Shown in pieces: positions 1 through 64,000 of a stretch of DNA of 64,000 nucleotides (its first letter is position 1; each line of letters starts with the position of its first letter). Below the pieces are notes generated by a model that did not search any database, had not been told where the DNA came from, and worked only from the letters and a program-made list of their open reading frames with translations. The DNA comes from Streptococcus anginosus (lineage in GTDB: Bacteria; Bacillota; Bacilli; Lactobacillales; Streptococcaceae). A program made the translations under genes and the position numbers. The stretch lies in NCBI RefSeq assembly GCF_001697145.1, contig NZ_CP012719.1:1584501-1648500 (forward strand), read 5' to 3'.

Positions 1-1363
1 TCAATGATTGCACGCGTTGAACTTTATTAGTCGCTGTTTGGTCAACTGGCATATCAATGTGGATTGGGAATTGAACGCCGTCTGCTTGAAGCGCCGCTTT
101 AGCTTTGGCTAATTTTTCCTTGGCTTTGGTTGGATTGTAAAGTCCGTCTTGCGCATCATTTAAGTTGACATCTTTCCAACTTTCATCGTAGCTGACTAAT
201 TTTTCTTTGACTAATTCTCCAAAGCTCTTGTCATCTGTTTGAACAAACGTTGGTGGTACAAAGAGGTTACGAAGCATCTTCGTTGCACCATCTTTACCAT
301 TTACTTGTGACGCATAAGCTGTGCGGTCAAATGCAAATGTAATGGCTTGACGGAAGTCTTTATTTAGCAAAGCTTTCTTAGTAGAAGTCTTTTGAGCATC
401 TGTTGTCTTTGAAGTATGTTTGTAAGATTGACGGTCAATGTTTGTAGCTACTAGGTAAGTCGTTGCATCTTGCGGAGTATAAACGATGTTATCTTTGTAT
501 TTCTTGCTGACAGAAGCATAACTTGGACTTGTTGGAAATACTTTGGCATTAGTAAATGAACCATCGCTAAATCCTTTAGCAAGTTTGTCCTGATCTTGAC
601 CATCATAGTAAGACAACTTGATGTTATCAATGTGCACATTTTTCTTATCCCAATAGTTTGGATTTTTCGCAAATTCGACAGATGATTTTGCTGTGATAGA
701 TTTTAGCAAGTATGGTCCATTATAAAGAAGACTAGATGGATCTGTTGCTTGTGCAAATTTATTGCCTTTTGATTTCAAAAATTCTGCATTAACTGGTGCT
801 AGAACACCCATTGTTGTTTTTGAGTTCCAAAAACTTTCTGGTCGATTAAGAGTGTATTGAACCGTGTAATCATCGACTGCTTTGATACCGACAGAAGAGA
901 AATCTTTATTTTCACCTTTCATGTAAGCATCCAAGCCTTTAACAGAATCTTGCACCAAGTAAATAGCATCAGATTTATTGTCTGCAGCATATTTTAAGCC
1001 CGTTACAAAGTCTTGTGCCTTAACCTCTGCATACTCTTCGCCTTCTGATGTGTACCATTTCACACCCTTACGAAGTGTATAAGTATAAGTCAAGCCATCT
1101 TTAGAGACGATCCAATCCTTCGCCACAGAAGGAACTAGATTTCCATAACGGTCATTTTCCAAAAGTCCGTCAATAACATTGCTGGTAAGATTTGCAGTAG
1201 CTGCTTTCCCAGTTGTCAAATAGTTCAAATTATCTGGATCTTGCTCATAAACATATGAGAATGTTTTGTTCCCTGAGCCTGTTTTAGAGCTAGAACAAGC
1301 TGCTAGGGTTCCTGTTGCAAGCAAGGCTAGCGCTGCTAGGGTAATGATTTTACTTTTCTTCAT
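1..1363 (-). CDS. Oligopeptide ABC transporter substrate-binding lipoprotein (Ali/Hpp type), 3' part outside window
   Basis: Extracellular peptide-binding lipoprotein of the SBP_bac_5 family that delivers oligopeptides to an Ami/Hpp-type ABC importer. The reading frame is open from the ATG at 1363 down to base 1 (454 codons) and continues outside the window. The N-terminus is a lipoprotein signal with lipobox LAAC, the lipidated Cys being residue 23. It is closely similar over its whole visible length to the next gene upstream (1560-3536), sharing for example LLENDRYGNLVPS and WYTSEGEEYAEVKAQDFVTG. The pair is therefore a tandem duplication that has since diverged, presumably in peptide preference. 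A terminator (1504-1550) separates the two, so this copy may be transcribed on its own. Which Ali/Hpp paralogue it is cannot be told. Confidence 0.93.
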   Translation of the reverse strand, partial: MKKSKIITLAALALLATGTLAACSSSKTGSGNKTFSYVYEQDPDNLNYLTTGKAATANLTSNVIDGLLENDRYGNLVPSVAKDWIVSKDGLTYTYTLRKGVKWYTSEGEEYAEVKAQDFVTGLKYAADNKSDAIYLVQDSVKGLDAYMKGENKDFSSVGIKAVDDYTVQYTLNRPESFWNSKTTMGVLAPVNAEFLKSKGNKFAQATDPSSLLYNGPYLLKSITAKSSVEFAKNPNYWDKKNVHIDNIKLSYYDGQDQDKLAKGFSDGSFTNAKVFPTSPSYASVSKKYKDNIVYTPQDATTYLVATNIDRQSYKHTSKTTDAQKTSTKKALLNKDFRQAITFAFDRTAYASQVNGKDGATKMLRNLFVPPTFVQTDDKSFGELVKEKLVSYDESWKDVNLNDAQDGLYNPTKAKEKLAKAKAALQADGVQFPIHIDMPVDQTATNKVQRVQSL

Positions 1364-1503
1364 GAATATTCCTCCCAAAATCATTATTTTTATACATTCT
1401 AGCACACAAAATATAAAAAGTAAATAGAATTTTCTAAATTTTATGACATATTTTTAAAACCTAGTATCAAAGGGATTATGTTAATCTTACAATTTTATAG
1501 ATA

Positions 1504-1550
1504 GAAAAAAGCAGATGAAACCCACTTTTAAGTGAGTTTCACCTGCTTTT
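1504..1550 (-). terminator. Terminator after the upstream peptide-binding lipoprotein gene
   Basis: Long inverted repeat. On the minus strand AAGCAGGTGAAACTCACTT pairs with AAGTGGGTTTCATCTGCTT, followed by a T run. It lies 10 bases past the stop of the gene at 1560-3536. Confidence 0.85.
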
Positions 1551-1559
1551 ATAAATGTA

Positions 1560-3536
1560 TTATTTTACATGATCAGCTAATTCATCTTGAGCTTTTTTAT
1601 TAGACTCGGCTTTTTCTTTTTGCCATTTCTTCTTAGCTGCTTCATAGTCTTTCTTAGTGACAGTATCGTTACCGACTTTAATGTATTTGAAGTAGGTTGA
1701 GCTACCTTTACTACCTGTTTGCGCAAATGCACCTGAGAACGGTTGAATGCGTGACACAAAAGTTCCGGCACCTGTTGAAGCCATTGTTGGTAAGACAAGT
1801 GAACTGTCTGTTAACCAAGCTTGTGCTGCTGCATATTTTTCATAACGTTTTGCAATGTCTGTTGTTTCTGCACCTGCTTCATCGACTAATTTATTATATT
1901 CGTCCAAGCCAACTGCTTTAGCACCAGCATTTTCACTACCAGAGTCAAATCCAAACCAAGTTTTCGTATTATCAGAAGATGTTGATTTCAAAATGTCAAG
2001 ATAAGTAGATGGGTCTTGATAGTCAGGAGTCCAACTAACGATACCTGAGAGATCCCAATCTTCGCTAGCTGCATTCGGAGCATAATAAGTGATGTTCATT
2101 ACATCATCTTCTGACATCATATTCAAGTCCATGACAACATTTTCTTTGCCAAGCACTTTTTCAATAGATTGTTTCATAGATTGCATACGAGCAACAAAGT
2201 TTTTAGAAGTTTCAATTACAGGAACATCTATGTGGATTGGGAATTGCACACCTTGAGCTTGCAATGCTTCTTTTGCTTTTGCAAATTTCGCTTTTGCTTT
2301 GTCTGGATTGTACAAACCGTTTTGTGAATCTGCTAATTTGACACCCTTCCAGTCATCACCATAGCTAGCTAATTTTTCTTCTACAACATCGCTAAATGAT
2401 TTTTCTCCAACTTGGACAAAGTCAGACGGTACAAACATATTGCGGATTGCTTTAGCAGCGCCCTCTTTACCATTGACTTGTGCAGCGTAAGAGTCGCGGT
2501 CAAGCGCAAAGTTCAGCGCTTGACGGAAGTCTTTATTCAACAATGCTTTTTTCGTTGAATTTTTTTCTTCATCTGTTTTTTTAGCAGTGTGGTTGTACGT
2601 TTGACGGTCAATATTAAGTCCTAAAACTGCTGTTCCTGCACCAGCTTCTGATGTATAGATATTGTCTTTGAAGTCCTTTTCAAAAGTTGAAAAGTTTGAA
2701 CTTGCTGGGAAGAGACGTGCATACGTATAAGCACCATCTTTAAAGTTACGTGCTAATGAATCTTGGTCTTGACCATCATAATAAGCCAACTTGATGCTAT
2801 CAACATTTACTTTATCTTTATCCCAATAATGTTTGTTTTTAACATATTCTACCGCAGATTTTGCTGTGATAGCTTTCATCAAGAATGGTCCATTATAAAG
2901 GATTGAGTTAGGGTCTGTTGATTGGCCAAATTTATTTCCTTTAGATTTCAAAAATTCGGCATTGATTGGCCACATAATGGCAGAGGTTGTCTTAGAATTC
3001 CAATATGGTTCTGGCTTGTTCAATGTATACTGAACAGTATAATCATCAACTGCTTTCACACCTACCGTTGAAAAGTCTTTTGTTTGACCATTCACGTAAG
3101 CATCTAAACCTTTAATTGAGTTTTGAACCAAATAAAGCGCCTCAGATTTTTTATCGGCAGCATGTTTCAAACCAGTTACAAAGTCTTGCGCTTTAACTTC
3201 TGCGTATTCTTCCCCTTCTGATGTGTACCATTTGGCACCCTTACGAAGTTTATAAGTATAGGTTAAACCATCTTTTGATACAGTCCATGACTTAGCCATT
3301 GATGGTACAAGATTTCCATATTTGTCATTTTCTAACAATCCGTCAACTCCATTTGTCACAAGATCGCTAGTGGTTGCTTTTCCTGATGTTACATAATCCA
3401 AAGTTTCTGGATCACTAGAATACACATAACCAAATTTTGTTTCAGCTGAGCTCGATTTCGAACCCGAGCAAGCAGCTAAAAGACCAGACGTTAAAAGAGC
3501 TAGCCCCGCAACTGCGATGATTTTACTTTTTTTCAT
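1560..3536 (-). CDS. Oligopeptide ABC transporter substrate-binding lipoprotein (Ali/Hpp type)
   Basis: Complete 658-residue peptide-binding lipoprotein of the SBP_bac_5 family, anchored outside the membrane. The signal peptide ends in LLAACSG with Cys23 as the lipidation site. The central and C-terminal parts carry the typical streptococcal Ali/Hpp sequence (GLLENDKYGNLVPSMAKSW, LNKDFRQALNFALDRDSY, WTPDYQDPSTYLDI). No permease or ATPase genes are adjacent, so it must feed an importer encoded elsewhere, as AliA and AliB do in pneumococcus. In such bacteria these proteins serve peptide nutrition and can influence competence and colonisation. It ends in its own strong terminator and is followed by a close paralogue. 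AliA, AliB and Hpp assignments cannot be separated by eye. Confidence 0.95.
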   Translation of the reverse strand: MKKSKIIAVAGLALLTSGLLAACSGSKSSSAETKFGYVYSSDPETLDYVTSGKATTSDLVTNGVDGLLENDKYGNLVPSMAKSWTVSKDGLTYTYKLRKGAKWYTSEGEEYAEVKAQDFVTGLKHAADKKSEALYLVQNSIKGLDAYVNGQTKDFSTVGVKAVDDYTVQYTLNKPEPYWNSKTTSAIMWPINAEFLKSKGNKFGQSTDPNSILYNGPFLMKAITAKSAVEYVKNKHYWDKDKVNVDSIKLAYYDGQDQDSLARNFKDGAYTYARLFPASSNFSTFEKDFKDNIYTSEAGAGTAVLGLNIDRQTYNHTAKKTDEEKNSTKKALLNKDFRQALNFALDRDSYAAQVNGKEGAAKAIRNMFVPSDFVQVGEKSFSDVVEEKLASYGDDWKGVKLADSQNGLYNPDKAKAKFAKAKEALQAQGVQFPIHIDVPVIETSKNFVARMQSMKQSIEKVLGKENVVMDLNMMSEDDVMNITYYAPNAASEDWDLSGIVSWTPDYQDPSTYLDILKSTSSDNTKTWFGFDSGSENAGAKAVGLDEYNKLVDEAGAETTDIAKRYEKYAAAQAWLTDSSLVLPTMASTGAGTFVSRIQPFSGAFAQTGSKGSSTYFKYIKVGNDTVTKKDYEAAKKKWQKEKAESNKKAQDELADHVK

Positions 3537-3700
3537 AGTTACCTCCGAAAAGTATGATATATTCTAATTATACTATATCTTCATAAAAAGTAAAGAATTT
3601 TCAAACAAATCTTTTACTAAAAAATGTGATTGTATTCCAAATGCTTTCAAACAACGGACTCACTTCTCGTATCCTATTGATGGATACATTGCTTTTTAGG

Positions 3701-4387
3701 TTATTTCCCCTCTGGGTGAATGACATACGTTTCAAAATCCAGATTCGGCATACATTCTGCTAAATTGTTCTCAATGCGCTTCAGTGCTTCTAAACGCATT
3801 TCAACAGATGTATGAGCATTTCCTTGAATGATAAAAATAGCATTCTTTGTCTCGTCATCAAATTTATAGTTTTCTCCGTCACGAACATCTAGCCATGCTA
3901 AAATTCCTTTTTGATCACGATAAACATAATCAGTCTGTGAAACGTGTTTTTCCGTAGATAAAATCGGTAGAAACACATCTTCTTTTTGACTAACCGTAAA
4001 TTCAATTTGCCCTGCTATTTTGTCCAAATCATGCCCACCGATGGCTAATAGAGAATGTAAAGATTCAACATTATAAATATCAATAATACTATTAATATGC
4101 GGAATAGAACCACGATGTCGAATATTCCGAATAAGCGCTAAAACAGTGGGAGGATTCTTCTTGACACTGCGACCAACACTTTGCAACAAATCTTTGTAGC
4201 CTTGAATGACTGCATCATCAGACACTTCATCCACATTGCATTTCAAGACCCACTTTTCCATTTCTTTTTGCTTTTCCAAAAATGAAGCGGATAAAGGCGT
4301 ATGTGGATCTACATTTTTGGCAATGCCAATTACCACATTTTTAATTCCAAGCGCTACGAGACTTTCATCAAGTATAAATTTTATCAT
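3701..4387 (-). CDS. B3/B4 tRNA-binding-domain protein
   Basis: A 228-residue stand-alone protein resembling the B3/B4 domain of the phenylalanyl-tRNA synthetase beta chain. The domain runs over roughly residues 65-225, with the family-like stretches RHRGSIPHINSIIDIYNVESL and LAWLDVRD. Stand-alone B3/B4 proteins are thought to bind or proofread aminoacyl-tRNA, but the substrate is not established. The gene lies between pyrG and the peptide-binding lipoprotein gene, all on the minus strand, with gaps of over 150 bases, so co-transcription is uncertain. A purine-rich ribosome-binding site (GGAGG) precedes the ATG. Confidence 0.75.
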   Translation of the reverse strand: MIKFILDESLVALGIKNVVIGIAKNVDPHTPLSASFLEKQKEMEKWVLKCNVDEVSDDAVIQGYKDLLQSVGRSVKKNPPTVLALIRNIRHRGSIPHINSIIDIYNVESLHSLLAIGGHDLDKIAGQIEFTVSQKEDVFLPILSTEKHVSQTDYVYRDQKGILAWLDVRDGENYKFDDETKNAIFIIQGNAHTSVEMRLEALKRIENNLAECMPNLDFETYVIHPEGK

Positions 4388-4555
4388 AGTCTACCTCCAA
4401 ATAATAATTTAGGGAATTGATTAACTATTAAATCCTTTGCAAAAAGTCTTATTTTATTGCTAAACTGCTGCTTTTTATGACAATCTAGTTGTAGCTTTCC
4501 TTTAAAAACTTGCACCAATTTGTTATACTGATAAGACTTTCTATTTATAAAAGAT

Positions 4556-4616
4556 ATTAAAAAGACTGGAATAGGCCCCAGATTGTGATACCAATCATGG
4601 AAGCCTGTCCCATTCT
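4556..4616 (-). terminator. Terminator of pyrG
   Basis: Minus-strand RNA just past the pyrG stop can fold GAATGGG with CCTATTC outside, and CCA-GATTG with CAATC-TGG inside. A T run (CTTTTTAAT) follows. Confidence 0.6.
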
Positions 4617-4617
4617 A

Positions 4618-6237
<1,620 letters not shown>

Positions 6238-6293
6238 TTATCTAAAATACAACGTCCATTGCTTTTTAAGACGTGTTCATGAATAGCAAAACA

Positions 6294-6343
6294 AAAATAG
6301 CTCCCTAGAGCTAGGGAGCTTCGACTTCTTAAAAGAAGTGCCC
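6294..6343 (-). promoter_or_regulatory. pyrG leader: CTP-sensitive attenuator
   Basis: The minus-strand transcript would start with GGGC (6343-6340). About 20 bases later it forms a perfect 9-bp hairpin, AGCTCCCTA / TAGGGAGCT (6299-6320), followed by ATTTTTG. This is the arrangement known for pyrG in Bacillus and Lactococcus. When CTP is low, RNA polymerase stutters and adds extra G at the start. The poly-G end pairs with the C/U-rich 5' arm of the hairpin and prevents termination. The layout is read directly; the mechanism here is inferred from that precedent. Confidence 0.85.
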
Positions 6344-6349
6344 GATATT

Positions 6350-6378
6350 ATAATATCGCAGAATAAAACTTTTGTCAA
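6350..6378 (-). promoter_or_regulatory. pyrG promoter
   Basis: Sigma-A-type promoter on the minus strand: TTGACA (6378-6373), a 17-base spacer, TATTAT (6355-6350), then six bases to the GGGC start at 6343. Confidence 0.85.
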
Positions 6379-6410
6379 ATGAGAAAATAAGAATACATCA
6401 TTAAATTTGA

Positions 6411-6998
6411 CTATTCTTCATCTTCTCCATCTACTTCATCGTCAGAATAATCTTCGTCCTCTTCATTGAGTTCGACTTCTTCACCTAAATCATCAGGTGC
6501 GATTTCATTGATTTCAGCATCATACGCTTCAACTTCACTCTTCTCGTCGTCCAGATTGTCCTCGTCGTAACTTAGAGCAGGATCAGCTTCGTATGAGTCT
6601 TCATCCTCTGGATCATCATCACTGTAATCAATAGCATTTTCATCACCGTCCATAAAGGCGTTCACACGTTTCTTCTTCCGTTTCTTCGGAGTTTCTTCAT
6701 CGTCTTCTTCAAGTGTGATAATTTCTTCATCCACCTCGTCAATCGCATACCATGAACGCAAGCCCCATTTGTTATCTCCAAGAGGAATGAAACTGCCGTC
6801 TACATTTAGCTCTGTATAAAAAAGCGGCAAGGCTTCACGAATATCACTATTTGATTTTTCAAGGTAATTTTGAATTTCATTGACAAGATCATTAAAATAC
6901 ATTTCATGATTGCGACCACGTGTTTCTAAGATAGCACGCGCTACTTCAATCATAGAAAGTTCACTTTTTTCTTGTCCAGCAAATACTTCTAATTCCAA
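6411..6998 (-). CDS. rpoE: RNA polymerase delta subunit
   Basis: Delta subunit of Gram-positive RNA polymerase, which promotes recycling and lowers non-specific initiation. The N-terminal folded HARE-HTH-like domain occupies about residues 1-95 ([31 protein letters not shown]). The rest is a very acidic Asp/Glu tail, as expected of the family. The frame is open upstream to 7046, but family proteins begin at MELEVFAGQ. That matches a TTG at 6998, which has AAAGGAG seven bases before it. I therefore choose TTG and a 195-residue protein. The gene precedes pyrG, but pyrG has its own promoter. Confidence 0.93.
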
Positions 6999-7170
6999 AG
7001 TCAATCTCCTTTTAAGTCTGAGGGCTTCTGCCCTGTTGGCTCTCAAATATTTAATTTATTGAATTTTTCGCTACTTTTTATTGTACGATAAAAATCTTCT
7101 TTCGTCAAAAGAATTTTATCCTCTATTCAAGAAAATCACCATTTTTACCAAAATGACTTCCGCTTTTATA

Positions 7171-7221
7171 AAAAAAGAAGCAAAAAGGCAATTCAGCCAA
7201 TTCTCTGACTGAACTTGCCTT
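7171..7221 (-). terminator. Terminator of tig
   Basis: Minus-strand AAGGCAAGTTCAG pairs with CTGAATTGCCTT, followed by TTTGC and a further T-rich run, directly after the tig stop. Confidence 0.75.
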
Positions 7222-7235
7222 ATGTTATCGCTCGA

Positions 7236-8519
7236 TTATTTTACTTTTGCAGTACTTGTAATCAATTCAACGGCTTTTTTAATCACAATATCATGTTTCA
7301 ACATATCTGCTGAAAGAAGTTGACGAACGCGTTCTACTTCCATATTGTAATCAGCGGCAAGTGAAGCAATTTCTGCTTCAATGTCTTCATCACTTGCTTC
7401 AAATCCTTCTGCTTTCGCAACAGCTTCAATCACAAGGTTGGTTTTAGTACGTTTTTCAGCATCAGCTTCATGTTGCTTGTGAAGGTCTTCTTGCGTTGTA
7501 CCAGTGATTTGGAAATACATATCTGGTGAAATACCTTGACGTTGCATGTTTCCAAGGAATTCATTCACAGAGCGATGAACTTCTTCGTGAACCATTTCTT
7601 CTGGCAACTCAACGATTTCTGCATTTTCTACTGCAAGATCAAGTGCTGCAGATTCAACTGCGTCATCAAAAGCAATTTCTTTTGATTCAGCTAATTCTTT
7701 GCGGTATTTTTCTTTTAATTCGTCAAGTGTTTCAACATCTTCATCAATGTCTTTCGCTAGTTCATCATCTAGTTCTGGAACTTCTTTTTCTTTGACTTCA
7801 TGAATCGTAGTCACAAATTTAGCATCTTTACCTGCAAGGTCTGTTGCTTGATAGTCTTCTGGGAATGTCACGTTTACTTCTACTGTTTCACCAGCAGCAT
7901 GTCCAACTAATTGATCCTCAAAACCTGGAATGAATTGACCACTTCCAAGTTCAAGTGAGAAATTATCTCCTTTACCACCATCAAATTCAACACCGTCAAC
8001 TGTTCCAACAAAGTCAATCACAACTGTGTCGCCATTAGCAGCCTTGTCTTCTTTCAATACAAGCTCTGCTAAATTGTTGCGCTCACGTTCAATTCTTGCG
8101 TCTACATCTGCGTCAGATACTTCTTTAGAGACATCAACAGATACTTCTAAATTTTTATATTCACCTAATTTTACTTCAGGTTTTGTAACCACTTCCGCAG
8201 TAATGGTCCAATCTTGACCTTTTTCCATAGACGCCACATCAAATTGTGGTTGGGCAACAACTTCGATCTCTGCTTCTTTAACAGCAGCTTCATAAGCAGC
8301 TGGGAGAAGAGCGTTCAGTGTGTCTTGGTAAAGAGCTTCTTCCCCAAATTTTTGGTTAAACACCGGACGAGGAAGATGACCTTTACGGAAACCTGGTACA
8401 TTCAGAGTTTTCTTAACTGAGTTAAACACGCGATCCAATTCTGGCTTGATTTGTTCTTGACTGATTGTAAATGTCAAAACTCCGCGATTTGTTTCTTTGT
8501 TTTCAAATGATACAGACAT
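7236..8519 (-). CDS. tig: Trigger factor
   Basis: Ribosome-associated chaperone and peptidyl-prolyl isomerase, 427 residues. The N-terminal ribosome-binding domain contains the signature region around [14 protein letters not shown] (about residues 42-55). The FKBP-type isomerase domain is at about 160-245 ([31 protein letters not shown]). The long helical C-terminal arms follow. In streptococci this protein is also needed for export of some secreted virulence factors. It is transcribed from its own upstream region, with a good ribosome-binding site (AAGGAG), and ends at a terminator. Confidence 0.98.
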
Positions 8520-8638
8520 TCTGTCATTTCTCCTTAAAATTTATTGAATACAATCAATTATACCATAAATACACGTTATTTCACAAATTTTCTAATGAAA
8601 AATTTAACGATTTTCCGTCCATTTGCTGATTTTGCTCT

Positions 8639-9202
8639 TTATGCTTTCCGAATTTTATCTTTTTGGTAAGCAGCTCGCGCTCCACCGATTAGCTTCGGAC
8701 GACTGGCAAGCGCAGTCACATGCGCTTCTCCTAGTTCTCGTAAAATTGGTCGAACTGGGATTTGAACGTGTTTAACATGCATACCAATCGCCGTATCTCC
8801 GATATCTAGCCCCGCTTGAGCCATGATAAATTCCACCTCAACTGGATCGTTCATATATTTAAAAGCAGCTAACTGCCCGCTTCCACCGGCATGCAGAGTG
8901 GGCAAGACATTGACAATTTCTAGATTTCGTTTTTGAGCCAACTCTCGCTCCACAACCAAGGCTCGATTAACATGTTCGCAGCCTTGAACAGCTAAGTAAA
9001 GATCACGCTCGGATAACATATCCAATATGGTTTTGACAATGACTTCTCCCACTTCTTGGCTGGAATTTTTTCCAATATGCCCTCCAATCACCTCACTGGA
9101 AGAAAGTCCAAGCACAAAAATATCACCAGCAGAAAGAACTGATTTTTCTAAAACATCTGCTAAAATTGTTTGTGTTTGTTCTTTAAGTTTTTGTAAATCC
9201 AT
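8639..9202 (-). CDS. TIGR01440 / DUF436 (UPF0340) family protein
   Basis: A 187-residue cytoplasmic protein of a family conserved in Firmicutes (YwlG-like) without a settled function. The sequence fits the family throughout ([72 protein letters not shown]). It stands alone between the ECF operon terminator and tig, on the same strand. No signal peptide or membrane segment is visible. Confidence 0.85.
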
Positions 9203-9263
9203 GATTTCACCTCGTTTTAATTGTATTATAAATGATTTTTATTGCTTTTACAAACTGAAATTC

Positions 9264-9300
9264 TTAAAAGTAAAAAGGGCACAATGCCCCTTATTTACTT
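9264..9300 (-). terminator. Terminator of the truA-kinase-ECF operon
   Basis: Minus-strand AAGTAAATAAGGGGCA pairs with TGCCCTTTTTACTT, with a T-rich 3' arm. It starts at the stop of the ECF S-component gene. Confidence 0.75.
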
Positions 9301-9767
9301 TATTTTTTCGAAACATCTGCCAACAATTTATTCAAGATAGCTCCGACAATCATTCCCAAGGTATTTTGGCAGAAGTTAGGAAATATTTCTGGAAAAGCTG
9401 CTCCCCAACCATGCATGATTGTGGAAGCAACAGCATACCCCCCTACCATAACAAGCGTCGCCAATACTAAACCAAGATAACGACTTTTCCCTTTAAAACC
9501 CGCAAAATAACCTTGTAGACCATGAAAAATCATGCTAAAAAACATCCACTGCGGATAACCCGAAATCAAATCAATAAGAAATCCGGCTAAACCACCAACA
9601 ATTGCTCCTTCTTTTCTGCCAAAATAAAAGGCGGCAAAGAAAATTCCTGTATCAAGAAAAGTTAAAATTCCCGTTGGCGTTGGAATTTTTAAATAATATC
9701 CCAAAACAACTGTCAAAGCAGCAATCATAGATAAAAGGACAAGTTTATGCGTCTGATTCTTTTTCAT
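9300..9767 (-). CDS. ECF transporter S component, probably for a B6 or HMP-type vitamin
   Basis: Small integral membrane protein (155 residues with the start chosen here) with about five or six hydrophobic segments. It has the Gly-rich stretch FYFGRKEGAIVGGLAGFLIDL and WMFFSMIFHGLQGYFAG, typical of substrate-binding S components of energy-coupling-factor vitamin importers. The ATPases and T component are encoded elsewhere. The frame is open up to 9842, inside the kinase gene, but GGAG nine bases before the ATG at 9767 supports that start. Overlap with the pyridoxine/HMP kinase gene upstream suggests the imported vitamin is the kinase's substrate. This is inference from context. Confidence 0.8.
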   Translation of the reverse strand: MKKNQTHKLVLLSMIAALTVVLGYYLKIPTPTGILTFLDTGIFFAAFYFGRKEGAIVGGLAGFLIDLISGYPQWMFFSMIFHGLQGYFAGFKGKSRYLGLVLATLVMVGGYAVASTIMHGWGAAFPEIFPNFCQNTLGMIVGAILNKLLADVSKK

Positions 9768-10518
9768 ATTGAACAACTCCATATTGATCTGAATGTTGGA
9801 TAGCTCGGTAAACAAATTCTTTTGAATTTTGAACCGCTTCAAAAGTTGACTTCCCTAATAATAGCTGACCGGCAATGCTTGAAGCAAAGGTACAGCCCGC
9901 ACCAGTATTATTCTTGTCTAAAACAGGTGATTCTAAAATTTGAAACCGCTCGCCATCATAAAAAACATCTATCGCTTTTTGAGCATCTAAGCGATTTCCT
10001 CCTTTGATAACAACGGATTTAGCGCCCATAGAATGTAGAAGTCTAGCCGCTTCTTTTACATCTTCTAATGTTCGCAATTCTTTTTGAGTCAAGAGTTCGG
10101 CTTCTGGCAAATTAGGCGTGATAATACTTGCATAAGGGAAAAATTTAATCAGTTCATCTCGAAGCGCTGAAACCTCCACATCATGGCTTTCCTTGCAAAC
10201 TAAGACAGGGTCTAACACAACAGGAGTCTCTGCATGAGCTTTCACAAAATCCAAAGCCAAATCTGCCACTTCTACATTGGGCAAAAGCCCCAATTTAATA
10301 GCTGAGAAAGGGACATCCTTGAGAGAGTTGAGCTGCTGAGCAAAGACGGTCGTGTCTACAGGAATAATCTCAAAACCTTGCTCCGTCATGGCGGTCAAGC
10401 AAGTCACCGCCACAAAACCATGTAGTTGGTTGACCGTGTAAGTCGCTAAATCAGCATGCAGTCCGCCACCACTAAAAATATCATTCCCTGAAATTGCCAG
10501 AATAAGATTATTCTTCAT
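9745..10518 (-). CDS. Pyridoxine / hydroxymethylpyrimidine kinase family protein (PdxK/ThiD)
   Basis: Ribokinase-superfamily vitamin kinase of 257 residues. The N-terminal substrate loop is [16 protein letters not shown] (about residues 9-24), and the C-terminal anion hole with catalytic Asp replaced in context is in [12 protein letters not shown] (about 204-215). ThiD and PdxK proteins are hard to separate; the Cys in GAGC is typical of bacterial PdxK/ThiD enzymes. It overlaps truA by 11 bases upstream and the ECF S-component gene downstream, so the three genes form one operon. Likely role: trapping an imported vitamin precursor by phosphorylation. Confidence 0.85.
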
Positions 10519-11257
10519 ATCGTATCTCCTTTAGATAAAGTCCGTTTGGCGCTGCAGTCGGTCCAGCCAAATGACGATCTTTCTCTGTTAAAATTCTATC
10601 AATCTGCTCAACTGGCATTCGACCGTTGCCGATCTTCAGCAATGTTCCGACCATATTGCGGATTTGCTTATATAAAAATCCATTGCCGGAAAAAGTAAAC
10701 ATCAAAAAGTTGCGTTTTTCATCAAATACCAGCCTCGCTTCTGTAATCGTCCGTATTTTATTTTCCACGCTAGTTCCTGACGCTGTAAAACCTGTAAAAT
10801 CGTGAGTTCCTTCTAACTTTTCAATAGCTTCTTCAATCAAACTCAAATCAAGCGGATAAGGGTAATGGGTTGCATAATAGCGCATCATAGGATTTTTAGG
10901 ACGCCCGATATCCACTATAAATTCATAGGTCTTGCTGTGTTTACAATATCTTGAATGAAAAGCTTCATTAACTTCTTCTACGCTAATAAAATCAATGTCT
11001 TCTGGTGTCTGCGTATCAAGTGCGAAACGTAGTTTTTCTCCATCTCTTTTTTGTGGTAAATCAAAATGAATAACTTGTCCTAGCGCATGAACACCGCTGT
11101 CTGTACGTCCTGCACCATGGATTACGACCGATGCCCCACTATTGATTTTGGTTAAAGTCTTTTCAATCTCTTCTTGAACGCTACGAGCATGAAGTTGCCG
11201 CTGAAAACCAGCAAAGCCATGACCGTCGTAAGAAATAATCGCTTTATATCGTGTCAT
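10508..11257 (-). CDS. truA: tRNA pseudouridine(38-40) synthase
   Basis: TruA converts uridines 38-40 of the tRNA anticodon stem to pseudouridine. The catalytic motif GRTDSGVHA is present, with Asp53. The normal family length (249 residues) and the C-terminal [13 protein letters not shown] support the call. It is the first gene of an operon with the vitamin kinase and ECF S component, and is divergent from the NUDIX gene at 11368. Confidence 0.97.
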
Positions 11258-11367
11258 GTGTTTATTGTAACAAGAAAAAAAGCCCCTCGCAAGACTGTAA
11301 AAACAAAACTGTCCGGGGACAGGTTTTCATTGAAAATATGCTACACTAGAATACGGAGGAAAGATAA

Positions 11368-11853
11368 ATGACTGATATTACTTTTTGCAAAAAGAAATCT
11401 CGATTTCGTTACAAAGCTGCTGCCGTCATTATTGAAGAAGGCGCGCTTGCTTTTATGACCAATCCAAACGAGGATTATTTTTATCCTTTAGGTGGAGCTG
11501 TTCAGCTAGGAGAAACTTCAGAAGAAGCTATTCTTCGAGAAATTAAGGAAGAAACTGGACAGGACTACGAAATCGATCGATTGCTGTTCATTCACGAAAA
11601 TTTTTTCCAACAAAATTCTGGCAAGTTAGCTGGTCTGAATTGCCATGAAATTTCCTTTTATTACTTGATGAAGTCAAAAGGCCAGCAGTTCCCAAGCTTC
11701 TCTCCTCGTGAAACAGTTGAATGGATTCCACTAGATCGAATGGATGAGTATCAAGCCTACCCAAATTTTCTAGCAAAACTTGTTTCCACACAACCAACTG
11801 GTATCAAGCGCGTCATCACCAAAGATGAAAAACACACAATTTTATCCTTATAA
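11368..11853 (+). CDS. NUDIX hydrolase
   Basis: A 161-residue NUDIX-fold pyrophosphohydrolase. The full Nudix box lies at residues 42-64 (GGAVQLGETSEEAILREIK then EETG), with the metal-binding Glu residues intact. The substrate (a nucleoside diphosphate derivative) cannot be told from sequence. It is divergent from truA and convergent with dnaJ, sharing a bidirectional terminator. A GGAGG site precedes the ATG. Confidence 0.88.
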   Translation: MTDITFCKKKSRFRYKAAAVIIEEGALAFMTNPNEDYFYPLGGAVQLGETSEEAILREIKEETGQDYEIDRLLFIHENFFQQNSGKLAGLNCHEISFYYLMKSKGQQFPSFSPRETVEWIPLDRMDEYQAYPNFLAKLVSTQPTGIKRVITKDEKHTILSL

Positions 11854-11856
11854 TAT

Positions 11857-11884
11857 AAAAGAGCAGCGTCAAACTGCTCTTTTC
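11857..11884. terminator. Bidirectional terminator between the NUDIX gene and dnaJ
   Basis: Perfect AAAGAGCAG / CTGCTCTTT stem with A-rich and T-rich flanks, sitting between the two convergent stop codons. Confidence 0.85.
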
Positions 11885-13018
11885 TTATTGCTCAAAGGCA
11901 TCTTTCATTTTATCAAAGAAACCTTTTTTCTTCGGATTGACTTTCATATCACCAGCTTCTGCAAACTCTTTCAACGCTGCTTTTTGTTTGTCGTTAAGTC
12001 CTGTCGGTGTTACAACATTGACTGTGACATACTGGTCTCCCATGCTGCCGCCACGAAGGCTCGGTGCTCCCTTTCCACGCAGGCGGAAGCGTTTGCCGGT
12101 TTGTGTTCCCTCTGGAATGGTTAATTCCACATCACCGTGAACGGTTGGTATTTCCACGCTGTCACCTAAAGCTGCTTGAACGAAATTGAGATTGAGCTTA
12201 TAATAAATGGTTGATCCATCCCGCTCAAACTTATCACTTGATTCCACCTGAACGACGACATATAGATCTCCGTACGGTCCACCGTTGAAACCGGCCTCCC
12301 CTTGACCAGACAAGCGAACTTGTTGACCAGTTTCAACACCTGCAGGGATTTTTACATGAACACTATGGGCTTGTTTTTCATGTCCTGTTCCATGGCAGGT
12401 TTGGCAAGGGTCTTTGATTTCTTGTCCGCGCCCATGGCAGACATCACAAGTGACTTGACGACGCATCATTCCAAGTGGGGTTTGCGTATCCACATTGATG
12501 ACACCAGATCCGTGACAGCGACTACAAGTTATTGGACTAGTTCCCGGTTTCGCACCAGAGCCATGACAAGTATGGCAAGTCGCCTCACGATTGTATTTAA
12601 TTTCTTTATCTGTACCAAAAATCGCTTCTTCAAACTTAAGGTTGACCCGATATTGAAGATCATCTCCTTGACGAGGTGCGTTGGGATTGCGACTTGCACC
12701 ACCTCCACCAAAGAAGCTAGAAAAAATATCTTCAAAACCTCCAAAGCTAGAACCGTCAAAGCCACCAAAACCGCCAGCTCCACCGCCGAAGCCTCCGTTA
12801 GCTCCCGCAGCACCATATTGGTCATAGGCTGCCCGTTTTTGCTCATCACTCAAGGTTTCATAGGCCTCTTGGACTTCCTTGTATTTCTCTTCAGCACCCG
12901 GTTCTTTATTGATGTCTGGGTGATATTTCTTTGATAATTTCCGATAGGCTTTCTTAATCTCATCCTGAGATGCGTTTTTTGAAACGCCTAAACGGTCATA
13001 AAATTCTGTATTGTTCAT
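11885..13018 (-). CDS. dnaJ: Chaperone DnaJ
   Basis: Hsp40 co-chaperone, 377 residues, stimulating the DnaK ATPase. The J domain carries HPD at residues 33-35. A Gly/Phe-rich linker ([15 protein letters not shown]) follows. Four CxxCxGxG zinc repeats lie at about 145-210 ([32 protein letters not shown]), followed by the substrate-binding C-terminal domains. It is the last gene of the hrcA-grpE-dnaK-dnaJ group but is separated from dnaK by 454 bases. Confidence 0.98.
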
Positions 13019-13472
13019 ATAAGATACTAAGAGCGAACAGAAAGCGACTGAAATTTAGGAAACCGACAAGAAATCCTGATTTCTTAAGAGGTTTATCTAA
13101 TTTCCGAGCTTTCCGCTCGTGTTCAATTCCATGAACACTCTTTGTTCCTTTCTGTTATTGTTACGAAACAAACCAATATTTAGGTTGGGTTCAGTTCCTC
13201 TTTATCCAAAAACAGAGGTTGGTTTATCAACCCCTGAATTTATCTGTTACAAATCGGCTACAAGTAAGATTGAGCAAGCACTAAATTATAATCCGCAATC
13301 GTTCTTGCCAAGATGTGACAAAGGAGGTTTCAGGATTTTCCTGAAGCACTCCTGTCTCATCGTTACGATGGGAGAAAGCAAAGACGATTTTTTCTTTGTT
13401 TTCGATCTAGTAAGCCGCCTAGCTTGACCGCCTTATAGCGGCAAGCGTTAGCAGATGAGCTGCTTTGGCGTC
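13019..13472. other. Long dnaK-dnaJ intergenic region
   Basis: No convincing gene in these 454 bases. A small perfect hairpin, TTCAGGA TTT TCCTGAA, lies at 13329-13345. On the minus strand TTGGCA and TATAAT with a 15-base spacer lie near 13290-13320 and might form a weak promoter for dnaJ. A short GCCGCTATAAGGCGG hairpin follows the dnaK stop on the minus strand. The 102-residue plus-strand frame here has no family resemblance. Confidence 0.5.
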
Positions 13473-15323
<1,851 letters not shown>

Positions 15324-15517
15324 TTAGAATTTCTTTTTTGATACTCTTCTTAAGTGGCGGCGTCATCAGAGCTTGATTAAGTCAATCTCTTTATTAAAGT
15401 TTGCGCAGAGAGCACCACGGTGAAGAGTGTCGCTAATTGTTCGCTTCGCTCACGGTTTAGCAGAGCGAAAATATATTTTCTTTCTTCATAGTTTACCGTC
15501 GTTTCGGACGAGATTTT

Positions 15518-16048
15518 TTATTCTGCTACTACTACCATAGCTGGTCTTAGGAGACGTTCATGGAGTTTATAGCCCTTTTGGAAGACTTGTGCGATGCTTC
15601 CAGCTGGGTGATCATCATCTGCCGGCACCGTCTGAATAGCCATATGGAAGTTGTGATCAAACTCACCGTCTATCGGAACCTCTTCAATTCCTTCATCTTT
15701 AAGAGCGGCAATCAAACTTTCCTGTACCATTTCTAGCCCTTTTCGGACATCATCAGTCAATCCTTCAACTGCCAAGGCACGTTCTAAGTTGTCCAGCGAA
15801 GGAAGGATTGCTTTCCCTAAGTCTTGGCTACGATATTTCTGCAATTGTTGACGTTCTTCATTTGCTCGGCGCTGAATATTTTGCATTTCAGCAGCTGCAC
15901 GAAGATATTTGTTTTCAAATTCGTCTGCGCGCTCATTCGCCAAGTCCAATTCAGACTTCTCAGGAGCTACCTCTGTTGTTTCTTCAGACGTTTCTTCTAC
16001 TGAAACGTCCTCTTTTTTTACTTCTTCTTGCTGTTTTTCTTCTGCCAC
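15518..16048 (-). CDS. grpE: Nucleotide exchange factor GrpE
   Basis: Nucleotide exchange factor for DnaK, 176 residues. An acidic disordered N-terminus ([18 protein letters not shown]) precedes a long coiled coil (about 35-85) and the C-terminal beta domain ([31 protein letters not shown]), which is the family signature. It lies 60 bases after hrcA and 212 bases before dnaK, whose leader has no obvious gene. Confidence 0.98.
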
Positions 16049-16108
16049 TAGGCACCTCCTTATGATCTTTTGATTATTTTTCTATCTATAGCTATCAGCT
16101 TTGTCGCC

Positions 16109-17143
16109 TTAATGCACTTCATAATGATTGCTACTCAGATATCTATAAAAATCTGTGAGCTTCATCGTTAAAACGCGATTGACAACATTGAGTTGACTGA
16201 CAACTCGCTGATAATCTAAATTGACTGGTCCAATGACCGCTAGCATGCCAAATCCCCGGTAAGGAATGAGAAATTTGCTAGAGATGAGCGTCAAATTCGC
16301 CAGACTACTTTCTCTGCTATCCGCCACGCGCACCGTCTGCATTTGATCTTCAGCTAAACTATCTCGAATTTCAAAAGCCACTTTTTGCGGTTGGTCAAAG
16401 AATTGATAACTCTTTAGATCTGAAAAATTTAGCAACTTCACCTTACCAGATACAATGACATTTTCTTTGAAAATATCACTAAAGATATGCTCGAAAAGAT
16501 CCATAACATTATCGGTCGTTGTAAAATAACGCTGAATAATTTGTGGAATCTCTGTCCGAATCTTATAGTGAATATCAAGAACTGTCTGTCCTAAGAAACG
16601 CTCTTGTATCAATTCTTTCAGCTGAATCAAATCACCTCGCAAGAAATTACGGGGAATCATGAATTGGCTGGTAATCGTATTGGATTCATCCAAAGTAAAG
16701 ACTGCTAAAGCTGTATGCTGGCTGAGAATCACAATGTCAAAAGCTGTCAAGCGTTGTTGACTCGGTTCTACATCAAGTGCTACCACCGTACATCCACTTA
16801 GCATTGAAAGAACGTCTGCTGCCTGTTGAAGAACATCCTCTAGTTTGAAGAATTCACGGTCAAATGCCTTGATTACTTCATAGAGTTCATTTTCAGCAAG
16901 ACGATCAAAGGAAAGGGAATGTTTGACAAAGTATTGAAAACCCGCAACACTTGGCTTGCGTCCACTTGATGTGTGTGCTTTTTCCAAAAGCCCCTGCTTT
17001 TCAAGAACAGCCATGTCATTACGAATCGTCGCGCTGCTAGACTGGATTGATTCTTGTAGGGCTTTAGATCCGACTGGCTCATGGGTCTTTGTAAAGATGT
17101 CAATAATCAAGTTTAAAATCTCATTCTGACGTTCCGTTACCAT
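16109..17143 (-). CDS. hrcA: Heat-inducible transcription repressor HrcA
   Basis: Repressor of class I heat-shock genes that binds CIRCE, 344 residues. The N-terminal winged helix shows [23 protein letters not shown] and [18 protein letters not shown]. The C-terminal region contains [18 protein letters not shown]. It is the first gene of the heat-shock operon, and two CIRCE sites flank its promoter, giving autorepression that depends on GroEL and temperature. Confidence 0.97.
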
Positions 17144-17188
17144 GACATCACCCCTTTCAGCTTTCAGCTGGAATATGAGATTTTCTTT

Positions 17189-17215
17189 TTAGCACTCTAA
17201 ACACCTGAGTGCTAA
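17189..17215 (-). promoter_or_regulatory. CIRCE operator 1 (downstream of the hrcA promoter)
   Basis: Perfect TTAGCACTC-N9-GAGTGCTAA inverted repeat, between the promoter and hrcA. It is the binding site of HrcA. Confidence 0.97.
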
Positions 17216-17226
17216 CCTATGATTCT

Positions 17227-17254
17227 ATTATACACGGTTCATTTTTAAAGTCAA
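17227..17254 (-). promoter_or_regulatory. Promoter of the hrcA operon
   Basis: Minus strand TTGACT (17254-17249), 16-base spacer, TATAAT (17232-17227). It sits exactly between the two CIRCE copies. Confidence 0.9.
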
Positions 17255-17271
17255 GACAAAAACTCAAAAAA

Positions 17272-17298
17272 TTAGCACTCTTTTAAAAAGAGTGCTAA
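17272..17298 (-). promoter_or_regulatory. CIRCE operator 2 (upstream of the hrcA promoter)
   Basis: A second perfect TTAGCACTC-N9-GAGTGCTAA, 17 bases upstream of the -35 box. Two operators on either side of one promoter suggest tight repression, possibly by looping or cooperative HrcA binding. Confidence 0.95.
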
Positions 17299-17415
17299 AA
17301 ATCAGTCTAAGGACCTACAAAATATCTTATAGAAGATGTTATAAATCTTAAACTTTCCTCAATGTTAAATAAAACCGCAGCAAATTCACACGAATTGCAC
17401 TACTAAAAACGACTC

Positions 17416-18105
17416 TTACTCAATCTCATCCAGTATTTTCTTGCCAACCTCACGATAAGACATATCTCCAATGCAGTCAACTGTAAACTGACCATTCTCG
17501 TATTCAATGACGGTCACACTCCCATTGTCTAAACCATGTGGTCTTGTTTGGTCAATGAGGTACACAAATGTTCCAATGGTCATACCGTGGCTAACAATCA
17601 GTGCATTGCCTCCACCAGCAGCTTCGATTTCCTTGGCAATATCTGAAAATCCTTCCCAAATACGGCTACTCAATTTTTTCCAACTCTCAGCCCAACCAGC
17701 TGTATCAACTTCTACCAAGCCTTCAGCCAGCTCAGGGTAACTCAATTGATGAACATGCTCTACATTGAAAACACGGGGCATCACTCCCATAAACAGCTCA
17801 CCATCGTAAGCTCCATCGAAACTACCAAAACACCATTCGCGAATTCGCTTATCTGTGCGATAAGGAATGCGCCCTGTCAAGTCAAGTTCTTCTAAAATAA
17901 TCCCCATGGTTTGAATTGTCCGCCCGCTATCGCTAGAAAAAGCTTTTTTGAATGGAAGTCCTGACTCGCGAAGCCCAATTCCTAGCTCACGAATGCCACG
18001 TTCTCCTGCAGCGGTCAAAGGCGTATCAGACCAGCCTTGTGCCCGACCGATTGTATTAAACATGGTCTTCCCATGGCGAACAATGTATAATCTTGTTTTT
18101 GCCAT
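17416..18105 (-). CDS. Histidine phosphatase family protein (phosphoglycerate-mutase-like), copy 1
   Basis: A 229-residue member of the histidine phosphatase superfamily. The phospho-acceptor His11 is in YIVRHGKTMFNTIGRAQGW, and the second His is in SHGMTIGTFVYL (about residue 172). Substrate unknown; such proteins are often annotated phosphoglycerate mutase but are more likely phosphatases. It is a tandem paralogue of the gene at 18241-18936, with about the same length and almost the same N-terminal 60 residues. A 135-base gap separates the two. Confidence 0.88.
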   Translation of the reverse strand: MAKTRLYIVRHGKTMFNTIGRAQGWSDTPLTAAGERGIRELGIGLRESGLPFKKAFSSDSGRTIQTMGIILEELDLTGRIPYRTDKRIREWCFGSFDGAYDGELFMGVMPRVFNVEHVHQLSYPELAEGLVEVDTAGWAESWKKLSSRIWEGFSDIAKEIEAAGGGNALIVSHGMTIGTFVYLIDQTRPHGLDNGSVTVIEYENGQFTVDCIGDMSYREVGKKILDEIE

Positions 18106-18240
18106 ATTTTACCTCCGTTTTTCTTACTATATTATATCATTTTTTGCAGAAAATCGTTTGAGAGATGAAAGAAAAATCAGGAGTAAGATGAAAGCCACAA
18201 TTCGTGAAAATCAACTTTTCTCACATTCCCGTTTTTGCGA

Positions 18241-18936
18241 TTATTTCTGCCCTTCCAATATCTTAGCACCTACTTGGCGATAAGACATGTCTCCTAACGC
18301 TTGAATGGTGAATTTCCCATTTTCATACTCCACGACCGTTACACTGCCATTTTGTACGCCAGGATTTAAAATAATAGACGGATCAATCAAACAAGTAAAG
18401 GCACCGATTGTCATGCTGTGGCTGACGACAAGAGCATTGCCCCCACCAGCAGCTTCTACCTCTTGCGCAATAGCTGTGAAACCATCTAGAATACGTCCAC
18501 TAAGCTTTTCCCAAGGTTCTGCCCAGCCAGCTGTATCCACTTCGACTAGACCGTCTGCTAATTCCTGCAAGGTTAGTTTCTTATAGTCTTCAACATCCAG
18601 CACTCGTGGAATCACGCCATGAAACAGATCGCCACCATAAGCACCGTCGAAACTGCCAAAACACCATTCGCGGATTCGCTTGTCAAAGGTATAAGGAATT
18701 TTGCCTGTTAAACCGAGCTCTTCAAGGACAATCCCCATGGTCTGAATTGTCCGCCCAGAATCGCTGGAAAAAGCTCTTGTAAATGTAAGTCCTGATTCTC
18801 GCAAACCAATTCCTAATTCATGGATGCCACGTTCCCCTTCAGCCGTAAGCGGCGTATCACTCCAACCTTGCGCCCGACCAATTGTATTAAACATCGTTTT
18901 TCCATGACGAATAATGTATAATTTCGTTTTTGCCAT
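18241..18936 (-). CDS. Histidine phosphatase family protein (phosphoglycerate-mutase-like), copy 2
   Basis: A 231-residue paralogue of the preceding gene with His11 in YIIRHGKTMFNTIGRAQGW. The second catalytic region reads SHSMTIGAF, so the residue after the catalytic His changes from Gly to Ser. The specificity loop (GGDLFHGVIPRVLDVEDYKK) differs most between the copies, pointing to diverged substrates. The start has AAAGGAGATTG before the ATG. Confidence 0.88.
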   Translation of the reverse strand: MAKTKLYIIRHGKTMFNTIGRAQGWSDTPLTAEGERGIHELGIGLRESGLTFTRAFSSDSGRTIQTMGIVLEELGLTGKIPYTFDKRIREWCFGSFDGAYGGDLFHGVIPRVLDVEDYKKLTLQELADGLVEVDTAGWAEPWEKLSGRILDGFTAIAQEVEAAGGGNALVVSHSMTIGAFTCLIDPSIILNPGVQNGSVTVVEYENGKFTIQALGDMSYRQVGAKILEGQK

Positions 18937-18949
18937 TTCAATCTCCTTT

Positions 18950-19137
18950 TCAAAAGAAGAAGCTGGGACAAAAGTGCTCAGCTTCCTTTGCTTATATAGT
19001 CATAATTATAAGACGCAGTGGTTGAGTGGACTCTAATACGTTGATAAATCAACTTTTACAGTCCTACTCAACCGTGCGGAGGTGGGACGATGAAATCAAG
19101 TTTCTACGAAACTACTGATTTCTGTCCCACTCTCATT
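18950..19137. repeat. Intergenic repeat unit with GGGAC ends
   Basis: Gene-free stretch bounded by a GAAGCTGGGACA...TGCTCAGCTTC hairpin on the left and GGTGGGACGATGAAATC...GATTTCTGTCCCACT on the right. A similar composition with GGGAC and GTCTCACTCCC ends recurs at about 54806-55088. This looks like a dispersed streptococcal intergenic repeat that also acts as a terminator for the PFL gene. Confidence 0.5.
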
Positions 19138-20475
19138 TTAATTTTTAAAACTATGAATCGGTGCTGGAATTTGTCCACCACGCGCGATAAAATCAGCTGA
19201 TGAAGCTTTATTGACTCTCATCACTGGTGCCGTCCCTAAAAGACCGCCAAACTCAATCATGTCGCCTTCTTTTCCTTTTGGAATAATTCGTACCGCTGTT
19301 GTCTTTTGATTGATAACACCGATAGCGGCTTCGTCGGCAATCATGGCAGCAATGGTTTCAGAAGGCGTGTCTGCTGGAATGGCAATCATATCCAATCCAA
19401 CCGAGCAAATTGCGGTCATGGCCTCTAATTTTTCTAAATTGAGGGAACCGTTTTGAACCGCTGCTATCATACCTTCGTCCTCTGATACAGGAATAAAGGC
19501 ACCTGATAGACCACCAACCTGATTGCAAGCCATGACGCCACCTTTTTTGACTTGGTCATTAAGCAAAGCCAAAGCTGCCGTCGTTCCATGCGTACCGACC
19601 GTTTCCAATCCCATTTCTTCCAAAACACGAGCGACAGAATCCCCAACAGCTGGCGTTGGTGCCAAACTTAAATCAACAATTCCAAATTTCACACCTAGGC
19701 GCTCACTAGCCATCTGTCCGACAAGCTGACCGATCCGAGTGATTTTAAAAGCTGTTTTCTTGACTGTTTCCGCCACTACATCAAAACTTTCGCCGCGAAC
19801 TTTTTCAAGGGCACGTTTGACGACACCAGGTCCTGACACACCTACATTGATGACGACATCAGCTTCGCCAACGCCATGAAAGGCCCCAGCCATAAAAGGA
19901 TTATCCTCGACCGCATTAGCAAAGACAACCAGTTTCGCTGCCCCCATGTCAGAAAGTTCTGCAGTTTCTTTGATAACACGTCCCATATCTGCAACCGCCG
20001 TCATGTTAATCCCAGACTTGGTGGACCCAATATTAACAGATGAGCAAACCTTATCAGTCTCCGCTAAAGCTCGCGGAATGGAACGGATAAGGATTTCATC
20101 TCCTTTTTGATAACCCTTTTGCACCAGAGCAGAAAAACCACCGATAAAGTCAACACCGATTTCTTTTGCTGCTCGATCCAGCGCTTTTGCTAGAGGCACA
20201 TAGTCATCACTATCTGTCGCAGCGCCAATCAAGGAAATCGGGGTCACCGATACACGTTTGTTGACAATGGGAATGCCCAGCTCCGCAGCTATTTCATCAC
20301 CAACTGCCACCAAATCTTGAGCTTTCGTGGTGATTTTTTGATAGATTTTTTCCGCTGCTCGCTCAATATCCGTATCAATACAGTCGAGAAGTGAAATTCC
20401 CATGGTAATCGTCCGAATATCAAAATTCTGCTCCTCAATCATGGAAATGGTTTCAGTAACTTGCTTTATATCCAT
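19138..20475 (-). CDS. PFL family protein (UPF0210 / DUF711)
   Basis: A 445-residue protein of the DUF711/UPF0210 family, distantly related to pyruvate formate-lyase but without the glycyl-radical loop in the usual form. Family features include [38 protein letters not shown] and [16 protein letters not shown]. The function is unknown. It is translated with the small ACT-domain gene 12 bases upstream, an association conserved in Firmicutes that suggests the ACT protein senses a ligand for it. Confidence 0.88.
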
Positions 20476-20487
20476 TTTTCACCTCTA

Positions 20488-20754
20488 TTAGATATTGTAC
20501 ATAGCGTCAAAAATCGCTGCACTTTGAATGTTAATTTTGACATTGAGTGTATTGCCAAAGGCTTCAAATTCATTGCGCAGTTCTGTAAAATCTTTCTTTT
20601 CTTCACTAGAAACGACTGCCATCATAGTGAAGAATTCATCTAAAACAGTCTGCGAAATGTCATCAATATTCAACCCAAGCTCTGCAATTTTGCTCGAAAC
20701 TCCTGCCACAATCCCCGTTCTATCTTTGCCAACAACCGTAATAATCGCTTTCAT
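20488..20754 (-). CDS. ACT domain protein (UPF0237)
   Basis: A single 88-residue ACT domain (VVGKDRTGIVAGVSSKIAEL, NIDDISQTVLDEFFTMMAVV). Such domains usually bind an amino acid or small ligand. It forms a two-gene operon with the DUF711 protein. A GCF-like role has been suggested for relatives, but nothing in the sequence proves it here. Confidence 0.88.
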   Translation of the reverse strand: MKAIITVVGKDRTGIVAGVSSKIAELGLNIDDISQTVLDEFFTMMAVVSSEEKKDFTELRNEFEAFGNTLNVKINIQSAAIFDAMYNI

Positions 20755-20865
20755 TTTTTTACTCCAATCAACATCCTTTTTCCTATTGTAGCATAAGTAA
20801 AGGAAATTTGCATAAACCGAAAGAGAAAAATACGACTTTTGCCCTTAAGCTCTGCTTAATCGTTA

Positions 20866-21026
20866 TCAATTGATTGTTGATTCTTTCCAATGAATACTAC
20901 AATCCAGCACTTGTTGTTTTTCTTCTTGATGACGCCCCTCGATCTGGTCAATCAAAATCTTGGTTGCCTGCTGGCCTTCTTCAAAAGCTGGTTGGCCTTG
21001 TCGTGATACTCGGCGAAGATAAGCTC
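20866..21026 (-). pseudogene. C-terminal remnant of a LacI/GalR-type regulator
   Basis: Minus-strand translation ending at 20866 reads RQGQPAFEEGQQATKILIDQ followed by IEGRHQEEKQQVLDCSIHWK and ESTIN-stop. This has the shape of the extreme C-terminus of LacI-family regulators (QP.YE.G..A...L...I.G). Only about 50 residues remain, an in-frame stop lies just upstream, and no DNA-binding domain is found nearby. It is read as the stump of a deleted sugar regulator. Confidence 0.5.
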
Positions 21027-21184
21027 GTCATCTCGGTCAACGGACTGAACGAAAACTCGTTCACTTCATCCGAGGGTCGGACAGGCTACCCGAAAACTGG
21101 TTTGCTCTGTCCTAAAGCGTTTTGTCAAGTATCTTTTTGATTTATTGATGCTTTTTCTTTTGACCTCATTCCCATTTTGAGCAA

Positions 21185-21222
21185 GAAAAACAGTAAACCA
21201 TTTTTTTGATTTACTGTTTTGT
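21185..21222 (-). terminator. Terminator after the TfoX-like gene
   Basis: AAAACAGTAAA / TTTACTGTTTT stem with a T-rich loop. Near-identical stems recur at 29131-29164 and 30550-30588, each just after a cargo gene. Confidence 0.75.
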
Positions 21223-21284
21223 AATTTGCTATATTATTGTTTTTATTTAATTATTTAATTTCAACAAACTGAAGTTTGTCAATC

Positions 21285-21599
21285 TCATTTGGCTTTCTTA
21301 GGTTTCTTCTCGGGCAGTTCCGTATACATTCCTCCCAGTAATCCTACAATCAAATTCGCATCCTCAAATTTGTCGAATACGTGCATCAGAGTCTTTGACC
21401 CTTCATACGGATAACGCAGTTCTGAATCTGCAAGAAGTCTGTCCGATGTCGGCGTTCTCTTTAAAAACAGTTCATTATTACAAATGTCACCTATCAGCTT
21501 ACCATTAAAATATACAAGGTATCCGCCCATCATGGATTTTATGGTAATATCACCAACTGTAGAAAAACATTCACGTACATATTCGTTAAATTCATTCAC
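21285..21599 (-). CDS. TfoX/Sxy N-terminal-domain protein
   Basis: A 104-residue protein matching the TfoX N-terminal domain (IKSMMGGYLVYFNGKLIGDI, ELFLKRTPTSD, MYTELPEKK). In Gammaproteobacteria TfoX activates competence, but stand-alone N-terminal-domain proteins in Firmicutes have no proven role. The frame extends to 21614, but GGAGG lies inside that extension and is ideally placed for GTG at 21599, which I choose. Its codon use and terminator match those of the cargo genes near 29-31 kb rather than its streptococcal neighbours, suggesting transfer. Confidence 0.75.
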   Translation of the reverse strand: MNEFNEYVRECFSTVGDITIKSMMGGYLVYFNGKLIGDICNNELFLKRTPTSDRLLADSELRYPYEGSKTLMHVFDKFEDANLIVGLLGGMYTELPEKKPKKAK

Positions 21600-21873
21600 T
21601 ATGATTCCTCCCACAAATTCTAATTTATTTACGCCGCTTCACTATTACTTCTTTATTGATTGCTGTCAACTCTAAAACCGAGAGTCATACCATACTATTT
21701 TTTCACATAGTGAATTTCTCATAATATCCCACCTTCCTAAAATCTTTAATATATATGCTATCATACCACTTTTAAGACAATTTCCCCATCGTCAAATTTC
21801 CTACTCGCTCCCAGAAATCGATACAAAGACAATCTACTTTTTCTTCATTCTTTTTAAAATGTATAATCTTTAA

Positions 21874-21982
21874 CTACTTATCTTGAAAGATTTCCTTGCT
21901 ATCAGGGGCAAAGAATATTTCAGTTGCAAAAGTCTTATCTCTAACCTTCTTCATTAGAACATTGTCAGACTTTCGAGGTGAA
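21874..21982 (-). pseudogene. Orphan protein tail related to the one at 30198-30283
   Basis: Open minus-strand fragment ending SDNVLMKKVRDKTFATEIFF, APDSKEIFQDK-stop. The ending TFxTEIxFxxxSKExFQDK is repeated at 30198-30283. No start is visible. The family is unrecognised; it may be the tail of a DUF3847-type small protein. It lies upstream of the TfoX-like gene on the same strand. Confidence 0.5.
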
Positions 21983-22101
21983 GTTTATTCTTTGATAGTC
22001 TTTAGTGTGTGCTTTGGGATTTTCTGCTATTCAATTCCTGCCAAAATTCATTACATATCTATTTATTTTGATACATTTCTATTTTTTGTCTACACTTTTG
22101 A

Positions 22102-22130
22102 TTGAAACCGTTTACACTTTCTGGTATACT
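22102..22130 (+). promoter_or_regulatory. Promoter with an overlapping cre (CcpA) box for the carboxypeptidase gene
   Basis: TTGAAA (22102-22107), 17-base spacer, TATACT (22125-22130) with an extended TG. TGAAACCGTTTACA at 22103-22116 fits the cre consensus TGWAANCGNTNWCA at every position and covers the -35 box, so CcpA bound there would block transcription when preferred sugar is plentiful. Confidence 0.8.
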
Positions 22131-22234
22131 ATCTTTGTATACTTCAAATAATAAGGGGAGAAAAATAACAGAGAATAACTAAGAGCTATTTTCGTTATTT
22201 TTGGTGCCCTCAAATTTCATAAAGGAGGTTTCTT

Positions 22235-25200
22235 ATGAAAAATTCATATAAGAAACGGTTGTACACAAATGTTCTCAGCTTGTCAGCTGCCGTTCTTGTT
22301 GCAGTTTTAACGCAAGGAACTGCTGCTGCAGATACGCAAGATAGCACGGAGACACAGCCTATTACTAACAAGACAGAAACGGTGGTCCCTGCCGAAAAGT
22401 CAAGTACAGAAACAAACGCATCAGAAGCAACGGCAACGCCAGATTCTTCATCAGCTGAAGCTCAGCTTCTCACAACAACCAATCAAGAAGAAGCACAGAA
22501 ATCAGAAAGTGCTCCTTCAATAGACAGTTCGACTTCTACTACAAACGAATCCGAAACAGTGACTCCTGCAACACCTGCAAAACCAGAAACACGAGCAGCT
22601 GGAACAGAAGAAAAGAAGGTTCAATTAGCTGATAGTACAGTCCATATGTCTGAAAAAGCTACCATTACTGAGACTGTACAGGAACAAGGAGCCGCTGCTG
22701 GCAAGGTGACTTGGAAATTAGATAATAAGCCAATCGCTGAATGGAAAACTTGGAATATGGAAAAAGGAGACTTTTCAGGAGATTCCTTTGTCACCATTGA
22801 GGAAACAACCAATGGCTCTGACCTCAAACTTTCTCTCAAATTCAATGAATTATTTGGAAATGACTTAAGTCTTCGGACACCAAACAATATCCGCAGAACC
22901 TATCGGCAATTCATCGGAAATCATGAACTCGTTGGAACAGATGAAGAATCCGGTCTGACGATTCGAAAAACACTTGTTTTCCGACCATATGAAAACTTCC
23001 ATACTCACGAAGAAATGTTAGCTGCTATCGAAAAAAGTCGACAAGAAGCTAAAAATGACCGCCTTGTTCAAATTGAAGACATTGGTACCAGCGCTCAAGG
23101 ACGGAAAATTAAGTTAGGCATTATCAGTTCTGATCAAAAAAGCATTGATGATTACCTAAACTCAACCAATAAAATGGCGCTAACCAAACCTGCTGAAATG
23201 TTAGCTGCCCTCAAAGACGGCAAATTAGACTACAAACTTCCTATTCTCATCAACAATACACATGCTGATGAGCAACCTGCTATCGATATCATTACCGGCT
23301 TGTTCAATACATTTGCAACCCAAGACCAGATCAGCTTTAAAACAACTCAAGCAGATGGAACACAAAAAATTGTAACCCTCTCCGTTAAAGACCTTCTCAA
23401 GAAATTTATTTTCCTCTTTGATTTCACAGAAAATCCTGACGGAGATGTTGCCAATACCCGTGCCCTAGCTAACGGAATCGATCCAAACCGCGATACTAGC
23501 TATCAGGCCAACCCAGAAACCCGGACTGTTGCTGGACTCATCAACAAATGGAATCCAATTGCACTTTACGACATCCACGGTTTTGTCAAGGACTTCCTGA
23601 TTGAGCCAGCTACTCCACCGCATGATCCAAACTTTGAATATGACCTTTTGTCAAAAAATATGTTGGAAAATGCCCACCACATGGGCCGGGCTGGTGTTAC
23701 CAATTCCAAGTATGATCACTACATCATTCCGAAGTTAGACTGGGGCGATGGCTGGGATGACTCTTTCTCTGGCTACACTGGTGTCTATGCTATGTACCAC
23801 GGAATATTAGGACATACCGTTGAAATCCCTGAGGGCAATCAAGAATCCTATAAAGCTGGTTATCACGCTGTCCTTGGAGGTATCTCTTACCTGTCCCAAG
23901 ATCCTGATAAACTCATGGAAATGCGCCTCAACTTCTATCTCCGTGGCATCAACAAGGTTGAAGATCCAAAAGCTGAAAATGAATTAGTTGGACCAGACGG
24001 TAAAGTAGTCGGTCGTATCAAACATGGACAAAAGAAATTCTTCCCTGATTACTATGTCATTCCAATGGAACTTGACAAATCCAATGACTCTCAACAAGCT
24101 TTCAATATGATTGAATACTTCAAGAGAAATGGTGTTGTCATTCAAGAATTGAAGGAAGACACTGGCAGTTATAAGAAGGGTGATTTGGTTGTTGACATGG
24201 CACAAGCTAAACGTGGCTATGCCAACCATATCCTCTACAAGGGCTCCAACGAATCTGCTTGGGCTGCTATGTATGCAGAATTGCTGGTTAATTTCCCGGA
24301 TATGAGGGGATTCAAAGCAGTAGCAGTCTTTAAAGAAAAACTCTTTGACGGTAAACTCGGTAAAGTAACTGCTCTTCGTGCTACTCGGACTAGCGAAATT
24401 GACCACAAAGCACCATATTATGTCATTGCCAATACTTCAGAAAGTGCCGTTCGCGCTGTCAATCGTGCAATCCGAGACGGTAAGAAAGTTTATTTGACAG
24501 ACGATGGCTACATCGTGGATACACCTACTTTTGCCAACCTGCTGAAAAACTATGCAATCTATGGAGATGCCCTTTATAAAACTCCTCAAGGGCAAACCTT
24601 AAAAGCTCTAAAAGTTTATGCACCGCCTCATCAATACTATTGGGCTGGTGTGGATACTCCTGCTCATACCGCTCTTGCTTTGAAGAATTTAGGATTTGAC
24701 ATTGTCAATACCCCTGAAGAAGCTGATGTGATTGTTTTAGAAAGTGACAACTTTGACAAGTCCCTCCTTGGTCTGAAGCCAACTATTGTAGTAGGCGGAA
24801 CTGCTATGCAACGCCTTGAAGAACTCGGTGTGGTTGACGGCTTTGACGCAGAACAACTCAAAAATGGTGGTGATTATGAAGGCTTGATGAAAGCGATCAT
24901 TGATGACAAAGATCCGTTGACTAGTGGTTACAATAAGAATGATCTTTTCTATTCTAACTCTGGAAATTGGATTGCTAAAGTACCTGCAAATTTCAAGACA
25001 TTAGCTTCAATTGCTGGCAGTGATTATTATATCGCTGGTTGGTGGCCTGGTAATGAACAGCTAGCCAATAAAATTGTAGCTATTTCTGGTAACTACAAAG
25101 AACAACCACTCTTTATCTATGCTGGTAATCCAACAAATCGTCTTCATACAATTCATTTCTACCGTTGGGTATCCAATGCTATCTTTGGCAGTCAATTAGC

Positions 25201-25447
25201 TCAACTGAAAGATCTTGAGAAAGAACAAAAACCTTCTACTGAAGTTGTTGAGATCATCAATCAAAAACCTCAGGCAGCTCAAGCTACGACCCTACGCTAC
25301 ACTCCTCAACCTCAAATGATGAGCACTGCTAAAAAAGCTCAACTTCCTCAAACTGGAAATAAAGAAAGCCAAAGCAATCTCATCATTGCTAGCATGTTCA
25401 TTCTTGTCAGTGGCTACTTGCTCCATTTAAAGAAAAAAGAAGAATAA
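22235..25447 (+). CDS. LPXTG-anchored M14-family zinc carboxypeptidase
   Basis: Cell-wall-anchored metallocarboxypeptidase of 1070 residues. A signal peptide (about 1-32) is followed by a Ser/Thr/Glu-rich region (33-125). The M14 domain shows a zinc-binding HADE (about 342-345), NPDGDVANTRALANG for substrate docking, a third zinc ligand in YDIHGF (about 447) and a catalytic Glu in HTVEIPEG (about 529). A large C-terminal region of unknown role precedes LPQTG, a hydrophobic segment and KKKEE, the sortase signal. It has its own promoter with a cre box, a GGAGG site and its own terminator. It probably trims C-terminal residues from host or food peptides at the cell surface. The exact specificity is unknown. 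Confidence 0.93.
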   Translation: MKNSYKKRLYTNVLSLSAAVLVAVLTQGTAAADTQDSTETQPITNKTETVVPAEKSSTETNASEATATPDSSSAEAQLLTTTNQEEAQKSESAPSIDSSTSTTNESETVTPATPAKPETRAAGTEEKKVQLADSTVHMSEKATITETVQEQGAAAGKVTWKLDNKPIAEWKTWNMEKGDFSGDSFVTIEETTNGSDLKLSLKFNELFGNDLSLRTPNNIRRTYRQFIGNHELVGTDEESGLTIRKTLVFRPYENFHTHEEMLAAIEKSRQEAKNDRLVQIEDIGTSAQGRKIKLGIISSDQKSIDDYLNSTNKMALTKPAEMLAALKDGKLDYKLPILINNTHADEQPAIDIITGLFNTFATQDQISFKTTQADGTQKIVTLSVKDLLKKFIFLFDFTENPDGDVANTRALANGIDPNRDTSYQANPETRTVAGLINKWNPIALYDIHGFVKDFLIEPATPPHDPNFEYDLLSKNMLENAHHMGRAGVTNSKYDHYIIPKLDWGDGWDDSFSGYTGVYAMYHGILGHTVEIPEGNQESYKAGYHAVLGGISYLSQDPDKLMEMRLNFYLRGINKVEDPKAENELVGPDGKVVGRIKHGQKKFFPDYYVIPMELDKSNDSQQAFNMIEYFKRNGVVIQELKEDTGSYKKGDLVVDMAQAKRGYANHILYKGSNESAWAAMYAELLVNFPDMRGFKAVAVFKEKLFDGKLGKVTALRATRTSEIDHKAPYYVIANTSESAVRAVNRAIRDGKKVYLTDDGYIVDTPTFANLLKNYAIYGDALYKTPQGQTLKALKVYAPPHQYYWAGVDTPAHTALALKNLGFDIVNTPEEADVIVLESDNFDKSLLGLKPTIVVGGTAMQRLEELGVVDGFDAEQLKNGGDYEGLMKAIIDDKDPLTSGYNKNDLFYSNSGNWIAKVPANFKTLASIAGSDYYIAGWWPGNEQLANKIVAISGNYKEQPLFIYAGNPTNRLHTIHFYRWVSNAIFGSQLAQLKDLEKEQKPSTEVVEIINQKPQAAQATTLRYTPQPQMMSTAKKAQLPQTGNKESQSNLIIASMFILVSGYLLHLKKKEE

Positions 25448-25467
25448 AAATTCTCTTTTCTAACTCA

Positions 25468-25507
25468 AAACTTCCTCGGAGTTAATGTTCGAGGAAGTTT
25501 GTTTTTT
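25468..25507 (+). terminator. Terminator of the carboxypeptidase gene
   Basis: AAACTTCCTC / GAGGAAGTTT stem followed by GTTTTTT. Confidence 0.9.
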
Positions 25508-25692
25508 ATAAATAGAAGACATCAGATGCCCGGTATTTTATTTTTTCATAAAAATCAGCAAGTCCCTATTAAAAATTGAACTGTTTTAATTACATAGAAA
25601 GCACCTCAAATTTTCTGACAGCCATTTTTATGCTTTAAATTGAATTCTTTCTTCATTTTCATTATACTAAAAAGAGAGAGGAGTTGTTTTAT

Positions 25693-26274
25693 ATGGTAAA
25701 AGGTAATCAACAAAAGATTTTGGATGCTTTCTATGACTTGGCAATGCAAAATCCTGATGAAGTCAATCTCTCAATGAGTGACCTCGCCAAGAAAGCTGGC
25801 ATTTCACGCCAAGCAATTTATAAACATCATTTCCATAATGTTGACGATATTATTGAATCAATTCATGAGAACATTGATAAACCTATTTATGAGGCTTTTT
25901 TAGAATACAATACACTAACAAATAAAGACCCCTTTCTTTTCATTGCAGATAATATTTTCCCTATTCTTTATGAAAATCGAAAATGGCTAAAAATGCTGTA
26001 TTCTAGCTCAGCGGATCCTTATTGGACCAATTATTTAAAAAAGATTTACACAAAATGGGCACTTGAAAATATCAAACCGAATCAATCCCTTATTGATTTG
26101 CCAGATGACTTTATCATCTCTTTACTGGTGCATTATGTGATTGCCAACATTGAAGTATGGATAGCCCAAGAAAAGCCACTCCCACCACAAGTCTTCAAAG
26201 AAAAATTTTTAACCCTTGTTCATTCTTCTCTTGACCAATACATCTCACTAGACAAAGATAATCATATAGACTAG
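25693..26274 (+). CDS. TetR/AcrR family regulator
   Basis: A 193-residue repressor. The N-terminal TetR helix-turn-helix shows LSMSDLAKKAGISRQAIYKHF-like sequence at about residues 25-47 (it reads KHHFHNVDDIIESI), followed by a helical ligand domain. The frame is open from a TTG at 25684, but GAGGAG nine bases before the ATG at 25693 decides the start. No efflux or metabolic gene sits next to it, so its target is unknown. It is 85% of the way to the degraded integrase tail at 26604 and may belong to the older island. Confidence 0.88.
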   Translation: MVKGNQQKILDAFYDLAMQNPDEVNLSMSDLAKKAGISRQAIYKHHFHNVDDIIESIHENIDKPIYEAFLEYNTLTNKDPFLFIADNIFPILYENRKWLKMLYSSSADPYWTNYLKKIYTKWALENIKPNQSLIDLPDDFIISLLVHYVIANIEVWIAQEKPLPPQVFKEKFLTLVHSSLDQYISLDKDNHID

Positions 26275-26603
26275 AAAAAAGAGCCCGAAAAATCGAGCTT
26301 TTAGAATATAGCTATTTTTCCTAGCTGGTAATTTTTGACAGAATAGCCCATACAATCAATATGTTTGTAAAGGCTATTTTTGTATCTCTTTTTCCTTGGT
26401 TTGTAACAGCAACATTTAAACAGTGCTCTGACTTTCATATAATTTAGAATTCAGCAAAGAAAGAAATGATTTATCTACTTTTAAAGTAATCATCAGACTA
26501 CAATTTACTACTTATATGACTGATGATGACAAACATTAGCGTAAAAATAATGGGTAAAATAGGAAGCACTATGGTAAAACTTCATAAATACAACTGCATA
26601 ACT
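26275..26603. other. Gene-free AT-rich stretch before the integrase remnant
   Basis: A weak hairpin (AAAAGAGCCCGA ... TCGAGCTTTT) follows the TetR gene and may terminate it. No coding sequence or RNA gene was recognised in the rest. Confidence 0.4.
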
Positions 26604-26678
26604 AAAAACTACATCAACACCTCTACCATCGTTCCAATGGCCGTTGGAGAAATCGCCTACCGAAACCTAAAAAAATAA
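26604..26678 (+). pseudogene. Tail of a degraded tyrosine integrase
   Basis: Reads KNYINTSTIVPMAVGEIAYR then NLKK-stop. It lines up with the last residues of the intact island integrase (KIYVNTSNVVPLSAGETAYR, ELKNK) and includes the catalytic Tyr position. All upstream parts are lost. It marks an older element that used the same rpsI site. Confidence 0.85.
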
Positions 26679-26679
26679 T

Positions 26680-26711
26680 GGTGTGAATTTGGTGTGAAAA
26701 GTGGTGTGAAT
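26680..26711 (+). repeat. Triple GGTGTGAA repeat, probable integrase arm sites (older element)
   Basis: GGTGTGAA at 26680, 26691 and 26703 (steps of 11 and 12), directly after the integrase-tail stop. The intact integrase at the other end is followed by GGT-type repeats with the same 11 and 12 spacing. Confidence 0.65.
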
Positions 26712-26783
26712 TTTGCTAAAAATCACTAAAAAACACCCCTTGGTGGGAACCATGAAGTGTTGTAAATGCTGTATTGTAGCTGG

Positions 26784-26837
26784 TTCTTAATGTTTTGAGA
26801 ACTGGCTAGCTTTACGAGCTTTCTTAAGACCTGGTTG
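26784..26837 (-). repeat. Left att copy: diverged duplicate of the rpsI 3' end
   Basis: The minus strand encodes [15 protein letters not shown]-stop, against [15 protein letters not shown]-stop in the real rpsI. Several third positions differ (GCTCGT for GCACGT, AGCCAG for TCACAA). It is therefore a duplicate from another strain or species brought in by an element, not a fresh direct repeat. Confidence 0.85.
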
Positions 26838-27334
26838 GTGGCACCTACATCTCTTTAAATACTAAAAGCCTTTATTTCTGCACTTTTATCACTATGCACT
26901 TTTCACTTTATGTTATATAATTTCAAATAATTTCATTTAAATAAGGTAAATTTCTCAACACTTCAAAAAATAGAATACTGGGCTAGAGGTTATCTTACTA
27001 GACAAGATGCCTTTTTTATTTTGATTAAATATAAAGTTGCTTAAAACAAAAAAATTGAGAGTTGGCAGGGCTTTGTCACTTACTTAATAGCATTGAAATT
27101 TTAAAAATTGACCAAAAATAATGACAAGACACACTAATTAAAAAATTTAAAGTTCCCAGATAAGAAATTGAGGTTGGGATGTTATACCCAGCCTTGTTTT
27201 AATATATTTGGAAAAATAGTTTGACACAGTGATTGGACGAAAGACTTAGGATTGAATAGTTGAAAGAACCTCAGTATCTGTCGCAATACTGCTGAAGGGC
27301 AAAGTTTTCTTGGACTGATACTGCTCTGTCTCTT
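26838..27334. other. Gene-free AT-rich stretch inside the left end of the island
   Basis: No coding sequence was recognised. Short features only: a GAGGTTGGGATGTTATACCCAGCCT hairpin-like segment near 27172-27196, and generally low GC. It is probably decayed element DNA. Confidence 0.4.
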
Positions 27335-27514
27335 TTATAATTGTGAATACAGATTTTTTAGGGTGATTAATCCTTCCTCCAGTTCTTCTACAGTGTCTGG
27401 AGAGCGAATGGCTATACGTATGGTTGATTGCTCTATCAAACTACCCGTAAAGAAACGTTCTGCACATAAAACTTCAATCCCCTCTTGTTTGGCAAGCTTC
27501 TCAAAGAACATAGC
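27335..27514 (-). pseudogene. C-terminal remnant of a PLP-dependent aminotransferase (MocR/class I type)
   Basis: Minus-strand translation reads AMFFEKLAKQEGIEVLCAER, FFTGSLIEQSTIRIAIRSPD, TVEELEEGLITLKNLYSQL-stop. The RFF..........IRI.......EEL.EGL..L pattern is the usual end of MocR-type and class I aminotransferases. Only the last 60 or so residues survive. It abuts the next fragment on the opposite strand. Confidence 0.6.
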
Positions 27515-27515
27515 T

Positions 27516-27791
27516 AATAATCAAGAGCTATGGAAACAAGAGCTAGCAGCTTATCCATTTCATGAAGATGAATTAAAAATTAATAGAATCATTTTAAAGA
27601 TAGAAGTTCCTTCCACTATTCAAAAGCGATTGATGAAGAGGGATAACAGTCATTGGGACAAAGATTTGATTGATTCTTTTCAAGCCAGAGAACAAAAGCG
27701 AGTAATCGAATTTGCTCGATTAGAAAAGATTCCATTATTCGTTTATGATAATAATTCAAAATTGGAAGAATTAAAACAATTTCTTCTTTAG
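27516..27791 (+). pseudogene. C-terminal fragment of a P-loop kinase-like protein
   Basis: About 90 residues (NNQELWKQELAAYPFHEDEL, IILKIEVPSTIQKRLMKRDN, LFVYDNNSKLEELKQFLL). The pattern of a hydrophobic strand, a V.....RL..RD segment and a late LFVYDNN strand resembles small nucleotide or shikimate-type kinases. The Walker A part is absent. The reading frame continues upstream to 27363 only because it reads antisense through the aminotransferase remnant. Function is not assigned. Confidence 0.45.
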
Positions 27792-27894
27792 AATAAAAAT
27801 AAGCAAGAGTTGTAGCTACTACTTGCTTATTTTTCATATCGTATCATAATTGTAATATTTTTCTAGTATAATATTATAAAAGGAGGTTTGGAAA

Positions 27895-28248
27895 ATGAAA
27901 AAATTACTTAGTCTATTACTTTTAGGAATTGCTACTATATTTCTAATATCTTGTTCCAAGCAAAATACTCTTGACGGAGAATATTATAACCAATATGATT
28001 ATCTAGTACTTGAAATTAAAGGAAATCAAGGAACATATCATGAAAATCACAATCATCCGATAACTAATGTAGATTCTCAAAATAAAACATTTACTTTTTC
28101 AGCTTCTGGAAGAGAATATGTTGCATCCTATGATATTAAAAAAGATGGGACTTTAACATTTGATACAGGAAACTTCCTAACAGGAGGAAATAAACAAACA
28201 GTTTATAAAAAAAATAGTGAAGCCTATAAGAAAAATATAAAAAAATGA
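27895..28248 (+). CDS. Small lipoprotein
   Basis: A 117-residue lipoprotein. The signal MKKLLSLLLLGIATIFLISC has the lipobox Cys at residue 20, followed by SKQNTLDGEYYNQYDYLVLEI. The C-terminus KKNSEAYKKNIKK is Lys-rich. A broken paralogue lies at 35985 (CSKQKSLDGDYYW ... YKKDSNAYKKALKK). The family occurs in streptococci with no known function. It has a strong GGAGG site and its own terminator, so it is an independent unit. Confidence 0.8.
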   Translation: MKKLLSLLLLGIATIFLISCSKQNTLDGEYYNQYDYLVLEIKGNQGTYHENHNHPITNVDSQNKTFTFSASGREYVASYDIKKDGTLTFDTGNFLTGGNKQTVYKKNSEAYKKNIKK

Positions 28249-28276
28249 CTTAGAGATTTTCTCTAGGTCATTTTCT
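28243..28276 (+). terminator. Terminator of the small lipoprotein gene
   Basis: AAATGACTTAGAG / CTCTAGGTCATTT stem followed by TC and TTG. It overlaps the end of the coding sequence. Confidence 0.75.
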
Positions 28277-28373
28277 TGTTATTAAAAGGAGTTTCACATG
28301 CCATTTGGCTTCTACTTCTGTCAGTTGTTACAATAAAGGTTCGTGTGGATTAGAAATATACAAATCAAAATCA

Positions 28374-28970
28374 TCAGACAGTTTGAGTATCAACTTTAAA
28401 AATAATTCCTTTTCTATCAGCTATGCTTTTAAATCGTTCTCTATTTAGTTCGTAAATTTCGTAGTAATTTTTTCTATTGCCTGTATCAAAATCGAGTGAA
28501 TTTGTATAAATAGTATTGCCTCTTATCATTCTCATTAATTCCCAATATTGAATGAACTCGTTATCAGGTAGCTCATCAATCAAATGTTTAACATCATCTT
28601 CCTTTTCTTTGTATCCATCAAAAGTTCTAGTTATTAGAAAGTATATATAAGGTTTATATTTCTCAGAAGATAATTTTTCTTGATTATGAAGCATTTCATT
28701 TGATTCTTTTGTTAACAAAGAAATATCCTTTATATCTTTTTTGCGATTTTGTGAGGAATGCATAGTTTCAACAAGACGAATTTCTTCGATATCTTCATCC
28801 AAAAGCAACATACCAAAATCCTTCAATTCGAGGTAATATTTTGGATAAAATAAAAAAATATAATCTATCGTAATTAGCTGTTTAACATCAACTAGTTCTC
28901 TCTTTCCTCTTTTAAAAAGTTCATAATTTAATAAATCAGAGAATACTTTCAAAGACTGCCCCTTTTTCAT
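28374..28970 (-). CDS. Hypothetical protein of the island
   Basis: About 198 residues from an ATG at 28970 (MKKGQSLKVFSDLLNYELFK ...). The frame is open further upstream to 29060, but that part reads out of frame through the DUF3847-like gene and is not believable. Charged and mostly soluble, with DEDIEEIRLVETMHSSQNRK and YIYFLITRTFDGYKEKEDDV segments. No family is recognised. It overlaps the end of the short DUF3847-like gene, which may have been joined to it by recombination. The start is uncertain. Confidence 0.45.
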   Translation of the reverse strand: MKKGQSLKVFSDLLNYELFKRGKRELVDVKQLITIDYIFLFYPKYYLELKDFGMLLLDEDIEEIRLVETMHSSQNRKKDIKDISLLTKESNEMLHNQEKLSSEKYKPYIYFLITRTFDGYKEKEDDVKHLIDELPDNEFIQYWELMRMIRGNTIYTNSLDFDTGNRKNYYEIYELNRERFKSIADRKGIIFKVDTQTV

Positions 28971-29094
28971 ATATCCTTTTATCTCTCTTTTTTCGTTCTT
29001 CCTGTTTCTGCTGACTGATGAGCTTTTTCCTTTTGTTTTGTAACTGCTTGATTTCTTCATCTGCCATTAAGATTTTTTCTTCAATGTTTTTCAT
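28936..29094 (-). CDS. Short DUF3847-like coiled-coil protein, truncated
   Basis: A 52-residue frame (MKNIEEKILMADEEIKQLQN, KRKKLISQQKQEERKKRDKR, IYEKGAVFESIL-stop) with GGAGG ten bases upstream. The Lys/Gln/Glu-rich coiled coil followed by R....R.YEKGA..ES is the pattern of DUF3847 proteins, which normally lie in front of relaxase genes on mobilisable elements. The family tail is missing. No relaxase follows. Confidence 0.55.
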   Translation of the reverse strand: MKNIEEKILMADEEIKQLQNKRKKLISQQKQEERKKRDKRIYEKGAVFESIL

Positions 29095-29130
29095 TTTCTC
29101 GTTTCCTCCCTTTCTAATTTTGAGTAAAGA

Positions 29131-29164
29131 AAAACAGTAAACCTTTTTTTGATTTACTGTTCCT
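29131..29164 (-). terminator. Terminator after the ketopantoate-reductase-like gene
   Basis: ACAGTAAA / TTTACTGT stem with a T-rich loop, nearly the same as those at 21185 and 30550. Confidence 0.7.
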
Positions 29165-29214
29165 GTGGTAATTTTTATTAAATTGTTAGTTCTACAAACT
29201 GGGATTTTCGTCGC

Positions 29215-30099
29215 TTATGACCGTTCTTTTATATAACCGTAAAACTGTCTGTGCAATTCTCTCATTTCATCCGGAGCCTTCATTGAATGGCGATACATGA
29301 ACACATCTCCAAACTTACTTTTAAAAGCAAACGCCAGTCCGATTTTTATTAGATGTTTCGGCAATATGAGAAATATGTAAAATTTCCCTGGACTGAGTTT
29401 GCCTTTATGTTTTTTCAACCACTTCATATTCCTGCAGATCTTTTCCGCCGTCTTTGACATTAGAGTCGAATCTGTTCCTGCTTTCTCAGGCTCTTTCGAT
29501 TCATAATAGGCATCTGCTATCGGAACGACCATTGCCAGATGGCAAAGCTGCCATAAATGCATATCCGAAACGATCTGATAAGGTATACGGGATCTGCGAA
29601 ATAAATCTGCGAGTTCAGTAATACGTATGGTTCTTTCACCCGATATTTCCCCAAATGTTGTCGGCTGCACAATTGCTGGGGTTAATCCTGCATTAAGAAT
29701 CCCATTATCTATACTGCCACCGGCTCCGGGAAACCCCGGAATTATCCTACCGCTTCCACATATATCTTCCCATTTCTTGTAATCATCCAGCGAATTTACC
29801 ATCGTTACAATCGTACCGCTTGTATTATTCCGCAGTTCTTCTAAGGCTTTATACAGTTGATTTTCTCTGACCGTTAGGAAAATGTAATCGAATATATCAT
29901 CATTCTTAACGGCTTCGACCACTTCGATATCGGCTGTATGTACTTCCCCATTTTTGCTGTATCTCAGCCCGTTTATACGGAGTTCATCAAGCCTTTTTCC
30001 TCTGGCATATACAGCTACATCATTATCTTTATTTTCTGAGAGCAATGCAGCATATAATGAGCCGATTACTCCCGCACCGTATATCAATATCTTCATCAT
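29215..30099 (-). CDS. Ketopantoate reductase-family (ApbA/PanE-like) oxidoreductase
   Basis: A 294-residue protein with an N-terminal Rossmann fold, ILIYGAGVIGSLYAALL (GxGxxG at about 7-12), and the family strand DYIFLTVRENQLYKALEEL, NTSGTIVTMVNSLDDY. The usual PanE C-terminal domain is altered; it has TPAIVQPTTFGEISGERT and HLWQLCHLAMVVPIADAYYE. It may act on a substrate other than ketopantoate. It stands alone between two DUF3847-like fragments on the same strand and has its own terminator. It is probably horizontally acquired from another Firmicute. Confidence 0.75.
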   Translation of the reverse strand: MMKILIYGAGVIGSLYAALLSENKDNDVAVYARGKRLDELRINGLRYSKNGEVHTADIEVVEAVKNDDIFDYIFLTVRENQLYKALEELRNNTSGTIVTMVNSLDDYKKWEDICGSGRIIPGFPGAGGSIDNGILNAGLTPAIVQPTTFGEISGERTIRITELADLFRRSRIPYQIVSDMHLWQLCHLAMVVPIADAYYESKEPEKAGTDSTLMSKTAEKICRNMKWLKKHKGKLSPGKFYIFLILPKHLIKIGLAFAFKSKFGDVFMYRHSMKAPDEMRELHRQFYGYIKERS

Positions 30100-30197
30100 C
30101 TTTTACTTCTTCAACTTCTGATTTGTTTATCTATATTGACTAATATTATAGCATTTTTTTTCGATATTTTTCTACTGTCATATTTCTCTACTCACTA

Positions 30198-30516
30198 CTA
30201 TTTACCCTTTGAATGTATTACCTTGAATAACTTATCTTGAAATGTTTCCTTGCTCTTTTTGTCAAAATATATCTCTGTTACAAAGGTCTATATCCTCATT
30301 GGTAAACATAAGAGGATTTTTAACCACTCTTTCTACTATCAATCCTCTTTATATGAGTCTATGATTTCTTCTTTTTCGTTCCTTTTCGTTTGCAAGTTTT
30401 TCTAATTTCTTACCTTGATTTTGTAATTGTTTCAGCTTTACATCGCACTTTTGTCTTTCTTGCTGAAGTTCAAAAATTTGTTCCTGTACTTCCTGTAATG
30501 TGTTTTCTTTCTTCAT
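30198..30516 (-). pseudogene. DUF3847-like mobilisation-associated gene, broken
   Basis: Starts at an ATG (30516) with GGAGG ten bases upstream: MKKENTLQEVQEQIFELQQE, RQKCDVKLKQLQNQGKKLEK, LANEKERKRRNHRLI-stop. The same frame continues RGLIVERVVKNPLMFTNEDI after the stop. After a frame change it ends TFVTEIYFDKKSKETFQDKL, FKVIHSKGK-stop at 30198. The full outline is that of a DUF3847 protein with a nonsense codon and a frameshift. Its tail matches the orphan tail at 21874. Confidence 0.6.
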
Positions 30517-30549
30517 TTTTCATTCCTCCGTTTCAATTTTTCTCAAATA

Positions 30550-30588
30550 AAAAAACAGTAAACTGTTCCTTTCAATTCACTGTTTTCA
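30550..30588 (-). terminator. Terminator after the LCMT-type methyltransferase gene
   Basis: AAAACAGTRAA / TTCACTGTTTT stem, a third copy of the motif at 21185 and 29131. Confidence 0.65.
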
Positions 30589-30664
30589 TATTAGTTGTTA
30601 GTTATATAAGCTATAATTTACCTATCGCAGTGTGTACTTCATGATGGCAACCAAAACGATAACA

Positions 30665-31483
30665 TCACACTTTCTCAAATATCAAGATTTTCTGTGATAG
30701 TTTGTGAGCAATCGGCAACCAGTTAATAAGCTTAAGCACTGGAAATATAGCAGACATCCCCCTCGTAATATCATCATCCTTTACACTACGGAAACCTCTT
30801 GCAATATCCTTAATATCATCAAAGGAATCCGCTCCAAATATAAATTTTGCTCCTGTTTTTTGTATGGACTTTTCAACATTTTCTTTCGCCACCCACCTTT
30901 TTGACAGGCACTCCATAAGAACATAAGCATTGTCAAAATTCTCTCGAATAATTCTGAGCATTTGGGCATTGTCTTCCCTTGTCAAGTACATTGACAAGCC
31001 CTCAATGATAAACAGAATGTTCCCATCTGCTTTTATTTCTTTTGCCCACGCCGAATCCGTTGCTGAAATACCGATGTTTGAAACTCTGCCGGATTCTGCA
31101 AAAATCTGATTCCTTACCTCAGCTGTTTCAGGCAAATCAAGGTTGTACCATGTGACTTTTCCGTTATCCATGCGATAAAATCTCGTGTCAAGTCCACAAG
31201 CAATATTTACGACTGTACAGGTTGGATTTTCGTCAATAAACTCTTTTACCAGTTCATCAAATACAAGCGTTCTTGCAATCACGCCATAACTCATAAGGGA
31301 ATCATTTGTGGCGGCGGTAAAATCGTAATCAATTTTTTCAACCAATTCCACCGCTTTGGCATCATAAAATTTATGTCTTTTGCTCTTGGAATATTGTGCT
31401 CTTGCATAAAAACTCTGAAGCATCGTTTCCGCAGCACCATTCAAAATAGGTTTTATTTTTTCTTGCATTTTTATTTCTTCCAA
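30665..31483 (-). CDS. LCMT/TcmP-type class I SAM-dependent methyltransferase
   Basis: A 272-residue methyltransferase. The SAM site is NIACGLDTRFYR (about 95-106), the acidic ribose contact lies in YNLDLPE, and the family signature is IIEGLSMYL (about 155-163). This branch includes leucine carboxyl methyltransferases and TcmP-type O-methyltransferases that methylate carboxyl groups of small molecules. The TTG start at 31483 has GGAGG nine bases upstream. It is followed on the same strand by its own terminator and preceded by a membrane protein and hydrolase genes. The substrate is unknown. Confidence 0.78.
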   Translation of the reverse strand: MEEIKMQEKIKPILNGAAETMLQSFYARAQYSKSKRHKFYDAKAVELVEKIDYDFTAATNDSLMSYGVIARTLVFDELVKEFIDENPTCTVVNIACGLDTRFYRMDNGKVTWYNLDLPETAEVRNQIFAESGRVSNIGISATDSAWAKEIKADGNILFIIEGLSMYLTREDNAQMLRIIRENFDNAYVLMECLSKRWVAKENVEKSIQKTGAKFIFGADSFDDIKDIARGFRSVKDDDITRGMSAIFPVLKLINWLPIAHKLSQKILIFEKV

Positions 31484-31517
31484 GTATAAACACCTCCTAC
31501 TAATTTGAATTTAGTTT

Positions 31518-32015
31518 TTAAAATAATGTGCATATCCATGCAATGACTAACGATCCGATAATCATAAATAACACTTGAATAATGTGTTCCCTTTTGTTAT
31601 ATCCAAAGAGTTTAGGACTAAGCTTATCTACCACTTCCGGATAATAATGTTCAAAAAAACTAAAACCTCGATTGCACAAAAGTATCCAATCAAAAAATAC
31701 AATATCAAAGGCTTTCAACAAAAGAAGTATCATCAGAAATCTAATGAAAAACTGAATGTAAGTAAAGTTATTTTGAACACCATCCACTGCACCAACGATA
31801 ATTGAACTCCCCATGAATAGTATTGCAATAATAGCTAATATCCATCCAACTAAACTCTGACCACGAAAGCGTTTTTCCTTTGGTTCAATAACATCAAACA
31901 CTTCTTTAGGACACGAAGAAAAGAAGTCTTTGTTTTGAATAAATCCAACTCCTGCCCACAGCAATAAGAACAATCCAATCATCATAATAACGGCAAGCAG
32001 TATCGTCATATACAT
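31518..32015 (-). CDS. Integral membrane protein, four predicted segments
   Basis: About 165 residues with hydrophobic segments near 2-25, 55-80, 90-110 and 145-165. A soluble loop contains SSCPKEVFDVIEPKEKRFRG. No family is recognised. The ATG at 32015 has a GGTGAT ribosome-binding site, so the slightly longer frame start (32024, TTG) is not used. It lies between the methyltransferase and the first hydrolase, all on the minus strand with short gaps, suggesting one transcript. Confidence 0.65.
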   Translation of the reverse strand: MYMTILLAVIMMIGLFLLLWAGVGFIQNKDFFSSCPKEVFDVIEPKEKRFRGQSLVGWILAIIAILFMGSSIIVGAVDGVQNNFTYIQFFIRFLMILLLLKAFDIVFFDWILLCNRGFSFFEHYYPEVVDKLSPKLFGYNKREHIIQVLFMIIGSLVIAWICTLF

Positions 32016-32070
32016 AATTATCAATCACCACACAATATCCACTTTTCTTCTGAAAACTACCTGTAGAATA

Positions 32071-33009
32071 TTACAAGAGAAAGCCGTCATTTCTATCTCC
32101 CCTTATTACGGCATATATATTTCTTCTTACTTCCTTTGCCTCAGGTAAAAATCCTGCCGCCGCCCAAGCATGCATCATTCTTTCTCCTATGTATGTTTTC
32201 ATAACCACGCCATCCATTTTAGCTTTTTCTTTTGCCTCCGGCAGCTCTGCTATCAACACTTCATAAGAACCATAAATGATATACATGTCAGGTAGCCCCT
32301 TCCATGAGTACTCAATTGGCGATTTCATATATTCCACATTATTTAAATTTATTCTTTGCATTACTTGATCTTGTTCTTTCATGTAGCAAGCCGGAATAAT
32401 GCAATCAAACTTATCAAGTCTCTCCATCTCTTTCATCTGTTCTTTAGTTGGAGGAATACGAAAGGTCGGAGAGTGCATAATCAATCTTTTTGGCATTGAT
32501 AATCTCATGTCGTTTTCAAGAATATGCAAACATATATTTTGTGCAAGGCTTGCTCCACTTGATAAACCAAAAAATATAATATCATCTGCATTAAACGCCT
32601 TAAGTGCCTCGCTATAAACGTTTAGACCTGCGTCGATAATTTGCAAGCCAGTTGCTTTTGGAAAAAGCGGGTACCATACAATCCAAACTTCAGCCTGACT
32701 TTGATTAGCCATATCTTGAGCAAACTCAAAATCACCGGAATCTCCCGGAATGGTATATCCACCACCAAAGAAATATAATACAAGCCTATTTGCCACTTTA
32801 TTTTTTGGTTTGACGACATAATACAAAGTTCCGCTTGTACACTTTTCTTCAAAATCATAAGATTTATGAAGTTTTTCAAGAGGGAGTTTAGATTTCTGTT
32901 TCTTTTCTTGTTTAGCAAAACATTCATCCGGATTTTTTATTACTTTTTTCATCATAGGTTTTACAGTATGACGAAATAAAAATTCCGTTAATTTATATTT
33001 AACACTCAC
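32071..33009 (-). CDS. Alpha/beta hydrolase, hormone-sensitive-lipase type
   Basis: A 312-residue esterase-like protein. It has the oxyanion motif YFFGGGYTIPG (about 80-90), where HSL enzymes have HGGG, and the nucleophile Ser in FFGLSSGASLA (GxSxG, about 146-150). A candidate His is in ERMMHAWAAAGFLP (about 278). The His-to-Phe change in the oxyanion motif is unusual. The GTG start has GGAGG upstream. The gene is part of the run of hydrolase and methyltransferase genes at 30.6-34.9 kb. Confidence 0.78.
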   Translation of the reverse strand: MSVKYKLTEFLFRHTVKPMMKKVIKNPDECFAKQEKKQKSKLPLEKLHKSYDFEEKCTSGTLYYVVKPKNKVANRLVLYFFGGGYTIPGDSGDFEFAQDMANQSQAEVWIVWYPLFPKATGLQIIDAGLNVYSEALKAFNADDIIFFGLSSGASLAQNICLHILENDMRLSMPKRLIMHSPTFRIPPTKEQMKEMERLDKFDCIIPACYMKEQDQVMQRINLNNVEYMKSPIEYSWKGLPDMYIIYGSYEVLIAELPEAKEKAKMDGVVMKTYIGERMMHAWAAAGFLPEAKEVRRNIYAVIRGDRNDGFLL

Positions 33010-33047
33010 AATGCATACCTCCTTAATTCCAAAAATGGCAAATTATT

Positions 33048-33815
33048 TTATTTCTTAACTTCCATTAAATCTCTGAATTGATTAGCCATTTTCACAGGAT
33101 AAAGACTTGCCATGCTGCCATGACCCATGTTTTCAAATTTAATAAACTCAGTATTTGGAAAATAAGTTTTCATATATTTGATATCCCATGCACGGGCTTT
33201 AGACTCTTTATCACCATACCAATATTGAATACGATCGCTATGTTCTGACACGTTCTTTGGCATAACATAGTTGTTGCAAGATTCAAATGTTCTCCATATC
33301 GTTTTATAACTAATAAAATTAAGGACTTTAGCAACATACTTCAATTCCTCTTCGCTGTATTCATCTGTAGAAAATGATTTTTCAAGAAGCTTTAACCCTC
33401 CAATTTTACCTATAGAAATCATAAGAAAATCTCTTATGGCAATCATTCTTGTAACAATCCAAGGAAGCTGATATGGTGTTATTGCTCCATCGCAAATAAT
33501 GTTCCTTATTTTAATTCCGTGATTGGAGAACATTTTTAAAGCGATAGAACCGCCCATAGAGCAACCATACAAAAGATCAACTTTCTCAATTTTATGTTCT
33601 TTCAGCCATCCTAATAAATTATCGGCAATTTCTTCTACACTTGTAAAATTTTCGTTTGGATTCTCCTCATCATATCCGGGAAGTGCAGGAACAATAATAT
33701 GATACTCTTCTTTAAGTATAGATAAAATGTATTCAAAATAGTCCCACATGACTAATGAAGGATGAATCAACACAATTATTTTATTTTTATCAGCTCCAAA
33801 CTCATGTATGTTCAC
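33048..33815 (-). CDS. Alpha/beta hydrolase
   Basis: A 255-residue alpha/beta hydrolase. The strand and oxyanion region is IVLIHPSLVMWDYFEYIL, the nucleophile elbow is YGCSMGGSIAL (Ser about residue 89), and the catalytic His is in FENMGHGSMAS (about 236). The Asp is probably in WYGDKESKA. The fold is close to that of the gene at 34102, which begins LLIHPMLSSAEGM, so the two may be old duplicates. GTG start with GGAGGAG upstream. Confidence 0.82.
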   Translation of the reverse strand: MNIHEFGADKNKIIVLIHPSLVMWDYFEYILSILKEEYHIIVPALPGYDEENPNENFTSVEEIADNLLGWLKEHKIEKVDLLYGCSMGGSIALKMFSNHGIKIRNIICDGAITPYQLPWIVTRMIAIRDFLMISIGKIGGLKLLEKSFSTDEYSEEELKYVAKVLNFISYKTIWRTFESCNNYVMPKNVSEHSDRIQYWYGDKESKARAWDIKYMKTYFPNTEFIKFENMGHGSMASLYPVKMANQFRDLMEVKK

Positions 33816-33845
33816 TAACTCTCCTCCAAAATCCCAATTTTAATA

Positions 33846-34072
33846 TTACTTTTTATAAGCAATCATAACGCCGATGGGTGCAAGCCCTCCATGTATCAAA
33901 TTCATTTCAGTTGCCCTGAACCGCAAGCAAGTTCAAGTACGTTCATATTTCTATTCAAGTAAGGACGAATATACTCACAAACATTATCATAAACTCCTTT
34001 ATCCTTCTTCATAAAAGGAGCGTACAGCTTGGCGAATTTATTCCAAAACTTTTTATTGCTTTTATCATTCAC
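33846..34072 (-). pseudogene. SAM methyltransferase with an internal deletion
   Basis: The N-terminus reads KSNKKFWNKFAKLYAPFMKK, VCEYIRPYLNRNMNVLELAC, GSGQL, ending in the start of SAM motif I (LELACGSGQ). The sequence then jumps to EMNLIHGGLAPIGVMIAYKK-stop, the expected last strand of the same fold. The middle of the gene (about 100-140 residues) is missing and the junction shifts the frame. It lies between two hydrolase genes on the same strand. Confidence 0.7.
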
Positions 34073-34101
34073 TGCTAACACCCTCTTTTCAACAATATGT
34101 T

Positions 34102-34848
34102 TTAATCAATCTCAGCTTTTATCATTTTGCAATACTCTTCTACATTCGTTGTTATCTTTGTACAATGGTTTTGTCCCTTCCATATTCTTAACGCTGCATA
34201 TGGATACTCTTTTGAAATAGCTCTCTTTGCATATTTTAAATTAACTTCTTTGGATCCATAACAGAATATGCACCTCTTTTGTTCTGCTTCTGATAACTTC
34301 GGAAGATCTACAAATGCACAATCATGGCAGATATTTTTAATGCTTTGTTTATCTATTCTGATTAGATTTTCAGTCATCATTCGTCCCTTTGTTTCTCCAT
34401 ATATGCTTATAATTTTTCTATTAGCTGAGTCACTATTTTTAATCGCTTTTTTCCGTTCATATAGAAAAATATTTCTTATAATAAACTCTAAAATACTCGC
34501 ATTTTGACATAAACTACAGCCCTCAAATAAGGCTTTAACTATCTTTATATCCTTATGCTTTAATAATTCCAATAACACTACTCCACCTATTGATGCTCCA
34601 AAAGCAAGAGAAACTTCAGCAATATCATTTTCTTTAAAATAATTGTATAAATTCTCACTTTCTTGTTTTACCGACAAATACTTCCTATCTATCAATTTAC
34701 CATGAGCAGACAGATCCGGAATAATGTATCTATACTCATTTCCAATATTATCGGCAATTAACTTTTTCATTCCCTCAGCAGAAGAAAGCATCGGATGTAT
34801 GAGTAAAACTATTTTTTCTTTATCTTTATTTATGTCAATATATTCCAT
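34102..34848 (-). CDS. Alpha/beta hydrolase
   Basis: About 248 residues. LLIHPMLSSAEGM begins the fold, the nucleophile elbow is AFGASIGGVVLL (Ser about 90), and the catalytic His is probably in WKGQNHCTKI (about 231). It is Cys-rich for this family (CSLCQNAS, CHDCAFVD). The frame is open to a GTG at 34857, but GAGGTG nine bases before the ATG at 34848 supports the shorter form. It is the first gene of the hydrolase/methyltransferase run. Confidence 0.75.
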   Translation of the reverse strand: MEYIDINKDKEKIVLLIHPMLSSAEGMKKLIADNIGNEYRYIIPDLSAHGKLIDRKYLSVKQESENLYNYFKENDIAEVSLAFGASIGGVVLLELLKHKDIKIVKALFEGCSLCQNASILEFIIRNIFLYERKKAIKNSDSANRKIISIYGETKGRMMTENLIRIDKQSIKNICHDCAFVDLPKLSEAEQKRCIFCYGSKEVNLKYAKRAISKEYPYAALRIWKGQNHCTKITTNVEEYCKMIKAEID

Positions 34849-34965
34849 TTTGAACACCTCACAAACGGAAGTTAGTCTACATTAACTAATAATATTTTAT
34901 CATTTTTAAGCCATTTTTTCTATATCGGCTTTTCATGTTGCTTAACAGTATTTTGCAAAGAAAGG

Positions 34966-35721
34966 TTAAGCACCTTTTTCGATACTTAACCTTTCTTCTT
35001 TACGAATTAGAGATGTGATTAGCTGATAAAATTCATCAATAATTTTTTGTAAAAACTTTCCGCTTTCATCATCACTTTTAGCAATCTTTTGATAGTCTCC
35101 TACAAATATTATTGGAAGTTTTCCATGTAGTATGTTAAATAATTTATAGGCTTCATTCTGTCTATCAGTCGTGATTCTATCAAAATCATCAATTACAAGC
35201 ACCTTATTATTTGACAAAAATTTTGGCAAAAGACATATATACATTGAATCAGATTTTACTTTTAAAAGTTGATAAACCGTAACTATTAAAGCAATTATAG
35301 TGCTAAGTATGATGAGAAAATTGTGAAAATAAATTGGTAGACCTAAAAAGATTAATAAGTCCTTTAAATAACTTAGTAATCCTAAATTTATAGCAGGAGT
35401 CATTAAGACACTAGTAACTACTGCAATCACAATTAAAAATCTAAGTAGATAATATAAAAATGGATGTAAGAGACTAAAAGCTATCGCAGTCACACTTCTC
35501 TCATCATGTGCTTCCCAAAGCTTTAAGTAAATAAATTTAGTGCTTTTTGCTTGCCCTTCCACTTTTTTTAGGAAAGTTGTTTTGCCACTCCCCCATACAC
35601 CATTTAGAAAAAAAGTTTGAAAGATATCCTCTTCTGTATTTTGCAATTTTTGTAAAATAATCTTAGAAAATGTTTCTTCAGCAACTTTTGTTGAAACTTT
35701 ATCAAATCTGATTTCTTTCAT
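34966..35721 (-). CDS. KAP-type P-loop NTPase, probably C-terminally truncated
   Basis: A 251-residue protein with Walker A GVWGSGKTTF (about 41-50), two or three membrane segments inserted at about 85-150, and Walker B KVLVIDDFDR (about 170-179), followed by GKLPIIFVGD. This is the KAP family layout, with membrane helices inside the NTPase. KAP proteins usually exceed 400 residues, so this one looks shortened. Some relatives, such as plasmid-encoded PifA, cause phage exclusion, so a defence role is possible but unproven. The 3' end contains a 12-bp inverted repeat (34960-34996) that overlaps the last codons. It stands alone, with its own ribosome-binding site. Confidence 0.7.
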   Translation of the reverse strand: MKEIRFDKVSTKVAEETFSKIILQKLQNTEEDIFQTFFLNGVWGSGKTTFLKKVEGQAKSTKFIYLKLWEAHDERSVTAIAFSLLHPFLYYLLRFLIVIAVVTSVLMTPAINLGLLSYLKDLLIFLGLPIYFHNFLIILSTIIALIVTVYQLLKVKSDSMYICLLPKFLSNNKVLVIDDFDRITTDRQNEAYKLFNILHGKLPIIFVGDYQKIAKSDDESGKFLQKIIDEFYQLITSLIRKEERLSIEKGA

Positions 35722-35984
35722 ATCGAACTCCTATTTTAAGTATCGCTTTGTTAATATTAGTATATCATATACTTTTTAATCAAAGAAAAAAAGAAACAGC
35801 TAGTAACAATATATTGACTGTTTCAAGGAGACTATGAAAAAGAAAAGTTTTAGCATTATTTATAATATATAGGTGTGGGCTTAAATAAGTCCTAACCTAC
35901 CCAAACGGCTAGTTTGTTGTCCTATATACTGAGAGGTCCTGACATTTTTATTCCCAGATTCTAAGGCATTTGAAACTGGAAGTA
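35722..35984. other. Gene-free stretch between the KAP gene and the broken lipoprotein
   Basis: No gene was recognised. The part around 35870-35970 (GTGTGGGCTTAAATAAGTCC ...) is less AT-rich than its surroundings and may be a fragment of an older element. Confidence 0.35.
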
Positions 35985-36299
35985 ATGAAAAAGATAGTTA
36001 GTATCCTTCTATTTGGCTTAGCAACCATATTCTTAATACCATGCTCAAAACAAAAAAGCCTTGATGGGGATTATTATTGGATTAGTGATAATCGAAATGA
36101 AAAGATTATGACAGTGGAACTGTTGAGAGTAATGGGGATTCACTATCACTTTAAATACAGATAAGAAAACTTTTAAACTTCTTTTGGAACAACTGAAAAC
36201 TATTCTTATAAAGATGGTGTTTTTACAGCTAATTTAACGGGAGTTAAAAGAGAATACTATAAAAAAGATAGTAACGCCTACAAAAAGGCTCTGAAAAAG
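35985..36299 (+). pseudogene. Broken lipoprotein, paralogue of the one at 27895
   Basis: Starts MKKIVSILLFGLATIFLIPC, SKQKSLDGDYYWISDNRNEK with a lipobox Cys. The first frame stops at 36164 after a scrambled segment. The family C-terminus reappears in another frame as VFTANLTGVKREYYKKDSNA, YKKALKK just before the ISL3 element. The sequence is therefore frameshifted. With the insertion element removed, its end runs in frame into the CHAP sequence beyond (see findings). Confidence 0.65.
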
Positions 36300-37765
36300 T
36301 GGCTCTATAATTTCTGTAGTGGGTAAATCTACTACGGAGATTATGGAGCTTTTTCAGTGTATCAAAAAAGCTCCATAAGACTTATAATGAAAAGCGACTA
36401 AACAACTCATTAGGAAGACCTTATGGAACAACTTAAGAATACCACAGAACTCATCGGATTAAAAGACAAAAATATCAAAATCAAGACGGTTTTTAAGGTC
36501 GATACCCACATCACGATTGAGGCTAGCCTAGACTATCAGCCTCCACTCTGCCCTCACTGCAAAAGTCAGATGAGCAAGTATGACTTTCAACGAGCCTCTA
36601 CCATCCCAATCCTTGATGTCCAAGGCATGCCAACAGTTCTCAAACTCAAGAAGCGACGCTTTCAATGTAAGGGCTGTCGTCGTGTAACAGTTTCTGAGAC
36701 CAGCTTAGTCAAGAAGCATTGCCAAATCTCAAAGCCTGTCCGCCAGAAAATCACACAATACCATACCGAAAAGTTAACTAATACTGCCATCGCTAAGAGA
36801 CTCCACCTTTCAGTATCTCTTGTCCAACGTCAACTGGAAGCTTTCACCTTCAAGGAAGACTTTACTCGTCTTCCTGAGGTTCTATCAGTAGATGAATTTT
36901 CTCGAAACAAGGGACAACTAGCTTTCATTGCTCAAGATTTTGAGACCAGAAAGATTGTCACTCTCCTTGAAAACAACCGACAAACCACCATCAAAAACTA
37001 CTTTTATCGCTATCCTAGAACTGTTCGTGAGGCGGTTAAAGCCATTACTGTGGACATGTCTGGGGCTTACATTCCAATCCTAAGACCCTTCGCTCTCCTA
37101 TTTTTAGGCTCAGGCTGAAACAGTCTCTCCCCAGACTGTTTCACTCCCCAAAGCTAAAATCGTGCTTGACCGCTTCCATATCGTCCAACACCTTGGCAGG
37201 GCTATGATGGCGACCAGAATTGCCATGGTGAAGACCTTTGACAAGCATTCTCTCCCTTATCGAGCCATGAAGAATCACTGGAGAATCCTGCAAAAGGACA
37301 GTCGCAAACTCTCTGACAAACGCTTTTATTCACGAACCTTTAGGCAAACCTTGACTCCAAAAGAAATTGTTAAGAAAATTCTAGATTTATCGGAGGAGCT
37401 CCGCTATTACTATGAGCTGTATCAACTCTTATTATTCCATTTTCAAGAGAAGAATACCGACCATTTTATGGCACTGATTGACGACAACCTTCCCTTTGTC
37501 AATCCTATATTTACCGCTGTCTTTAAGACCTTCAAGAAATACAAATCCTACATCGCAAACGCCCTGGAGCTCCCTTATTCTAACGCCAAGCTAGAAGCCA
37601 CTAACAAACTCATCAAGGACATTAAGCGTCAAGCTTTCGGCTTTCGAAACTTCAAGAACTTTAAAACAAAAATTCTCATCGCTTTGAACATCAAAATAGA
37701 GAGAACCAATCTGATTCTCTCTAGATGTTAGTGATAAGTCACCCACTACAGTTGACAATGAGCCC
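36300..37765 (+). mobile_element. ISL3-family insertion sequence (IS1167-like)
   Basis: The ends carry imperfect inverted repeats that share GGCTC and CTGTAGTGGGT (left near 36301-36323, right near 37742-37764). The flanks CTGAAAAAG (36291-36299) and CTGAAAAAG (37766-37774) look like the target duplication, expected to be about 8 bp for this family. The transposase is interrupted. Confidence 0.85.
36423..37731 (+). pseudogene. ISL3-family transposase, interrupted
   Basis: The N-terminal part (36423-37118) has the zinc-binding CPHCKSQM and CKGCRRVTV motifs, HTH and the first catalytic Asp region (VDMSGAYIPILR). The C-terminal part (37162-37731) continues KAKIVLDRFHIVQHLGRAMM with the second Asp, then YSNAKLEATNKLIKDIKRQA with the Glu region. 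About 60 extra bases with a perfect 10-bp hairpin separate the parts, introducing a stop and frame change. The transposase is presumably inactive. Confidence 0.85.
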
Positions 37766-38260
37766 CTGAAAAAGAATGCGAGAAAATGGTATAACCTCTT
37801 CAAAGACACTTTAACAGGTGATACAGCCAATGCCAAAACACAAGATGGTGGAGGCGTAACTTCTGATGGAGTACCTGCTGGATATAGCCTTACAAAAGCA
37901 ATCAACACCTCTAACTACACTTCTGCGACTTATCCTTGGGGACAATGTACGTGGTTTGTCTATAATCGAGCCAAAGAGGTAGGCGTTAACTTTGACCCTT
38001 ATATGGGCAATGGTGGGGATTGGAAGCAGAAAGCAGGCTACCAAACCACACATACACCAACAGAGCATAGTGCGATATCTTTCTCTCCTGGTCAGGCTGG
38101 TTCTGACCCAACCTATGGTCACGTAGTTTTCGTGGAGCAGGTCAAATCAGACGGGTCTATTCTCATTTCAGAAGCAAACGCTAAAGGACTTGGAGTTGTT
38201 TCTTACCGCACATTTGATAAAGCAACAGCTAACCAATTTACATACGTGATTGGGAAGTAA
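37766..38260 (+). pseudogene. CHAP-domain cell-wall hydrolase, N-terminally truncated
   Basis: The frame is open from the ISL3 right end to 38260: NARKWYNLFKDTLTGDTANA, KTQDGGGVTSDGVPAGYSLT. The CHAP domain follows: catalytic Cys in YPWGQCTWFVYNRA, His in TYGHVVFVEQV and a polar residue in ILISEANAKG. The first internal ATG (38003) lies after the Cys, so no complete domain can be made from it. The upstream part was lost or separated when ISL3 inserted. In integrative elements such CHAP proteins open the peptidoglycan during conjugation. Confidence 0.75.
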
Positions 38261-38316
38261 AAATTTGACAAAAAACTACATTTGTCGTACAATTGAAGTA
38301 CAAAAGAGGTGATTGT

Positions 38317-38622
38317 ATGACTAAAAAAATGTTTCAAAAGCGAGTAGATTCAGAATTACTAGATGAAGTATCGGTACTATACAAATCCTTAGGAACTTCT
38401 GTAGGTGACGCTTTCGTGATGTTCTTACAAAAATCAAAGGAGGTGAATGGATTGCCATTTGATTTAAGAAAACAAGTCCATGCTATTTCTGATAATCCTT
38501 TAGAAAGACTAGCTTTGGCAAACTCAAATGTTATCAAAGTGACTGCTTCTAATCCAGAAGCAATCGCAGATTTCTTTGATGAAGACTATCCAGAATACGA
38601 GGAAAGACATGGACAACTATAA
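38317..38622 (+). CDS. RelB/DinJ-type antitoxin
   Basis: A 101-residue ribbon-helix-helix antitoxin. The N-terminus MTKKMFQKRVDSELLDEVSV, LYKSLGTSVGDAFVMFLQKS is the RelB/DinJ DNA-binding domain, and the C-terminal half would wrap the toxin. The frame is open from 38293, but AGAGGTG before the ATG at 38317 fixes the start. It overlaps the toxin gene by 14 bases, giving coupled translation and probably autorepression of the pair. Addiction would help keep the island. Confidence 0.8.
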   Translation: MTKKMFQKRVDSELLDEVSVLYKSLGTSVGDAFVMFLQKSKEVNGLPFDLRKQVHAISDNPLERLALANSNVIKVTASNPEAIADFFDEDYPEYEERHGQL

Positions 38623-38941
38623 CCCATATGATATTCTGGTAGCAACTATCGCTTTTAGTGATGGGACAGGAGCTAAAAGACGTCCTGCTCTAGTCATTGC
38701 AAATAATGAAGAAGTTATCAGAACCTACCGTATCACTAGTCAGTATTCCCGTAAATCATCTTATATCCGTTCAAAATACTTTGAAATAAAAGAATGGGAA
38801 GAGGCAGGATTAGTGAAACCATCTTGGATTGATACCGTTCAACTTTATGATTTAGACGTAGAACTTGTTCAAGTTCGCTTAATCGGAAAGTTAACAGAAA
38901 ATGACCAACAGAGATTTGAAAAATTTTTAAGAGAAAATTAA
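38609..38941 (+). CDS. PemK/MazF-type toxin
   Basis: About 110 residues. The motif DILVATIAFSDGTGAKRRPA, LVIANNEE is characteristic of PemK/MazF mRNA interferases. The later KPSWIDTVQLYDLD and VRLIGKLTENDQQRFEKFL match the rest of the fold. The start at 38609 (MDNYNPYDILVA) has AGGA six bases upstream; the longer frame from 38576 reads through the antitoxin end. A RelB-like antitoxin with a PemK-like toxin is a known mixed pairing. Confidence 0.78.
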   Translation: MDNYNPYDILVATIAFSDGTGAKRRPALVIANNEEVIRTYRITSQYSRKSSYIRSKYFEIKEWEEAGLVKPSWIDTVQLYDLDVELVQVRLIGKLTENDQQRFEKFLREN

Positions 38942-39000
38942 GATTATACGATTATATTATAAATAATCCTAAAACTTTTCTTTTTCATAATCTCCTTAAG

Positions 39001-39030
39001 GTAAGGGCTTTATAGCTCTTGCTTTTTTTA
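39001..39030 (+). terminator. Terminator of the toxin-antitoxin operon
   Basis: AAGGGCT / AGCTCTT stem followed by GCTTTTTTT. Confidence 0.8.
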
Positions 39031-39052
39031 TTGCCTAAAAGGGGGGGAAACT

Positions 39053-39325
39053 ATGCAAGTTATTTTACCAGAAGAACAAACAAAAGAAATTCAACTTTTT
39101 GTTGCAAATCTTATTAAAAATGAGATTGAAACCGTTAAAGAAGATTCAGGACAAATTAGTCCTTTTTTAAATAAAAAGCAGACCTGTCAGTATCTGGGAA
39201 TTTCAAATAACACGCTGGATATCTGGATAAGAAAGGGAATGCCACATATTCGGATTGGAAAAACAATTCGATTTGATAAAGATAGTATCCGTAGATGGAT
39301 GATACAACTGGAAAATCACTTTTGA
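39053..39325 (+). CDS. Excisionase-like HTH protein
   Basis: A 90-residue protein with a MerR/excisionase-type winged helix at about 40-85 (FLNKKQTCQYLGISNNTLDI, WIRKGMPHIRIGKTIRFDKD, SIRRWM). An N-terminal helical extension precedes it. Its position directly before the integrase suggests it is the recombination directionality factor of the island. The ribosome-binding site is the G-rich AAAAGGGGGGG. Confidence 0.78.
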   Translation: MQVILPEEQTKEIQLFVANLIKNEIETVKEDSGQISPFLNKKQTCQYLGISNNTLDIWIRKGMPHIRIGKTIRFDKDSIRRWMIQLENHF

Positions 39326-39379
39326 TTTCATTATAATAAAGTCAGGGTAATTTTCTAGCTCAGTAAAAAGGAGATTACT

Positions 39380-40603
39380 ATGACAATTACAAAAACTTCA
39401 AATGGTTCTTATCGTTTAAAACTCTATGTTCCAACAGAAGCTAGACCTTCTTTGGGAATTTCAGGACATTACTACGATAAGCGTTTTAAAACAAAAAAGG
39501 AGGCTAAAGAAGCTGAATTACAAATTTTAATAGATATTAACACTATCCAAAAAGGGGGTGCATTACCACATCAAGCAATCAATGGCGATATTCTCTTCAA
39601 AGATTTTTATCATAATGTCTGGTGGGAAGCCTATAAAGCAGGTCAAACGACTTCAACAAATAAACCACCCACTCTTCCAACAGTTAACAATACAGAAACT
39701 GTTTTTAGATTACATATTTTACCAATATTTGGAAATTATTCCATTAAATTTTTAAATCAGAATAAAACGGTTGTTTTAAATTTGATGACTGCTAAAGCAA
39801 ATGAATATGCCAATTTCAAGGTCATACGTAGTTATGTTAATTCTATTTTTGACTGGGCAGAGGAATTAGAATATATTGAAATGAATCGCCTATCTAAAAC
39901 AATCAGTCGTATTAAGGCTACTAAAAAAATCAAATTACAAGAAGCTAAGCGTGATGAAGATTTATACCTTACTTTAAGTGAGTTACGGGAATGGTTTGAA
40001 ATGTTCCAAGAAGACCTAGAAAACAAAAAATTGTCGCTTAAAGACTATGTTTTATTTTTTACAACTTTTATCTTAAACGACCGTAAATCGGAAAGCTATG
40101 CTTTACAGTGGAAACATATCTCCTTAGATACCTCTGAAATTGGTTTAATCCAAGCCTTGGATAAATATAAGAAGCCTAAGTCTACTAAAGGAGAAAAGAA
40201 AACAATTTTTGCTATTCCTCAAGAGCTAACTGTTCTCTTATATCAATGGAAAATTCAACAAAAATCAGAATTAGCAAAATTTGGTATCATTCAAACTCCA
40301 GAACAATATGTATTTACTTATATTGACACTAAAGGCAATGTGAATAGCCCTCTGCATGCAGATTACCTTAATAACAAGATGAAATCTGTAGAACGTCGCC
40401 ATAAAAATCTTAGGCATGCCACTCCTCACATGTTAAGGCATACTGGTGCTACTTTAGCTAAGAAGGCAGGAATGTCTCTGGAATCCATTTCAGAAGCTTT
40501 AACACATAGTGATTTGAGTACAACAAAGATTTATGTTAATACTTCAAATGTTGTTCCACTTAGTGCTGGCGAAACTGCTTACAGAGAACTCAAAAATAAA
40601 TAA
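39380..40603 (+). CDS. Tyrosine integrase of the rpsI island
   Basis: A 407-residue site-specific recombinase. It has an N-terminal arm-binding domain (SYRLKLYVPTEARPS), a core-binding SAM-like domain (about 75-185) and a catalytic domain. Visible catalytic motifs are Arg in NDRKSESYALQW (about 235), HMLRHTG (about 352-358) and the nucleophile Tyr in HSDLSTTKIYVNTS (about 383). It points at rpsI with only 105 bases between the stops, and its product should act on the att copies at 26784 and 40705. AAAGGAG precedes the ATG. Confidence 0.95.
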   Translation: MTITKTSNGSYRLKLYVPTEARPSLGISGHYYDKRFKTKKEAKEAELQILIDINTIQKGGALPHQAINGDILFKDFYHNVWWEAYKAGQTTSTNKPPTLPTVNNTETVFRLHILPIFGNYSIKFLNQNKTVVLNLMTAKANEYANFKVIRSYVNSIFDWAEELEYIEMNRLSKTISRIKATKKIKLQEAKRDEDLYLTLSELREWFEMFQEDLENKKLSLKDYVLFFTTFILNDRKSESYALQWKHISLDTSEIGLIQALDKYKKPKSTKGEKKTIFAIPQELTVLLYQWKIQQKSELAKFGIIQTPEQYVFTYIDTKGNVNSPLHADYLNNKMKSVERRHKNLRHATPHMLRHTGATLAKKAGMSLESISEALTHSDLSTTKIYVNTSNVVPLSAGETAYRELKNK

Positions 40604-40637
40604 GGTAAAAATAAGGTGAATTTTGAGGTGAGTTTTT
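40602..40637 (+). repeat. Triple GGT-type repeat, probable integrase arm sites (current element)
   Basis: AAGGTAAAA, AAGGTGAAT and GAGGTGAGT with GGT at 40604, 40615 and 40627 (steps of 11 and 12), beginning at the integrase stop. Spacing and position equal those at 26680-26711. Confidence 0.65.
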
Positions 40638-40650
40638 CAAAAAGTGCACG

Positions 40651-40683
40651 AAAAAACACCCAATGAGGTAAACATTGAGTGTC
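40651..40683 (-). terminator. Terminator of rplM-rpsI supplied by the island
   Basis: Minus strand ACACTCAATG / CATTGGGTGT followed by TTTTTTCG. It lies on the island side of the att copy. A less perfect counterpart follows the older integrase tail at about 26733-26760. Confidence 0.8.
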
Positions 40684-40704
40684 TGTAATCGTTGCTGTAA
40701 AGCT

Positions 40705-40759
40705 GTTCTTAACGTTTTGAGAATTGTGAAGCTTTACGTGCTTTCTTAAGACCTGGTTT
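40705..40759 (-). repeat. Right att copy at the rpsI 3' end
   Basis: The last codons of rpsI ([15 protein letters not shown]-stop) plus a few bases. It corresponds to 26784-26837. The crossover point cannot be set more precisely because the copies differ. Confidence 0.8.
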
Positions 40760-41101
40760 CTTACGTTCTACCATACGGGCATCACGTGTAAGAAGACCAG
40801 CGCGTTTGAGTGAGTCGCGGAAGTCTGGGTCTACTTGGAGGAGGGCACGGGCGATACCGTGACGGATAGCTCCTGCTTGACCAGCGTAGCCACCACCGAG
40901 AACGTTTACGAGAACATCGTATTGACCAACAGTTGAAGTAACTGCGAATGGTTGGTTGATGACAAGGCGAAGATCCGCATGTGGGATATATTCTTCAACA
41001 TCTTTTTTGTTTACAGTAATTTTACCAGTTCCTGGAACAAGGCGAACGCGTGCAACAGCGTTTTTACGGCGTCCAGTACCTGCATATTGTGCTTGTGACA
41101 T
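40709..41101 (-). CDS. rpsI: 30S ribosomal protein S9
   Basis: Ribosomal protein S9, 130 residues, of the head of the small subunit. Starts [20 protein letters not shown] and ends [12 protein letters not shown], the basic tail that reaches the P site. Co-transcribed with rplM, 19 bases upstream. The 3' end is the attachment site of the island; the protein ending is unchanged in length. Confidence 0.99.
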
Positions 41102-41120
41102 AGCTTATTTGTTCCTTTCC

Positions 41121-41567
41121 TTAGATAAGTCCTGAAATATCAAGAACTTCTGGTTGTTGTGCAGCGTGAGTGTGTTCAGCGCCTACGAATACTTTCAACT
41201 TCATACCTTGAGCACGGCCAAGAGTATTGTGTGGAAGCATACCTTTAACTGATTTCTCAATCAAACGAACAGCATTTTTAGAACGAAGTTCACCAGCAGT
41301 GATTGATTTCAATCCACCTGGATACATTGAGTGTGTGTAGTAGACTTTATCAGTTGCTTTTTTACCAGTTAATTTTATTTTTTCAGCATTGATAACGATC
41401 ACAAAGTCACCTGTATCAGTGTGAGGTGTGAAAGTTGGTTTATTTTTTCCACGAAGTACGCTTGCTACAACGGCAGAAAGGCGTCCAAGAGGTACATCAG
41501 TAGCGTCTACCACGTACCATTTACGTTCAACTTCACCTGGCTTAGCCATGTATGTTGTTTTGTTCAT
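41121..41567 (-). CDS. rplM: 50S ribosomal protein L13
   Basis: Ribosomal protein L13, 148 residues ([53 protein letters not shown]). First gene of the rplM-rpsI operon. It follows a leader RNA that probably binds L13 and controls the operon. Confidence 0.99.
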
Positions 41568-41593
41568 GATTTCTCCTATATGAATATCGTTTT

Positions 41594-41664
41594 TGTTTAC
41601 AAGGCGGATGTTCCGGTCCGCAAGTTATTTGGAAGGTTCCGGGGCCCTACAAATGGGGTAAACA
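41594..41664 (-). promoter_or_regulatory. L13 leader (ribosomal protein leader RNA)
   Basis: Minus-strand RNA between promoter and rplM. A closing helix TGTTTAC / GTAAACA encloses stems such as CCCC..GGGG and GGCGGA / TCCGCC-like arms. Position and shape match the L13 leader family of Firmicutes, which gives feedback control by L13. Identified from layout, not from a covariance search. Confidence 0.7.
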
Positions 41665-41676
41665 ATACCGCCTACT

Positions 41677-41706
41677 ATCATACCAAATTTTAGGGGTAAA
41701 AGTCAA
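41677..41706 (-). promoter_or_regulatory. Promoter of rplM-rpsI
   Basis: Minus strand TTGACT (41706-41701), 18-base spacer, TATGAT (41682-41677) with TGG just before it (extended -10). Confidence 0.8.
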
Positions 41707-41748
41707 TATATTTGATAAATTATTTATGAAAGAACGGTTTCATTTCGC

Positions 41749-42618
41749 TTAATCTTGATTTTCATGGGCAATACTGAATAGTCCCAAAGTTCCAGGACCC
41801 GTGTGAGTGGAAATGACTGGTCCTAATGGTAAAATTAAAACTTCATTGACTTGCTCTGACATAAGAAGTTGCTCTTTTAAGACTTGAGCCACCTCTTGGC
41901 TGTCTGCTCCAGCATAAGCAATCACCACGCGTGGGTCAGAAATGCCTTCCAAGGTCATGCGCACCACTTCAGCATGGGCCTTTTTCTTTCCGCGAACTTT
42001 AGCCACAGAATCCAGCCTACCATCGGCTTTCACAGCAATAATCGGCTTAATATTGACTAAACTTCCCATAAGAGCTGCGGTCTTTGAAATTCGTCCGCCC
42101 CGCATGAGGTGATTTAGGTCATCTACTAGAAAATACGTTTTCACTTTTGGCACTAAAGATTTTATTAAGGCTACTACTTGTTCCAAACTTTGACCGGCAG
42201 CTTTCGCTTCCACCGCTTTCATCACCAGAATACCTTCTCCCATAGATGCCGCCTTGGTATCAATAATCCGGATAACCGCTTCTGGAAAATCTTCCAAAAC
42301 CATATCCCGTGCCATAACCGCACTCTGATAAGTTCCTGACAAGACTGAAGCAAACGCAATATAAAGAACTGGCATACCAATTTCAGCGTAACCACGAAAT
42401 ATATCTTCAAACTGACCGACATTGATTTGGCTGGTTGTTGGTTGACTCCCTGCTTCCATTTTAGAGAGGAGCTGCTCACTCGTTAGCTTCTTCTCTCCGA
42501 CTGTTTCATAAGTTATTCCGTCCAACTGAATAGTCAAACCAAGGATTTGAACATCATTTTCCAAAGCCCAGCTTTCTGGAAGGTCTGCGGTTGAATCCGT
42601 TAAAATTTTAAAAGTCAT
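41749..42618 (-). CDS. DegV family fatty-acid-binding protein
   Basis: A 289-residue DegV-family protein (ILTDSTADLPESWALENDVQ, TSQINVGQFEDIF, SVLSGTYQSAV, RGGRISKTAALMGSLVNIKP). Family members bind a fatty acid between two domains and act as FakB partners of the fatty acid kinase. It overlaps the NYN-domain gene by 11 bases, so it is translated in the same operon as rlmB and the NYN gene. Confidence 0.93.
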   Translation of the reverse strand: MTFKILTDSTADLPESWALENDVQILGLTIQLDGITYETVGEKKLTSEQLLSKMEAGSQPTTSQINVGQFEDIFRGYAEIGMPVLYIAFASVLSGTYQSAVMARDMVLEDFPEAVIRIIDTKAASMGEGILVMKAVEAKAAGQSLEQVVALIKSLVPKVKTYFLVDDLNHLMRGGRISKTAALMGSLVNIKPIIAVKADGRLDSVAKVRGKKKAHAEVVRMTLEGISDPRVVIAYAGADSQEVAQVLKEQLLMSEQVNEVLILPLGPVISTHTGPGTLGLFSIAHENQD

Positions 42619-43132
42619 CTTTCTTTTTCTCCATCATTTTCTGTAAATCGCGCAAGGTTGGATTGTCCATAGGACGCAAAGGTGGTTTTCCCATTTGAAG
42701 CTGTTGGCTCATTTGATTCAGATCCGACTTTGTAACAGCTACTCGCTTTTCTAGTTCACGAGCCGATACACGTAAAGCCCCTTGTGCGAAGACAGTCCAT
42801 TGCTCATTTAAGTCGCTCGTTGCCACAGATACTTGATTTATAGGGTTGTTGAGTTCAGCTGCCAAACGCTCAATGTAATCGTCTGCTGTTTCTTCTTCCT
42901 CAGTGAACACAACCGTAACATTGAATTCATCATAAGTCTGGCGAATTCCCGGCATATACTGAGCATCAAAAACACAGATAATTTCTAGCTTTTCAAAACT
43001 AGCATAATTGCTGAGTCTGTTGAGCAGAATAGTTCGTGCTGCGTCTAATTCCCCTTTGTTAAAGAGAGAACGAGTCTCCTGCCAAAATGCTACCATATTG
43101 TAGCCATCTACTAATAAAATTTTCCGTTTCAT
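42608..43132 (-). CDS. NYN-domain ribonuclease, YacP/Rae1 family
   Basis: A 174-residue NYN (PIN-like) domain protein: ILLVDGYNMVAFW with the first metal Asp, VVFTEEEETADDYIERLAAE with the central acidic cluster, and VATSDLNEQWTVFAQGALRV. Homologues (Rae1) cut mRNA in the ribosome A site. It overlaps rlmB by 4 bases and degV by 11. Confidence 0.9.
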   Translation of the reverse strand: MKRKILLVDGYNMVAFWQETRSLFNKGELDAARTILLNRLSNYASFEKLEIICVFDAQYMPGIRQTYDEFNVTVVFTEEEETADDYIERLAAELNNPINQVSVATSDLNEQWTVFAQGALRVSARELEKRVAVTKSDLNQMSQQLQMGKPPLRPMDNPTLRDLQKMMEKKKDDF

Positions 43133-43857
43133 AGGCGATTTCTAAATACTTCATACATGAGAATAGCCGCCGCCACACTAGCGTTAAGACTCTGCACATG
43201 TCCATTCATAGGAATGGTAATCATTTCATCAACTTGCTTTTTAATATTAGCAGAAATGCCCTTGCCTTCATTGCCGATAATCAGAGCCAGTTTACCTGCC
43301 GTATTCCACTTAGTCGAAGGGGTGCCATTCATATCTGTGCCAAAAATCCAAAAACCTGCATGTTTTAGTTTATCCAGAGCTTGGCTGAGATTGGTCACAC
43401 GAGCAATGGGAATATGCTCCACCGCACCAGTAGAGGTCTTTGCGACGACCGGCGTAACACCAACCGCCCGATGCTTAGGAATAATGACGCCTGTAACATT
43501 TGTCGCGTCAGCTGTCCGCAGAATCGAGCCCAAATTATGTGGGTCTGTTAGACCATCTAAAATGAGCAGCAGAGGATTCTCTTCTCGCTCCGCCATTTTC
43601 AACATCGCTTCAAAATCTGTATAGGCAAATTCTGAAACACGCAAGACAAAACCTTGATGAACGGCACCGTCTGTCATTTCTTGCAGTGTTTTTTTGCTTG
43701 TCCAAGAAATAGAAACCTTTTTTTCTGCTGCCAAATCTTTCATCTTAGCAACATTTTTCCCACGTAGGTCATCTTGAATATAGAGTTTATTCCCAGTATT
43801 GGCCATGAGAGCTTCCGTCACAGCATGTACACCGTAGACAATATCGTTATTTTCCAT
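43129..43857 (-). CDS. rlmB: 23S rRNA 2'-O-methyltransferase (TrmH family)
   Basis: SPOUT-type RNA methyltransferase, 242 residues. The N-terminal substrate-binding domain (YGVHAVTEALMANTGNKLYI) is followed by the knotted domain with LLILDGLTDPHNLGSILRTA, LALIIGNEGKGIS and IPMNGHVQSLNASVAAAILM. These are the RlmB/TrmH motifs I-III; RlmB methylates G2251 of 23S rRNA in E. coli. First gene of the rlmB-NYN-degV operon. Confidence 0.93.
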   Translation of the reverse strand: MENNDIVYGVHAVTEALMANTGNKLYIQDDLRGKNVAKMKDLAAEKKVSISWTSKKTLQEMTDGAVHQGFVLRVSEFAYTDFEAMLKMAEREENPLLLILDGLTDPHNLGSILRTADATNVTGVIIPKHRAVGVTPVVAKTSTGAVEHIPIARVTNLSQALDKLKHAGFWIFGTDMNGTPSTKWNTAGKLALIIGNEGKGISANIKKQVDEMITIPMNGHVQSLNASVAAAILMYEVFRNRL

Positions 43858-43925
43858 AGCTTTAGTATAACATAAATTTTAAAATGCTTCTTCTTATTTA
43901 TAAATCACCTTATAGTTAACTTCTA

Positions 43926-43972
43926 TAAAAAAACGCAGGAGTCTTGCATAAAACAAGGCATCCTGCATTTTC
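43926..43972 (-). terminator. Terminator of msmK
   Basis: Minus strand GCAGGATGCCTTG pairs with CAAGACTCCTGCG, followed by TTTTTTTATAG. Confidence 0.85.
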
Positions 43973-44001
43973 TTATTAATTTATTCTAGAGGCGTTGTAA
44001 A

Positions 44002-45132
44002 TTAGTAAACTGTCTTTTCTGTTTCTGGATCAAAGAAGTGTGCTTTGTTCAAGTCAAAGCCAAGGTCAATACCTGCTCCAGCTTTGAGGTAATCACGAGC
44101 ATCTACTTTAGCAATAAATTCATTGTCTGCAACTTGGCAATACAAGTGGGATTCAGAGCCAAGCAATTCAGATACAGAGATTTTAGCATGAACTACTGAA
44201 TCTGGGAATGTTTCAAGGAAAGCACCTTCTGTATTGATGTCTTCTGGACGAATACCAAAGATGAGTTTCTTGCCTTCATAGCCTTTTTCACGAAGTACCT
44301 TCAAGGCACCTTCTGGTACTTTCAGAGAAAGGTCTTGTGCTACAATTTCATCACCTTTCAAAGTTACATTGATGAAGTTCATCGCTGGGCTTCCGATAAA
44401 GCCTGCAACAAATTTATTAACTGGGTTTTTGTAAACTTCTTGTGGGGTACCGATTTGTTCTACACGTCCGATTGTACCCGTTCCTGAAGGGTTTTTCGTT
44501 GCAGACATGATAACGATACGGTCAGCCAAGGTCATCGCTTCTGTTTGGTCGTGGGTAACATAGATAGTTGTTGCTCCGATACGACGGTGAATTTTAGCGA
44601 TTTCTGCACGCATGGATACCCGCAATTTCGCATCCAAGTTAGAAAGTGGTTCGTCCATAAGGAATACCTTTGCATCACGGACAATGGCACGTCCCATGGC
44701 TACACGTTGACGTTGACCACCTGAAAGGTCAGCTGGTTTACGATCCAAGAATTCTTTCAAACCAAGAATATCCGCTGCTTCATTTACACGTTTTTCAATA
44801 TCATCCTTGCTGTATTTACGAAGTTTCAAACCAAAAGCCATATTGTCATGCACGGTCATGTGTGGATACAAAGCATAGTTCTGGAAAACCATAGCAATAT
44901 CACGGTCTTTTGGTGCCACATCGTTCACCACGCGTCCGTCAATTGAACATTCACCTTCTGTGATGTCTTCAAGACCAGCAATCATACGAAGCGTAGTAGA
45001 TTTCCCACATCCTGAAGGACCTACGAAAACGATAAATTCTTTATCTTTAATATTCAAGTTGAAATCTTCTACAGAGTAGTGTTCGCTGTTTGGATATTTT
45101 TTGTAAATATTTTTTAAATTTAATTCTACCAT
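44002..45132 (-). CDS. msmK: Sugar ABC transporter ATP-binding protein (MsmK/UgpC type)
   Basis: A 376-residue ATPase. Walker A is GPSGCGKSTT (about 38-47), the signature is LSGGQRQRVAMGRAI, Walker B is VFLMDEPLSNLDAKLR, and a C-terminal MalK-type regulatory domain follows. No permease or binding-protein gene is adjacent. In streptococci MsmK is a shared ATPase that energises several sugar importers, and the orphan location fits this. A cre-like palindrome lies just upstream. Confidence 0.94.
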   Translation of the reverse strand: MVELNLKNIYKKYPNSEHYSVEDFNLNIKDKEFIVFVGPSGCGKSTTLRMIAGLEDITEGECSIDGRVVNDVAPKDRDIAMVFQNYALYPHMTVHDNMAFGLKLRKYSKDDIEKRVNEAADILGLKEFLDRKPADLSGGQRQRVAMGRAIVRDAKVFLMDEPLSNLDAKLRVSMRAEIAKIHRRIGATTIYVTHDQTEAMTLADRIVIMSATKNPSGTGTIGRVEQIGTPQEVYKNPVNKFVAGFIGSPAMNFINVTLKGDEIVAQDLSLKVPEGALKVLREKGYEGKKLIFGIRPEDINTEGAFLETFPDSVVHAKISVSELLGSESHLYCQVADNEFIAKVDARDYLKAGAGIDLGFDLNKAHFFDPETEKTVY

Positions 45133-45169
45133 AAAATAGAACTCCTTTGTTATTATGATTTTATTATAT

Positions 45170-45184
45170 ATGAAAACGCTTCAT
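45170..45184. promoter_or_regulatory. cre-like palindrome in front of msmK
   Basis: ATGAAAACGCTTCAT resembles the CcpA box TGAAAACGCTTTCA but is one base short in the right half. It might be a weak catabolite site for msmK. Confidence 0.35.
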
Positions 45185-45242
45185 TATCCTATGGCAAAGT
45201 GAACAAAATAAAAAAAATGTTTTGTGCAGGGTGCACAAAACA

Positions 45243-46115
45243 TTACACTAAATCATTGATGACAATTTGGTAACACAAAGTCAAATCTGTCAGGTCTTTT
45301 AGCTGTAAGCCCGTCAATTCTTCCCATTTATCGATGTGATACTGCAAAGTATTCCGATGAATATACAACTGTTGGGCAGCTTTTGTCACAACTGCCGTGT
45401 TTTCCCACAAAGCTGCAATAATATCAACGAGCTGATCTTGACTTTCAATCAATTGATGAAGTTTCTTCGTTAAAATTGGCAATATGAAATCCTTTTGCCC
45501 AATCCCCCACAAAAAGAGTTGGGAAAAAGAATGCACATTGGAATGCTGAACCTGCTCCCACCATTTGATAAAAAGAGCATGTTCCGCTTGAAAAAGTTCT
45601 GAATAACTTTCTTCAAAAATTAGAGGCCAAATTTGCCCGATTTGAATCGTCAGAGTTAAGCTAAAGTCATATTCGATAGCCGATAAAGTATCACGGAGAA
45701 CATCTTTTACAGGGACTAATTGCGTTTGATCTAGCACAAAGATGTAATCCTGAGAGGACAGCTGAAAATCTGCTATTCTATTAGGCAGTATGGTTCGCAT
45801 CATTTCCAACCAAGACCCAATCGTTTCCTTTTCATAATGGAATAAATGACAATGGACGAACTGTAGCTTTTGAACGTTTTGAGGCATTTTGCCACGGTTA
45901 TGAACCAAATAATCATACCAAGGTCCACCATCAAATGCAGAGTCTTTCCCAGTCAGTAAAGAAATAAGTTCTTGCTCTCGCTCTGTCAGACTGCTTTTTT
46001 TTAATAACAACCATTGATTACTTGAAATGGGAATTGCCACTTCATCCTCTTTTGCATTTGGATTGGATTGAAGCCTCCCTTGAGGGAACCATTTTAAAAA
46101 ATCAGTTTTTATCAT
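45243..46115 (-). CDS. PucR/CdaR-type helix-turn-helix regulator
   Basis: A 290-residue protein. The C-terminal HTH (about 235-285: VVTKAAQQLYIHRNTLQYHI, DKWEELTGLQLKDLTDLTLC) is the PucR/CdaR-type HTH_30. The N-terminal part is an unrecognised sensor-like region. It overlaps mrnC by 14 bases and so is the last gene of the cysS-mrnC operon, and lies upstream of msmK on the same strand. It may regulate sugar uptake. This is inference from position. Confidence 0.78.
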   Translation of the reverse strand: MIKTDFLKWFPQGRLQSNPNAKEDEVAIPISSNQWLLLKKSSLTEREQELISLLTGKDSAFDGGPWYDYLVHNRGKMPQNVQKLQFVHCHLFHYEKETIGSWLEMMRTILPNRIADFQLSSQDYIFVLDQTQLVPVKDVLRDTLSAIEYDFSLTLTIQIGQIWPLIFEESYSELFQAEHALFIKWWEQVQHSNVHSFSQLFLWGIGQKDFILPILTKKLHQLIESQDQLVDIIAALWENTAVVTKAAQQLYIHRNTLQYHIDKWEELTGLQLKDLTDLTLCYQIVINDLV

Positions 46116-46506
46116 GCTGTGCGCCCTCCACTCTCACAATACACCAATCAATCAGCTCTTCTAAACGCTTGATTTGATCGGTCATGTGTAAATATCCCAG
46201 AACGGCTTCAAAACCTGTCGACATGCGATAGGTCACAATATCAGCATTTTTAGCTTTTGTATGGCTATTGGCATTGCGTCCACGCTTGTAAATATCTTCT
46301 TCCTTTTCGGTCAGAATTTTTTCTTCCAACATTTGAGAAATGAGGTTAGCTTGCGCGCGAGCTGACACATACTTGGTTGCTTCTCTGTGTAGCTGGTTCG
46401 GCTTGGTTAATCCTTGGAAAATCAAGTGACGGCGGATATAAGTTGAGTAAATAGCATCACCTTCAAAAGCCAAGGCAATACCATTTATAAGATTGACATC
46501 AATCAC
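46102..46506 (-). CDS. mrnC: Mini-ribonuclease III
   Basis: A 134-residue RNase III catalytic domain without a dsRNA-binding domain (GIALAFEGDAIYSTYIRRHL, RGRNANSHTKAKNADIVTYR, STGFEAVLGYLHM). It matures 23S rRNA ends in Firmicutes. It overlaps cysS by 8 bases, the conserved arrangement in Bacilli. Confidence 0.95.
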   Translation of the reverse strand: MIDVNLINGIALAFEGDAIYSTYIRRHLIFQGLTKPNQLHREATKYVSARAQANLISQMLEEKILTEKEEDIYKRGRNANSHTKAKNADIVTYRMSTGFEAVLGYLHMTDQIKRLEELIDWCIVRVEGAQHDKN

Positions 46507-47842
46507 GGATCCACCTCACTCCGTCCTTGGTATCTAAAAGCTTGATCCCTTTAGCTGCCAATTCATCACGGATTTTATCAGCTGTTGCAAAGTCCTTGGC
46601 AACACGCGCAGCTTGGCGCTGCTCAATCAAGGCTTCAATATCCGCATCCAGTACTTCTGCTGTAAAGACAATACCAAAAACTTGCAGAAGCTCAGCAAAA
46701 GCGCTTTTCACCTCTTGATTGTAGTGACCGGAATTAATCCACTTAGCTAGTTCGAAAACGACTGTAATGCCATTTGCTGCATTGAAATCTTCATCCATAG
46801 CAGTGGTGAATTTATCCAGAAAAACCTGCAAGTCTGTCAGATCGACCGTTCCCGTAAAGGGTTGCTCGTAAGTATTTTTCAGATATTTCAGATTTACTTC
46901 CGCATCGTGAACGGCTTTTTCTGTAAAATTGATAGGCTTGCGGTAGTGCTGAGTTGCAAAAAAGAAACGCAAAACTTGTCCGTCAATGGTTTTAAGGGCA
47001 TCGTGGACGGTAATGAAGTTACCCAGAGACTTAGACATCTTGACATCATCAACATTGACAAAGCCATTATGCATCCAGTAGTTGGCAAAAGTCTTTCCAG
47101 TTTTAGCTTCTGATTGAGCGATTTCATTAGTATGATGCGGAAATTCTAAATCAGCTCCGCCACCGTGAATATCAATCGTATCTCCCAGAATTTCTGTCGC
47201 CATGACGGAACATTCGATATGCCAACCTGGACGACCTGCTCCCCAAGGGCTGTCCCAGAAAATCTCGCCCGGTTTAGCCGCCTTCCAGAGAGCAAAGTCC
47301 ACTGGATTTTCCTTGCGGGTGGTTTCCTCATCTGTCCGACCAGAAGCGCCTAACTCTAAATCAGCCAAGGTTTTATTAGCTAGTTTGGCATAATTGTGAG
47401 ACTTTTCCACTCGGAAATAGACATCCCCTTGACTCTCATAGGCAAAGCCTTTTTCAATCAAGTCCGCCACAAAGCGGACGATATCTCCCATAAAGTCAAC
47501 CACACGCGGATGCTGAGTAGCCGGCTTGACCCCCAAAGCGGTTACATCTTCGCGAAATGCGGCGATATACTTGTCCGCCACTTCTTTGGGAGTGATGCCT
47601 TCTTCCTTGGCCCGATTGATAATCTTATCATCTACATCCGTGAAATTGGAAATATAGTTGACTTCAAAGCCTTGATACTCAAAATAGCGGCGAACCGTGT
47701 CAAAAGCTACTGTTGAGCGGGCATTGCCGACATGGATGTAGTTATAAACCGTCGGACCGCAGACATACATGCGGATCTTGCCCTCCTCAATGGGCACAAA
47801 TTCACGTAGGCTGCGAGTCATAGTATCATAGATTTTGATCAT
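46499..47842 (-). CDS. cysS: Cysteinyl-tRNA synthetase
   Basis: Class I synthetase of 447 residues charging tRNA-Cys. Its HIGH-type motif is YIHVGNARS (about 35-43), zinc ligands include Cys28 and the WHIECSVM Cys, and the KMSKS motif is in VKMSKSLGNF (about 266-275). It heads the cysS-mrnC-regulator group and lies 83 bases after the nucleoside phosphorylase gene. No T-box leader was recognised. Confidence 0.98.
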   Translation of the reverse strand: MIKIYDTMTRSLREFVPIEEGKIRMYVCGPTVYNYIHVGNARSTVAFDTVRRYFEYQGFEVNYISNFTDVDDKIINRAKEEGITPKEVADKYIAAFREDVTALGVKPATQHPRVVDFMGDIVRFVADLIEKGFAYESQGDVYFRVEKSHNYAKLANKTLADLELGASGRTDEETTRKENPVDFALWKAAKPGEIFWDSPWGAGRPGWHIECSVMATEILGDTIDIHGGGADLEFPHHTNEIAQSEAKTGKTFANYWMHNGFVNVDDVKMSKSLGNFITVHDALKTIDGQVLRFFFATQHYRKPINFTEKAVHDAEVNLKYLKNTYEQPFTGTVDLTDLQVFLDKFTTAMDEDFNAANGITVVFELAKWINSGHYNQEVKSAFAELLQVFGIVFTAEVLDADIEALIEQRQAARVAKDFATADKIRDELAAKGIKLLDTKDGVRWIRD

Positions 47843-47925
47843 ATTTTACGATACTGAGAGTGACTGGAAAGTAGATAAAATCAACTGCAGAAGCAGTCAT
47901 CTAGTGTCAAACTTTCTGTTTCTAC

Positions 47926-48726
47926 TCAGTTCCTTTCTAGTTCCTTTGCTATTGTCAAAGCGATCGTGAAAAAAGTCATGGCATCAGCCGTCCGCTCTTC
48001 ACGGCGGGCATCCCAGATTTTATTGTGGTGATCCACATAATCTGCTGTATAGAAGAACTGATAAACCTGAGCTTTACGAAATTGACTCCAAGCCATAATA
48101 GCCGAAGCTTCCATATCTACTACTTGGGCTCCCGCTGTTAGACGGCGTTTAACTTTATCAGGTGTTTCCCGATAAAAAGCATCTGTCGTCCAAGACTTGG
48201 TTCGGATATGCTCGATATCGTGCTTACCAAAGATAGCTTCCAGCTCAACCAACAGGGATTCGTCATAGGCGATTTCATCACCCGGCGGGGCATAGTGATA
48301 GCTAGTCCCTTCATCTCGCAAAGCAGCAGCAGGCAAGACAATCTTGTCCGCCTCAATTGAGCGATCCAAAACGCCACAGGAACCTAAAATGACGAAATTC
48401 TTGAAACCTCTAGCTGCCAACTCCTCTAGCTGGCCGACTACCATCGGAGCTCCAATAAGTGCCGTCATGACCGCCACTCGATTTCCATCACATTTATATA
48501 TATACCAAGGAAATTGACCGTTAAGATTTTTTAAATAGCCTCCCAGATAGACTTCTTCTGATTCAATCAAGCCTTGCAAAATTTCCCCGTTAAAGGACAA
48601 GATGATAGTTTTACAAACCTCTCCCTTATCAATAATCTGCCTATCTGTTGGTTCGATAACCCCAACTACATCTTCAAATTCTTCTAATAGCACGCTATAT
48701 ACACCTTCTTTTGAGCCTACATTCAA
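47926..48726 (-). CDS. Nucleoside phosphorylase family protein (uridine phosphorylase-like)
   Basis: A 266-residue PNP/UDP-family protein: MTALIGAPMVVGQLEELAAR, FVILGSCGVLDRSI, WTTDAFYRETPDKVKRRL, and AQVVDMEASAIMAWSQFRKA with the family EAS motif. It would split a nucleoside with phosphate into base and pentose phosphate; which nucleoside is not clear. It begins 10 bases after cysE, so the two share a transcript. Confidence 0.85.
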   Translation of the reverse strand: MNVGSKEGVYSVLLEEFEDVVGVIEPTDRQIIDKGEVCKTIILSFNGEILQGLIESEEVYLGGYLKNLNGQFPWYIYKCDGNRVAVMTALIGAPMVVGQLEELAARGFKNFVILGSCGVLDRSIEADKIVLPAAALRDEGTSYHYAPPGDEIAYDESLLVELEAIFGKHDIEHIRTKSWTTDAFYRETPDKVKRRLTAGAQVVDMEASAIMAWSQFRKAQVYQFFYTADYVDHHNKIWDARREERTADAMTFFTIALTIAKELERN

Positions 48727-48736
48727 CCATCTCTCA

Positions 48737-49321
48737 CTACAATTTAGACGAATAATAACTTTCTTCGCGGATTTCTTCTAAATTCTTGATAGTTGGAGTA
48801 TCTTTTTGACCATGCACACGGACGATTTTAGCCGGTATACCAACAACTGTCACATCACTTGGTACATCTGCTACCACTACTGCACCCGCTCCTACCTTGG
48901 CATTTTCACCGATTTCAATCGGACCAATTAGCTGCGCATGAGCTGAAATAAGCGCACCTTGACGAACTGTCGGATGACGTTTCCCACAATCTTTCCCTGT
49001 TCCTCCAAGAGTGACACCATGATAGAGCATCACTCCTTTTTCTACAATGGCCGTCTCGCCAATCACTAAACCACTCCCGTGGTCAATAAAGACACCTGAA
49101 GCAATCTGTGCCCCCGGATGAATCTCAATCTGAGTCCAAAAGCGCCAAAATTGGCTATGCATCCGAGCTAAAAGTTTACATCCATGATTCCACAGAAAGT
49201 GAGAAAGTTGGTGAGCAGCCAAAGCCTTAATCCCAGGATAAGTCAACAGCACCTCAAGTGAGGAGCGAGCTGCCGGATCATTTTCTTTCACAATCGCTAT
49301 CGTCTCTTTCCACCAACCCAT
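48737..49321 (-). CDS. cysE: Serine O-acetyltransferase
   Basis: First step of cysteine synthesis from serine, 194 residues. The N-terminal helical domain (AARSSLEVLLTYPGIKALAA) precedes left-handed beta-helix hexapeptide repeats (IHPGAQIASGVFIDHGSGLV, LYHGVTLGGTGKDCGKRHPT, KVGAGAVVVADVPSDVTVVG), with the catalytic His/Asp in FIDHGSG and in CGKRHP. It sits between pnp and the phosphorylase, with cysS downstream, a grouping that links cysteine supply and use. Confidence 0.97.
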   Translation of the reverse strand: MGWWKETIAIVKENDPAARSSLEVLLTYPGIKALAAHQLSHFLWNHGCKLLARMHSQFWRFWTQIEIHPGAQIASGVFIDHGSGLVIGETAIVEKGVMLYHGVTLGGTGKDCGKRHPTVRQGALISAHAQLIGPIEIGENAKVGAGAVVVADVPSDVTVVGIPAKIVRVHGQKDTPTIKNLEEIREESYYSSKL

Positions 49322-49370
49322 GATGACTCCTTTCTAGCTTTAGACTGAAGGCAAATACTTAGCAACCTGT

Positions 49371-51551
49371 CTAGTCTTGCGCCTTTTCTTCTTGAACAGC
49401 TTTATGCTCTTTATGTGTTTTATGATGATGTTTTTTTGCTTTCTCTTCTTTAGGAGGACGTGGTAGAAGAGCTTTCATAGAAGCGTCCACACGACCTTTT
49501 TCATCAATCTTAATAACTTTGACATCTACTTCATCACCAAGTTGCACCAAATCTTCAACCTTATTGGTACGCGTCCAAGCCATTTCAGAGATGTGCACCA
49601 AGGCGTCTGTCTTGTCAAAGAGATTGACAAAAGCACCGAATTTCTCAATCCGAACAACTTTTGCATGATACACTTCATCTACTTTTGCTTCACGCACAAG
49701 CGCTGTAATGATTTCTTTGGCACGGTTAATCGCATCTTGATCGCTAGAGTAAATAGAAACATTTCCTTCCTCGTCTATATCAATCTTGACACCTGTTTCT
49801 GCGATAATCTTGTCAATCGTTTCACCGCCCTTACCAATGACAATCTTAATCTTATCAACATCAATCTTAATGGTGTCAATCTTCGGAGCAGTTGGAGCGA
49901 GTTCTGTGCGAGGAGCTGGAATCGTACGTTCAATCAAATCTAAAATTTCAAAACGTGCTTTCTTAGCTTGAGCCAATGCTTCTTGCAAGATTTCAGCAGT
50001 AATTCCTTCAATCTTGATATCCATTTGAAGAGCAGTAATTCCTTCACGTGTACCGGCTACCTTGAAATCCATATCTCCGAAATGGTCTTCTAAGCCTTGA
50101 ATATCTGTTAAAATCGTGTAGTTGCTACCATCTGAAATGAGCCCCATAGCGATTCCGGCTACAGGTGCTTTAATTGGTACCCCACCGGCCATAAGAGCAA
50201 GTGTCCCAGCACAAATCGAGGCTTGTGAAGATGAACCATTTGACTCAAGAACTTCTGCTACCAAACGGATTGCATAAGGGAAATCCTCTAGACTAGGGAG
50301 AACTTGCGCAAGTGCACGTTCACCAAGAGCTCCATGACCGATTTCCCGACGACCAGGTGCTCCATAGCGTCCCGTTTCTCCTACAGAATATTGTGGGAAA
50401 TTATAATGATGCATAAAGCGTTTCTTGTATTCTGGATCAAGTCCGTCCACAATTTGCGTCTCACCCATTGGCGCCAAGGTCAAGACAGATAAAGCCTGCG
50501 TTTGCCCACGAGTAAAGAGACCAGAGCCATGCACTCGTGGCAGATAGTCAATTTCAGCATCCAATGGACGAATTTCATCTACCTTACGACCATCTGGACG
50601 AATCTTGTCCTCAGTAATTAAACGCCGTACTTCTGCATGCTCCATTTGCTCTAAAATTTCAGCCACATCACGCATGATGCGGTCAAATTCTTCGTGGTCA
50701 GCATATTTTTCTTCGTAAAGGGCTATTACTTCGTCTTTGACTGCTTGCGTTGCGGCTTCACGAGCTAATTTTTCTTCTACCTGAACGGCTTTTTGAAGAT
50801 CAGCATTATAGCCGGCTACAATTTCTGTTTGCAATTCTTCATCAACACGAAGAAGCTCAACTTCTGCTTTTTCTTTTCCAACTACTGCCACGATTTCTTC
50901 TTGGAAAGCAATCAATTCCTTCACTGCTTCATGACCTTTCAAAAGGGCTTCCAGCATCACTTCTTCTGATAATTCTTTGGCACCAGATTCCACCATGTTA
51001 ATCGCTTCTTTAGTTCCTGCAACGGTTAATTCCAATAACGAAGCTTCTTTTTGTTCTTGACTTGGATTGATGACCAATTCTCCATTGACATAGCCAACCT
51101 GCACACCAGCAATTGGACCATTAAAAGGAATATCTGAGATTGATAACGCAAGAGATGAACCAAACATAGCTGCCATAGGTGCTGAAGCATCCGCATCATA
51201 AGAAAGAACGGTATTGATAACCTGAACTTCATTGCGGAAACCTTCCGCAAACATGGGACGAATGGGACGGTCGATTAAGCGAGCGGTCAAAGTCGCATCC
51301 GTCGAAGGGCGTCCTTCGCGCTTGTTAAAGCCACCAGGGTATTTCCCAGCTGCGTACATCTTTTCTTCATAATTGACTTGAAGCGGGAAGAAATCGCCAG
51401 TCGCCATTTTCTTTGACATAACGGCTGCTGTCAGAACGGTACTTTCACCATAGCGCACCACTACGCTACCATTCGCTTGCTTCGCCACTTGTCCAGTTTC
51501 AACCACTAATTCTTTGCCAGCAAAAGTGGTTTTAAATATTTGTTTTACCAT
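49371..51551 (-). CDS. pnp: Polyribonucleotide nucleotidyltransferase
   Basis: 3'-5' phosphorolytic exoribonuclease, 726 residues. Two RNase PH domains (first about 10-220; second about 310-540 with [40 protein letters not shown]), a KH domain (about 555-610, [17 protein letters not shown]) and an S1 domain (about 622-690) are present. The His/Lys-rich tail [12 protein letters not shown] is typical of streptococci. It is followed by cysE 49 bases later. Confidence 0.98.
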
Positions 51552-51949
51552 AATTATTCCTCTTTGAGTCTATGCTCAATTTCTAATTTTTTATACGTCT
51601 TGCCTACAAAGATCAAGATAGATTTAGGATATTAAAAATGAATCCTGAGTTCCACTCCAAAAATTTCTGCTTGCATAATTAGGCACAAGCTTTGTTTCAA
51701 TAAAATAACTCATTATCCTGTTCAACACACCTTTTTCCATAGCCACGACTGTTGATAGAAAGTTTAAGTGTTTTTTATACTTTGTCTATCCTCATCTTTG
51801 TATCAAGCACGTATAAACTTTATTTTATCATATTTTACACCAAAAGAAAAAGCCTTAAAATAGCTTTTTAGCAAGAATTTTTGAAATGTTATCTATTATT
51901 CTTATTTTTTGCTATACTAGAAAGAAAGCTAGTAACAAGGAGAATAGAT
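51552..51949. other. Intergenic region between divergent pnp and pepF
   Basis: About 400 bases without a gene. An AAAAAGC / GCTTTTT hairpin lies near 51846-51868. An extended -10 (TGCTATACT, ending at 51918) should serve pepF, with a weak TTATCT at -35. No RNA gene was recognised. Confidence 0.5.
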
Positions 51950-53749
51950 ATGGTTGAACAAAAACAACGTTCTGAGTTTCCAGAAAAGGAACTGTGGGAC
52001 TTAACAGCTCTCTATCAAGACCGTGAAGATTTCCTACGGGCGATTGAAAAAACTCGTGAAGACATTAACCAGTTCATACGGGATTATAAGGACAACCTTC
52101 ATACTTTTGAGGATTTTGAAAAGGCCTTTGCTGAATTGGAACAAATCTATATTCAAAGAAGTCATATCGGCAACTACAGTTTTATGCCACAAACAACGGA
52201 CTACGGTGATGAAAACTTTGCACAGATTGCGCAAGCTGGTACAGATTTCGAAACAGAAGCTAGCGTTGCTCTCAGCTTCTTTGATGCAGCCTTGGTCAAT
52301 GCTGACGAAGAAATTCTTAATCGTCTCGAACAACTAACACATTTGACTGCCGCAATTCGCCAAGCTAAAATCAAAAAAGCCCACTATCTGGGAGCGGATA
52401 TTGAAAAAGCCTTGACCAATCTAGGTGAAGTCTTTTACAGTCCACAGGATATTTACACTAGGATGCGGGCTGGCGACTTTGCCATGGCTGACTTCGAAGT
52501 AAACGGCAAAGTTTATAAAAACAGCTTTGTTACCTATGAGAATTTCTATCAAAACCACGAAAATGCTCAAATCCGTGAAAAAGCTTTCCGCTCTTTCTCA
52601 GAAGGCCTTCGTCAGCACCAAAATACTGCTGCTGCTGCCTATCTGGCTCAGGTCAAATCTGAAAAGCTTCTAGCAGATATGAAAGGCTATGACTCTGTCT
52701 TTGACTATCTTTTGGCTGAGCAAGAGGTAGATCGCTCTATGTTCGATCGGCAAATTGACCTCATCATGACTGAATTTGCACCTGTTGCACAAAAGTTCCT
52801 CAAGCACGTTGCTAAGATCAACGGCCTCGAAAAAATGACCTTTGCAGATTGGAAGCTGGACTTGGACAGTGCACTCAATCCTGATGTCACTATTGAGGAC
52901 GCTTATGACTTAGTGATGAAATCCGTTGCTCCACTCGGAGAAGAATATACACGCGAAATTGCCAATTACCAAAAAGAGCGCTGGGTGGATTTTGCAGCGA
53001 ATGCTGGCAAGGACTCTGGCGGCTATGCCACTGATCCTTATCGCGTGCATCCTTATGTTCTTATGAGCTGGACAGGCCGTATGAGTGATGTGTATACTCT
53101 GATTCATGAAATTGGTCACTCTGGTCAGTTCATCTTCTCTGACAATAGTCAAATCTATTTCAATACCCACATGTCGACCTATTACGTAGAAGCTCCTTCT
53201 ACCTTCAACGAACTCTTACTTAGCGACTATTTGGAACATCAATTTGACAATCCACGTCAAAAGCGATTTGCACTCGCTCACCGTCTAACGGACACTTACT
53301 TCCATAACTTTATCACCCATCTCTTGGAAGCAGCCTTCCAACGCCGGGTTTATAATCTCGTTGAAGCAGGCGAAACTTTTGGAGCAACGAAGCTTAACAG
53401 TATTATGAAAGAAGTTCTTACCGAGTTTTGGGGGGATGCAGTCGAAATCGACGATGATGCTGCGCTCACTTGGATGCGGCAAAGTCACTATTATATGGGG
53501 CTATACAGCTATACCTACTCTGCTGGACTTGTCATCTCTACTACCGGCTATCTTCATTTGAAAAATGACAAAAATGGCGCTCACGATTGGCTAACCTTCC
53601 TCAAATCTGGTGGAAGTAAAACGCCACTTGAGACTGCTCGTATCATCGGAGCCGACATTTCCACAGACAAACCACTCCGCGACACAATTCAGTTCTTGTC
53701 TGATACAGTTGATCAGATTATTACCTACAGCGAGGAATTAGGAGAATAG
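51950..53749 (+). CDS. pepF: Oligoendopeptidase F
   Basis: M3-family intracellular metallopeptidase that cuts oligopeptides, about 600 residues. The zinc motif is HEIGHSGQF (HExxH at about 386-390), and the downstream third ligand lies in AEPSTFNE-like VEAPSTFNELL (about 412). The frame is open from 51881, but AAGGAG before the ATG at 51950 and the family start (MVEQKQRSEFPEKELWDLTA) decide. It works together with the oligopeptide uptake system. Confidence 0.96.
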   Translation: MVEQKQRSEFPEKELWDLTALYQDREDFLRAIEKTREDINQFIRDYKDNLHTFEDFEKAFAELEQIYIQRSHIGNYSFMPQTTDYGDENFAQIAQAGTDFETEASVALSFFDAALVNADEEILNRLEQLTHLTAAIRQAKIKKAHYLGADIEKALTNLGEVFYSPQDIYTRMRAGDFAMADFEVNGKVYKNSFVTYENFYQNHENAQIREKAFRSFSEGLRQHQNTAAAAYLAQVKSEKLLADMKGYDSVFDYLLAEQEVDRSMFDRQIDLIMTEFAPVAQKFLKHVAKINGLEKMTFADWKLDLDSALNPDVTIEDAYDLVMKSVAPLGEEYTREIANYQKERWVDFAANAGKDSGGYATDPYRVHPYVLMSWTGRMSDVYTLIHEIGHSGQFIFSDNSQIYFNTHMSTYYVEAPSTFNELLLSDYLEHQFDNPRQKRFALAHRLTDTYFHNFITHLLEAAFQRRVYNLVEAGETFGATKLNSIMKEVLTEFWGDAVEIDDDAALTWMRQSHYYMGLYSYTYSAGLVISTTGYLHLKNDKNGAHDWLTFLKSGGSKTPLETARIIGADISTDKPLRDTIQFLSDTVDQIITYSEELGE

Positions 53750-53758
53750 ATTATCTAC

Positions 53759-53790
53759 ACAGCTTCAGATTTCAATTTGAAGCTGTTTTA
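53759..53790 (+). terminator. Terminator of pepF
   Basis: ACAGCTTCA / TGAAGCTGT stem followed by TTTA. Confidence 0.85.
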
Positions 53791-53915
53791 TATGAATTGA
53801 TTTAAAACAAAATTTTTAAGTTTGTGGTAATTTGAAAAATTTCACTTCCTAGTTATTGAAAGCGATAACAAGTTGTGATATGATATTTTCGAAAACCAAT
53901 TTATGTGAGGGAAAT

Positions 53916-54707
53916 ATGAAAAAGTGGAAAAATAATTCTAGGCTCAACATCGTTCTTGCTATCATGAGTGTTGTTCTAATCATCTTATTGTCTCCAATTA
54001 CAATGCCATTAATGTTTCTAGGTGGTGTTTTTGGTATTTGGTATTTCGCCAAGCGAAATCCAAGTGTTTTCAAAAGAAATATAGCAATTGCTGTAGCGAT
54101 AATAGGAATACTAGGAAGCTATACAGTAAGTAAATTCAATATTGAATCCTCTGAAAGCCAACAAAGTCAAACCCAAGTAGTGCCATCTACATCTAGAACT
54201 TCATCTTCAAACTCTTCAAAAGCAAGCAGTTCCTCCTCAAACTCCGATTCTAGTAGAGAAAAAGAAGAAAAACTCGAAAAAGAAAAGAAAGAGAAGAAAG
54301 CGGAGGAAGAGCGAAAACAAAAAGAGGCGGCAGAGAGAAAAGCTAAAGAAGAACAGGCTCAAAAAGAAGCTCAAATTCAGCGCATCACCCAGCAAGGTGA
54401 ACAGGCTGTTAAACAACTTGAGGATAATCAAGTAGCCGAGAACATTGCTCCAGCTCAAGCTGCCGTTGAGCAAATTACCGATCCAAATAAAAAAGGAGCT
54501 CTTCAACATCGAATTAATCTTGTACAAAATGCAATTCAGCAACGAGCTGAGCAAGCTCGACAAGAGGCAGAGAGACAAGCAGCATCTCAACAACAAGAGG
54601 CTATAGCTGCTAGTGGCTATTTTAGAGATAAGAGGGGCAGATGGCATCGCCCAAATGGTCAATATGCTTCAAAGAAGGAAATTGCAGAAGCGGGATTGCC
54701 TTGGTAA
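53916..54707 (+). CDS. Membrane-anchored coiled-coil protein
   Basis: About 263 residues from the ATG at 53916 (GAGGG upstream; the frame is open from 53856). Two membrane segments at about 12-36 and 55-72 are followed by a Ser-rich linker with SSS runs (about 78-108). A highly charged coiled coil (about 110-160, EKEEKLEKEKKEKKAEEERK) and a Gln/Ala-rich helix (165-235) come next. The end, GYFRDKRGRWHRPNGQYASK, KEIAEAGLPW, is a compact motif shared by several streptococcal surface or phage proteins. Function unknown. The coiled coil is predicted to face outward or inward depending on topology, which is not resolved. Confidence 0.7.
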   Translation: MKKWKNNSRLNIVLAIMSVVLIILLSPITMPLMFLGGVFGIWYFAKRNPSVFKRNIAIAVAIIGILGSYTVSKFNIESSESQQSQTQVVPSTSRTSSSNSSKASSSSSNSDSSREKEEKLEKEKKEKKAEEERKQKEAAERKAKEEQAQKEAQIQRITQQGEQAVKQLEDNQVAENIAPAQAAVEQITDPNKKGALQHRINLVQNAIQQRAEQARQEAERQAASQQQEAIAASGYFRDKRGRWHRPNGQYASKKEIAEAGLPW

Positions 54708-54789
54708 AATACATCTCTACAATATATTAAAAAGAGAAATGAGATCTTGTAACAAGGGACATTGTTTTCCATCATAATTCCCATCAAAC

Positions 54790-55088
54790 AAGTAGTTTAC
54801 AAGCACACATGATTGGATACTGGGACGAAAGTTTCTAGCTTCAAAGGAGACCGTTTAATAAATTAACGATGCTACAGCTAACCACTCCAATAGTCTACTG
54901 GATTATTGGATGTCGGAAATAAAACATCCATAAGGATGTGTCAAAAACACGACTTTGAATTGGTGGATTTTGCAAAGCAAGTCCTCAAGCCTATTGCTTT
55001 TCAAGCTCGGAAGAGCGCCTAATCATCCTCGTAGGAGTAAGACAACGGACTAGATTTTTTTCAAAATGGGTTCTGTCTCACTCCCTTT
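54790..55088. repeat. Intergenic repeat unit with GGGAC ends
   Basis: Gene-free region with TACTGGGACGAAAGTTTCTAG at one end and GGTTCTGTCTCACTCCC at the other, resembling the unit at 18950-19137. It also contains small hairpins (TTATTGGATGTC.., AAACACGACTTTG..). It is probably a dispersed streptococcal repeat. Confidence 0.45.
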
Positions 55089-55118
55089 TATTTTGTATAA
55101 GATAAACTATATACCTTT

Positions 55119-55213
55119 TTACGTCATATTTTCCCCTTTCGCTTTATCGTAATCCTGAATATCTTTATTGTATCGCATTTGGAGTTTTTGGATATAACCA
55201 ACATTGCGCACCC
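55119..55213 (-). pseudogene. C-terminal stump of a response regulator (OmpR-like)
   Basis: The minus strand encodes HMRVRNVGYIQKLQMRYNKD, IQDYDKAKGENMT-stop. VRNVGYI resembles the end of OmpR-type DNA-binding domains (VRGVGY). The stop overlaps GGGGAAAATATG, which looks like the ribosome-binding site and start of a following gene, as when a histidine kinase gene overlaps its regulator. The upstream part is replaced by the palindromic element at 55219. It is placed after a lantibiotic-type ABC operon, as in immunity loci with a two-component system. Confidence 0.55.
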
Positions 55214-55218
55214 GCATA

Positions 55219-55282
55219 TGATATGATACCTCTTAAGTAGACATGGTAAATAACCAAAATCTACTTAAGAGGTATCATATCA
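55219..55282. mobile_element. 64-bp palindromic mini-element related to the IS3-type end at 63386
   Basis: A perfect 23-bp inverted repeat starting TGATATGATACCTCTTAAGT encloses 18 bases. Its first 55 bases are the same as the left end of the IS3-family element at 63386-63440. It therefore looks like a non-autonomous element, or the joined ends of that IS with the middle deleted. Confidence 0.7.
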
Positions 55283-55310
55283 GCAGTCATCAAGGTGTTT
55301 TAAATTATGC

Positions 55311-56039
55311 TTACTTCCTTAACTCTCTGACAGTCAGACCAAAAAACAATATACTATAAATTGCATTAATTAAAACAAAAATAAGCAATTCCATCCATGA
55401 CATATCTGTTAAAGCACGACTACGTAAAGCAATCATAATCTGAGAATAGGGATAAAATCGGCTCAATCCCTCTCCTACAAACAAAAGAAGAAAACCGCCA
55501 ATGGAGCCAATAGCTGAAAAAGCGACAGATTTTGCAAAATTTCGAGTCTTTGATAGGATAAAAGCCTGTACCATCATTATACTGATAGAGCCTATCAAGG
55601 ATAAAAATACCCATTTGAGGTGAACAGCTATTTCTGGAATAACCTGTATCTGTTCAAAGCTCAGTGCTACGCTCCAGATAAGGACCAAAAGAAGTTGTAA
55701 GGGAACTGTTACGAATAATACTGTAAGAATCTTGCTTATTACCAATTTAGAAAGAGACACCTGATTGACACGCAACATTTCAAGAGTTGTCCGTTCAAAT
55801 TCTGGCATCATGCTAATCCCCATAAAAATCGCTAATAATGCTGGATAAAATATCTGGCTATTTAATAAGGTAAGCTGCCCCCACATGACCCAAGTCTGAG
55901 TTCCTTCCACAAATACAGAACGATTAAGAAAATAAGTGCTCAAGCCTATAAAACTAGATATACTCAACAGCAAGATTCCAATTCCAAGTAATTGCATTTT
56001 ATGTAACTTTCGCCACTCTGCAGATATATATCCTATCAT
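55311..56039 (-). CDS. ABC-2 type permease, lantibiotic-immunity type (second permease)
   Basis: A 242-residue membrane protein with six predicted segments (for example LLGIGILLLSISSFIGLSTY, YPALLAIFMGISMMPEFERT). The EFERTT motif after segment 2 is characteristic of LanE/LanG and BcrB-like permeases of peptide-antibiotic immunity transporters. It overlaps the preceding permease by 4 bases, indicating coupled translation. The regulator stump follows downstream. Confidence 0.8.
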   Translation of the reverse strand: MIGYISAEWRKLHKMQLLGIGILLLSISSFIGLSTYFLNRSVFVEGTQTWVMWGQLTLLNSQIFYPALLAIFMGISMMPEFERTTLEMLRVNQVSLSKLVISKILTVLFVTVPLQLLLVLIWSVALSFEQIQVIPEIAVHLKWVFLSLIGSISIMMVQAFILSKTRNFAKSVAFSAIGSIGGFLLLFVGEGLSRFYPYSQIMIALRSRALTDMSWMELLIFVLINAIYSILFFGLTVRELRK

Positions 56040-56782
56040 ATCATCATCCCCTTTCTACCTTGAATAGCCCCTCTAGCTAGTGCATAGACAAGTGTAGCAT
56101 AAAGTATGTAGATACCGATCTTTAATAAAAGCTGATTATCAAGTGTATAGACAGCAGTACTTGTAACAGAATTATAGCTAAACTTATAGGGAGCCAAAAA
56201 TCCTGTTCCCTCCCAAGGAAGTAAAAAGGCCCACCATTGATCTGTTCTCGCTTGAAAAATCATCCCGACAAAGGAACCAATAAACCCCATAGATAACACC
56301 AGCCCTTGCTTTTCATAGTACATCGCGATAGAAATGTAAAGACATATTTGAACAAAACTTGACAAGGAAAGTCTGAGTACCTGTAGTAATAACAACTGTA
56401 AAGAGACAGTCTGCCACTTAAACAAGCTTATATAAATTCCCAAAAGCCCTGTAAAGATAACTGCTAAGCCCATAAAGAATAGCGTTGAGAAGTAAAGTTT
56501 ATCATGAAAAATTCCACTCACTCCTCTGCCATTACTTGCTTGTAATTTAAAAGTCCGTCCTTCTTTCTCATTACTCACAATTCGCGAAGCAAATATACTA
56601 ATTGCCAGAGGTAAAACGAAGGTATAGATATCCTGATTACAGAAATAAAACGCTACCTCAGTTAGTTTTTCCTTTGAAACAAGAATAGTCCATAAAAATC
56701 CAAATCCAAGTATCGCAATCGCAATAGCGAAAGATTTTGTACGCTTCGATTTTAGAAGCTCAATTTGCAATGCTTTTACCAT
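56036..56782 (-). CDS. ABC-2 type permease, lantibiotic-immunity type (first permease)
   Basis: A 248-residue membrane protein with six predicted segments. SRIVSNEKEGRTFKLQASNG (about 66-85) corresponds to the E-rich motif after segment 2 in LanE/LanG permeases. It starts one base after the ATPase gene. It should pair with the other permease as a heteromeric channel that removes antimicrobial peptides from the membrane. Confidence 0.8.
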   Translation of the reverse strand: MVKALQIELLKSKRTKSFAIAIAILGFGFLWTILVSKEKLTEVAFYFCNQDIYTFVLPLAISIFASRIVSNEKEGRTFKLQASNGRGVSGIFHDKLYFSTLFFMGLAVIFTGLLGIYISLFKWQTVSLQLLLLQVLRLSLSSFVQICLYISIAMYYEKQGLVLSMGFIGSFVGMIFQARTDQWWAFLLPWEGTGFLAPYKFSYNSVTSTAVYTLDNQLLLKIGIYILYATLVYALARGAIQGRKGMMI

Positions 56783-56783
56783 A

Positions 56784-57692
56784 CTAGGCCTCCTTTGTTA
56801 ATGTTAGAAAAATATCTTCTAGACTTTCTTTTTCTCTGACAACCCTAAAGATTGGATATCCCGCTCTGACTAGTTCTTTCACGAGTAAAGCAATTCGATC
56901 ATCTGGTAGATTTTTTAGCTTCATTTGCCCATTTTTAACCTCAAGAATAGGTACTTTAGTCTGTTGATTCAAAAATTGAAGCATATTATGTTGTGAGAAG
57001 TCTCCACTAATTTCAATCCACATATTGGACTTTATCGTTTCAACATCTCCTTCATAGACGAGTTGCCCCCTGTTAATAATACCAACACGATCAGCTAAAT
57101 GTTCAATTTCTGATAAGATATGACTGGAGATAAATACAGTGATACCTTCCTCTTTAGCAAGTCGGATAATTAATTGACGAATTTCATGAATTCCCGCAGG
57201 ATCAAGTCCATTCGTTGGCTCATCTAATAACAAAATTTTAGGTTTCTTAACAAGAGCAAAACCCAAGGCTAATCGTTGTTTCATTCCCAAAGAATAGGCT
57301 TTAACTAATTTTTTCCTATTCTTTTCCTCAGCTAAGCCTACAAGCTCAAGTGTAGGCCAAATATTTCTTTTGTCAAAACCAATCATCTTTTGAAAAACTA
57401 AAAGATTTTCATACCCTGTCAAATTCGGATAATAAGATGGTTCCTCAATCATTGATCCAATGCTATTCAAATAGTCTGTTTTAGCTCTCACTGATTTGCC
57501 ATAAACTAAAATTTCCCCCGAAGTCGGTTGAATGAGAGATAAAATCATTTTCATCGTGGTCGTTTTTCCAGCGCCATTTGGGCCTAAAAAACCATAAATC
57601 TCTCCTTCCTTAACGGTTATTTTATCCAGACTAACTGTTTTGGCATCGCCATAAACTTTTGTAACTTGGTTTAACTCAATCACATTTCTCAT
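56784..57692 (-). CDS. ABC transporter ATP-binding protein, lantibiotic-immunity type (LanF/BcrA-like)
   Basis: A 302-residue ATPase. Walker A is GPNGAGKTTT (about 36-45), the signature is YSLGMKQRLALG (about 133-144), Walker B is ILLLDEPTNGLDP (about 153-165), and the switch His is in SSHILSEIEHLADRV. The E-loop of lantibiotic immunity ATPases replaces the usual Q-loop Gln: the sequence reads IGSMIEEPSYYPNLTGYENL, which has Glu in place of Gln. This places it in the LanFEG/BcrAB group rather than generic ABC exporters. The operon starts here, with three repeats in its promoter region. Confidence 0.85.
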   Translation of the reverse strand: MRNVIELNQVTKVYGDAKTVSLDKITVKEGEIYGFLGPNGAGKTTTMKMILSLIQPTSGEILVYGKSVRAKTDYLNSIGSMIEEPSYYPNLTGYENLLVFQKMIGFDKRNIWPTLELVGLAEEKNRKKLVKAYSLGMKQRLALGFALVKKPKILLLDEPTNGLDPAGIHEIRQLIIRLAKEEGITVFISSHILSEIEHLADRVGIINRGQLVYEGDVETIKSNMWIEISGDFSQHNMLQFLNQQTKVPILEVKNGQMKLKNLPDDRIALLVKELVRAGYPIFRVVREKESLEDIFLTLTKEA

Positions 57693-57734
57693 TTTCCTAC
57701 TCCTATCATTTTGATAACTTTAGTATAATACGGT

Positions 57735-57803
57735 CTTTTTATTCTTACCATAACTTAAGCTTACAAAAAGCCTTTTATTCTTACATTTTTGTAAGAATAA
57801 AAG
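57735..57803 (-). promoter_or_regulatory. Triple repeat in front of the immunity ABC operon, probable operator
   Basis: CTTTTTATTCTTAC (57735-57748), CTTTTATTCTTAC (57772-57784) and its inverse GTAAGAATAAAAG (57791-57803). The last two form a perfect 13-bp inverted repeat. A TATTAT -10 (57731 down to about 57726) lies just downstream on the minus strand, so the first copy covers the -35 region. It is a likely binding array for a response regulator or repressor of the operon. Confidence 0.6.
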
Positions 57804-57886
57804 ACCTAAATTTTCCAAACAAATTATTTAGAAAGTTCTTTCAAATATAGTACAACTGGAGTAGAAATTTCATTTGGAGGACTTTT

Positions 57887-58176
57887 ATGACAACCTTTCT
57901 TGGAAATCCTGTTACTTTTACAGGGAAGCAACCTCAAGTCGGTGACACTGCACCTGACTTTTCACTCACATCAACCGACCTCAGCAAAAAGACGCTGGCT
58001 GATTTCGCGGGCAAAAAGAAGGTGCTGAGCATCATTCCGTCCATTGATACAGACGTCTGCTCTACTCAAACCCGCCACTTCAACCAAGGACTGTCTGATT
58101 TGGACAATACAGTGGTTATCACCATTTCAGTTGATCTGCCTTTTGCCCAAGGAAAATGGTGCGCAGCTGAAGGAAA
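57887..58176 (+). pseudogene. tpx: Thiol peroxidase, truncated by a group II intron
   Basis: The first 95-97 residues of the atypical 2-Cys peroxiredoxin Tpx are intact: [20 protein letters not shown], the peroxidatic Cys in [19 protein letters not shown] (about residue 58) and the resolving Cys in [12 protein letters not shown] (about 92). Sequence then passes into the intron 3' end, which adds a false tail to 58249. The remaining 70 or so residues of Tpx, including the dimer and C-terminal helices, are not found on the other side. Tpx normally removes hydrogen peroxide and alkyl peroxides, important in peroxide-producing streptococci. Confidence 0.85.
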
Positions 58177-60033
58177 ATCGAGTAGGGGCTACTTTCGAGT
58201 CCCTCTCACACCACCGTACGTGCCGTTCGGCATACGGCGGTTCAATTAACTTTTAACGCATGTCGTTCTAAGTAGTAATCTAAGCAAGAAACCAGTCCGC
58301 GTTTAATGAGGACTGGTTTTGATATAGCTCGTTTTAGGACTGACTTTTGTGCCACCAACTGATAGTGGTCACCCCAGCCAGATACTTTATCTGCGATCCA
58401 CTTTGGTACGCCTAGTTTAAGAAGTCCCCAAAGTCGCTTAGATTTCTTCTTCCATTGTTTCCAGATGATAACTCTAATTCGTGTTCGCAAGCGTTCATCA
58501 ATGCTTTCCATAACAGATTTCATGTTTGTCATGGAGAAATAGTTTATCCAGCCTCGGATAAGCCAGTTGAGTTTCTCAATACGGCTATCCAAGTCAATAC
58601 TCCATTTCCGTATGGTCAATTGCTTAAGCTTTCTCTTGAAATTCTGTATACTGTCTTGATGCGGGCGACTTTTCCAACCTTCAGATGACTTCCAGAAGCC
58701 AAAGCCAAGATACTTCAACTTACTTGGTCTCACAATCTTGGTCTTAGTCATATTGACTTTCAGTCCGAGACGTTTTTCAATGAAGCGACTAACTGAATAC
58801 ATAACACGTTTAGCTGCCGCCTCACTCCCAACAGTTATGACACAATCATCTGCGTAACGAACAAAGTGTAGTCCTCTACTTTCCAATTCCTTGTCCAGCT
58901 CATTAAGCATGATATTAGATAGGAGTGGAGATAGATTTCCTCCCTGTGGTGTTCCTACTAACGTTCTATGTCGTTGTCCGTTGATGACTACGCCCGAATG
59001 AAGATACTTGCGAATCAGAGATTCGGTATCACCATCTTGAATAATGTTATGGACAAGTGACATCAGCCTATCTTGAGGAACTGTATCGAAAAATTTCTCA
59101 AGGTCTATATCCACAATCCACTCATAGCCATCGTTAAGGTACTCCAATAACTTGATGATGGCTTTTTCGCATGACCGATTGGGTCGGAAACCATAACTCG
59201 TTTCAGAGAAGTGAGGTTCACAGAGAGGACTGATAATCTGAACAATTGCCTGTTGAACCATTCTGTCCATGACAGTTGGAATACCGAGCTGACGGACTCC
59301 CCCATTAGGTTTCGGAATTTCTACTCGTAAAACTGGCTGAGGTTTGTATTTCCTCTGTTTTATCAGTTCCTTGGTTGGTCGCCAATATTGGCGAAGGTAG
59401 TTGTCTATCTCTTCAACAGTAATGCCATCAATTCCAGCTGAGCCTTTATTGGCTTTCACTTGGTTATAGGCTTCTAACATATTCTCACGAGATAGAATGT
59501 TATCTAGTAGTTCTGACATGTGTGTATTCCTTTCTTGTTTCGGTGTCTGAGGACATCTTATATTAGTGAACTTTCCTCTAGTCAATACGTGACCGCATCC
59601 AGTTCTATCAGACTATTCGTTTTACAGACACGTGTGAAGTAGGTATACTTCGGTTAATTGTTCGACCCTTCGCTCCACTTCTATTACAGAAGTTTCATCA
59701 CTACTATGGTCTCGGCTGACTTCTCATGATTCGTTGTTACTACGTCTTTGACGCTCATGAGACCTCACGGGATAAGTCGTACATCTTTCCTCGTTTACTC
59801 TCGTGATTTACGCACATAGGTTACGACTACCTTTTTGGACTTTAGGGTTTCAAGCCCCCTCTTCCCCTATATACGCCTTGTTATCACGTTTCTGTTCGTA
59901 GAGCCACGATTTCGCTATCCCTTCCTCTCCTTGCTACCTCGCGATAGTCAGGCTTGGGAGTCGCTATTGGGTTCACCGGTAGCGGGTGCCCGCGGAGGAC
60001 TTTCACCTCAGATGTACGACATGCCCGTCGTAC
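58177..60033 (-). mobile_element. Group II intron, bacterial class C type
   Basis: Minus-strand intron of about 1.86 kb. The 5' end lies near 60033 (GTACGACGGGCATGTCGTAC then ATCTGAGGTGAAAGTCCTC). The maturase is in domain IV. The domain V-like CCGTATGCCGAACGGCACGT, ACGG is at about 58212-58240, and the 3' end near 58177 reads CCCCTACTCGAT. Its 5' exon is a terminator hairpin, typical of class C introns; its 3' exon is the interior of tpx. The exact ends are estimated. Confidence 0.85.
58242..59519 (-). CDS. Group II intron reverse transcriptase/maturase
   Basis: A 425-residue LtrA-like intron protein from the ATG at 59519, which has AAAGGA eight bases upstream (the frame is open to 59585). 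RT domains 1-7 are complete: [21 protein letters not shown]-like [62 protein letters not shown], the active site YADD in [10 protein letters not shown] (about 238-241). The maturase domain X follows, with [11 protein letters not shown]. No HNH endonuclease domain is present, as in class C. Confidence 0.95.
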
Positions 60034-60036
60034 TTT

Positions 60037-60065
60037 AAAACAGAGTAGAATGAAATTCTACTCTG
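60037..60065 (-). terminator. Terminator hairpin at the intron 5' exon
   Basis: CAGAGTAGAAT (60041-60051) pairs with ATTCTACTCTG (60055-60065). On the minus strand it is followed by TTTTAAA and then the intron. The IS1182-type element starts at the very next base on the other side. Confidence 0.75.
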
Positions 60066-61602
60066 CAGATTGAAGACAAAGTCCTAGAAATTCACTTTTC
60101 TAAGGACTTTTCTGTTTATCTAGAGTTATAATAAAGGTAAGGTATTCTGGGAGGTATTGCTATGTTCCACAAAGAAAATCCTGACTATAATCGAAATCAA
60201 GTCGGGTTCTACAGCCTAGATGAGTTGGTTCCTAAAGATCATCTCTTACGTCAAATGGATCGTGCAGTTGATTTCTCATTTATTTATCAATTGGTTGAAA
60301 ACAGTTATTGTGCGGATAAGGGGCGTCCTAGCTTAGACCCAGTCATGTTAGTCAAAATTCCAATGATTCAATGTCTCTTTGGTATTCGTTCCATGCGTCA
60401 AACCATCAAAGAAATTGAAGTCAATGTGGCTTACCGCTGGTTTCTTGGGTTAACTTTAGAAGATAAGGTGCCTCATTTCACAACATACGGCAAGAACTAC
60501 AGTCGTCGTTTCCAGGATAAACAAGTCATTGAAGCAATTTTTGCTCATATCTTAGGGCTCTGCCTCAATGCTGGTTTGATTGACCCCACTGAAATCTTTG
60601 TGGATGGGACTCATATCAAGGCAGCAGCGAACAATCACAAATACATCAATCAAGAAGTTGATGCGCAAGCTAAATTTATGAGTGACCAATTGGAAAAAGA
60701 AATTGCCAAAGACAGGGACAAACAGGGAAAAAAGTCGCTAGGGCTCGCCAAAGAAAAAGAGCCCATCAGTAAGAAAATCTCTCCAACCGCCCCAGATAGT
60801 GGCTGGTTTCATAAGGGTGACCATAAAGAGGTTTTTGCTTACAATGCTCAAGTAGCTTGCCATAAACATGGCTGGGCACTAGGCTATAGTATCCACGCTA
60901 GGAATATCCATGATAGTCAGGCATTTCCTGAACTCTTTGACAAGATTAAAGCATTGAATCCTCACTATCTTATCGCTGATTCTGGCTATAAAACCCCAAG
61001 CATCGCTCCTTACTTCTTAACACTAGGTGTCATACCCGTTTTTCCTTATACAAGACCTCGTAATAAAAAAGACATGCTTCGGCCAAAAGAATTTATGTAT
61101 GATGAGTACTATGATGTTTACCTCTGTCCAGAAAATCACCCCTTATCCTATTCAACGACTACTCGAGACGGCTATCGTGAGTATAAAAGTAATCCAGCTG
61201 TATGCCAGTATTGTCCCTTATTATCGGTTTGTACCCAATCAAAAAATCATCAAAAAGTAATCACTCGTCATCTATGGAAAGATGATTTAGAGGTTTGTGA
61301 AGACATCCGACACCAAAGAGAGATGAAGGAACGCTATCAACAGCGCAAAGAAACCATTGAGCACTTGTTTGGAACAGCTAAAGAATATCCCAACTTACGT
61401 TATACGAGACTAAAAGGAAAGTCCAAAATGGAGGCAACCCTTGGGCTTACTTTAGCGTGCTTGAATATGAAAAAATATAGTAAGATAATGGCTGGAATAG
61501 TCTTTTTATTTTGCATAAAAGTAATCCTATCAAGACCAATTGTGATAACAATAGTAAAAGAAAAGACAAACTGGATTAAAATTCCAGTTTGTCTTCAATC
61601 TG
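60066..61602 (+). mobile_element. IS1182-family insertion sequence, copy A
   Basis: Terminal inverted repeats CAGATTGAAGACAAA at 60066-60080 and 61588-61602. It abuts the terminator hairpin on the left and lies 4 bases from the next element on the right. Confidence 0.85.
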
Positions 61603-61607
61603 AATAG
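60162..61607 (+). CDS. IS1182-family transposase A
   Basis: A 481-residue DDE transposase. The N-terminal domain (NQVGFYSLDELVPKDHLLRQ) precedes the first Asp in IFVDGTHIKAAANNHK, the second in LIADSGYKTPSI, the Cys motif CQYCPLLSVC and the Glu in RKETIEHLFGTAKEYPNLRY. The stop codon (61605-61607) falls just outside the inverted repeat, so the tail is partly supplied by flanking DNA. It appears intact. Confidence 0.92.
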   Translation: MFHKENPDYNRNQVGFYSLDELVPKDHLLRQMDRAVDFSFIYQLVENSYCADKGRPSLDPVMLVKIPMIQCLFGIRSMRQTIKEIEVNVAYRWFLGLTLEDKVPHFTTYGKNYSRRFQDKQVIEAIFAHILGLCLNAGLIDPTEIFVDGTHIKAAANNHKYINQEVDAQAKFMSDQLEKEIAKDRDKQGKKSLGLAKEKEPISKKISPTAPDSGWFHKGDHKEVFAYNAQVACHKHGWALGYSIHARNIHDSQAFPELFDKIKALNPHYLIADSGYKTPSIAPYFLTLGVIPVFPYTRPRNKKDMLRPKEFMYDEYYDVYLCPENHPLSYSTTTRDGYREYKSNPAVCQYCPLLSVCTQSKNHQKVITRHLWKDDLEVCEDIRHQREMKERYQQRKETIEHLFGTAKEYPNLRYTRLKGKSKMEATLGLTLACLNMKKYSKIMAGIVFLFCIKVILSRPIVITIVKEKTNWIKIPVCLQSE

Positions 61608-63320
61608 TCTGAGACAAAATAGTTCTCAGTCACAAAAAAGCTAGAGATTCCCAATTATGGAACTCTAACTTTTTAAGTTTGAGTCGTTCTCTTATTGTAT
61701 TTAAGGAGATTATTGGCCATGAGCACTAAACCCATGTCAATTTTCACCTGACGCTTGCCTCTTAGGTTACATCTCTTGTAACCCAAATAAGCCTTTATCT
61801 GCCCAAAGACGGGTTCCACATCAATCTTACGTTGAGCGAAAATCTGTCTACCTTCGGGAGATAAAAGCGCTTGGCATTCTTTAGCTTTTAAGTGTTGATA
61901 ACGTTCGTTGATATATAGTCCCTTTTGAGGGGCTGATTTAGGTTCATCAGCGTAGTAAACCTTGATTTCCTGTTGAAAGTCCGCCTGTGTTTTCTGATGT
62001 TTGATATGATGAAAACGATAGCACCACCCGTCAGGATGAGTGTAGCTATCCTCCTTGTCATCATAGTACCAATTCGCTAAGTTTCTAGCCGACTGTTTAT
62101 ACCCTTTCTTCTGTTCCTGATCAAACATGGCATATTTAATCAGGTGGTTCACCTCCTTTTCATCTAAACGAAGGAGGTTCTCTTCACTTCCATATCCAGC
62201 ATCTGCGACAACGGTCTTCAAGTCATGCGGATAGGTTTCAAGGAATGGCAGAAGAGTCTTGGTGTCTGTCGGATTTGAAAAGACATCATAATGAAGAACA
62301 AATTGATTTTCAGTAGCGATTTGAAGATTGTAAGCAGCCTTGAGTTGACCACTCTTCATGTGGTCTTCTTTCATCCGCATAAAAGTGGCATCTGTATCTG
62401 TTTTGGAAAAGCTGTTACGCCCTTCAAATGTCTCTTGGTAGCCTTCATATTTTTCAGCACGTACTGAAAAATCATCCTTGACTTTACGCAAGACTTTCTT
62501 GAGTTTCCGACGTTGGGTTTTACGTTCGTCCTTCCCTTTAACGGGGGTCTCCTCAATGTCTTGGTTCAGTTTTTCCAATTCTTCTTCGAGGACTTGAGCG
62601 AATTCAATCAACTGCTCTGAAGCAATCGGTTCTTCTTCGTCCAGCCTAATGGCCTGATGGATAAGGGGTGTGATTTCTTCTTGAAAATAGACCTGTATCT
62701 GTTCTTGAAGTTTGAGGGAAAACTTGTCCGTTGCCTTTTTCCACACGAAACTATACTTGTTGGCGTTGGCTTCAATCTTAGTGCCATCAATAAACAGACA
62801 ATCTAAAGTCACTAACTCTTCTAATTTCAAACGAAGATTGAGGTCAATGAAAAGATCACGAATGAGCTCTTCCATTCCTTCAGCGACTCGAAATCGATTG
62901 ATGGTGCGATAGCTGACAACCAACTGTCCTGTTAGGTACTGCATAGCCAGATTTTCAATCATCATTTTTTCGATTTTTCGTCCAGAGAAAATCCCTTGCG
63001 AGTAGGCAAATAGTAGAGCGGCTAAAAGCATTTTAGGGTGATAAGACGGGCGACCGAAGTTATGATAGAAAGCGTGGAAGTGACTATACTCCAAGGCATT
63101 CACCACTTTTTCAATGGTAAAGACAAGATGGTCTTGTGGTAAAATGCAAGCAAGTTCTAGTGGTAAAGTCGTTTGATTTGTGTTATAGTGAATATGCATG
63201 GGATAGCCTTTCTAAATGGTTTATTGAGCAATTCTATTTTAGCAAGGCTATCGTAACCATGCAAAAAGCAACGGCAAATCCGTTGCTTTTTTTTGTAGCA
63301 AAGGGACTATTGTCCCAGAC
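61607..63320 (-). mobile_element. IS1182-family insertion sequence, copy B
   Basis: Ends share GTCTGAGACAAAATAGT (61607 on) and, in inverse at 63320, GTCTGGGACAATAGTCCC. Each end can also fold on itself (GAGAC...TCTC, GGGAC...GTCCC). The end nearest 63250-63290 also has a GCAACGG...CCGTTGC terminator hairpin. Confidence 0.7.
61673..63199 (-). CDS. IS1182-family transposase B
   Basis: A 508-residue transposase of the other IS1182 branch, with DUF772 N-terminal domain (GRPSYHPKMLLAALLFAYSQ), first Asp in CLFIDGTKIEANANKYSFVW, second in VVADAGYGSEENLL and Glu in RKIDVEPVFGQIKAYLGYKR. Full length with no frameshift, so likely functional. Its sequence is only distantly related to copy A, so these are two independent insertions. 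Confidence 0.92.
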   Translation of the reverse strand: MHIHYNTNQTTLPLELACILPQDHLVFTIEKVVNALEYSHFHAFYHNFGRPSYHPKMLLAALLFAYSQGIFSGRKIEKMMIENLAMQYLTGQLVVSYRTINRFRVAEGMEELIRDLFIDLNLRLKLEELVTLDCLFIDGTKIEANANKYSFVWKKATDKFSLKLQEQIQVYFQEEITPLIHQAIRLDEEEPIASEQLIEFAQVLEEELEKLNQDIEETPVKGKDERKTQRRKLKKVLRKVKDDFSVRAEKYEGYQETFEGRNSFSKTDTDATFMRMKEDHMKSGQLKAAYNLQIATENQFVLHYDVFSNPTDTKTLLPFLETYPHDLKTVVADAGYGSEENLLRLDEKEVNHLIKYAMFDQEQKKGYKQSARNLANWYYDDKEDSYTHPDGWCYRFHHIKHQKTQADFQQEIKVYYADEPKSAPQKGLYINERYQHLKAKECQALLSPEGRQIFAQRKIDVEPVFGQIKAYLGYKRCNLRGKRQVKIDMGLVLMANNLLKYNKRTTQT

Positions 63321-63385
63321 TCTTTTTTTATGTGACTTTAGTCCGTCTCGCTTCGAAGGTGCGAGACAAATAAACCACCCGCTAT
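63321..63385. other. Short gap between copy B and the IS3-type element
   Basis: 65 bases. CGTCTCGCTTC...GTGCGAGACAAAT is a small hairpin; otherwise nothing recognisable. Probably the last bit of the DNA that was here before the insertions. Confidence 0.4.
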
Positions 63386-64000
63386 TGATATGATACCTCT
63401 TAAGTAGACATGGTAAATAACCAAAATCTACTTAAGAGGTATTTTTATGTCTAGAAGAGAAAAATTCACCCCATACGAGAAAGAACAAGCTTGTCTTGAT
63501 TATATTAATGGTAATCGTTCTAGGTCCGAAATATGTAACTGTCTTCATATTTCCACAAGGACGATTCAAGATTGGGCTGCTATTTATAAAAAATATGGGA
63601 TTTTAGGATTGACAAAGAAAACAAAAAATCGTTCCTATTCAAAAGAATTTAAAATGGAACTTGTTAGAAAATATATTAGTGGTGAGGCTTCATCTGTTGA
63701 TTTAGCTCATCAATATGATATTTCTTCAGGGCTTTTACGAAATTGGATTAGGATGTATAATGCCAATATAGAACTTAAGGATTACAATCCAAAACAGGAG
63801 GTCTATATGGCAAAAGCAAGACGTAAAACCACTATTTGATGAACGCAAAGAGATTGTCGACTATTGTATTGAACACAATCGCAATTATAAGGAAACAGCG
63901 GCACTTTATAATGTTTCTTATAGCCAAGTATACTCGTGGATGAAGAAGTATGATAGTGATGGTGACGAAGGATTAATTGATAAAAGAGGTCGTCACAAAC
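63386..64000 (+). mobile_element. IS3-family (IS150-type) element, left end only
   Basis: Starts with TGATATGATACCTCTTAAGT. A hairpin in front of the first gene (63394-63441) may block read-through transcription. Its first gene follows and the element continues beyond the window. Confidence 0.75.
63447..64000 (+). pseudogene. IS3-family OrfA (helix-turn-helix transposase subunit), frameshifted, 3' part outside window
   Basis: The first frame (63447-63839, 130 residues) carries two HTH units (YEKEQACLDYINGNRSRSEI, CNCLHISTRTIQDWAAIYKK; YSKEFKMELVRKYISGEASS). An extra T in ACTATTTGATGAA near 63834 gives a stop. Removing it restores a third HTH (DERKEIVDYCIEHNRNYKET, AALYNVSYSQVYSWMKKYDS) and GLIDKRGRHK to the window end. 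It may be a natural mutation or a programmed slippage site. Confidence 0.7.

Follow-up and report, generated by a model that had tools for sequence, protein, structure and literature searches.

Class C group II introns are described as targeting terminators in PMC4424553, and in PMC2828477 both S. mitis copies of the S.m.I1/S.p.I1-type intron are placed between genes. The intron described here lies in a 64,000-nucleotide stretch of Streptococcus anginosus DNA, called the window below, and it is of the same class C kind as these streptococcal introns; it differs in its 3′ exon, which is a foreign stump of the thiol peroxidase gene tpx three bases off, a comparison of placement and not of the letters of S.p.I1. 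Class C introns take a terminator as 5′ exon and are not exacting about the 3′ exon, so finding one next to a convergent gene is nothing unusual; it is the truncation of tpx that calls for a further event. The group II intron on plasmid pGB2002 of S. agalactiae (NC_015971.1) shows 81% identity along the full length of the intron and has the same intron ends; it adjoins another terminator, has another 3′ exon and is plasmid-borne.

The IS1182 family is described as targeting hairpins or terminators, with partial deletion of the hairpin reported for TnSha1/IS1272, in PMC4923244. TnSha1/IS1272 and the first of two IS1182-family elements in the window are alike in being members of the family at a terminator hairpin, whereas TnSha1/IS1272 is reported to delete its hairpin in part and the streptococcal copies like our element carry the same hairpin (21–27 bp) on both sides in seven of the ten cases with both flanks visible, the other three being L193, L197 and the window copy itself.

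As a class, IS-bounded composite transposons resemble this locus in being flanked by the ends of the same IS and in having a short target repeat; the left end here differs in being a 64-bp palindrome of an IS end, with no full IS. All parts of the locus are of known kinds and the whole is an ordinary mobile-element patchwork, with one loose end, the near-exact meeting of the intron edge and tpx. We consider it highly probable that the truncated tpx is a passenger of S. massiliensis type in a tpx-less lineage, carried inside an IS3-bounded insert of 9,962 bp, and that its contact with the intron came about by a deletion or join. The stump would then be a horizontally acquired scrap and not the mark of a recent loss of peroxide defence.

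The tpx stump and its probable donor

The open reading frame at 57887–58249 (+ strand) is listed with a translation of 120 residues. The stump itself, tpx′, occupies 57887–58173 (+, 287 bases) and accounts for residues 1–96 of Tpx (NCBIfam NF001808 at 148.8 bits, where the cut-off is 123; top PDB match 1psq), while the C-terminal 24 residues of the frame are antisense intron sequence in translation. Cysteines 58 and 92, the redox cysteines of this atypical 2-Cys peroxiredoxin, are both retained before the frame runs into the 3′ end of the intron at 58177, just as the original prediction had described. Residues 97–163 are missing from what would be a complete Tpx of ~163 residues, and it is very unlikely that the stump yields a functional enzyme. 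In the alignment, identity to the intact tpx of S. massiliensis stops at 58173, and the three bases that follow (AAA on the + strand, 58174–58176) belong neither to that gene nor to the intron.

The segment from 55282 to 58173, which holds an ABC-transporter operon and the 5′ part of tpx, shows 10 mismatches in 2892 bases to Streptococcus massiliensis DSM 18628 (L038, NZ_KB904386.1). The tpx of DSM 18628 is intact (163 aa); it is also the only locus with 100% amino-acid identity for Tpx among the best 80 of 323 relatives, the others reaching at most 94%. In that genome psaBCA is followed by the ABC transporter, which lies on the opposite strand, and then by tpx; the names of these genes are our own reading. 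A native psaBCA is also present in the window genome (C1:265619–268136), 74% identical to that of S. massiliensis; its pepO is 69% identical, and the long stretches of genes flanking the locus are 67–79% identical, with an exception of 376 bases around rpsO at 87%. Set against the 67–79% of the longer host stretches, the near-identity of the 2.9-kb segment marks it as foreign to this genome, and because tpx is intact in S. massiliensis, the transfer would have run from an S. massiliensis-like donor to the window genome.

The remainder of tpx is indeed absent on the far side of the intron, as originally stated, and a search of the 2,001,352-base genome with the 163-residue Tpx (E up to 0.01) led to one place only, residues 1–98; the 3′ part was not found. 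A Redoxin family search of the same genome gave four places, namely tpx′, AhpC (TIGR03137 above cut-off) and two more, which we read as one TlpA-like protein encoded next to MsrAB and one thioredoxin. In the genus, sampled as one genome per species, Tpx was matched in 250 of 284 Streptococcus genomes, counting the window genome and three weak matches (G101, G021, and G190; E 2e-4 to 7e-4). The nearest genomes by the psaBCA–mntR region are G281 and G061 (95%), G074 (92%), and G120 (91%), with the next at 76%, and none of these four has a Tpx match in the 284-genome search (G061, G074, and G120 are listed without one, and G281 is not among the matched genomes). The gap between psaA and mntR measures 156 bases in the window genome, and over this stretch all four relatives align in one piece of nearly equal length (G120 from query base 114). 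The lack of a Tpx match in the four closest relatives and their shared psaA–mntR arrangement argue that the host did not lose a tpx of its own. We infer that tpx was absent from the host lineage before the insert arrived; the strain lacks a whole tpx, but would do so by lineage, the loss of a resident gene not being supported.

At species level, a Tpx match is absent from 34 of the 284 Streptococcus genomes (E up to 0.001), the four nearest relatives of the strain included. A literature search linking thiol peroxidase and tpx with Streptococcus anginosus found nothing, and in the one paper retrieved for horizontal gene transfer with S. massiliensis and S. anginosus, S. massiliensis is named a single time, among the references, and neither thiol peroxidase nor tpx is mentioned.

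The IS-bounded insert

The insert begins at 55219, runs to the end of the window at 64000 and on to window-equivalent 65180 (G000:C1:1649680), and has ATA on either side: the window reads CACCCGCATA, then 9,962 bases, then ATAGCAAGTGG. At the empty site G120 reads CACCCGCATAGCAAGTGG, with ATA once, and G074 reads CACCCGCATAATAAGTGG, in which two bases differ at the point itself (AT for GC). The match of G074 to L159, a locus that starts at window position 50001 and reaches 4 kb beyond the window end, covers 1–5218 and is followed within two bases by a match to 15186–15290. These two genomes constitute the empty-site evidence, from which G281 and G061, whose matches to the left and right sides are not continuous, were left out.

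The insert starts with TGATATGATACC and finishes with CATATCA; these are the termini of a single IS3-family element, here called IS-A. On the right the boundary is formed by IS-A itself (63386–64000 and, beyond the window, to 65180; + strand, ~1.8 kb), whose second ORF matches NF033516 above cut-off in a frame that stops short of the end of the IS3 profile. On the left lies the 64-bp palindrome of the left IS-A end (55219–55282), which overlaps the beginning of the S. massiliensis match by a single base. The insert has the IS ends on both sides and the target repeat that characterize a composite transposon. The inner, left flank of the right-hand IS-A resembles the inverted native right flank (83% over 69 nt), which makes recombination between IS copies no less possible than composite transposition. 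For IS-A in the relatives, 40 of 89–146 candidates were scored per genome. A second copy of the whole insert was not seen.

The palindrome at 55219–55282 may be a miniature element. A dispersed repeat (CACCCGCTAT / ATAGC...) is found at 63323–63385 and at window-equivalent 65181–65248, with pieces in G074, G120, G061, and G281, and is a candidate target for IS-A.

The intron, its hairpin and the IS1182-family elements

The class C group II intron is full-length (58177–60033, − strand, 1857 nt, GTACGACGGG...CTACTCGAT); its ends were placed with the help of streptococcal homologues, with which they agree. Rfam models RF02001 (111.3 bits), RF01998 (44.9 bits), and RF00029 (45.7 bits) match it, all above the gathering score and with D5 included. 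Within it, an open frame at 58242–59585 (−) encodes the reverse transcriptase/maturase (TIGR04416, 425.1 bits against a cut-off of 300; RVT_1 and GIIM above cut-off), and no HNH endonuclease domain occurs among its Pfam matches at E up to 0.001. The window genome has one full copy of the intron, and the intron query gave two short extra matches, one at the start of an IS1182-family copy and the other a 112-base intron-like piece. A 77% intron is held by G074 at another place.

The 5′ exon of the intron proved to be a terminator hairpin (60041–60065), as had been predicted, followed by TTTTAAA on the intron's strand, and the same hairpin borders an IS1182-family element on its left side. Folding of the 45-nt exon gave −15.3 kcal/mol, a value inside the range of 10 distinct homologue exons (−10.6 to −19.7), and the intron sits just after the terminator hairpin in the manner of class C. 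Allowing up to 3 mismatches, the hairpin occurs in one of the 284 Streptococcus genomes, that of the window. As the terminator of tpx itself the hairpin is disfavoured: a loose search of all collected loci (up to 3 errors) matched loci of this place only, apart from three poor matches in L131, L152, and L117. In DSM 18628, other DNA is met within 30 bases of the tpx stop and the donor's terminator is not visible whole there.

Two IS1182-family elements follow, both matching NF033551 above cut-off: no. 1 at 60066–61602 (+), with a second copy in the genome near C1:1829420, and no. 2 at 61602–63329 (−). The latter is 96–97% identical to at least 14 copies in G074 and 87–90% identical to pieces in S. 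massiliensis, and its closer match to the G074 copies makes it probable that it was acquired within the host's group. A search of S. massiliensis DSM 18628 found neither the intron nor element no. 1, with 27/27 candidates scored for each of the two handles of that genome. For elements like no. 1, 22 left flanks were fetched (L188 and L202 show an identical flank), and 21 of them fold at −7.7 kcal/mol or below with a stem ending at most 2 bases from the element, the exception being L199 (−5.9); random 32-mers of the same loci served as control, their median being −2.5 and their 5% point −7.1. Two terminator-seeking elements, the class C intron and the IS1182-family element, meet at one hairpin in IS-bounded cargo.

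The terminator-like hairpin stands complete on both sides of seven of the ten streptococcal IS1182-family copies with both flanks visible, an observation that concerns 60066–61602, L119, L183–L187, and L189.

The junction of tpx with the intron, and the cargo

In the reading that we prefer, the donor segment would have begun at the psaA terminator, included the ABC transporter and ended within tpx; it would have become flanked by IS ends, and would then have moved as a composite-transposon-like unit or recombined in via IS copies. The class C intron would have inserted beside the terminator hairpin, as is usual for the class, and the IS1182-family element at the same hairpin; a deletion or non-homologous join, before or after the intron's arrival, would have set the 3′ exon of the intron against tpx codon 96. 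Some points sit less comfortably with this reading: a mere three bases separate the tpx edge from the intron, a spacing that a random break would seldom leave; the contact of tpx′ with the intron was seen in no other genome searched, so that the donor-side arrangement was not observed; the rpsO stretch reaches 87%; and recombination between IS copies fits as well as one transposition.

That a resident tpx was instead destroyed in place, by a deletion from the intron into the gene, would agree with finding no other tpx in a genome whose genus mostly has Tpx (250/284), but we regard it as most improbable, as it is contradicted already by the site without insert in two relatives, and the segment is near-identical to S. 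massiliensis, against 67–79% for the longer host stretches, and Tpx is unmatched in all four of the closest relatives. The same observations speak against a loss of Tpx in this host. The original prediction also held that a deletion or recombination at the intron joined it to tpx; some deletion or join is indeed implied, whereas what was cut would not be a resident tpx. An error of assembly joining unrelated pieces at the intron is scarcely credible: none of the other genomes searched has this junction, and multi-copy IS elements adjoin, yet the genome is a single contig with one full intron copy, so that there is no second intron to misjoin, and the insert shows a clean 3-bp repeat. A 403-residue tpx reading in S. 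gordonii DD07 (L041) crosses a scaffold gap of N and is not a fusion.

The near-exact contact would be accounted for if the intron had inserted antisense into tpx, at TTTTCGA/T, and had later had its 5′ exon swapped via an intron copy at the terminator. The intron edge is at most 3 bases from tpx, and the antisense of S. massiliensis tpx reads TTTTCGA/T at this point, T being the first base of the 3′ exon in most homologues. In a target matrix built from 12 homologue sites this position scores 2.0 (rank 18/478) and the one a base earlier 3.1 (rank 14/478), both near the 3.4 of the window's real exon, the extra offset slightly favouring insertion. We nonetheless hold such an insertion to be unlikely. 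Both offsets fall under all 12 building sites (5.0–10.1), and since the real exon scores only 3.4, the matrix discriminates poorly and the fold test is clearer: the 45 nt of antisense tpx before the junction form no hairpin and fold at −6.5 kcal/mol (rank 352/448; tpx median −8.4), against −10.6 to −19.7 for the 10 real exons. A 61-nt stretch at the tpx site gave −12.3 kcal/mol, a single value without control. Moreover, the 3′ exon is TTT where tpx has TG, and neither a second full intron nor the 3′ part of tpx, which had been named as the pair to look for side by side, was found in the genome. Along the intron, the nearest of nine homologues alternates several times between L009-like copies and L010, with L173 nearest for the last 57 nt; this gives no single switch point of the kind that recombination between introns would leave, in a comparison of low power. 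The earlier statement that this is no simple insertion of the intron into tpx is borne out by the terminator 5′ exon and by a tpx site with no hairpin and a low target score. A version in which the intron captured a foreign gene, its 3′ end reverse-spliced into tpx, its 5′ side completed at the terminator and the donor DNA welded to the IS cluster before all moved as a unit, is highly unlikely. The three orphan bases, together with the lack of a hairpin and the poor target score at the tpx site, make a deletion or a non-homologous join close to the 3′ side of the intron our preferred reading.

The cargo most likely to matter may be the three-gene ABC transporter (55311–57692, −) rather than tpx. 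It consists of an ATPase of 302 residues and two further ORFs of 248 and 242 residues; its best NCBIfam matches are lantibiotic-protection models, below their cut-offs, and the third ORF matches none. In S. massiliensis, the imported transporter sits between psaA and tpx. The S. massiliensis-type DNA begins inside the apparent psaA terminator hairpin, adjoining the 64-bp palindrome.
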